DNA of 33,924 bases from Bacteroidia bacterium (lineage in GTDB: Bacteria; Bacteroidota; Bacteroidia; J057), in assembly GCA_019695295.1 (NCBI GenBank), contig JAIBAH010000041.1, forward strand, positions 1 through 33,924, written 5' to 3'. This document shows, piece by piece, positions 1-33,924 of the stretch. Both the position numbers and the translations under genes were made by a program. A model generated the notes under the pieces. That model saw nothing but the letters and a program-made list of their open reading frames with translations. It was not told the DNA's origin and did no database searches. Every line of letters starts with the position of its first letter. The stretch's first letter is position 1.

Positions 1-22
1 AAAAGTAAAAGAAACTAAAAAT

Positions 23-742
23 ATGAACTTAAGTACTCGATTAAAAGATTTATTATTTGACTTTGTACCTAGCAATCCAGTTCCTAATAAGAAATATTAT
101 AAAGAATTGACGCAGGATATACATGACGCTTTACTTGATATAGGTTCTCATACCCCTGATAATATTAATTGTATAAATCATGTTGTATTTGGTTCTATTA
201 ATGAACGAAGTGAAAAAGCCCAGCTCAAAATTGCACAAAAAAATTTTTTCCTTACAGATGTTTTAAAGTATGTTAAAAGTAAATTGGAGTTTGTAAATTC
301 TGCCAAAGAATATTTACCTGAATTAGAAAATACAGACTTGGTTACTTTTTTTGATGCCACTATCACTTTTTCTCACTATCTAAAAAGAGACCAAACCCTA
401 TATATATTAAATGAAGAATTGAAAAAGGAAACTTACAATATTGAACAAATAAATAGATTTCTTAAAGTTTTTTTTATATCAAAAGGCTTGGCTGATTTGT
501 CCGAAAGTGTTTGTTTTGAAAGAATTAGAGATGAAAATGAAAATAGGGTAAGAGCTGGTATTACAATTAATCATGGCTACTTTGCGTTAGATATAATTCA
601 AGAAATTGAAAATATAGAATGGAAAGATGTTGATTTACTTAGTATTGGTTTAGTTGCCAATGAGATTGATGCAGTAATGAGATTTTTTTCATTGTTCTAT
701 TTAATTTTAGAAGAAGGCATTAATGAATGCTCTCAACCTTAA
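23..742 (+). CDS. Hypothetical protein, A+T-rich accessory gene
   Basis: This 239-residue protein has no signal peptide or membrane segment, so it is probably cytoplasmic. I do not recognise the family and see no catalytic motif. It is mostly helical in character, with charged segments (for example KSKLEFVNSAKEYLPELE around residue 90) and a C-terminal hydrophobic helix rich in Phe and Leu (residues about 208-232). Codon use is strongly A+T-rich, unlike the genes from 4.6 kb onward, which suggests recent acquisition. The first in-frame ATG has an A-rich leader typical of Bacteroidota. The last codons overlap the start of a repeat found again after the next two genes, so the C-terminus may have been altered by whatever placed that repeat. 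The left window edge is only 22 bases away, so an upstream partner gene cannot be seen. Confidence 0.7.
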   Translation: MNLSTRLKDLLFDFVPSNPVPNKKYYKELTQDIHDALLDIGSHTPDNINCINHVVFGSINERSEKAQLKIAQKNFFLTDVLKYVKSKLEFVNSAKEYLPELENTDLVTFFDATITFSHYLKRDQTLYILNEELKKETYNIEQINRFLKVFFISKGLADLSESVCFERIRDENENRVRAGITINHGYFALDIIQEIENIEWKDVDLLSIGLVANEIDAVMRFFSLFYLILEEGINECSQP

Positions 743-834
743 AGATTCTGAAAGGCGAAGTAAAGACTTTAAGGAACGAAGCATTGGCCGACCTAAGCGT
801 TATGGGGGTTGATACGGTTTTGGGGGCAGTTTGA
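731..834 (+). repeat. Dispersed repeat, copy 1 (decayed coding fragment)
   Basis: First of three related + strand copies (others at 1814-1938 and 2941-3065), each beginning at or just after a stop codon. This copy is the only one still open. From the ATG at 727 it reads 35 codons to TGA at 832-834, and the core reads GEVKTLRNEALADLSVMG, then VDTVLGAV. The other copies keep the same words but carry stops and frameshifts. It lacks the 12-base insert that forms the hairpin in copies 2 and 3. Its origin is unknown. I infer the tail of a decayed gene or a mobile-element remnant. Confidence 0.7.
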
Positions 835-1056
835 GTGCTGGGCTTTGAATAGTTTGCGGGGATGAATCTATATTAAAAAAAAATATTTTTGGGGAAAAAT
901 TTGGAGATTTTAGGATGAAGTGTTAAATTTGGGCTTGGGTTGCGGAGTCCTATCTGGGTATTGTCGCAATTGTGCGGAGGAGTAGGGGGTAGGCAGTCTT
1001 CGTTCAACAATAGTTAGAATTATTATTTAATTATTTGATATTTTAAATTAATTATT
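743..1056. other. Gene-free spacer with repeat copy 1
   Basis: No gene of credible length lies here. The left third is repeat copy 1. The rest is G-rich on the + strand (several runs of four or five G) and then becomes extremely A+T-rich over the last 50 bases before the lipoprotein start. I see no clear -7/-33 promoter pair or terminator. Confidence 0.5.
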
Positions 1057-1809
1057 ATGCAAACAACAATTTTAAAAATCGTATTTTGTTTTTTATTATT
1101 TTGGGTGTATAGTTGTGGGAATAATACGACTCCCCCAACTCCCCCAACTTCCAACATTTCTTGTCGTTTACTAAAATTGAATGGAAACGATTTTTACTAT
1201 GATTCTAATCATCAATTAGTAAAAGTAGAACAGCCTAATTATACGGTTTCTTATGTCTATCTTAATAATACAATAAAAGAGAAATATAAAGACAAATTTG
1301 ATCCTGATTCGCTTGAACTTATTCATACTATTAATTCTAACGGAGTTATAACTAATTCCACAGTTTCATATTCAACTTTTAATTTATTTTCTAATGCAAC
1401 ATACTCTTACAATAGTAATGGTTACCTAATAAATGTAGCACAGTCTAGTACTTCCCAAAATTCAATAATAGAATTTACATACAATAATGATAATATAACA
1501 TTCGTTAAAGTAACAAGAACGCCGACTTCTGGAAATGTAGAAATATATGATTTTCAGGTAGAGAATTATAATAATTTTTATAATAGAGCTAACTTTTCGG
1601 ACTTAATCGTTAAGGGACAATACGTAAGTTCTTTATTCCTTATTACTACTAATCTATTTGGGAAGTCTGTTAAAAAAGCAGTAAAAACAACTGAATGTTG
1701 CGGACAAAATTTTGTGTATACCGTGGATAGCGATAGCTCAATTTTAAATGGAACTAGTAGTAGTAATGGATGGGGAGATATAGACGAATTTTCACGAGTA
1801 TGTGACTAA
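1057..1809 (+). CDS. Putative surface lipoprotein
   Basis: A 250-residue lipoprotein precursor. The N-terminus has a Lys, a hydrophobic stretch and a lipobox ending WVYSC, with Cys20 as the lipidation site. A Pro/Thr linker (TPPTPPT) follows. The remainder is rich in Tyr, Asn, Ser and Thr with alternating strands such as DFYYDSNHQLVKVEQ and YSYNSNGYLINV. This resembles the YD-type/DUF4595-like beta-repeat lipoproteins of Bacteroidota. That assignment is by pattern only. Four late cysteines (including ECCGQ) may form disulfides. Codon use is very A+T-rich, like its neighbour upstream. The gene sits between two copies of the dispersed repeat, so the gene plus repeat looks like one unit of a series. 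Confidence 0.75.
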   Translation: MQTTILKIVFCFLLFWVYSCGNNTTPPTPPTSNISCRLLKLNGNDFYYDSNHQLVKVEQPNYTVSYVYLNNTIKEKYKDKFDPDSLELIHTINSNGVITNSTVSYSTFNLFSNATYSYNSNGYLINVAQSSTSQNSIIEFTYNNDNITFVKVTRTPTSGNVEIYDFQVENYNNFYNRANFSDLIVKGQYVSSLFLITTNLFGKSVKKAVKTTECCGQNFVYTVDSDSSILNGTSSSNGWGDIDEFSRVCD

Positions 1810-1813
1810 TTAA

Positions 1814-1938
1814 TCTCCAAACATCAAAGCCTTGACTTCATCCTCCAAAGGTGAAGTCAAGACTTAAAAAAACGAAGCATTGCTGACCTAAACATTATGG
1901 GGATTGAATACAGCTTTGGGAGCTTTTGGGGATTAGCC
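1814..1938 (+). repeat. Dispersed repeat, copy 2, with hairpin
   Basis: Begins 5 bases after the lipoprotein stop. It contains a perfect 10-bp inverted repeat (1831-1840 with 1852-1861, arms CTTGACTTCA/TGAAGTCAAG, 11-base loop). Coding traces match copy 1 (SSKGEVKT, then a stop, then NEAL), with a one-base deletion shared with copy 3. The match to copy 3 runs on to GGGGATTAGCC at 1928-1938. The hairpin could also act as a transcription terminator, although no long T run follows. Confidence 0.75.
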
Positions 1939-2009
1939 TGGGTCAGACAAGCGAGATTTAGCGGCGCAGGTACTCTAAAAATTGTCAAGTAGTAAAATTT
2001 GTAATTGCG

Positions 2010-2043
2010 TTTGCAAAAAATAAAAGAGAAACCCGTATCTTTG
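2010..2043 (+). promoter_or_regulatory. Promoter abutting the Rpn start (leaderless?)
   Basis: TATCTTTG at 2036-2043 is an exact TAnnTTTG -7 element, with TTTG at 2010-2013 (22-base spacing, slightly long). The start codon is at 2048, so transcription would begin at or within a few bases of the ATG, giving a leaderless mRNA. Confidence 0.5.
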
Positions 2044-2047
2044 TACT

Positions 2048-2938
2048 ATGAAAAAGACGAAAAAACTCATACGATTTGACTGGGCGATGAAGAAACTACT
2101 TCGTCATAAGGCAAATTTTGATATTTTGGAAGGCTTTTTGACTGAACTTTTGAACGAAAATATTAAAATTAAGCAGATTTTAGAGAGTGAAGGAAACAAG
2201 GAAACCCAAGATGATAAACACAATCGGGTGGATATGTTGGTTGAGAATGGGAAAGGAGAGTTGGTAATCATTGAAGTACAAAATAGCCAGGAATATGACT
2301 ATTTTCATCGCATTTTGTTTGGGTCATCCAAAGCTGTTACTGAATATATCAAGGAAGGGGAGCCGTATGCTTCTGTAAAAAAAGTGGTTTCAATTACGAT
2401 AGCCTACTTTGATTTGGGGCAAGGCAAGGATTATGTATATCATGGAACAACTTCATTTAAGGGGATTCACAAAAATGATGTATTGGATTTGTCCGACAAG
2501 CAAAGGGAGTTGTATAAAAAAAGAAATGTACATGAAATTTTCCCTGAATACTGGCTGATAAAGGTAAGTAAATTCAGAAATCGAGTGACGGATAAATTAG
2601 ACGAGTGGATTTATTTTTTGAAAAATGGAGAAGTTCAGGAAGGTTTTTCGGCCAAAGGTTTACCCGAAGCAAAGGAAAAGCTAGATGAGATGAAAATGTC
2701 GGAAACAGACCGGAAGGCATACCAAAATTACTTGAAAAGGTTGAGAGATATTGCGAGTGAGCAACATACTAAAATGGCGGATGCGGAGGAGTTGATTAAA
2801 AAAGGTAGAGAGGAGAAAGAATTAGAGGCTGTTATTGGGTTTTATGAAATTGGGGTTGAGCCAACTAAAATAGCGGCAGCTTTAAAAATATCAGTTGAGA
2901 GAACTCTGCAAATAATCGAAAACTACAAAAATAAATAA
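2048..2938 (+). CDS. Rpn family PD-(D/E)XK nuclease / putative transposase
   Basis: A 296-residue protein of the Rpn (recombination-promoting nuclease) / PDDEXK_2 group, known for RecA-independent DNA cleavage and recombination when family members are overproduced. Residues 7-35 (IRFDWAMKKLLRHKANFDILE) are the typical opening of the family in Bacteroidota. The catalytic core is visible as D62 in NRVDMLVENG and E76-x-Q78 in IIEVQNS, the usual ExQ variant of the ExK motif. A helical C-terminal part ends in an HTH-like segment (EPTKIAAALKISVERTL). The family opening supports the start at 2048 over the next Met at codon 14. An exact -7 element lies 4 bases upstream. Repeat copies flank the gene on both sides. 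No terminal inverted repeats or second transposase gene are visible, so it does not look like an intact insertion sequence. Confidence 0.88.
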   Translation: MKKTKKLIRFDWAMKKLLRHKANFDILEGFLTELLNENIKIKQILESEGNKETQDDKHNRVDMLVENGKGELVIIEVQNSQEYDYFHRILFGSSKAVTEYIKEGEPYASVKKVVSITIAYFDLGQGKDYVYHGTTSFKGIHKNDVLDLSDKQRELYKKRNVHEIFPEYWLIKVSKFRNRVTDKLDEWIYFLKNGEVQEGFSAKGLPEAKEKLDEMKMSETDRKAYQNYLKRLRDIASEQHTKMADAEELIKKGREEKELEAVIGFYEIGVEPTKIAAALKISVERTLQIIENYKNK

Positions 2939-2940
2939 AA

Positions 2941-3065
2941 GTCAACCAAAACTAAAGTCTTGACCTCATCCTCCAAAGGTGAAGTCAAGACTTTAAAAAA
3001 CGAAGAATTGCCGACCTAAACATTATGGGAAATGAATACAGTTTTGGAACCTTTGGGGATTAGCC
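2941..3065 (+). repeat. Dispersed repeat, copy 3, with long hairpin
   Basis: Begins 2 bases after the Rpn stop codon. Arms of 15 bases (2954-2968 and 2980-2994) pair at 14 positions around an 11-base loop nearly identical to copy 2. The coding trace reads SSSKGEVKTLKNEELPT and then a stop. Two compensating indels relative to copy 1 restore the frame near the TVLE words. Ends in GGGGATTAGCC as copy 2 does. The stem followed by TTTAAAAAA could serve as a weak terminator for the Rpn gene. Confidence 0.75.
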
Positions 3066-3229
3066 ACGGGCGGATTGTTCTACAATGGGTTGTAGTAGTG
3101 GCTTATTGGGCTTACGAAAAAAATGTAGTAATAAAGGAGTACCCTGAGAAAACAGATTTTTAGTACGGGATAAAAAAGGAACTAAAGTCCGTGTAATTCC
3201 AATTATACGCTAGTTCAAATGCTTGAGAA

Positions 3230-4132
3230 TCACCGAAACCTCAGATAGAAATAATGATAATTAGGACTCAAATCCCAATCTATGTACTGCTCTCTCTCGT
3301 AAGCATAACCTAAAAGGAGATTTTTCGCTATCCGTACCCCCAACTGACCGCCGTATGATACTCTATTAGTTAAAGCTAAAGTAATGGGTTCGCTAAACTT
3401 ATAAAAATCCCCTTTTTGATACATTAGATTCGGACCTATTTCTACCCATTTATAATTCATCAGGAAATTTGTCTGAATATAATGCAAATGATGATGTTTT
3501 TCCTGAAAATAATCTGTAAAAGCAAGTACATTGGGCGTAAAACTTAAATTGGGATTTACCCGAAAAGTATAAGCCCCGGTAAAATATGTCTGAAATGATT
3601 CCCCTTTTAATGGTGACAACCAGGGTAAAATCTGCTGAAAGCTGAGTCCTAAATAGTAACGTTCATGTTTCAGCATTATTCCGGCGTTTAGGTTAGGGTA
3701 GTTTGCAACCTTGTAATAATATCCCTCCCAGACGCTGGATTCTTTTTCCAAATAATTGACTTTTTGCACATAATCTCCTTGCAGTCCTACACTTAAGCGT
3801 AATTTTTCATTGAGCCTGAAAGCCCTTGAGTATTGAAGCCCGAGATAAGCCGAATAGGAAACTCCTAATCCATAAACATTGTTATTTAAAGAAGCTCCAA
3901 AAGCGTTATTTCGCCCCACCTTGAATGAAGCGTCAAAATCCAGACGGGAACCCCCATTAAAAAAAGGAGAACTAAATGAATACCCTAACCCCGTAGTAAA
4001 TTTTTTCTCCATCAATGCACCGGCTGCGGGATTGTAACTGTAAATAAACCGCTGAAAAAAAGGGGAAGCTGCAATCTGCCCAAAGGTATTACCCGCCCAA
4101 AGTATAAAGAGAATCAGCCATAATTTTTTCAT
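3230..4132 (-). CDS. PorP/SprF family type IX secretion membrane protein
   Basis: A 300-residue outer-membrane beta-barrel protein of the PorP/SprF group. Such proteins accompany the type IX secretion and gliding machinery. The signal peptide ends about residue 18 (LWAGNTFGQ). The family hallmark near the N-terminus is FIYSYNPAAGAL (compare YxxNPAxAG). The rest is alternating aromatic strands (YLGLQYSRAFRL, GQLGVRIAKNLLLGYAY), and the C-terminus is aromatic and ends FYLRFR, as expected for a barrel. Length matches the family. It is transcribed alone, away from the + strand VCBS gene. Many T9SS genomes hold a dozen or more PorP paralogues, often beside a large adhesin. The nearest cargo here, at 4636, could be its partner, but that is inference. 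Confidence 0.85.
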   Translation of the reverse strand: MKKLWLILFILWAGNTFGQIAASPFFQRFIYSYNPAAGALMEKKFTTGLGYSFSSPFFNGGSRLDFDASFKVGRNNAFGASLNNNVYGLGVSYSAYLGLQYSRAFRLNEKLRLSVGLQGDYVQKVNYLEKESSVWEGYYYKVANYPNLNAGIMLKHERYYLGLSFQQILPWLSPLKGESFQTYFTGAYTFRVNPNLSFTPNVLAFTDYFQEKHHHLHYIQTNFLMNYKWVEIGPNLMYQKGDFYKFSEPITLALTNRVSYGGQLGVRIAKNLLLGYAYEREQYIDWDLSPNYHYFYLRFR

Positions 4133-4635
4133 GATTTTACTGTATTAAATGTTTGTGCTTTTACTCTCTCCCTTCCAGGCTAAACCCCGATGAAGGGAGG
4201 AGGTTTATATTAAAAAAATCTATGCTTCTTTCGTTGCTGCTGTCAGTGTTCCTTTCTATGGAGAAGGGTTTTACCTTATTTTCCTGAGTAATGCACAAAC
4301 TTAAAAAGAAAATCATTGTTATCCAAATTTATTTTCATATTTTTTATGTACTCTTCAAAAATTATCGTCGGGAAGAAACAATGTACATTACTTATAAATC
4401 AATGACTGTGAGTACCTCCAAAGGGATTTTTTCGTTCATAGAGTGTAGCCGGAATGGGCAAAATCAAGAATGAGGTATTCTTAGAGAGAATTTCCTGAAA
4501 AATGAAACCAAAGAAACGATAAATATTCAGAGGCCTCCCCCAATAATGCCTCTCCAATTGCCACAAATCCTGCCGGAACGGTTTGGAAATTTTGGGATTT
4601 GTACGTAAATTTGTAAAAAAATAGAGATTTATAAA
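4133..4635. other. Divergent intergenic region
   Basis: About 500 bases between the PorP-like gene and the VCBS gene. A perfect 8-bp inverted repeat (CTCCCTTC at 4168-4175, GAAGGGAG at 4192-4199) lies 36 bases upstream of the PorP-like start. A + strand open frame of 60 codons at 4291-4473 has no supporting features. The right end holds the promoter of the VCBS gene. I see nothing else. Confidence 0.5.
4582..4613 (+). promoter_or_regulatory. Promoter of VCBS-kds operon
   Basis: TTTG at 4582-4585, 20 bases, then TAAATTTG at 4606-4613: an exact Bacteroidota -33/-7 pair, 22 bases before the start codon at 4636. It may also drive kdsA and the genes after it, since kdsA begins 2 bases after the VCBS stop codon. 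Confidence 0.75.
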
Positions 4636-6900
4636 ATGAGAAAAAGCATATTTTTTATCTTCCTGATTTTGAGCCTGATAAGTTTATCAGGGCAGAACTT
4701 TCAGTTCTCTAATGAGATTAAAGTGATAAAAACCAACGGCGATACCCTTTTCAGTGCATGGGGAGGAGGGATGAATGCCCCTCAGTTTGGGCAGATGGAT
4801 TTCAATCTGGATGGAAAAAAAGACATCGTAATCTTTGACCGGGCAGACTGGCAATTCACGCCTTACCTCAATGTCTCTCAGCCTGGAGAAAGTAAATACC
4901 GCTATGCTCCGGAATTTAAGACAATCTTTGATACTTGTCAATGTGCTGCCTGGGCTTCTTTTGTGGATTACAACTGTGACGGAAATGAAGATATTTTTTG
5001 TGGTACCACTTCAAGTTTGGTCAAGGTTTTTACCCAAATTCCAATAGGAAATGATAGCGTAGGTTTCCGTCAGGATTATATGGCGGGATTTTTTGGGGTT
5101 TTGCATACTCAGTATGGCTTCGGATACTCAGAGCTGTTTTCTACGATTACCGATATTCCTGCAATTCTGGACGCTGATTTTGATGGAGATACAGATTTTC
5201 TTACTTTTGGGAGTTCCTCCAATTATGTAGAACTTCACAAAAACCTGGCGATGGAAAACTTCGGGAGGTGTGATACGCTGGTACTATTCAATGAGACCGT
5301 TTGCTGGGGACATTTCAGCGAAAACTCTTCGGATAATTCAGCAATTATTCATGATACGCTTATGGGAGGATGTCAGCTCAATGGTTTTCACCCCAATTTT
5401 CGTACCCCTGAGCCTCAGGAAGAAAGACATGCCGGCTCAACAATGCTCGGGCTGGATTTGAATGGCAATAATCTGATAGATATGTTAATCGGAGATATTT
5501 CCTTTAAAGATATTTACGCACTCTATAATAATGCAGGAATTGCCACTCATGCCTACATTGATTCTGTGCAAACCAATTTTCCTCAATACGATGTTCCGGT
5601 AAATCTCAGTTATTTTCCCGGTATCTTTTATCTGGATGTAAACAATAACGGGGTCAAAGATATGGTATTAGCCCCTAATCTCAGGGACGGTTCTGAAAAC
5701 TATCACGCCGTTCAGGTTTACAACAACAACACAGTGGACAATAATCCGGTATTTAAATTCTCCGGAAAAGGCTTTTTACAGGATGAAAATATTGAGTTGG
5801 GTACCAATGCCAATCCCCTGTTCTTTGACCATAATAATGATGGGAAGATGGATATTCTCGTGGGTAATTTCGGGTATTTTGAACCTTCTGATGAAAAATT
5901 CTATTCAGGACTTGCGCTGCTGGAAAATACCGGCTCAGTGGACGTACCTGCCTATACGATTCATACGGATTACCTCTCTTTTCTGGCTGATACTACTTAC
6001 CCTAACCTCAGAAACATCTATCCGGCCTTAGGTGACCTTGACGGAGACGGGGACAAAGATATGCTGTTGGGTAACTCACTGGGAGACCTGTATTACTACA
6101 GAAATGACGGGGGGACAGGAGTTGCAGATTTTCAGTTCGTTGGAACTAAATATCAGTTCATTGATGTAGGGAATAACAGTGCCCCGGTTTTATATGATAT
6201 AGACAACGATCAGGATATGGATTTGTTTATAGGGAATGATGCGGGAAGAATATGGTACTACAAAAACTCCGGCTCTCAAACGACAGCAGTCTTCGATACA
6301 GTTACTAGTTTCTGGGGAAAAATAAAAGTGGGCAATCCGGGCACAAGTGGAAATGCAAAACCTTTCATTGTGGATTATGATAAAGACGGGCAGATGGAAC
6401 TCCTCTTGGGTACGTTTCACGGAGGCATTGAAATCTATGAAAACCTTCCTGCTAACGCCACAGATACACTGACATACGATGGCTTGCTTTTTAACCGGGA
6501 TTTTGGGGCTTTTACCGCTGTTGCGGCGGCTGAAATTGACAGTACCCAGGAATTGGCTTATCTCATCGGGAACTACAAAGGCGGACTTATGCTCTATAAA
6601 GAGCCGTTGGTGCCGGTGGATACCGGAAGCGTAAGTATTGCTCCCAAATCAGATCCCGTATTTGCAATGTATCCGAATCCGGCGGAAGATAAACTATCCA
6701 TTGATTTGTTTCAGCATAGTCTCAAAGAAAAAAAGGTGGAAATTTTTAACCTTCTGGGCCAACTGCGCTTTACTCAAACGTTTTTTACGGACTCCTTTGA
6801 TATTTCCCTTGCCGGATTTCAGGAAGGAATGTATTTCATAAGAATCGAAACATCAGAAGGAGTGGAAACTCAAAGACTGATTGTTCATAATAAAAAATAA
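4636..6900 (+). CDS. T9SS-exported FG-GAP/VCBS repeat protein
   Basis: A 754-residue secreted protein with a signal peptide ending near residue 19 (SLISLSGQ). The body is a beta-propeller of the FG-GAP/VCBS kind. At least nine Asp-rich loops recur: [81 protein letters not shown]. These are calcium-binding loops typical of integrin-like adhesion proteins. The last ~75 residues are a T9SS type A sorting domain, with [21 protein letters not shown] and [12 protein letters not shown], ending LIVHNKK. It is therefore expected on the cell surface or outside the cell. It has its own good promoter and ends 2 bases before kdsA, an unexpected operon partner for a housekeeping LPS gene. The ligand is unknown. 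Confidence 0.9.
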
Positions 6901-6902
6901 AA

Positions 6903-7691
6903 ATGCCGGAAAATTTATATGCGGAGCTTCGCAAAAAACGCTTCCTGATTGCAGGTCCCTGTGTGATAGAAGGGGAAGACATGATTATGCGTCACGCCGA
7001 AAAAATAGCTGAGATAGCAGATTCCCTTTCGATTCCATACGTCTTTAAGGCTTCATTTGATAAAGCCAACCGCACGGCAAAGGAAGGATTCAGGGGTGGT
7101 GGAATGGAGACGGGACTAAAAATTCTTGAAAAAGTAAAAAAAGAATTTGGGTTATGGATTACAACTGACATCCACGAATCGTGGCAGGCAGCGCCTGTGG
7201 CAGAAGTGGCAGAAATTCTTCAGATTCCGGCTTTCCTGTGTCGTCAAACCGATTTGTTGCTTGCCGCAGCGGAAACCGGCAAAATTGTAAACGTAAAAAA
7301 AGGACAGTTTTTATCCGGTAAAGATATGCTTCACGTCGTAAAAAAACTGGAGTCTTCCGGAAATACCCACATTATGCTCACCGAAAGGGGAACTATGTTT
7401 GGATATAATAACCTGATTGTGGATTTCAGAAATATTCCCGATATGAAGGCCTTTGGATATCCCGTAGTGATGGATGTAACGCATTCCACTCAGCAACCGG
7501 GAGGCTTGGGTGGAAAGAGCGGAGGAAACCGGGAATATGGAATCTATCTCGCCAAAGCTGCAGCGGCAGTAGGAGTGGACGGATTTTTCTTTGAAGTACA
7601 TGAAAATCCCGATGCCGCGCTCTCAGACGGTCCGAATATGGTCTTTATGCAGGATTTTAAACAGGTTCTTACAGAGGTATGGGCAATTTAA
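6903..7691 (+). CDS. kdsA: 3-deoxy-8-phosphooctulonate synthase (KDO-8-P synthase)
   Basis: Condenses phosphoenolpyruvate with D-arabinose 5-phosphate to KDO 8-phosphate, the first committed step of KDO supply for lipopolysaccharide; cytoplasmic. The 262-residue protein shows the family blocks in order: AGPCVIEGE (17-25), [85 protein letters not shown]. Cys20 in AGPC, with the conserved His (DVTHS), Glu (FEVHE) and Asp (ALSDG), marks the metal-dependent class as in Aquifex. The metal-independent E. coli type has Asn at the Cys position. The gene follows the VCBS gene by 2 bases and precedes the YkgJ-type gene by 15. The matching phosphatase (kdsC) is two genes on, so the cluster supplies KDO. 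Confidence 0.97.
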
Positions 7692-7706
7692 CAGGAGGAA
7701 CAAAAA

Positions 7707-8225
7707 ATGAACCCGGAACAGATACTTGTATTTATCAAACAGGAGGCCAGACAAAAAGAATCGGAAAATTATACTTTCCGTACTTTTCTCAAACGATTTT
7801 CTGCAAAAGAGATAGATGAAAAACTACATCGAATCGCAAAAGAAGAAACCGAAGCAACAGACTGTACTCAGTGCGGAAATTGCTGTAAAAAACTAATGGC
7901 TTCTCCTGAACCCAAAGCGATAAAAGCCCTGAGTGTTGCTACCGGATGTGATTCTCCCGAAGCGTTCAAGGAAAAATACTTACAGCTGAGTGTTGAAGAT
8001 CAGGTTTATTTTTTCAGGGATTCGCCCTGTCCGCTTCTGAAAGGAAACTGCTGCACACAGTATGAAATACGGCCACAGTCCTGCAGGGATTATCCGAATT
8101 TACACAAACGGGACTTCATCTTCCGGGTACTGTCTGTAATCGGAAACTACGGGATTTGTCCCATTGTCTATCATTCGGTAGAAAGATTAAAAAAAGAAAC
8201 AGGATTCAAATCTTCGAAAATTTAA
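7707..8225 (+). CDS. YkgJ family cysteine-cluster protein
   Basis: A 172-residue cytoplasmic protein with the YkgJ/UPF0153 cysteine pattern. The first cluster is TDCTQCGNCCKKL (Cys53, 56, 59, 60), followed by SPCPLLKGNCCTQY (Cys108, 115, 116), RPQSCRDYP (Cys126) and GICP (Cys151). The family is thought to bind zinc or an iron-sulfur centre; its biochemical role is unsettled. The start is supported by an unusually good Shine-Dalgarno sequence, AGGAGG, 8 bases before the ATG; most genes of this phylum lack one. It lies between kdsA (15-base gap) and the kdsC fusion (28-base gap), clearly in one operon. That suggests, without proof, a link to envelope or KDO metabolism. Confidence 0.9.
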   Translation: MNPEQILVFIKQEARQKESENYTFRTFLKRFSAKEIDEKLHRIAKEETEATDCTQCGNCCKKLMASPEPKAIKALSVATGCDSPEAFKEKYLQLSVEDQVYFFRDSPCPLLKGNCCTQYEIRPQSCRDYPNLHKRDFIFRVLSVIGNYGICPIVYHSVERLKKETGFKSSKI

Positions 8226-8253
8226 CACGATAATCACCCCCGAAAAATACAAT

Positions 8254-8952
8254 ATGCTGGTAAAAAATTTACACAAATTAAGAAAACAATTTCAACTTTC
8301 CGTGGAAGAAGCTGCTCAAAAAATTGGAGTAGGGGCTTATGAATGGGAATTATGGGAAAATGGGAATGCTGAGCCTTCCGTTGCAGAGCTGATTCGTATC
8401 AGCGAGGAGTTCAGTGTATTGATAGACACCCTGCTGAAGCAGCATTATATGGTGGCAGATCCCGAAAATATACGGCTTTTACTGCTCGATGTGGACGGAG
8501 TAATGACCGATGGCGGAATGTACTACTCAGAAAACGGGGATTTTATGAAGAAATACAATGCAAAAGACGGTTTAGCAATACGGCGGGCGCAGAAAACCGG
8601 TCTGGAAATAGGCTTTATCAGCTCCAGCTCTTATCATAATGCGATATTTAACCGGGCGGAAGTACTGAAAGTTAAACTTGTGCATGTAGGAGATGGGAAA
8701 AAAATAGACATAGTAGAAAAATGGCTTTCTGAAAGAAATCTCTCCTTTGCCAATCTTGCCTATATCGGAGATGACCTCAATGATATTGCCCTCATAAGGA
8801 AAGCCGGATTGTCTGCCTGCCCTTCTGATGCGTGCAAAGAAGTAAAAGCGGCTGCAACCCTCATCCTTCCTCCCAAAGGAGGCGAAGGCTGTGTCCGGTA
8901 TTTTATAGAAGAAGTGCTTTCCATCAATCTCGAATTGCTCGGATTAAAATAA
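8254..8952 (+). CDS. kdsC: XRE helix-turn-helix fused to KDO-8-P phosphatase (KdsC-like)
   Basis: A 232-residue two-domain protein. Residues 1-62 are an XRE/Cro-type helix-turn-helix (LRKQFQLSVEEAAQKIGV, then WELWENGNAEPSVAELIRI). Residues about 72-225 are a HAD phosphatase of the KdsC type: nucleophile and acid in DVDGV (Asp79, Asp81), the KdsC words TDGGMYYSENGDFMKKYNAKDG, and GDDLND (172-177). KdsC removes phosphate from KDO 8-phosphate to give KDO, the step after KdsA. Motif II reads FISSSS where most KdsC proteins have ITGRSS; Ser can replace the Thr, but the GR pair is lost. Stand-alone KdsC proteins are about 170-190 residues, so the HTH is an addition. It is last in the kdsA operon. 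Whether the HTH binds DNA or only aids oligomerisation is unknown. Confidence 0.88.
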   Translation: MLVKNLHKLRKQFQLSVEEAAQKIGVGAYEWELWENGNAEPSVAELIRISEEFSVLIDTLLKQHYMVADPENIRLLLLDVDGVMTDGGMYYSENGDFMKKYNAKDGLAIRRAQKTGLEIGFISSSSYHNAIFNRAEVLKVKLVHVGDGKKIDIVEKWLSERNLSFANLAYIGDDLNDIALIRKAGLSACPSDACKEVKAAATLILPPKGGEGCVRYFIEEVLSINLELLGLK

Positions 8953-8953
8953 C

Positions 8954-9007
8954 GGGAGGTCTGAAATTTCTTTTCAGGGAAAATTTCTTATAATCGGCAG
9001 ACTTCCC
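8954..9007 (+). terminator. Possible terminator after kds operon
   Basis: GGGAGGTCTG (8954-8963) pairs with CAGACTTCCC (8998-9007) with one G-T pair, enclosing a further short palindromic region (GAAATTTC), and is followed by TTTCC. The loop is long, so this is a modest call. It begins two bases after the stop codon. Confidence 0.4.
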
Positions 9008-9231
9008 TTTCCTATCGTTTATAATCCCATCATGGGAAATTCCCGGCTTTTACTATACCGGAATGGAGGAGCAAACCGGGTGGGGTTTTACAAAAAGAAA
9101 TCAATTTAATTAATTGATTGTCAGTTTTTTAAAAACGGTTTCTTTCGGTATTACTTTTTGTTTTCCGGCCTTTGGCATGATATTCGGAATGGGAGAACCT
9201 AAAAACGGTTCAAATCAGAAATCCACTCAAA

Positions 9232-9612
9232 ATGCCATCTCCTTTCAGAATGATATTTCTCGTCGAAGACAACCCGGTTTATGCCGAGATGATTTGTAAT
9301 CACATTGAAAGCAGACATCCCACATTCAGCATTCGCCGCTTCTCAACAGGAGAGGAAATGCTTCCGTTTTTATCTTCCAGGCCGGGTATGATTATTCTGG
9401 ATTATTTTCTGGATGGAACAGATGAAAATGCCGCCACAGGGGATATTATAATGCAGGCGGTAAGGGAAGTAAACCCGGAAATCCATGTAATTATGATTAC
9501 CTCAAGCGAAAATATCTCTGTAGCCGCCACCGCAATGAACGCCGGTGCGTATGCCCTGATTTTAAAAGATGATACCCTTCTGACTCATCTTGATGAAATG
9601 ATTTATGACTGA
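9232..9612 (+). CDS. Single-domain response regulator
   Basis: A 126-residue receiver domain (CheY-like) with no output domain. The acidic pocket is Glu12-Asp13 in FLVEDNP, the phospho-acceptor is Asp57 in IILDYFL, the Thr/Ser switch is in MITSSEN (90-93), and the conserved Lys is Lys112 in LILKDD. All key residues are present, so it should be phosphorylated by a histidine kinase encoded elsewhere. No kinase lies in the window. The start at 9232 adds six residues before MIFLVEDN, and the Met at 9250 is equally possible. It stands alone between the kds operon and the TPR gene. Confidence 0.88.
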   Translation: MPSPFRMIFLVEDNPVYAEMICNHIESRHPTFSIRRFSTGEEMLPFLSSRPGMIILDYFLDGTDENAATGDIIMQAVREVNPEIHVIMITSSENISVAATAMNAGAYALILKDDTLLTHLDEMIYD

Positions 9613-9691
9613 AATGCCTGTGTTTATGGCCATTTTGGGCGATAATTCAGATTTATAAAATCAAAAGCACCAGAAATTCTCTTTTTTTTCA

Positions 9692-9699
9692 TACTTTTG
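9692..9699 (+). promoter_or_regulatory. -7 element upstream of TPR gene
   Basis: TACTTTTG matches TAnnTTTG exactly, 35 bases before the ATG at 9735. No TTTG lies at the expected -33 distance. Confidence 0.45.
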
Positions 9700-9734
9700 A
9701 GTAAAATTTCTAAAAAATACTAAATAAAAAAAGG

Positions 9735-11510
9735 ATGAATCCGGTTTGTCAATTTGTAAAATCAAACTTTCTGAAAAAATCAGGTTTTTTATTCCTGTTA
9801 CTCACTGTGTTTTTGTTTCATGGCTATGCACAACCCGGTAAGAAAAACAAAAAAAATAAAACCCCTAAAGTCATTACGATAGACCCCTCCGTAAAAGCAC
9901 AGATTGATTTAATGTATGTGGACGCCAGTACGGACGCACTCATTGGCAGTACCAAAAAAGCGATTGAAGATTTCTACGAAATTCTGAAGCTACATCCCGC
10001 TCACTATGCTTCTATGTACAATATCGCTAAACTCTATCTGGAAACTTCCGGCAATCCCGATGATATCAATGACGCGCTTCAGTTGATTCAGAAAGCCGTA
10101 AAAGGCGAACCGGATAACTATTGGTACTATCATTTATGGGTAGAAATCTGTAAAAAACAAATGGATTTTTCCAATGCAATTAAGGTTCAGAAACAAATTA
10201 CCGAAAAATTTCCCAAAGAATACCGGGTAATGAATACGCTTGCCGATTTGTATGCAAAAAACAAAGAATACGACAACGCTTTAAGTATTATCCAGAAACT
10301 GGAAACCCTTCACGATTATTATGATGAAGAACTGGGTATCCAGAAATATAAATTATGCATTGACGCCGGAAAACCGGATATCGCTCTGACTACTATTGAT
10401 AAACTCATCGGTGCCAATCCCAATAAGCCAGAATATTATTATGCCAAATATACGATTCTTTCCAAAATAAACCGTACAGAGGAGGGAATCAAAGTGCTGC
10501 TGGATTATCTTAAAAAATCTCCCAACGATGGATTTTCTCTCTTGACCCTTGCGGATTACTATAAAAATAAAAATAATATCGAAGAATCGGATAAGTATCT
10601 CTTCAGGGCTTTTGCCAATCCGGAAATAGCCATTGACGGAAAAGCCAATGTAGTCAATTCCATGCTGAGTTTTATCCCAAAAGAGCCTGCCCTGAAGCCG
10701 AGAGTTATGAAATTAATCGGAATATTGGTTTCTACTCACCCGGAACATCCTTCTGCCAAACGCATGCAGGGCGACTTATACTCCCTGCAAAACCGCCCTG
10801 ACTCGGCACACTATTTCTATAAAATGTCAGTAGTACAGGAAGGAGCCCAATTGGAGGTATGGAATAAATTACTGGAATCCGCTTTCAAAATGCATGATTA
10901 TGAAGCTCTGAGAGAAGACGTAACCGAAGCACTCGAGTATTTTCCCAATAACGATAACTTTTATTATTATATGGGCATGGCCAATCTTGGGCTGAAAGAT
11001 TATGAACAGGCAACTTATGCTTTTGAAAAAGTTAAAAAAAGAGGAGCCTCTACTCCCTTGCTTACAGCGAGAGTGTATGCCGGAACCGGAACCCTGAACG
11101 GAATCAGCAATAAAAAACAGGATGCAGAAAATGACTTTCAGAAAGCACTTTCACTCGCTCCGGATGACCCGCTTGTATTAAGTCAGTACAGTGTGTATTT
11201 AAGCACTAATGCCATTGATACCGAAATGACCAAAGCCACAAGAATGGCTGAGAAAGCCGTTCAGATTGCCCCGGAAATCCCCGAAACGCATTATGCACTT
11301 GCACTCGCTTTATATACCTTAGGATTGTACGATAAGGCAGAAGAAGAAATTCTCAAAAGTATCAACCTCTGTGAAACGGCGGATTATCTCGAAAAGTATG
11401 GCGATATTTTATTCAGAAAAGACAAGAAACAAGAAGCCGTTAAGCAATGGGAAAAAGCAATCGCCAAAGGAAATAAAACCATTATTGTAAAAGATAAACT
11501 GAATCAGTAG
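9735..11510 (+). CDS. Exported tetratricopeptide-repeat protein
   Basis: A 591-residue protein with a long signal peptide (hydrophobic residues 17-30, cleavage near GYAQPG) followed by a Lys/Asn-rich stretch (KKNKKNKTPK). The rest is at least eight TPR-type helix pairs, visible as repeats of the kind AIEDFYEILKLHPAHYASMY, ALSIIQKLETLHD, ATYAFEKVKKRG, AENDFQKALSLAPDDPLVL and AEEEILKSINLCE, with the usual A..Y..A..L.P spacing. TPR proteins are scaffolds for protein-protein contacts. The signal peptide places it in the periplasm or at the outer membrane. No catalytic domain is seen. It is transcribed alone and converges on the transporter gene. The partner is unknown. Confidence 0.9.
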   Translation: MNPVCQFVKSNFLKKSGFLFLLLTVFLFHGYAQPGKKNKKNKTPKVITIDPSVKAQIDLMYVDASTDALIGSTKKAIEDFYEILKLHPAHYASMYNIAKLYLETSGNPDDINDALQLIQKAVKGEPDNYWYYHLWVEICKKQMDFSNAIKVQKQITEKFPKEYRVMNTLADLYAKNKEYDNALSIIQKLETLHDYYDEELGIQKYKLCIDAGKPDIALTTIDKLIGANPNKPEYYYAKYTILSKINRTEEGIKVLLDYLKKSPNDGFSLLTLADYYKNKNNIEESDKYLFRAFANPEIAIDGKANVVNSMLSFIPKEPALKPRVMKLIGILVSTHPEHPSAKRMQGDLYSLQNRPDSAHYFYKMSVVQEGAQLEVWNKLLESAFKMHDYEALREDVTEALEYFPNNDNFYYYMGMANLGLKDYEQATYAFEKVKKRGASTPLLTARVYAGTGTLNGISNKKQDAENDFQKALSLAPDDPLVLSQYSVYLSTNAIDTEMTKATRMAEKAVQIAPEIPETHYALALALYTLGLYDKAEEEILKSINLCETADYLEKYGDILFRKDKKQEAVKQWEKAIAKGNKTIIVKDKLNQ

Positions 11511-11533
11511 CAATAAAGCCCTGTTTCTGCCAG

Positions 11534-11564
11534 GACCTGTAAGGTTTTTAAAAACTTACAGGTC
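11534..11564. terminator. Palindrome between convergent genes
   Basis: GACCTGTAAG (11534-11543) and CTTACAGGTC (11555-11564) are perfect 10-bp arms, extended inward by TTTTT/AAAAA around a single bulged G. It lies between convergent genes, where a bidirectional terminator is expected, but no T run follows on either strand. It resembles intergenic palindromic repeats more than a classic terminator. Confidence 0.55.
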
Positions 11565-11613
11565 TTAGGTAGGCCTCAGAACCCTCCGACGTTAGTCCAT
11601 TTTTTCCCTCACC

Positions 11614-13131
11614 CTATACCCATAATCCCACCAAAAAATACCCCACCGTACTAATCAGCACAATTCCTGCTAAATCCAGCCAGAACCCTGCTTTCATCAT
11701 CGAAGCCACCGGGATTTTACCGGAACTGAATACAATCGTATTGGGAGCCGTAGCCACCGGAAGCATAAATCCCAGTGAAGCAGCCAAAGTAGCCGGAATC
11801 ATCAGCAGTAAGGGATTTACCCCCATACTTACGTGAATCGTAGCAAGAATCGGCAATGCAAGTTGAATACTCGCTACATTGGAAGCAAATTCGCTGATGA
11901 TACAAATAATGATACATATTCCGATTACCAGCAAAAACGGACTTCCTGTATTTAAAAATTCCAGTTTACCGGCAAGCCACATACTTAATCCGGTAGTCTC
12001 AAATCCCTTTGCCAGTGCAAAACCAGCTCCGAACAGCAGCAAAATTCCGAACGGGAATTTATGCACATCTTTCCAGTTCAGGATTGTATCCTGAAGTTCT
12101 CCGGTATTTTCTACTTCCTCCATTTGCAATGCTTTGTCTTCTTTTTGCCCCGGAATCCGTTTTTTCCTTGCCGGAATAAAAAACAAAAGTACCGCCATAA
12201 ATACCGCAACAGTACTATCCTGAATCCATTTCGGGTGCGGAAAAAGATTGCTCCATCCATACATAGAGACAGCCCCGATATGAATATCAGAGCGGGTAAA
12301 CCATAAAAGTGCCGTTATCCCAAATAATGCCGCTACTACTTTTTCTTCATAGCTGATATCTCCGAGTTTTTGATAAAGATTCGAGAAATGTTGTTTATCA
12401 AAGGGAATATCTTCTTCCCTGGGAATAAACAACCACTTCAGTAAGAAGTAGTTTACAATTGCCAGTAATACCGCGAGCGGAAAACCCGTACTGAACCAGG
12501 ACGCAAAATTGAGTGCTCCGCTATCGGGGAAATTCTGACTGTAATAGCTCGAAAAAATCATGTTGGTCGGGGTGCCGATAAGGGTGGACATCCCGCCGAT
12601 AGAAGCAGCATACGCAAGTCCCAGTAATAAAGCCCGGCTGCTTTTTAGAGTAGTTTTGCCGGTTGTTTTTTGCAGGATTTCAATAATCGAAATTACCGCA
12701 GGATAGAGCATGAGCACAGTAGCGGTATTGGACATCCACATAGAGATAAAAAAAGTAGCTCCCATAATAGCAATGAGGATTCCGGAGGGGCTGTCTCCGA
12801 TTTTTTTCAGCAATCCGAGAGAAATCCGTTTGTGTAAATTCCACTTTTCTACTGCGTATGATAAAATAAATCCTCCCACAAACAAAAACAATATCTGATC
12901 CATATACTGGGCCGCCACTTCTTTCATATCCATAATTCCTAATAGTGGCATCAGTATCAGCGGAAGCAGGGAAGTTACCGCCAGATCCACTATCTCCGTC
13001 ATCCACCATAAAGCCACCCAAAGGGTAACGCCTGCCATCAGGGTAACCTCCGGTTTATCCGGTACAAGGTCAGCAAACAGCCACACAAGAGCAGCACACA
13101 CCGGGCCGGAAAGGAATCGGATTGCTTTCAT
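11614..13131 (-). CDS. DASS (SLC13) family anion:sodium symporter
   Basis: A 505-residue inner-membrane transporter of the divalent anion:Na+ symporter family, which usually imports C4-dicarboxylates, citrate or sulfate. About 11-12 hydrophobic segments are visible. The two inverted half-repeats each show their helix-hairpin motif: the first SMWMSNTATV with GTPTNMIF, the second SEFASNVASI with ATAPNTIVFSSG. The first keeps the classical Ser-Asn-Thr; the second is Ser-Asn-Val, a small deviation at a substrate/sodium site. A long charged loop (RKKRIPGQKEDKALQMEEVE) lies mid-protein. It begins 11 bases after the stop of the cyanophycinase-like gene, so both belong to one operon. That context favours uptake of aspartate-derived or other dicarboxylates, but the substrate cannot be read from the sequence. 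Confidence 0.9.
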   Translation of the reverse strand: MKAIRFLSGPVCAALVWLFADLVPDKPEVTLMAGVTLWVALWWMTEIVDLAVTSLLPLILMPLLGIMDMKEVAAQYMDQILFLFVGGFILSYAVEKWNLHKRISLGLLKKIGDSPSGILIAIMGATFFISMWMSNTATVLMLYPAVISIIEILQKTTGKTTLKSSRALLLGLAYAASIGGMSTLIGTPTNMIFSSYYSQNFPDSGALNFASWFSTGFPLAVLLAIVNYFLLKWLFIPREEDIPFDKQHFSNLYQKLGDISYEEKVVAALFGITALLWFTRSDIHIGAVSMYGWSNLFPHPKWIQDSTVAVFMAVLLFFIPARKKRIPGQKEDKALQMEEVENTGELQDTILNWKDVHKFPFGILLLFGAGFALAKGFETTGLSMWLAGKLEFLNTGSPFLLVIGICIIICIISEFASNVASIQLALPILATIHVSMGVNPLLLMIPATLAASLGFMLPVATAPNTIVFSSGKIPVASMMKAGFWLDLAGIVLISTVGYFLVGLWV

Positions 13132-13142
13132 AACAGAGAGAA

Positions 13143-14438
13143 TTATTGTTTATGAAAAGGAAATGCCCCAATTCCCTCACAGATGATATAATAATAACCG
13201 GGAGAAAGGGTTTGAACAGAAATTGCGGTATCTGTTTCTCCGGGGAAAATAGTCAGTATTTTTTTGCCTTCTTTTGAATAAATAGTAGCAGTAGCCGGAA
13301 GGGTTTTACCTGTAAAGGATAACGTAAGCTCATCCGTTGCAGGATTAGGATATAATACTACGGGTTGAGTTGTCATTACCGGATGAATCGCCGTTGAGGA
13401 ACATTCCGGAGGAAGTGCTCCCTGAAGAGTATTCAGGACTCCGTTGGTAACCCACCAGTTTTCCCAGGCTCCGCCACCGCTGTTCGTTTTCCAGTCAGTA
13501 GTTTCAAAGGTATTATTTCCTCCCCGAGTAGCATTCATTTTATATACCTTTAGTGCCTGCTGATTTCTGTCCCAGGTGAGGGGAGTCCCGGATTGGCAAC
13601 TTTCCGGCCCAATGGGCGAAACGCAGTTGGTTACCAGGAAATATGCATAATCCTCGTAGGCCGGATAATCTCCGTATGCCCTTGCGGTCCCAAATTTATC
13701 AATACATACGGCTACGTATTCTTCAGAGGCGATTCCATAAAACCGGTTGCCGTAGGCCTGAACCATTTTTGCCAGAAACGCGGTGTGTCTGCCTCTGCGG
13801 TCAGGATTATCATAATGAGTATCAGTAATGACGTTTTTCGTCAGGGGATGGTCAATAAAATCATTATAACCAAGCGTGACGCTATTATCGAAGGGATTGC
13901 TCAGCGCAGTGGCCGAAGTGGTAGTACCATTCGCCGCACTGAAATAACCCTGTCCCAGTATCGCCATGCCTGCGCTTGTCCCACCGATTACCACCCCTTT
14001 TTCAATCAACCCGTTCAGCTCATCCTCAACCGGCGTATCTTTCCAGTAGGAAACATAATTATACTGATCTCCGCCGGCAATCCATATTGCTTCGGCATTG
14101 TGAATCTGCCGGATTACGTATTGGTCACTGGCAGCGGCAACAGAAGGGATTATTAATGTTTCTACTGAGTTTACCGTTACGCCAAGGTCGGTGTAAAGAT
14201 AGTCATTGTAGCCATTACTGCCTGTAGCCCGTATCACCACTATGTCGCCTCCTCCGGACTGTTTCAGAAACCATATCATAGCCGAATCGTTTTCAGTGGC
14301 ACCTCCCATCAGACAAATTCCTCCCTCAATGATAGTTTCTACATTGGCAGTATCTCCCGTAAAATAACTCGTATAATTTTGAGAAAAGGTATTGGTAAAT
14401 AAAAGCGGAATGAAAAGTGTAAAAATTAAATATTTCAT
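13143..14438 (-). CDS. T9SS-exported cyanophycinase-like S51 peptidase
   Basis: A secreted serine peptidase of family S51 (cyanophycinase / aspartyl dipeptidase). Cyanophycinase cleaves the Asp-Arg storage polymer cyanophycin to beta-Asp-Arg dipeptides. I start at MKYLIFTLF, a clean signal peptide; an ATG three codons upstream (14447) is possible. The domain shows IEGGICLMGGA, WIAGGDQ, the nucleophile elbow GGTSAGMA (Ser155 from this start) and DTHYDNPDRRGRH, matching the family's DxHF...R.R element. The last ~75 residues are a T9SS sorting domain (LYPNPATDELTLSF, LSPGYYYII), so the enzyme is exported, unlike the intracellular CphB of cyanobacteria. The transporter gene follows 11 bases downstream. 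A related asparagine-type peptide substrate is an alternative. Confidence 0.88.
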   Translation of the reverse strand: MKYLIFTLFIPLLFTNTFSQNYTSYFTGDTANVETIIEGGICLMGGATENDSAMIWFLKQSGGGDIVVIRATGSNGYNDYLYTDLGVTVNSVETLIIPSVAAASDQYVIRQIHNAEAIWIAGGDQYNYVSYWKDTPVEDELNGLIEKGVVIGGTSAGMAILGQGYFSAANGTTTSATALSNPFDNSVTLGYNDFIDHPLTKNVITDTHYDNPDRRGRHTAFLAKMVQAYGNRFYGIASEEYVAVCIDKFGTARAYGDYPAYEDYAYFLVTNCVSPIGPESCQSGTPLTWDRNQQALKVYKMNATRGGNNTFETTDWKTNSGGGAWENWWVTNGVLNTLQGALPPECSSTAIHPVMTTQPVVLYPNPATDELTLSFTGKTLPATATIYSKEGKKILTIFPGETDTAISVQTLSPGYYYIICEGIGAFPFHKQ

Positions 14439-14466
14439 ACAAAACAATCTTTAAGGTTTAATGATA

Positions 14467-14498
14467 CAATGATATTAATTTTTATCTGTTTCGCCAAA
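14467..14498 (-). promoter_or_regulatory. Promoter of cyanophycinase-transporter operon
   Basis: On the minus strand: TTTG (14495-14498), 20 bases, TATCATTG (14467-14474). This is one mismatch from TAnnTTTG with ideal spacing, 28 bases before the ATG at 14438. Confidence 0.5.
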
Positions 14499-14637
14499 AA
14501 AAGAAAATTTATTTTTCGCTTTTATTCTTTACACTCAGAGAGTATTTTTAAATAAGAGAATAATTATTTATATAAAAATACATTTTTTCGTAACTATATG
14601 TTATTACGTTCGTATATTTTTATTATTTTAAATTTTT

Positions 14638-15351
14638 TTGTATTATGAAACCTTTTTTTATTTATTGTTGATTGCCTTTATGTTCCCTGTATCTGCTTTT
14701 ACCCAAACGGAAGAAAAGTATGATAGCTTAACGATTACAGCACCCGAATCCAGAATCAGGAAGTGCCCGAAGGCAACAGATTCCTGTGCAGTACTGTTTA
14801 AAGCCCCTCAAAACGCCAGATACCGTATTTTGTCCCGCTCCGAAAAATCAGAAAATATCGGGAGATACGGCCGGCATTACTGGTATCAGATTGAAGCGGG
14901 AGATTCTGTTGGCTGGGTTTTTGGCGGAAATACCTCCATGGCTACGGAAGCTGTCGATTGTCAGTGTGTGGATTACTTCAAGCATTTTTTTCAGCTTACA
15001 GGCTATACAGCCAATGCTGCGGATTGGGGGAGTATTTTATTGATGGAGCCTTTAAAAGAGGATTCAACCCGAATACTCCATCTGCCTTATACTTACAAAA
15101 AGGTAGAGGAACCGGAAATCGGAGACATTGTGATATTGGGCAGAAATTATGAATACGGTAGTCTGAATACCAAAAAATACGGTCATATCGGGTTTTTTAT
15201 GGGATACTCAGGAGGCTACCTTCTCATCAAAGGCGCAAATCACCCGGACCCTGTAACATATCTCTACCCGGAAGAGTACCGGTGTAATAATATTTCCAGT
15301 AAACGCTACCGGAACGGCTCGGATATTTCATTTTACCGCCGGGAAGAATAA
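14638..15351 (+). CDS. Secreted SH3-CHAP peptidoglycan amidase/endopeptidase
   Basis: A protein of about 237 residues with a signal peptide (LLLIAFMFPVSAFTQ), a bacterial SH3-like domain (residues about 30-103: APESRIRKCP, HYWYQIEAGDSVGWVFGG) and a CHAP-type cysteine peptidase domain. The catalytic residues are likely Cys110 in DCQCVDYF, His183 in KYGHIGFF, and Asn201 in KGANH; EPEIGDIVIL is the typical CHAP entry. Such enzymes cut peptidoglycan stem peptides. The only in-frame start before the signal peptide is TTG at 14638. A better-looking ATG at 14645 is out of frame by one base across a run of seven T (14653-14659). An eighth T would give MKPFFYLLLIAF, a normal signal peptide. So there is either a rare start, a sequencing slip, or slippage control. 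Confidence 0.82.
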   Translation: MYYETFFYLLLIAFMFPVSAFTQTEEKYDSLTITAPESRIRKCPKATDSCAVLFKAPQNARYRILSRSEKSENIGRYGRHYWYQIEAGDSVGWVFGGNTSMATEAVDCQCVDYFKHFFQLTGYTANAADWGSILLMEPLKEDSTRILHLPYTYKKVEEPEIGDIVILGRNYEYGSLNTKKYGHIGFFMGYSGGYLLIKGANHPDPVTYLYPEEYRCNNISSKRYRNGSDISFYRREE

Positions 15352-15389
15352 AAAAAGCAGTCAGACGGAAACTTCTGACTGCTTTTTTT
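15351..15389. terminator. Bidirectional terminator
   Basis: AAAAAAGCAGTCAGA pairs with TCTGACTGCTTTTTT around an 8-base loop. It has T runs on both strands and lies between the convergent CHAP and metalloprotease genes. Confidence 0.92.
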
Positions 15390-15402
15390 CTATATTGGAT
15401 AA

Positions 15403-17550
15403 TTATCGCACAATCAAAGACTGAACCATGGATTCTTTTTCATTGTTCAGGTGGATAAAATACATTCCGGAAGCAAGCATAGTAAGATCAACTTTCCAGT
15501 CATTCTGCCCTTCCTGATAAATCCATGAAACGGTTTGTACTGCTTTCCCCGTAACGTCTGTCATATCCATTGTCAGTTTTCCGTTTTCATTGGCAAACAA
15601 CTGAATATTCAGCGTTCCATTGGCCGGGTTAGGATATATACTGACAGATTGATTCAGGTTAAAAGAAGGAGTAAGGGAAACCGTTGTAGGGATTGCCGTT
15701 ACGTTAATATTATCGAGGTAAAGGTTGTTTTCATATCCTGAGATATTCCGGAACCTGATTTTAGCACTTGGCGCATTCCCGTAAGCCGAGAGATTTACGA
15801 TTTTATGCTTCCAGTTATGAAGCGTAGGCACAAAAGGAGAAGTAATGGCATTTCCCGTTTGAAGTGCACTGCCGGCCATGTCCACAATTTTGTCATAGGT
15901 GAAACCACAATCAGTAGAAATCAGTACTTCTAATGTATCAGATGCTCCAAGCGTATAAGGCGCATAAGCCCAGTCAAACTGAAGCTGAGGAGTCTGATAA
16001 TTGCTGAAATCGAAATCAGGGAGTTGTAATTCATCCTGTGCACCGGCTGAATTATTATTGATATTTCTGATTTTGGTGGACTGAGAGCCAAGTGCAGCGG
16101 CATTTGTAGCAAGTTCCCAGGTAATTCCGTTATCAGGATTGGAGATTACGATATTATTGGGAGGGAAAACCGCCGATTCAAAATCTACGAAATAGGGGAG
16201 AGGGGTACCGCCAAGCGTTAGTACAAAAAATGTCTGACTCAGGCTGTTGTTTCCGGTTACCGCATCAGGGCTTCCGTTGGAAGAAACTACCGTAAAGGTA
16301 ATTGTATGAGAACCCGGAGTAGTAGTCAGGAAAGGAAGGGTAATAATATCCGTTTCCAGAGAGTCAAGACTTCCACTCCAGCTATAGGTTACCGGAGTAC
16401 CTCCATCAATACTATACTCAATGACTGCGGTAGTAAGCGTTACATTTCCAACATTCGTAAGGGTGAATACGGGGGTTACTTTGCTGCTACAGGCAGTATC
16501 TACAGGAGAAGTAATAGACTGTATTCCGGCATCTACGAATATGGGAGGAGGAGGAAGCGTACAATTGGTCGCAGCAGAATTCAGCAGACTCTCTCTGTCC
16601 CCGCCCGGATCAAACAAAGCCCTTGCCACAGATTTCTGTCCATTGGTAAACATCACAAGGCAGGGGTCATCACAATAATCCATATAATTATAAAACATCA
16701 CTCCGGGGGCCGATGTCTGACAGGCATCAAGCAACGGAAAGGTAGGACATCCAAAATTCTGATTTTCCTGTGCCGGAGTATCCGCTATCCCGTCATCAGG
16801 CGTACAGCCCGGAGCGTCACCCCAGATATGACGAAGTCCCAGCCAGTGACCAATCTCGTGCGGTGCAGTACGACCCAAAGCATACTGAGGAATAAGCCCC
16901 GGGTTCTGACTGCCAAAACAGTTGTACCCAATCACAACTCCGTCAGTTGCTGCCGGTCCTCCCGGAAACTGTGCATATCCCAGTAATCCTCCGCCTAAAT
17001 CCCCTACCCAGATATTCAGGTAATCTCCGGTTGGCCATGCGTCAACCCCGCCTGCTGCTGTAGATTTAATATCATCATTCGTCGAAAAAGAAGGAACGGT
17101 CGTTTTGGTATGAACCAACCCCGTTGTAGGATTTCCCTGCGGATCTCTTGCGGCAAGACAAAACTCAATTTCAAAATCAGACGCAATATTTGTCCATGCT
17201 GCGGGAATCAGCGTTTTATCTGCATTGAGCAGACGAAAATCTTTATTCATAGAATCAATCTGTGAAAGCACATCCGTCATCGTGATGGAGTCTGTAGCAT
17301 CCTTATAAACATTATGAACGACAACCGGGATAATGATTACCTGACTGGTCGTTCTCATCGGACGGGAAGAAATATCTTTCATTTTCTTCTCAAATGCTTC
17401 AGTATGCGCTCTGAAAGAGGGGTTTTCGTTCATCAAACGCTGATTATACTCCATCGTTCCACATACTTTTTTGAGTCGTTCCTGACCCATAAGCAGTATC
17501 GGAATATTCAGAATCATCGTTAAAAATAAAAAGTAAAATATTTTTTTCAT
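15403..17550 (-). CDS. T9SS-exported pappalysin-like (M43) metalloprotease
   Basis: A 715-residue secreted zinc protease. The signal peptide covers residues 1-22 (ending LLMGQ) and a propeptide follows. The catalytic site is HEIGHWLGLRH (His231, Glu232, His235, His241: HExxHxxGxxH), with the Met-turn in NYMDYCDD (Met290) and several cysteines around it (GCTPDD, FGCP, DACQT), as in M43/pappalysin family enzymes. Next comes a CARDB-like beta domain (about 340-440: VDAGIQSITSPVDTACSS), then a jelly-roll/MAM-like domain (about 450-625: YFVDFESAVFPPNN and later LYLDNINVT). The last ~80 residues are a T9SS type A sorting domain (SIYPNPANGTLNIQL, GMYFIHLNNEKE). It probably degrades extracellular protein. 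It is transcribed alone, with a TACTTTCGCACC promoter-like sequence upstream (minus strand, 17577-17588). Confidence 0.93.
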   Translation of the reverse strand: MKKIFYFLFLTMILNIPILLMGQERLKKVCGTMEYNQRLMNENPSFRAHTEAFEKKMKDISSRPMRTTSQVIIIPVVVHNVYKDATDSITMTDVLSQIDSMNKDFRLLNADKTLIPAAWTNIASDFEIEFCLAARDPQGNPTTGLVHTKTTVPSFSTNDDIKSTAAGGVDAWPTGDYLNIWVGDLGGGLLGYAQFPGGPAATDGVVIGYNCFGSQNPGLIPQYALGRTAPHEIGHWLGLRHIWGDAPGCTPDDGIADTPAQENQNFGCPTFPLLDACQTSAPGVMFYNYMDYCDDPCLVMFTNGQKSVARALFDPGGDRESLLNSAATNCTLPPPPIFVDAGIQSITSPVDTACSSKVTPVFTLTNVGNVTLTTAVIEYSIDGGTPVTYSWSGSLDSLETDIITLPFLTTTPGSHTITFTVVSSNGSPDAVTGNNSLSQTFFVLTLGGTPLPYFVDFESAVFPPNNIVISNPDNGITWELATNAAALGSQSTKIRNINNNSAGAQDELQLPDFDFSNYQTPQLQFDWAYAPYTLGASDTLEVLISTDCGFTYDKIVDMAGSALQTGNAITSPFVPTLHNWKHKIVNLSAYGNAPSAKIRFRNISGYENNLYLDNINVTAIPTTVSLTPSFNLNQSVSIYPNPANGTLNIQLFANENGKLTMDMTDVTGKAVQTVSWIYQEGQNDWKVDLTMLASGMYFIHLNNEKESMVQSLIVR

Positions 17551-17682
17551 GATTACAATAAGGTGTTTAAAATATTGGTGCGAAAGTAAAAAAAATATGA
17601 GATATATCCCTGTTTTTTATAAAAAAGAACAAATAAACAGCATAAAATCTGCCACTTTATTCTTTTTCACATAACGAAATAA

Positions 17683-17716
17683 AATAAAAACAGGCTGCCT
17701 TGTGGAAGCAGCCTGT
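17683..17716 (-). terminator. Terminator of small secreted protein gene
   Basis: On the minus strand ACAGGCTGC and GCAGCCTGT (17708-17716 and 17690-17698) form a perfect 9-bp stem followed by TTTTTATTTT. It lies 26 bases after the stop codon of the gene at 17742. Confidence 0.85.
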
Positions 17717-17741
17717 AAGGGTAGTTTTTTCGTTGACCTTC

Positions 17742-18110
17742 TTAGTGAGATACATAAAAGTTCATAGTAGTATAAGATTTTTCACCTTGAACGTATAAAA
17801 TGTACTTTCCCGAAGGCAAGTCATAAGTAGGTAACTGGAGAGTGTTTTCCGAAGTCGTAATCATTACGGTTTTTTCAATTAACGCTTCTTTATTATTATT
17901 GAGAATGTAAATTTTTGAACGCTGGGATTTGGACGCTTTCAGGGTAACGCAAAAATTGTCAGAAGCAACTCTGGGAAAACATTCCCCGATGATAATGGCA
18001 TCCTTACTTGCCTTTTTCGGAGTATATGCAGAAGCAATATATCTGTCTGTCTGAGCGAACCCTAAAGTGACAATGAATAAAAAAAATGTGATTAGTAAAG
18101 TTTGTTTCAT
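17742..18110 (-). CDS. Small secreted protein with sorting-domain-like C-terminus
   Basis: A 122-residue exported protein. The start is taken at MKQTLLITFF, which gives a standard signal peptide ending GFAQ; a longer frame to 18176 adds a tail with no signal character. After a short variable region with two cysteines (GECFPR, DNFCVTL), the last ~60 residues form a beta domain: SKIYILNNNKEALIEK, LQLPTYDLPSGKYILYVQG and NFYVSH. This copies the tail half of a T9SS sorting domain (strand, strand, GxYxLxV) but lacks the YPNP entry. It could be a minimal T9SS-exported protein or a stand-alone sorting-like fold. No other family recognised. It has its own terminator. Confidence 0.75.
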   Translation of the reverse strand: MKQTLLITFFLFIVTLGFAQTDRYIASAYTPKKASKDAIIIGECFPRVASDNFCVTLKASKSQRSKIYILNNNKEALIEKTVMITTSENTLQLPTYDLPSGKYILYVQGEKSYTTMNFYVSH

Positions 18111-18359
18111 ATTAATTTCTTTCGTTAGTGATTTGTGATTGATAATTTGATGGTACAAAGTACGGGCATTACGCATTCTTTTCTATGGAAAAGAAGTAGT
18201 ATCTGGTAACTGTAATTTGGATGTTTTTTTGTATTTTATTTGATTTAAATATTTGAATATCAATTTTTTAAATATTGTTTTCAGTAAAAGAAAGTAAACC
18301 GGATTTTAAAATTTCTGATAATATTTTTTCGTTTTTTTTCGTAATACAGGGTTTTTCCC

Positions 18360-18367
18360 TAATTTTG
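18360..18367 (+). promoter_or_regulatory. -7 element upstream of lipoprotein gene
   Basis: TAATTTTG is an exact TAnnTTTG match, 33 bases before the ATG at 18401. The upstream TTTG element is not clear. Confidence 0.4.
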
Positions 18368-18400
18368 AGAAAATATTTTAATTTATAATTTTTATATAAT

Positions 18401-18841
18401 ATGAGAGTTTTTACTTTTTTATCAGTATTTGTACTGATGATTTTATTATCAGGATGTACAAAAAATCCGGAAAAAATCCTTCCTGCCGGAGAGGCGAAGT
18501 GGAAAGTGAGCGGTCATGTCAGAACAGAAATTAATCAGACCGGCTCAGGGACTACAATTGTGGAATATGACAGGGGAGGCTCTGCATTTATCAGCGATAA
18601 CGAAAATCAGAAAATGATTTTTCTCACTAACGGAAATGTCGCTGAATCCTATACTTTTACTGCCGATGAAAAAAAAGTAAGACTTGTAAATATGGCTACG
18701 AAAATCGTTGCCTATTACGATGTAGTAGAAACCACCTACAGCTCGCAAAAATGGCACGGGGACAATACCCTGAATCAGATTTCAGGAGGCGTCGCTCAGT
18801 CTATTCATACAATCGACGATATTATTCTTACCCGGGAATAA
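18401..18841 (+). CDS. Putative lipoprotein, unknown function
   Basis: A 146-residue lipoprotein precursor with a lipobox ILLSGC (Cys19). The mature part is a small beta-rich domain: WKVSGHVRTEINQTG, TTIVEYDRGGSAFISDNENQ, SYTFTADEKKVRLVN, YYDVVETTYSSQKWHGD. This looks like a lipocalin-like or META/DUF-type small barrel common among Bacteroidota lipoproteins, but no family can be named. The cluster of aromatics in the second half would suit a ligand-binding or packing core. It is transcribed alone and ends in a hairpin shared with pckA. Confidence 0.75.
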   Translation: MRVFTFLSVFVLMILLSGCTKNPEKILPAGEAKWKVSGHVRTEINQTGSGTTIVEYDRGGSAFISDNENQKMIFLTNGNVAESYTFTADEKKVRLVNMATKIVAYYDVVETTYSSQKWHGDNTLNQISGGVAQSIHTIDDIILTRE

Positions 18842-18877
18842 TATACCAGTTTTATATTTTCAACTGATTATAAAAAA

Positions 18878-18907
18878 AAATAACTTCCCCGCAAAGGGAA
18901 GTTATTT
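18878..18907. terminator. Terminator shared by lipoprotein gene and pckA
   Basis: AAATAACTTCCC (18878-18889) and GGGAAGTTATTT (18896-18907) form a perfect 12-bp stem with a 6-base loop. The minus strand continues into a run of T, making it a strong terminator for pckA; the + strand T run is short. Confidence 0.88.
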
Positions 18908-18930
18908 CGTTTCAATATAATTCTAACACA

Positions 18931-20550
18931 TTATTTAACCAACACTTTTGGCGCAGCATTTTTGGTTTCTTCATCTGCAATCGCCTCAAACTGAGCGAAG
19001 TTTTTCACGAAAGCTTCTGCAAGGCTGTTGAGTTTGCTGTCATACTCGGATTTGTTTGCCCAGGTATTTTTAGGATTTAATACTTCGCTGGGTACACCCG
19101 GAACTTCTTTTGGAATGCTGAATCCAAAAATCGGAAACTCTTCGAAATCCACTTTACTCAATTTGCCGGAAAGGGCTGCGGTAATCATGGCACGGGTATA
19201 GGATAATTTCATACGGCTACCCACTCCGTAAGCTCCGCCTGTCCACCCTGTATTGATTAACCATACATTGGTTCTGTACTGACGGATTTTCTTTCCTAAA
19301 AGATTGGCATATTTAGCAGGATGTAAAGGAAGGAAAGGTGCGCCAAAACAAGTTGAGAATGTTTTCTGAGGCTCAGTCACTCCTTTTTCAGTACCTGCCA
19401 CTTTTGCCGTATAACCCGAAATAAACTGATACTTAGCCTGACCTGCACTTAACTTGGAAATCGGAGGTAATACTCCGGAAGCATCACAGGTAAGGAAGAA
19501 GATATTTTTAGGAATTCCACCCATAGAAGGCTCTACTGCTCCCGGGATGAAATGAATCGGATAAGCTACACGCGTATTTTCGGTAAGGCTCTTGTCGGTA
19601 AAGTCGATGGAGCGGGTATTGGGATAGAAAGTAGTATTTTCCACCAATGCACCATGCTTGATTGCTTCCCAGATTTGAGGTTCTTTTTCTTTGGTAAGGT
19701 CAATACATTTTGCATAGCAACCTCCTTCTACATTGAATACTCCTTTGGAAGTCCAGCCATGCTCATCGTCTCCGATAAGGTTACGCTCAGGGTCTGCGGA
19801 CAAGGTAGTTTTTCCGGTACCGGAAAGTCCGAAGAATAAAGCTACATCCCCTTTCTTGCCGATATTGGAAGAGCAGTGCATAGAAAGTACATTCTTAAGT
19901 GGTAATACATAGTTCATTACCGTAAAAATTCCTTTTTTAATCTCTCCGGTATAAGCACTTCCGCCGATAAGAATGATTTTACGGGTAAAATCAATGATGG
20001 AGAAATTATGGTGCTTGGTTCCGTCAATTTCCGGAATTGCATGAAACTCAGGCGCTGCCAGAATGGTCCAGTCAGGCTGGAAGTTTTCGAGGTCTTCCTG
20101 AGAAGGGCGGATAAATAAATTGTTGGCAAATAAATTCTGCCATGGAATAGTATTGATTACACGAACATTAAGGCGGAACGAAGGATCAGCACCTGCGTAA
20201 AGGTCTCTTACAAATAACTCACGGTTTTGTAAAAAAGCAGTTACACGACGGAATAATGCGTCAAATTTTGCAGGCTCAAACGGGTTATTGAATTTTCCAC
20301 CCTGATCAGCCCACCAAACTCTCGGCTTGGTATTTGCGTCTTTTACCGTGAACTTGTCTCCGGGAGAACGTCCTTTGAACTCGCCCGTGTCCACGCATAA
20401 TGCACCGCTGTCTGCCAGTACACCCATTCCTCTTTTGATGGTTTCTTCTACCAATTCTGCTGGAGAAAGGTTCCAGTACTGAGTCAACGTATTGGTAAGC
20501 CCTACGGATTCAAGACCGGAAATGTTGGATTTGATACCCTTAATGTTCAT
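18931..20550 (-). CDS. pckA: Phosphoenolpyruvate carboxykinase (ATP)
   Basis: Converts oxaloacetate and ATP to phosphoenolpyruvate, CO2 and ADP, the first committed step of gluconeogenesis; cytoplasmic. The 539-residue protein (from MNIKGIKSNI) has the ATP-type signatures: GEFKGRSPGDKFTV near residue 60, ALFFGLSGTGKTTLSADP (P-loop 241-249), LIGDDEHGW (metal-binding Asp pair, 261-262) and NTGWTGGAYGVGSRM late. Length and motifs match the ATP-dependent rather than GTP-dependent family. A Met 14 codons upstream (20592) would leave about 15 bases of leader; MNIKG gives about 57 and starts closer to the family. A perfect promoter lies at 20611-20641 and a strong terminator follows the stop. Substrate for glucose and KDO/PEP pathways would come from this reaction when the cell uses amino acids. 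Confidence 0.97.
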   Translation of the reverse strand: MNIKGIKSNISGLESVGLTNTLTQYWNLSPAELVEETIKRGMGVLADSGALCVDTGEFKGRSPGDKFTVKDANTKPRVWWADQGGKFNNPFEPAKFDALFRRVTAFLQNRELFVRDLYAGADPSFRLNVRVINTIPWQNLFANNLFIRPSQEDLENFQPDWTILAAPEFHAIPEIDGTKHHNFSIIDFTRKIILIGGSAYTGEIKKGIFTVMNYVLPLKNVLSMHCSSNIGKKGDVALFFGLSGTGKTTLSADPERNLIGDDEHGWTSKGVFNVEGGCYAKCIDLTKEKEPQIWEAIKHGALVENTTFYPNTRSIDFTDKSLTENTRVAYPIHFIPGAVEPSMGGIPKNIFFLTCDASGVLPPISKLSAGQAKYQFISGYTAKVAGTEKGVTEPQKTFSTCFGAPFLPLHPAKYANLLGKKIRQYRTNVWLINTGWTGGAYGVGSRMKLSYTRAMITAALSGKLSKVDFEEFPIFGFSIPKEVPGVPSEVLNPKNTWANKSEYDSKLNSLAEAFVKNFAQFEAIADEETKNAAPKVLVK

Positions 20551-20610
20551 ACTAATTGTGTAATTCTTTATTTGATAAAATGATATAAACAAAATTTTCT
20601 AAATCGGGTG

Positions 20611-20641
20611 CAAAGGTAAAACAACCTTTGCAAACCACAAA
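20611..20641 (-). promoter_or_regulatory. pckA promoter, perfect consensus
   Basis: On the minus strand: TTTG (20638-20641), 19 bases, TACCTTTG (20611-20618), continuing GCACC. Both elements are exact matches. The same 12 bases TACCTTTGCACC occur at the tRNA-Met promoter. Confidence 0.85.
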
Positions 20642-21013
20642 ATCTACGAAAAATAAACTATTATTAATAAAATGTTATAAAATCATCATTTTATTAAAAA
20701 ATCTGTTAAAATAGTGACTTTATTATATACTTTTTACAGTAAAACCTCTGTTTTATTGCATTTTTCTTTTCTTTTTCTAAATGAAAAAAAATATAAAAAA
20801 TATTTGATTCTAATAAAAATCTAATAAAAAATGTGGGGGTTAACGGGGGGAGAAGTGATTTTTTTGAGAAAAAATCAGGGTTTTTGTATGTTGAATGATT
20901 TTCTTTTCTGTACAGACACCAAAATGCTCTCACAGGGAGCCTTCAATACCGGGTTTTTCTGCTGAACCTTTCCCCTGAAAGCCGGACTTATATGGGAATA
21001 TCAAAAAAATGAG

Positions 21014-21021
21014 TATCTTTG
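21014..21021 (+). promoter_or_regulatory. rlmN -7 element
   Basis: TATCTTTG, an exact TAnnTTTG match, followed by GCACTC. There is no good TTTG 19-21 bases upstream. Leader length would be about 55 bases to the ATG at 21080 or about 120 to the GTG at 21146. Confidence 0.5.
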
Positions 21022-21145
21022 CACTCAGAATTTCCTCTCTCTGAAAAGACTATTTGCCAAAAGGCTGCAACGGGTAATTATGATTGCAGAACCGGCGGAT
21101 TATTTCAGGCCGGGGATATTATACATTATAATTATAATAACAGGA

Positions 21146-22192
21146 GTGAAGAATATCAGGACATACTCTGAAGCGGAACTAAAAACAGCCTTACTCGAAA
21201 TGGGGGAAAAACCCTACCGGAGCAAGCAGATTTTTGAATGGCTGTGGGCAAAACATATACTGGATTTTGATGAAATGCAAAACCTCAGCAAATCCCTCCG
21301 GAACCAACTCAAGGAAACCTTCGAAACCCAGCCTATTCTCGTACATTCTGTAAGGCAAAGCTCTGACAAAACCCGGAAGTATATTTTTCGCCTTCATGAC
21401 GGACATCTCGTGGAAGGTGTACTGATTCCTACCGCCACCCGCGTTACTGCCTGTGTGTCTTCTCAGGCCGGCTGCTCACTTACCTGTAAATTTTGTGCTA
21501 CCGGATACCTCGACCTGAAGAGGAACCTGCACCACTTCGAAATCTATGATCAGGTTCAGATTCTGAATAAGGAAGCCATCCTTCACTATGGCAAACCGCT
21601 GACCAATATCGTGTACATGGGAATGGGTGAGCCCCTTCTCAATTACCGTAATGTACTGCAATCCATCGAAAGGGTGACTCACCCCGAAGCAATGGGAATG
21701 TCCCCAAGGAGAATTACCGTTTCCACAGCAGGTATCGCCAAAATGATTAAAAAACTCGGAGATGACGATGTCAAATTTGAGTTTGCGCTTTCGCTTCATG
21801 CGGCTAATGATGAAAAACGAAATAAAATCATGCCTATTAACGAGCATAATAACCTCGAAGTCCTGACAGAAGCCCTCAACTATTTCTATGACAAAACCGG
21901 AACCCGTACTACCTTCGAATATATAATCTTCAAGGACTTCAACGATACCCCTCAGGACGCTCTCGAACTGGCCGCACTTTCCCGTAAAGTACCCTCCAAA
22001 ATCAACATCATTGAATACAATCCGATTACCGAAGCCGACTTTGTCAATACTACCCAAAAAAGAATGGATGAGTTTGTCAGGGTGCTGGAAAATAAAGGAT
22101 TAATTGTAAACGTAAGAAGAAGCAGGGGAAGAGATGTGGACGGTGCCTGCGGCCAACTTGCATTAAAAACAGAAAAAAACGAAAAAATGTAA
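21146..22192 (+). CDS. rlmN: 23S rRNA A2503 / tRNA A37 C2-methyltransferase
   Basis: A radical-SAM enzyme that methylates C2 of A2503 in 23S rRNA and A37 in some tRNAs. The 348-residue form from GTG begins VKNIRTYSEAELKTALLEMG, where family members normally begin. It is preceded by AGGA. The frame stays open to an ATG at 21080, which would add 22 residues including a run of isoleucines (YIIIIIT), unlike other RlmN proteins. Motifs: EKPYRSKQIFEWLW, the [4Fe-4S] motif CSLTCKFC (Cys110, 114, 117), GMGEPLLNY (SAM binding), RITVSTAGI, and the resolving cysteine in DGACGQL (Cys335). Cys117 (in the FCATG stretch) is also typical. It is a stand-alone housekeeping gene. Confidence 0.95.
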   Translation: MKNIRTYSEAELKTALLEMGEKPYRSKQIFEWLWAKHILDFDEMQNLSKSLRNQLKETFETQPILVHSVRQSSDKTRKYIFRLHDGHLVEGVLIPTATRVTACVSSQAGCSLTCKFCATGYLDLKRNLHHFEIYDQVQILNKEAILHYGKPLTNIVYMGMGEPLLNYRNVLQSIERVTHPEAMGMSPRRITVSTAGIAKMIKKLGDDDVKFEFALSLHAANDEKRNKIMPINEHNNLEVLTEALNYFYDKTGTRTTFEYIIFKDFNDTPQDALELAALSRKVPSKINIIEYNPITEADFVNTTQKRMDEFVRVLENKGLIVNVRRSRGRDVDGACGQLALKTEKNEKM

Positions 22193-22253
22193 CTTTTACC
22201 CGCATTTTATAGTAAAATACAAAAAAAAATTTTCAAAATACAAATAGACTTAT

Positions 22254-22261
22254 TACTTTTG
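22254..22261 (+). promoter_or_regulatory. -7 element of LRR gene
   Basis: TACTTTTG, an exact TAnnTTTG match, 23 bases before the ATG at 22285. Confidence 0.5.
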
Positions 22262-22284
22262 GCAAAAATTGTAAATCATCAAAT

Positions 22285-22848
22285 ATGAAAAAGGGAATAT
22301 TATTATTATTTGCATTAATCTCATTGTTTTCTGTTCAGGTAGCTTTTGCGCAGCCTTCAGGAGATCAGGAAGTGGTTATGCCGGAAGAGCCACTATTAAA
22401 TCCAATGCAGCTTCAGAGAGAAAAAACCTATTATTCTCTGGAAGAAGCCCTGCAAAATCCGGAAAAAGTATATAAACTGAATCTCAGTAATCAAAAACTG
22501 AAGTCCATTCCTTCAGAAATTTTCTTCCTTACCAATTTACAGTGGCTGGATTTGAGTGAAAACAAAATCCAGATTGTACCTGCTGAAATCGGAAACCTGA
22601 AAAGACTTCAATATCTGAATTTCTTTGATAATAAAATCAAATTATTGCCGGCAGAAATGCAGGAACTGGGAAATCTGCATACTTTATATGCCGCTGAAAA
22701 CCGCCTTACGGAAATCCCTGCATGGGTTGGCGGAATGGGTAAATTAAGAACCTTTAATTTTTCCTACAACAGAATTACCCGCGTGGAAGCTGAAAGAGCT
22801 CAGAACGCCCTGCATAAAAGCAATGCAGACCACGGATTCAAAAATTAA
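22285..22848 (+). CDS. Exported leucine-rich-repeat protein
   Basis: A 187-residue exported protein with a signal peptide ending VAFAQP (residue ~23). From about residue 60 it carries four to five leucine-rich repeats of 23 residues, of the form LxxLxLSxNxIxxxPxEIGNL: KLNLSNQKLKSIPSEIFFL, LQWLDLSENKIQIVPAEIG, LQYLNFFDNKIKLLPAEMQ, LHTLYAAENRLTEIPAWVG, LRTFNFSYNRIT. Such repeats form a curved protein-binding surface. It has no T9SS domain or lipobox, so it probably stays in the periplasm. The first half (24-55) is an unstructured Glu/Pro stretch. The small repeat number points to an accessory binding role; the partner is unknown. A terminator follows. Confidence 0.9.
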   Translation: MKKGILLLFALISLFSVQVAFAQPSGDQEVVMPEEPLLNPMQLQREKTYYSLEEALQNPEKVYKLNLSNQKLKSIPSEIFFLTNLQWLDLSENKIQIVPAEIGNLKRLQYLNFFDNKIKLLPAEMQELGNLHTLYAAENRLTEIPAWVGGMGKLRTFNFSYNRITRVEAERAQNALHKSNADHGFKN

Positions 22849-22871
22849 TTTCCTGAAAATACGTTCTAAAA

Positions 22872-22901
22872 AGCCTTCCTTCATACAAGGAGGGTTTTTT
22901 T
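22872..22901 (+). terminator. Terminator of LRR gene
   Basis: CCTTCCTT and AAGGAGGG around a 5-base loop (one mismatch), followed by seven T. Confidence 0.8.
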
Positions 22902-23015
22902 ATGCAATTTTTTAAAAAAAAGTAAAAAAATATTGTTTTCGTGCAGCGTTTTCCTTTAATTTTTACGTCTTATGATAAAAAACGCGAAAAAATTCTTTTT
23001 TTCTGAAAAAATATA

Positions 23016-23023
23016 TAATTTTG
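23016..23023 (+). promoter_or_regulatory. -7 element with long leader, EGF-like gene
   Basis: TAATTTTG (exact TAnnTTTG) followed by GCAGCC. The start codon is about 160 bases further on, so if this promoter is used the mRNA has an unusually long, A+T-rich leader ending in AAATCAAACA before the ATG. Confidence 0.45.
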
Positions 23024-23186
23024 CAGCCCGAAAAAGAGTTTAATGTGTGATTTTTGAAAGAGTGTTAAGGATATCAGGGAGTATGAATATATACAGAAGA
23101 ATATAATACACTCATTCTTTATTTTCGTTTAAATTTAATTATTTAATATTTTATTTTTTGTTCAACAAATTAATTCAAATCAAACA

Positions 23187-23708
23187 ATGAAAAAGTTTTT
23201 TGCTTATTTTGCATTTTGTGTAACGATTATCGTAGGTCTTGCAGTTTCTTCTTGTAGCCAGTGCGGTAACGTAGATTGTGGTACTAACGGTCAGTGTGAC
23301 GAAACAGACGGAAGTTGTCTTTGCGACGCTGGTTATGAATTAGGCGCTACTTCTGGTAAGTGTGATACTGAAACTCGTGCTAAGTTTGTTAGTAGTACAT
23401 GGATAGGAACTGAGGCATGTGGTGCCACTCCGAGTCCTAATGTTCCTTTAACTATTTCAAATGACCCAAGCGATGTAACCAAGGTGAGATTATCAAACTT
23501 CTCAAATGTGGATTGTAATGGAAATCCTGTTGTGGCTACAGCTACTGTTGACGGTAATAACTTAAAGAACTTCACCGCAGATAGTTGTGGTGGTGACTAT
23601 TCTATTACCACCGCATCTGGCGTATTGAGCGGTTCCACTCTTACTCTTACGTATACTGTAGTTATTGGCGGTACTTCTTATACATGTAATGCTACTTATA
23701 CAAAGTAA
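23187..23708 (+). CDS. Lipoprotein with EGF-like domain
   Basis: A 173-residue lipoprotein precursor with lipobox AVSSC (Cys23). Directly after it comes an EGF-like module with six cysteines (26, 31, 37, 44, 46, 59), canonical C-C-C-C-x-C-C spacing and the usual GY before the last cysteine (CLCDAGYELG). A ~110-residue beta domain follows, rich in Thr, Ser and Asn (VPLTISNDPSDVTKVRLSN, LTLTYTVVIGGTSYTC), with its own four cysteines. EGF modules are widespread in animal surface proteins and occur in some Bacteroidota lipoproteins. It is expected on a membrane surface with disulfides formed outside the cytoplasm. The function is unknown. It has a strong terminator. Confidence 0.85.
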   Translation: MKKFFAYFAFCVTIIVGLAVSSCSQCGNVDCGTNGQCDETDGSCLCDAGYELGATSGKCDTETRAKFVSSTWIGTEACGATPSPNVPLTISNDPSDVTKVRLSNFSNVDCNGNPVVATATVDGNNLKNFTADSCGGDYSITTASGVLSGSTLTLTYTVVIGGTSYTCNATYTK

Positions 23709-23736
23709 TTTAAGTAAGGTTTAACGTAAAAAAAAT

Positions 23737-23766
23737 AGGGAGTCTCTGTTGAGATTCCCTTTTTTA
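23737..23766 (+). terminator. Terminator of EGF-like lipoprotein gene
   Basis: AGGGAGTCTC and GAGATTCCCT form a stem with one G-T pair and a TGTT loop, followed by a T run. Confidence 0.85.
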
Positions 23767-23784
23767 TCTTAAAATTTTTGATTG

Positions 23785-23988
23785 TGTACAAAAGTGTAGA
23801 CATAGTCCTATTTTGCTATCACGTAGGGATAAAATGTCGGTAGAAAAGCGAAAAACCCCACACCAAAAGGCCATTTTTTCGTGCTTTGCACGAAAAAATG
23901 GATAAAATGTGGGGGTATTCTCTCTGTTGTCTACCAACATTAAGTGCCTATGGCACAAGCAAAAATAAAACGTCTCCACTTTAGAACG
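23785..23988. repeat. Long imperfect inverted repeat, MITE-like element
   Basis: About 204 bases that fold back on themselves almost end to end. The centre is a perfect 14-bp stem with a TTT loop (23871-23884 with 23888-23901, CCATTTTTTCGTGC). Moving outward: CCCCACA/TGTGGGG (23856-23862, 23908-23914), ATGTCGGTAGA/TCTACCAACAT (23834-23844, 23930-23940, 10 of 11), AAAGTGTAGAC/GTCTCCACTTT (23791-23801, 23972-23982, 10 of 11), with weaker pairing to the tips. The right arm also has its own hairpin GTGCCTATGGCAC. No transposase is encoded. This is the shape of a miniature inverted-repeat element or a large structured RNA. Confidence 0.75.
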
Positions 23989-24119
23989 TAACCAAATTTT
24001 TTATAGTACACGAATATTTTATGTTTTTGCACGAAAAAATATTTTTTTATACTTTTTTTAAGAAAAATTCTATTTGTGTCGTATATAGTTTTAATAAAAC
24101 CAAATAATTAAAAAAAATT

Positions 24120-24527
24120 ATGACGAGGATTATCATTATTGTTTTACTATCAATGACTACCATGTCAATTTATGGTCAAGCTACAAAAAAAGGAGTAAGT
24201 GTTGAAGACGCAGATCCTAATGACCCAAGGGTACAAGAGATGATTAAGAGACAGCAACTGATTCAAATTGATGAAAGAGATTGTGGGGAATTTCATTTAG
24301 GCACAATTCTGTTTTTAAATAAACAAAAAAAAGATATTGTGTTTGAGTTAGTAGATATTAAAGGGAAAAAAGTTTGTGATGTAGCTATTGGAAAGGGAAA
24401 GTCAACCTATGTCAATAATATTGAAATAGGTGAGTACTTTTACAAAGACCCAAAATCTAAAAAAGCAAAGAAAAAAAATGTGGTTAATGTAGTGGAATGT
24501 AAATTAAAAGGTGTCGTATTAGATTAG
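24120..24527 (+). CDS. Small exported protein, unknown
   Basis: A 135-residue protein with a signal peptide (residues 1-20, ending MSIYGQ). The mature part is charged and beta-rich: VQEMIKRQQLIQIDERDCGE, LGTILFLNKQKKDIVFELVD, KKVCDVAIGKGKSTYVNNI, EIGEYFYKDPKSKKAKKKNVV. Three cysteines. The last third resembles the strand order of a sorting-type domain (LVDIKGKKV, ...IEIGEYFYK), but the resemblance is weak and no family can be named. Codon use is A+T-rich. It follows the MITE-like repeat and is not in an operon. Confidence 0.65.
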   Translation: MTRIIIIVLLSMTTMSIYGQATKKGVSVEDADPNDPRVQEMIKRQQLIQIDERDCGEFHLGTILFLNKQKKDIVFELVDIKGKKVCDVAIGKGKSTYVNNIEIGEYFYKDPKSKKAKKKNVVNVVECKLKGVVLD

Positions 24528-24625
24528 TTTTGAAAAATATAAACTTTCCCCTGATAGATTGGTAATCTCATTTTCTGCTTGAATTGTGCATTAAAATAGC
24601 ACTAAAGTATTAGAATGATTTTAAT

Positions 24626-24674
24626 AAATCCGGTATGTTTTTCTAACCCTGTGAAAGAAAATTGTACCGGATTT
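24626..24674 (+). terminator. Hairpin after the 24.1-kb gene
   Basis: AAATCCGGTA (24626-24635) and TACCGGATTT (24665-24674) are perfect 10-bp arms with a further inner TTTCT/AGAAA pairing, followed by TCTTTG. It lies about 100 bases after the stop codon. Long for a terminator, but plausible. Confidence 0.55.
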
Positions 24675-24869
24675 TCTTTGTTTATCGCATCTGCCTTCAC
24701 CAAAAAATTAAGGTTTAGGCTGGCTCGAAGATAAGTTAACTATTGAAAAGCATAATTTAATCCTAATTTGTACCTTTTTTTTAAAATATTTTAATTTTTT
24801 TGTGAAAAAAGTAGCAAAATGAATCTTAATACTGTAAATTTGCACCGTTTATATCAATATTCACTAATT

Positions 24870-24902
24870 ATTAGAAATTTATTAGAAATTTATTAGATTT
24901 TT
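24870..24902. repeat. 11-bp tandem repeat, three units
   Basis: ATTAGAAATTT at 24870-24880 and 24881-24891, then ATTAGATTTTT at 24892-24902. The period is about one helical turn, and it lies between two -7 elements upstream of the Thr-rich lipoprotein gene. Confidence 0.75.
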
Positions 24903-25006
24903 TACAACCTTTCTAATTTTTGTCCGTATATTTGTATAATTAATTATTGTAATTAAAAAATCGTAAATCAATTCTTAAAACTAAACATTAAAAACAATCA
25001 AAGTAA

Positions 25007-25522
25007 ATGAAAAAGTTAAATTTCTTATTCGCACTTATGTTGGTTATCGCTGTTTCTTTAATGACTGCTTGTGGCGGTAAAAATAACGAAGCAGAAGAGC
25101 AACAAAGAATTCAGGATTCTATCGCTAAAGCAGAAAGAGCTGCTTTCGTAGCTGACTCTGCATTGAAAGCGGGAAATGCAAAAAGGGTTGCCGACTCTCT
25201 TGAAGCTGTCGTTAAGGCTGACCGTGATAAATTCGTTGCTGACTCTATCGCTGCTGCTAAAAAAGGTAAAAAAGTGAAGCCTTACGTGAAAAAAACGCCT
25301 GTAGCTCCTGTAAAGACTACTACAACACCTCCCGCTACTACTACCGCTCCAGTTACTACTACTCAGACTACTACAACAGTAACAACTACCACTACAACAA
25401 AATCTACATCAACAGGAGCAGTTAAAAAAGGTGAAACTACTGGTGATGGAAAAACTGGTGGAGCAGTCAAAAAAGGTGAAACTACTGGTGATGGAAAAAC
25501 TGGTGGAGCAACCAAAAAATAA
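25007..25522 (+). CDS. Thr-rich repeat lipoprotein
   Basis: A 171-residue lipoprotein precursor with lipobox LMTAC (Cys22). The mature chain has three zones. First comes an Ala/Glu/Lys/Asp helix (about 28-90) with a repeated word, FVADSALKAG, RVADSLEAVVKADRDK, FVADSIAAAKKG, probably a coiled coil. Next is a Lys/Pro/Thr linker with long runs of Thr (about 96-135). Last are two exact 15-residue repeats, GAVKKGETTGDGKTG, and a partial third. It looks like a spacer or stalk anchored in a membrane, perhaps contacting peptidoglycan like a Lpp-type helix; this is inference. Codon use has the strong bias of a highly expressed gene, and it has a long regulated leader and a strong terminator. Confidence 0.85.
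   Translation: MKKLNFLFALMLVIAVSLMTACGGKNNEAEEQQRIQDSIAKAERAAFVADSALKAGNAKRVADSLEAVVKADRDKFVADSIAAAKKGKKVKPYVKKTPVAPVKTTTTPPATTTAPVTTTQTTTTVTTTTTTKSTSTGAVKKGETTGDGKTGGAVKKGETTGDGKTGGATKK
25415..25519 (+). repeat. 45-bp in-frame tandem repeat
   Basis: Two 45-bp units (25415-25459, 25460-25504) differ at a single base and are followed by a 15-bp partial unit. Near-identity at the DNA level suggests recent duplication or slippage. Confidence 0.9.
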
Positions 25523-25540
25523 TATTTTCATTTTCTAATG

Positions 25541-25571
25541 AAAAAGCAAGCCCAAAAGGCTTGCTTTTTTT
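25541..25571 (+). terminator. Terminator of Thr-rich lipoprotein gene
   Basis: GCAAGCC and GGCTTGC form a 7-bp stem, extended by A/T pairs, followed by seven T. Confidence 0.92.
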
Positions 25572-25587
25572 ATTTAATAAAATTTTA

Positions 25588-25619
25588 TTTGGATATTGTT
25601 TAGATTCATTCTAAATTGG
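25588..25619 (+). promoter_or_regulatory. feoA promoter with overlapping palindromic operator
   Basis: TTTG (25588-25591), 20 bases, TAAATTGG (25612-25619, one mismatch). Inside the spacer and overlapping the -7 element lies TTTAGA-N5-TCTAAA (25599-25615), a perfect 6-bp dyad of the size and shape of DtxR/MntR-family sites (TTTAGG-N5-CCTAAA type). A bound repressor would block this promoter. The start codon is 18 bases downstream. Confidence 0.6.
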
Positions 25620-25637
25620 CGCACTATTTCAATCTGT

Positions 25638-25865
25638 ATGAATACCAGAAAATTATCGGAGTTAAAAATCGGTGATACTGCCACGATTTCTTCTATCGAA
25701 ACCGCTGAAATGCAGGTGGCACTCATGAATCTGGGGGTACTCGAAGGAGATAAATGTAAACTGACAGATATCGCCCCCCTCGGTGACCCGATTGCTGTGC
25801 TTGTAAACGGAACGAAGGTTTCCCTCAGAAAAAAAGACGCCGAAAAAGTATGGGTCAAAACCTGA
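25638..25865 (+). CDS. feoA: Ferrous iron transport protein A
   Basis: A 75-residue cytoplasmic SH3-like protein that assists FeoB in Fe(II) uptake. The start is taken at MNTRKLSELKIGDTATI, the normal family opening; the frame runs open 14 codons further upstream, but that part overlaps the promoter. Visible family features are LSELKIGDTATI, the glycine after a leucine in MNLGVLEGDKCKLTD, APLGDPIAVLVNGTKVSLRKKDAEKV. FeoB follows after 165 bases, a wider gap than usual. The promoter carries a metal-regulator-like palindrome, which fits iron control. Confidence 0.92.
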   Translation: MNTRKLSELKIGDTATISSIETAEMQVALMNLGVLEGDKCKLTDIAPLGDPIAVLVNGTKVSLRKKDAEKVWVKT

Positions 25866-26030
25866 AAATACGCATATTCTTGAAACATTCTTTTTATATT
25901 TTGGTTTACAAAACGAAGTAATGGTTTACTCTTTTTAGTGAAAGCTTTTCTCTAAAATAAAGAAAAAAGAAGCAGCACGAAAAGTTAACGTATTCAAAAA
26001 AGATGAATCAAACGGATAGATAATTATTGC

Positions 26031-28121
26031 ATGAAAATAGCGTTGGTCGGTAATCCAAATTGTGGGAAATCTTCTTTATTCAATGTCCTTACGGGCCTGA
26101 ATCAAAAAGTAGGGAATTATCCCGGCGTTACGGTTGACCGTAAGTCCGGTGAAATGAACAAAGGCACAAATTATGCATCCGTTATTATTGATTTACCCGG
26201 AATCTATTCCCTCTATCCCGCATCTGAAGATGAGCAGATTGCCTGCGATATCATCAGAAATCCCAAACACGAAGATCATGCGGATGTTTGGGTGGTGGTG
26301 GCGGACGCAACTCAACTGAGAAGAAGTCTTTTGCTTTGCACCCAAATGATTGATATGCAGCTTCCGGTGGTGCTCGCTGTCAATATGATGGATTTGATTG
26401 AGAATCCGGATCAGTATTTTAATTTTCAAAAACTATCCGCTAAACTCGATATTCCGGTAGTGCCGATTTCTGCCCGCACCAAAAAGGGAATTGATACCCT
26501 TAAAAGTGTGTTGAGTAAGGCTATTACTCCTTCCCGTACCCGTATCCTCAAAATTCCGGAAGGATTACAGCCTGTCATTGCTCAGTCTAAGGTTCTGATG
26601 AATACTGAAAAGGAATATCCTGCTTATCAGGCCCTGATTACTCCCGATGATTTTCTCTATTTGCCGGAAGAAACCCGTGAAAAAATAAAAGCCCTTTCTC
26701 CGTTAATGGCTTCCAAGGAGCTGGTTGCCAACGAAATGCTGGTGAGATACGACCGGATAGATTTGTTTCTGGAAGACTCCCTCAGAACCGTAACGACTCA
26801 GGCCGAAAAAAGAACCCTGATACTGGATAAAATCCTGTTACATCCTTTGTGGGGATATTTTATTTTCCTGGGTATTCTCTTTCTGATTTTTCAGATGCTT
26901 TTCTCGGTAGCGGAGTTCCCCATGAATTTCATAGAAATGGTTTTTGGAAAAGCCGGCGAAGCGATTGGAAAGATTCTTCCGGAAGGCTCCATGTTTTCGC
27001 ACTTTATTACCGACGGAGTATTGGCAGGGATTGCAGGCATTGTGGTATTTGTCCCTCAGATTGCATTTTTATTTTTATTTATATCCGTACTGGAAGAAAC
27101 CGGCTATATGTCAAGAGTGGTATTTCTGATGGACAGAATCATGCGGCCCTTTGGATTCAGCGGGAGGTCGGTTATTCCCCTTATCGGAGGAATGGCCTGC
27201 GCAGTACCTTCTATCATGATGGCCCGCACGATTCCCAACCCCAAAGAAAGGCTTATTACGATTTTGGTTACCCCTTTGATGAGCTGCTCCGCCAGACTTC
27301 CGGTGTATGTACTTCTCACAGCCCTGTTTGTGCCCGATATCAAAGTGCTTGGAGGAATTGGGAACCTCAAGGGTGTCGTTATGCTTGGGCTTTACATCAT
27401 GGGATTTGTCATGGCGCTGCTTGTGGCTTTTGTCCTGAAAAAAATGATGAAATATCAGTCTGACGGCATATTCGTATCAGAAATGCCTTTGTACAGAAAG
27501 CCCCGCTGGCAAAATGTAGGAATTACCATCTGGAAAAAAACCAGAACTTTTCTGATAGAAACCGGTAAAATCATTCTGGTAATCTCTGTCGTTTTATGGG
27601 GGTTAAAATCCTTTGCGCCGGGAAATCAGTTTGAAAAAATCCATCAGAAATACGAGCAGCTTGCCCAAAATCCGGCAAACAATCCGGACTCTCTCGAAAT
27701 GGAAAAATCCTCTGAATTGCTCAAAGCTTCCTATGCCGGAGTCATTGGTAAAAGTATGGAACCCCTCATCCGCCCGCTCGGATATGACTGGAAAATCGGC
27801 ATTGCTTTACTTACTTCTTTTGCGGCAAGGGAAGTATTTACAGGTACGATGGGAATGATATACGGCATGAGTGAGTCGGTAGAAGTAGAGGACGACGAAC
27901 AGCGAAAAACCCTGACAGAAAGAATTTCAAAAGAATATCCTCCTGCTGTGGCGTTTTCCCTGCTGATTTTTTATGCTTTTGCCATGCAGTGTATGAGTAC
28001 GCTTGCCGTTACCAAAAGAGAAACCGGCTCATGGAGCTGGACAATATTTATGCTGGTGTATCTTACCGTCTTGGCTTATGGTGCAGCCTTTATTGCTTAC
28101 AGAGTGGCGCTGATGATTTGA
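26031..28121 (+). CDS. feoB: Ferrous iron transporter FeoB
   Basis: A 696-residue inner-membrane Fe(II) transporter with an N-terminal G domain. G motifs: GNPNCGKSS (7-15), NYPGVTVDRKSG (switch I/G2), DLPG (54-57), NMMD (118-121) and SART (147-150). A GDI-type helical region (about 165-265) precedes two Gate-type membrane halves. The first Gate half shows GGMACAVPSIMMART and SCSARLPVYVLL, the second FAAREVFTGTMGMIYG and QCMSTLAVTKRETGSW. Length is typical. It lacks a C-terminal FeoC-like tail. Expressed with feoA or from its own weak promoter in the 165-base gap, which holds two GGTTTAC words but no clear -7 element. Confidence 0.96.
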   Translation: MKIALVGNPNCGKSSLFNVLTGLNQKVGNYPGVTVDRKSGEMNKGTNYASVIIDLPGIYSLYPASEDEQIACDIIRNPKHEDHADVWVVVADATQLRRSLLLCTQMIDMQLPVVLAVNMMDLIENPDQYFNFQKLSAKLDIPVVPISARTKKGIDTLKSVLSKAITPSRTRILKIPEGLQPVIAQSKVLMNTEKEYPAYQALITPDDFLYLPEETREKIKALSPLMASKELVANEMLVRYDRIDLFLEDSLRTVTTQAEKRTLILDKILLHPLWGYFIFLGILFLIFQMLFSVAEFPMNFIEMVFGKAGEAIGKILPEGSMFSHFITDGVLAGIAGIVVFVPQIAFLFLFISVLEETGYMSRVVFLMDRIMRPFGFSGRSVIPLIGGMACAVPSIMMARTIPNPKERLITILVTPLMSCSARLPVYVLLTALFVPDIKVLGGIGNLKGVVMLGLYIMGFVMALLVAFVLKKMMKYQSDGIFVSEMPLYRKPRWQNVGITIWKKTRTFLIETGKIILVISVVLWGLKSFAPGNQFEKIHQKYEQLAQNPANNPDSLEMEKSSELLKASYAGVIGKSMEPLIRPLGYDWKIGIALLTSFAAREVFTGTMGMIYGMSESVEVEDDEQRKTLTERISKEYPPAVAFSLLIFYAFAMQCMSTLAVTKRETGSWSWTIFMLVYLTVLAYGAAFIAYRVALMI

Positions 28122-28244
28122 TTTTGTCATTCTGTCCGTATTTAATGACAAATTGTTCCCAATCCGGCGATTTGCATATTATTTGCTTTGTTTTCCTTTA
28201 TCTTATTTATTCAAATCCAATAAAAAAATATAGCTTTCATTTGT

Positions 28245-30068
28245 ATGACTACAGAACCGCTACAAAAAGAACAGGGCAGTATCTCGGTGAATACCGAAAA
28301 TATTTTCCCGATTATCAAACGCTCTCTTTACTCTGACCATGAGATTTTCTTACGAGAGCTTATTTCCAATGCACTGGATGCTACTCAAAAGCTGACCTAC
28401 CTTTCCTCCAAAGGAGAGTTTGAAGGAGAACTGGGAGACCTCACAATCCGGGTTTCCATAGACAAAGAGGCAAAAACTATTACCGTTTCAGACAATGGAC
28501 TCGGAATGACGGGAGAGGAAGTACGTCAGTACATCAATCAGGTAGCTTTTTCGGGTGCTGAGGAGTTTGTCAAAAAATACAGCGAAGCCAAAGACGCCAA
28601 AGAAATTATCGGAAGGTTCGGTTTGGGATTTTATTCCGCTTTTATGGTTTCTTCTGAAGTGGAAATTCAGACTTTGTCTTTCAGAGAAGAGGCTCAGCCT
28701 GTACATTGGACCTGTGACGGCAGCACTTCCTATACGCTGGACGCGGGCAGCAGAACGGAAAGAGGAACCAGTATAATTCTTCATATTGACGGAGATTCTG
28801 AAGAGTTTCTGGATAGTTTCAGACTAAAAAACATCCTTTCCAAATACTTTAAATTTGTAGCTTTCCCCGTAGCGCTGGAAGACGAAGTCATCAATCCGGT
28901 GCCGCCTTTATGGAAAAAAACGCCTTCAGGATTAGAAGACAAGGATTATCTGGAATTTTACAAAACGCTTTATCCTTTTGGAGAAGACCCGTTATTCTGG
29001 ATTCATCTCAATATCGATCATCCTTTTAACCTGACCGGGATTTTATATTTCCCCAAAATCAAAAAGGAAATTGACCCGAACCGTAACCGTATTCACCTGT
29101 ACAGCCGTCAGGTATTCATTACCGATGAGGTAAAAGACATCGTTCCCGAGTATTTAATGCTGTTGCAGGGAGTGATAGATTCGCCGGATATTCCCCTGAA
29201 TGTATCCCGTTCTTATCTGCAAAGTGATTCTAACGTTAAGAAAATCTCAGGGTATATTACCCGTAAGGTTGCCGATAAATTATCCGAAATTTTTAAGGAA
29301 GACAGAGCAAAATTTGAAGAAAAATGGGAAGATATTTCTCTCTTCATCAAATACGGAATGATTACCGATGAGAAATTTAATGAAAAAGCCGAAAAATTCC
29401 TCCTCCTGAAATCCACCTCCGGTAAATACTATACAATGGACGAATTCCGGGATTTTACCGCTCACGCTCAGACCGACAAGGAAGAAAACTTCGTGGTTTT
29501 ATATACGAATGATGAACATAAACAGGATTTATATATCAAAACCGCCAATGACAAAGGATACGAAGTAGTAATCATGGACGGATTCCTCGACAGTCACCTC
29601 ATCGGACATCTCGAACGCAAAATGGAGAAAACCCGCTGGGCAAGGATAGATTCTGATACGATTGATAAACTCATCCCGAAATCAGATGACGAGGATAAAT
29701 CCACGCATCTGAATGAAGAGCAGCAAAACTCCCTCAAATCGTTATTCCAGAAGGTGATTCCCAATGAACTCTATAAGTACGAAACCCGGGAAATGGGCGA
29801 AAATCAATTGCCGGTGGTCATTATCCGCAATGAATTTATGCGCAGAATGCAGGAAATGAATGCCACAGGCGGAATGGGTGGGTTTAATTTTCCGGAAAAT
29901 CTGGAGGTTATGCTCAATACAAGTCATGCCTCGATTCAGAAACTGCTCGAAACTCAGGACGAAACACTGGCTCAGGAGCTGATGGATCTGGCTTTGCTTA
30001 CGCAGGACTTACTCAAAGGCAAAGACCTGACCGCTTTCATTCAACGCACCGTAGGATTATTACGATAA
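28245..30068 (+). CDS. htpG: Molecular chaperone HtpG (Hsp90)
   Basis: ATP-dependent Hsp90-type chaperone of the cytoplasm, 607 residues. The GHKL ATP-binding domain shows ELISNALDATQKL (N-box), VSDNGLGMTGEEV (G1), IIGRFGLGFYSAF (G2) and GTSIILH. The middle domain follows (PPLWKKTPSGLEDKDYLEFYK, then FNLTGILYFP, IHLYSRQVFITDEVKDIVPEY, DSPDIPLNVSRSYLQ), with the catalytic Arg loop in the last of these. The C-terminal dimerisation domain is shorter and lacks the eukaryotic MEEVD tail, as expected for bacteria. The upstream sequence has only a weak -7 (TAGCTTTC at 28231-28238). A strong terminator follows. Confidence 0.97.
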   Translation: MTTEPLQKEQGSISVNTENIFPIIKRSLYSDHEIFLRELISNALDATQKLTYLSSKGEFEGELGDLTIRVSIDKEAKTITVSDNGLGMTGEEVRQYINQVAFSGAEEFVKKYSEAKDAKEIIGRFGLGFYSAFMVSSEVEIQTLSFREEAQPVHWTCDGSTSYTLDAGSRTERGTSIILHIDGDSEEFLDSFRLKNILSKYFKFVAFPVALEDEVINPVPPLWKKTPSGLEDKDYLEFYKTLYPFGEDPLFWIHLNIDHPFNLTGILYFPKIKKEIDPNRNRIHLYSRQVFITDEVKDIVPEYLMLLQGVIDSPDIPLNVSRSYLQSDSNVKKISGYITRKVADKLSEIFKEDRAKFEEKWEDISLFIKYGMITDEKFNEKAEKFLLLKSTSGKYYTMDEFRDFTAHAQTDKEENFVVLYTNDEHKQDLYIKTANDKGYEVVIMDGFLDSHLIGHLERKMEKTRWARIDSDTIDKLIPKSDDEDKSTHLNEEQQNSLKSLFQKVIPNELYKYETREMGENQLPVVIIRNEFMRRMQEMNATGGMGGFNFPENLEVMLNTSHASIQKLLETQDETLAQELMDLALLTQDLLKGKDLTAFIQRTVGLLR

Positions 30069-30084
30069 TCTGACTTCGAAATAC

Positions 30085-30118
30085 TAAAAATGCAGGTTCC
30101 CGGGAGCCTGCATTTTTT
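30085..30118 (+). terminator. htpG terminator
   Basis: ATGCAGG and CCTGCAT around an inner TCCCGGGA palindrome, followed by a run of T. A's before the stem give it some activity on the minus strand too. Confidence 0.9.
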
Positions 30119-30140
30119 TATTGAGCGGGATTTATATAAA

Positions 30141-30180
30141 TCAAAAAACGCAAAACATCCGGTTAAAGACATTTTGCGTT
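30141..30180 (-). terminator. tRNA-Met terminator
   Basis: On the minus strand AACGCAAAA and TTTTGCGTT (30172-30180 and 30147-30155) pair perfectly over 9 bp, followed by a T run just downstream of the tRNA 3' end. Confidence 0.8.
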
Positions 30181-30186
30181 AATTTT

Positions 30187-30263
30187 TGGTGGCGCAAGAG
30201 GGAATCGAACCCTCGACCTTAGGGTTATGAATCCTACGCTCTAACCGACTGAGCTACCGCGCC
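30187..30263 (-). tRNA. tRNA-Met (CAT), elongator type
   Basis: A 74-base cloverleaf plus an encoded 3' CCA (77 bases in all). The acceptor stem GGCGCGG (30257-30263) pairs with TTGCGCC (30191-30197), with two G-U pairs. The D arm is AGCTCAGTCGGTTAGAGC, the anticodon loop is TTCATAA with a TAGGA/CCCTA stem that has an A-C mismatch at the loop end, the T arm is GAGGGTTCGATTCCCTC, and the discriminator base is A. A paired 1-72 position argues against initiator tRNA. A tRNA-Ile whose CAT anticodon is modified to read ATA is the alternative, but the stems look like elongator Met. Confidence 0.93.
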
Positions 30264-30290
30264 ATCCTGCTAGTCGGAAATTTTGTGGTG

Positions 30291-30321
30291 CAAAGGTACG
30301 GTGATTTTCTGTAATTGCAAA
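30291..30321 (-). promoter_or_regulatory. tRNA-Met promoter, perfect consensus
   Basis: On the minus strand: TTTG (30318-30321), 19 bases, TACCTTTG (30291-30298), continuing GCACC. Identical -7 and extension to the pckA promoter, 27 bases before the tRNA. Confidence 0.85.
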
Positions 30322-30499
30322 AAAATAATGTGTTTTTTTTTCATAAGTTACCCATTTTTCCGGAATAATTCAGTTCTCTCTGGTTATCATAAAAAAGTGG
30401 TTTATTTTAATATTTTGATAATCAGTTTTTTGTGGTTGTTGTTTAAATGATTGGAAAGCAGTTTTCCTTTCCTGATTTTATATAAGTCAGGAAAAATCT

Positions 30500-30507
30500 T
30501 AACTTTG
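30500..30507 (+). promoter_or_regulatory. -7 element of glycosyltransferase gene
   Basis: TAACTTTG, exact TAnnTTTG, 21 bases before the ATG at 30529. It rules against the earlier in-frame ATG at 30451 if it is the promoter used. Confidence 0.5.
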
Positions 30508-30528
30508 TCAAAAATTTGGACAGGAAAT

Positions 30529-31296
30529 ATGGTAAAAGGCAAAAAAGTAGTGGTTGTAATGCCTGCTTATAATGCAGAAAAGACGCTCGAAACCACTTAC
30601 AGGGAAATTCCCTTTGATATTGTGGATGAAGTAGTACTGGTAGATGACAGAAGCCGGGATAATACGGTGGAGAAAGCCAAATCTCTGGGAATCAATCATG
30701 TAATTTCACATCCGGTAAACCGGGGTTACGGCGGAAATCAAAAAACCTGCTATAAAACCGCACTGGGAATCGGGGGCGATATCGTTGTAATGCTGCATCC
30801 TGACTATCAATATACTCCTTTGTTGCTTGAGGCAATGATTTATCCGATTGCACACGGTTTATTTCCCGTGATGCTGGGTTCCCGTATTCTGGGCAAAGGA
30901 GCACTCCGGGGAGGAATGCCGCTTTATAAATACATCGCAAACCGTGCCCTTACTTTTTTTCAGAATCTGATGATGGGACAAAAACTTGCGGAGTATCATA
31001 CCGGCTACCGGGCTTTTTCCCGGGAAATCCTGACCACATTACCGCTTGAAGAAAACAATGACGATTTTGTATTTGACAATGAAATGCTGGGACAGATTGC
31101 CTATGCCGGATTTGAAATCGGGGAAGTAACCTGCCCGACCAAATACTTTGAGGAAGCGTCTTCCATCAATTTCCGGAGAAGCGTGAAATACGGGCTGGGA
31201 GTACTCAGGGTTTCCTTGCTTTTTCCCCTGAACAAATGGGGAATTCTCAGGTCCCGGATTTACAATATGAAAGACGGCAGCAAACTTTCTTCCTGA
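30529..31296 (+). CDS. Family 2 glycosyltransferase
   Basis: A 255-residue GT2 (GT-A fold) glycosyltransferase of the dolichol-phosphate-mannose-synthase-like group. N-terminal blocks VVVVMPAYNAEKTLETTY and DEVVLVDDRSRDNTVEKA bind the nucleotide sugar. VVMLHPDYQY takes the place of the DxD metal site (Asp in HPDYQ), and GGNQKTCYKTALG and TGYRAFSREILTTL follow. No membrane segment, so it works at the inner face of the membrane. The start is chosen at MVKGKKVVVV because the -7 element lies just before it and the longer frame (from 30451) adds unconserved residues. The acceptor is unknown. It is transcribed alone, about 100 bases before sbcC. Confidence 0.9.
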   Translation: MVKGKKVVVVMPAYNAEKTLETTYREIPFDIVDEVVLVDDRSRDNTVEKAKSLGINHVISHPVNRGYGGNQKTCYKTALGIGGDIVVMLHPDYQYTPLLLEAMIYPIAHGLFPVMLGSRILGKGALRGGMPLYKYIANRALTFFQNLMMGQKLAEYHTGYRAFSREILTTLPLEENNDDFVFDNEMLGQIAYAGFEIGEVTCPTKYFEEASSINFRRSVKYGLGVLRVSLLFPLNKWGILRSRIYNMKDGSKLSS

Positions 31297-31402
31297 TACT
31301 GATTACTTTCTTTTTTTGTTTTTCCGGATTTTTGAAAAAAAATTTGGCGGGATATTTTGTTTTATGTAAATTAGCTGAAAATTTCATTCTGTCTGAAATA
31401 TT

Positions 31403-33924
31403 ATGATTCCTTTAAAGCTGAAACTGAAAGGTATATATTCCTATAAAGAAACCCAATCCATTGATTTTGAAAAACTGATAAGTACTCAGTTGTTTGGTAT
31501 ATTCGGAAGCACCGGTAGCGGCAAATCTTCTATTCTTGAAGCGATTACCTTTGTATTGTACGGAGAAGTAGAGCGCCTGAACCGGAATGAACGCAGTTAC
31601 AATATGATGAACCTGGATTGTAATGAAATGCACATTGCGCTGGAGTTTATGGCGGGTCAGCAAGGCAAAGAAAAATTTCTGGCGGAGGTAACCGGAAAGC
31701 GAAATTCCAAAAATTTTGACGTTATCAATATCACTAAAGGCCTGTATGGTTTTACGGACAATAAATGGGTGCCTTTTCCGGGAAAGATTGAAGATATAAC
31801 GGGGCTTTCCTACGAAAATTTCAAAAGAACCATCATTATCCCTCAGGGGAATTTTCAGGAATTTATTCAACTCGGAGAGAAAGACCGGACTGAAATGATG
31901 AAAAAGTTGTTTCATCTGGAAAAATTTGACCTGGCCGGAAAAACCAAATACCTTGCCGAAAAAAATCAGAAAAAATTAGACGAAAAAGAAACCCTCATCA
32001 GGAGCCTGGATGAATATACCCCCGAATTTCTGGAGGATTTATGCGAAAAAATCAAACTCAGGGAAACCGATTCCGAGAAACTTTCCGCAGTAATTGCAGA
32101 AGCCGAAAAAAGCTACAAAGCAATGCTCGAAAATCAGGGGCTGTTTAAAAAAATAGAGGAGAAAAAACAAGCCCTCGTCAGAATGGAATCACAGGCTGCC
32201 CATTTTGAAACCCGGGAAAAAGCCCTTCAGGAATATGAATACTGCGAAAAAAACTTTGCTCCGCTTTTGAGGGAAAAAAACAAACTCGAGGGAGAACTGA
32301 CCTCGCTGGAAAAAAGCATTAATAATAAAAATACTTTACTGAACGAAAAAAAACAAAATCTCAATATCCGAAAGGAAACCTTCAGAGAGATTGAAAAAAA
32401 TTACGACAAAAGACACGATTATAAAGAAAAAGAGTCGGAATTAAGAACCACCGCAGAGATTATAGAAAAATACCTCGAACAGCAGGAGGAGAGAACCCGG
32501 GTAGCAAAAGGAAAACTTCTCACTCAGTCCAAAAAAGAAGAACTGGAAGCGAATAAAAAGCAAAATCAGGCTTTAAGCCATCAGATTTCTGCCCTCACTC
32601 AATCCATTCAGGGCACTCAATCGGTAAGAGAAGTAAAGGACTGGTTCAGGGAGCTGAAAAATCTGGAAGAAAGACAAAATGAATCCATCAAAAAACTGGA
32701 AGAATTTACTCAGAGAGAGAAGCAACTGATTACAGAAAAAGAGCATATTCTCAGCGTTTTGCCTTTGAATGCTTTGTTTGATGGAGCAGAAATGGAGGCC
32801 AAAGTACTGCACGATCTGATGGAAGAAGAGCTCACCAAAGTCAGGGCGCAGGAAAAGGAATTCTATAAAAAACAAAATGAGTGGAATGTACATCTCAGCC
32901 TTAAGCAGTACTCCGAAGAACTCAGGGAAGGAGATCCGTGTCCGCTGTGTGGTTCTCAACATCATCCCGGTATCACAGGGCGCTCCAATCCGGAAGGGAA
33001 GTTAGCTCATATTCAGGGAGAAATTACCCGCAACTCCCAGTATCAGGATACTTTGCTCAAAGCACGCGTACAGCTCGAAGGATGGGAAAAAAACCAGGCA
33101 GAAAATCAGCGGAAAATTCAGGAGTGTAAAGCAGAAGTGCTCCGCAAAAATGAGGAGACCGAAGAACATCGTTTGTCGTTCCGGTGGAGTACCCTGAAAA
33201 GCAAATCCCCCGAAGAAATTGACGCAATGCTCCGGGAGGAAGAGATTATCAAAGAAAAACTGTCAGAGCTGAATGCAGAAAAAGAGCAGACAGAGAAGCA
33301 GATTCATAAAAATGATGAGGAACTGACCCGCTACGAAGCCAAACTGAAAGAGCTGGAAAGCAGGGAAAATGAAAGACAAGGGTATCTGAACGGGAAAATA
33401 TCTACCCTGAAACATATCAGTTGGGAACAATATATAAATACTCCGCCGGAAGTAATTCACCGTGAAGCAGAGGGTTTTCAGACCAAATATTCTGGGGCTG
33501 AAGATTTATATAAAAGCTACCGGGAAACGATTGAGAAGGAAGAAAAGAAGATTAGTGAAATGGATGGAGAAATCAATGAGGCAAATAATCATCAAAAAGA
33601 CCTGCTCGTAGAATTTATTCAGACAAAAAATAAACTTTCCCGCCTGATTGAAAACTCGCCGTTTGAAAATCAGCAGAAAGTCGAAGAGATTCTCAGCAAT
33701 CCCCTGAATACTGAAACCATCAAAAAAGAAATCGAGGAGTATAAAATCGCTTTTGGGGCACTAAAGTCCGAAATTGCAGGGCTGATATCCGAATCCGAGG
33801 GAAAAACCTTCGTTCCGGAGGAAATGGAAAATCTCGGAAAAAAAATCGCAGAGTACAAAGAAGAATATAACGGTATTCAGCAGGAAATCGGGGGATTAGG
33901 CAATAAAAAGAAAGAAACGGAAGA
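31403..33924 (+). CDS. sbcC: Exonuclease SbcC (Rad50-like), 5' part
   Basis: ATPase subunit of the SbcCD nuclease, which opens and trims hairpins and protein-blocked DNA ends. The gene runs off the right edge; 840 codons are visible, open throughout. The N-terminal lobe starts MIPLKLKLKGIYSYKETQSI and has the Walker A motif GSTGSGKSS (35-43) and the Q-loop region IIIPQGNFQEFI. Long coiled-coil arms (heptads rich in Glu, Lys, Leu) follow, split by the zinc hook GDPCPLCGSQHHPG (Cys513 and Cys516), where two SbcC molecules join through zinc. The C-terminal lobe with Walker B is beyond the window. No sbcD is adjacent upstream; it may lie downstream or elsewhere. Start by family opening; no clear promoter. 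Confidence 0.93.
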   Translation, partial: MIPLKLKLKGIYSYKETQSIDFEKLISTQLFGIFGSTGSGKSSILEAITFVLYGEVERLNRNERSYNMMNLDCNEMHIALEFMAGQQGKEKFLAEVTGKRNSKNFDVINITKGLYGFTDNKWVPFPGKIEDITGLSYENFKRTIIIPQGNFQEFIQLGEKDRTEMMKKLFHLEKFDLAGKTKYLAEKNQKKLDEKETLIRSLDEYTPEFLEDLCEKIKLRETDSEKLSAVIAEAEKSYKAMLENQGLFKKIEEKKQALVRMESQAAHFETREKALQEYEYCEKNFAPLLREKNKLEGELTSLEKSINNKNTLLNEKKQNLNIRKETFREIEKNYDKRHDYKEKESELRTTAEIIEKYLEQQEERTRVAKGKLLTQSKKEELEANKKQNQALSHQISALTQSIQGTQSVREVKDWFRELKNLEERQNESIKKLEEFTQREKQLITEKEHILSVLPLNALFDGAEMEAKVLHDLMEEELTKVRAQEKEFYKKQNEWNVHLSLKQYSEELREGDPCPLCGSQHHPGITGRSNPEGKLAHIQGEITRNSQYQDTLLKARVQLEGWEKNQAENQRKIQECKAEVLRKNEETEEHRLSFRWSTLKSKSPEEIDAMLREEEIIKEKLSELNAEKEQTEKQIHKNDEELTRYEAKLKELESRENERQGYLNGKISTLKHISWEQYINTPPEVIHREAEGFQTKYSGAEDLYKSYRETIEKEEKKISEMDGEINEANNHQKDLLVEFIQTKNKLSRLIENSPFENQQKVEEILSNPLNTETIKKEIEEYKIAFGALKSEIAGLISESEGKTFVPEEMENLGKKIAEYKEEYNGIQQEIGGLGNKKKETE

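Follow-up and report, generated by a model that had tools for sequence, protein, structure and literature searches.

The repeat that follows three unrelated genes in the window (the whole 33,924-nt stretch of a Bacteroidia draft genome that was analysed) forms one terminus of a mobile element scattered through the genome, and it is this element that moves, not the genes adjoining it. We infer, with a probability of roughly one half, that the element is an ORF-less mini-cassette of integron type that lies inverted relative to the genes it follows. The evidence comes from the copies of the repeat in this genome, from a carotenoid-oxygenase gene that one copy interrupts, from the pairing of the two ends of the unit, and from integron-type arrays and recombinases in related genomes.

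Copies of the repeat in the window and across the draft genome

A sequence-only reading of the window had reported the same repeat, in a single orientation, 3' of all three genes, and our analysis bore this out with the sites lying where they had been placed (Table 1). Measured from stop codon to AAC, the gaps are -8, 10 and 11 nt. Each copy is built from an AAC, then a 48-nt hairpin, then a conserved tail; copies w2 and w3 align over 113 nt with 90% identity, and w1, in which the hairpin is shortened, reaches 82% identity across 78 nt. The AAC, which reads GTT on the opposite strand, is the terminus of all 10 copies known from this genome, and in four of them GTTGAAC follows the hairpin, such that GTT cores are present at a locus where the earlier reading had seen no integron core sites.

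Table 1. Positions of the genes and repeat copies discussed, in window coordinates unless a locus is named; for repeats, strand is the proposed direction of the site (tail to hairpin to GTT).
Feature	Position	Strand	Remarks
Gene 1, 239 aa, unknown protein	23..742	+	neighbour of w1, judged to lie outside the mobile unit
Repeat unit w1, both ends visible	735..1008	-	AAC 735-737, shortened hairpin, tail, putative far end CTTCGTTCAAC 998-1008
Gene 2, 250 aa, lipoprotein-like	1057..1809	+	DUF4595 match below threshold; neighbour only
Repeat copy w2	1820..1938	-	AAC 1820-1822, complete hairpin, tail
Gene 3, 296 aa, Rpn / PD-(D/E)XK family	2048..2938	+	neighbour only
Repeat copy w3	2950..3065	-	AAC 2950-2952, complete hairpin, tail
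AACTAAAGTCC, 11-nt string repeating the hairpin-side terminus of the element	3181..3191	+	behind w3, read by eye
1,623-bp cassette in genome G007, first copy	L076 13716-15338
1,623-bp cassette in genome G007, second copy	L106 5948-7570

Among the neighbouring genes, gene 1 encodes a protein with no Pfam match, and the product of gene 3 matched PF12784 (E=1.5e-27) and scored above the cut-off of TIGR01784. The last codon and stop of gene 1 (CCT TAA) lie inside w1, and when w1 is removed between its two AACs the gene stops at the same place (CAA CAA TAG), with gene 2 then beginning ~50 nt further on in the window sequence. The short AACTAAAGTCC string behind w3 is possibly a fourth, truncated copy; the covariance model did not return it as one. 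Rfam matched no RNA family at the repeat. Elsewhere in the window, positions 23770-24003 hold a long imperfect palindrome, 234 nt that are 67% identical to their own reverse complement.

Searching the draft genome by BLAST and covariance model revealed 10 copies, three in the window and seven elsewhere (C51, C163, two on C17, C185, C219 and C138, the last a hairpin only), and the repeat is thus dispersed, as the earlier reading had expected of a mobile unit, and not confined to the window locus. Most copies lie near contig ends. Contig C17 forms a second tandem locus, in which a 178-aa gene, a repeat, a VapBC-like pair (DUF2281 and PIN) and another repeat follow one another. Seven of the 10 copies start between -8 and +32 nt from a same-strand stop codon, and because this adjacency has P ~8e-6 when every intergenic AAC on the own contigs examined serves as background, placement behind genes is not random.

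Outside this genome, the covariance model returned no copy from 394 other genomes of the class, and BLAST none from 59 further genomes of relatives; two matches of 21-23 nt within the taxonomic family were not judged to be copies. Pattern scans gave five matches in genome contigs and one in viral contigs, none extending beyond the motif, and a single weak 36-nt match was seen in plasmids and no match in phages. Two contigs with copies have further features: in one C17 copy (L010 660-702) the hairpin fits the family better when inverted (88% vs 76%) with the direction of the tail unchanged, as if the hairpin had flipped, and C219 carries a HindIII-type restriction enzyme gene (L011 5897-6889) with no neighbouring methyltransferase seen, along with duplicated zinc-peptidase-like and lipoprotein genes.

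A carotenoid-oxygenase gene split by the element

The limits of the mobile unit can be read from an RPE65-family carotenoid-oxygenase gene that is divided over two contig ends, with PF03055 positions 1-59 on C161 and 60-469 on C51. Rejoining the flanks at G^TT restores a single 509-aa frame whose only stop is terminal and which gives one gapless PF03055 match (1-469, 354 bits). At the right junction, GACTTTAATG/TTGTGTGAAGG, the boundary coincides exactly with the hairpin end (GTT) of the repeat, and at the left junction, CACAAATTTGTG/TTAAATTTGTGTTGAACAAAGCC, the far end of the insertion bears the box GTTGAACAAAGCC of the repeat family; in a scan of 205,746 sequence windows from loci of this genome, the complement of this 13-nt box, with at most one mismatch allowed, was confined to copies of the family. 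Because the hairpin-side GTT ends the insertion exactly and the far end carries a family box, the repeat represents one terminus of a short mobile unit.

Both contigs terminate within the insertion, leaving only its two ends visible. At the left junction, AAATTTGTGTT additionally occurs twice in tandem (11 nt), a duplication that we attribute to slippage, and the target site folds into a stem-loop. An empty-site comparison at the PorP flank found no orthologue above threshold within the taxonomic family. We also considered whether the insertion was a transposon whose gene began with MRN[YH]SKK and rejected this, since such starts belong to a second dispersed repeat that is also present on C75. 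This second repeat lies at C75 339-427 and 5031-5111, C185 2489-2546 and 2852-2945, and C161 3624-3717, and consists of a promoter-like TATCTTTG, a leader, the short MRN[YH]SKK start and a variable A-run, with no gene behind.

The split gene weighs against a reading of the repeat as a palindrome of REP or terminator type that has not moved recently and persists 3' of genes through a role in transcript ends. The strong hairpin and the location behind stop codons speak for such a palindrome, and REP sequences and REPINs are likewise palindromic and mostly found behind genes (PMC3733652, PMC2817692, PMC3116915). However, our repeat is longer, neither GTAG nor CGTC was seen as a tag at the base of its hairpin, and ten copies would be a small number for REPs; in addition, the hairpin lacks a T-run downstream on the gene strand, and a long tail is conserved among the copies. 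Together with the copy that interrupts the RPE65 gene, these points make a static palindrome very improbable.

Pairing of the two ends of the unit

Read against the window genes, the copies with both ends visible run from GTTGAAC through a body to an R'' box, the hairpin and a GTT, with unit lengths of ~271 bp (w1), 241 bp (C185) and 209 bp (C219). These copies contain no conserved reading frame across their 209-271 bp, and the element as coding sequence was rejected: frames are open in C51 and C185, but frame-shifting indels separate the copies. Far ends were also sought in w2, w3, C17 and C163 and not found there.

In integrons, the R'' box of a cassette is complementary to the cassette's own start. 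Three of four copies show the same complementarity between the two ends of the repeat itself: for RPE65, GGCTTCGTTCAAC serves as R'' box and pairs with the start at 12 of 13 nt, and when the ends of a unit are brought together across a circle junction they form one long hairpin with a 3-nt bulge. Random GTT starts paired equally well in 0/400 trials for RPE65, 1/400 for C219, 9/400 for w1 (whose far end at CTTCGTTCAAC is itself a putative assignment) and 57/400 for C185, such that the end pairing beats nearly all random starts in the first three and is weak in C185. Start boxes swapped between copies performed alike and are thus interchangeable, so the pairing shows no copy-specific covariation; within the hairpin, covariation was not above that of column shuffles.

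The copies w1, C185, C219 and RPE65 have an AAC at each end, either because GTT is the crossover core or because a 3-bp target was duplicated, two explanations that predict the same pattern. The second, or alternatively a target plus an end motif, belongs to a transposon view, in which the unit would be a MITE or an IS200/IS605-type palindrome-associated element whose hairpins near both ends are recognised by a transposase acting in trans. Like those elements, the unit is short, non-coding and dispersed, it entered the RPE65 gene cleanly, and it has a hairpin near one end and, in C161 and C219, a small GC-rich hairpin near the other. Unlike them, it showed no terminal inverted repeats, and no transposase or autonomous partner turned up in searches aimed at other features; a box is terminal on one side and its inverted partner lies inside the 45-nt hairpin on the other, so that the asymmetric ends pair only via a circle junction, and this is the layout of a cassette with its attC. 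We regard a non-autonomous transposon as a real but unlikely alternative.

Integron-type arrays, candidate recombinase and proposed mode of spread

Cassette arrays of integron type are present in relatives. In G007, a complete genome of the same family, a three-gene cassette of 1,623 bp is 100% identical in two arrays ~2 Mb apart (Table 1), with the identity starting at GTTGTGCTCC and ending at CAGACCGTT, exactly at GTT, and with differing neighbours on either copy, which is a direct sign of recent integron-type movement in the family. A search for start/R'' chains in locus L106 of this genome revealed seven consecutive cassettes vs at most three in shuffled sequence, and chains of longer sites were found in G030 and G040, where sites of ~118 nt recur. 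Integron-type arrays with sites of ~110-210 nt lie at L087 1301-10500 (G055), L095 4823-10150 (G030) and L121 (G040), near recombinases of the same family as one encoded in the draft genome (see below). Given these arrays in relatives, cassette arrays of this type are native to the lineage. A match of 15 of 16 nt between the tail of w1 and an attC half of G055 was set aside and not counted as proof. The same attI-like leader heads three of the G007 arrays (L076 16768-16984, L106 3361-3580 and L107 3216-3359), only one of which adjoins the recombinase, and two of the three leaders contain ATAACTTCGTATA, identical to a loxP arm, probably by chance. Published surveys report few integrons in Bacteroidetes, with a complete one in Salinibacter ruber (PMC9024848), and Bacteroidota are listed among integron-bearing phyla (PMC8618304).

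The draft genome itself encodes a 359-aa tyrosine recombinase (PF13495 and PF00589) on contig C140. It passes NF040815 and scores 221 bits against the integron-integrase model TIGR02249, below the cut-off of 265; the match to the latter falls into two parts, with profile positions ~183-239 not covered. At E 1e-40, homologues are encoded in 32 of 60 genomes, this one included, and the protein is homologous to the recombinase beside a G007 array; no array of the present repeat sites was seen beside the C140 gene. The sequence-only reading had suggested that the Rpn-type nuclease encoded by gene 3 could act on the repeat sites; nothing links the two, and the C140 recombinase is the better candidate.

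That reading had also taken each gene with its repeat as a possible cassette, which would make the window and C17 cassette arrays. The cassette-like interpretation has gained from the dispersal and mobility of the repeat, its integron-like features and the real arrays in the same family, whereas gene plus repeat as the moving unit is not supported and now seems improbable. In its favour, a repeat lies 0-30 nt behind the stop codons of accessory genes as unrelated as those for an Rpn-type nuclease, a VapBC-like pair and a lipoprotein; further points are the contig-end location of most copies, as is often seen for arrays, the compact stop-to-AAC spacing, like that of G007 cassettes, and the string AAATGCTGAGAAC before a C17 repeat, which is a true R'' of G007. 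Against it, the insertion in RPE65 has its boundary at the hairpin and not behind a gene, the conserved tail is present 3' of every copy, even where ordinary chromosome begins (C163, C17, w3), and of the gene-plus-repeat units, 3 and C17-2 break the start/R'' rule and unit 2 conforms only marginally (p 0.06), unlike the cassettes of G007, which follow it. With the crossover at the hairpin end, the window genes therefore run against the site. Hairpin plus tail as an attC in the direction of the earlier reading, with R' at the tail end, was rejected for a weak far arm (Fisher P 0.02) and failure of the start/R'' rule.

For the gene-free mini-cassette that we prefer, the order on the strand opposite the window genes would be a GTTGAACAAAGCC start, a non-coding body (the tail), the GGCTTCGTTCAAC R'' box, a 15-bp hairpin, AAT and GTT. 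The unit would be excised as a circle, in which pairing of start and R'' would lengthen the hairpin and give an attC-like stem, bulged by 3 nt at the crossover; one strand could then fold into an attC-like site, and an integron-type tyrosine recombinase, with that of C140 or a relative as candidate, would carry the circle into GTT sites. The three copies in the window would then be three such insertions, lying behind three unrelated genes. The bias to gene 3' ends and the single orientation are not accounted for by this mini-cassette.

Integron cassettes are usually regarded as gene carriers held in arrays. The present unit shares with them an R'' in its hairpin site that is complementary to its own start, a GTT crossover (RPE65 rejoins in frame at G^TT, although a 3-bp target duplication would look alike) and, as in chromosomal attG insertion, precise entry at a GTT site outside an array. 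It differs in having no gene, in copies that are scattered and not arrayed beside attI and intI, in the short spacers of its hairpin, and in a candidate recombinase below the integron-integrase cut-off. Insertion of ordinary cassettes outside arrays, at attG sites, is described by Loot et al. 2024 as cited in PMC12901181 and PMC11023631, and off-target insertion is known at GTT or GNT sites (PMC10127599). Compared with known attG insertion, it would be unusual for a gene-free unit to have multiplied at ~ten sites. More tentatively, an ORF-less cassette may have turned into a self-spreading miniature element that an integron-type recombinase outside the standard IntI profile moves to chromosomal GTT sites, with gene 3' ends preferred, a possible scenario to which we give clearly less weight than to the mini-cassette as such; the preference could perhaps, as a guess, reflect hairpins at gene ends that resemble folded attC sites.

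As the recombinase beside the relatives' arrays falls below the standard integron-integrase cut-off, routine annotation may miss such arrays. If the mini-cassette reading is true, a folded site is able on its own to spread, to disrupt genes (here the one for a carotenoid oxygenase) and to become scattered over a genome like a MITE.
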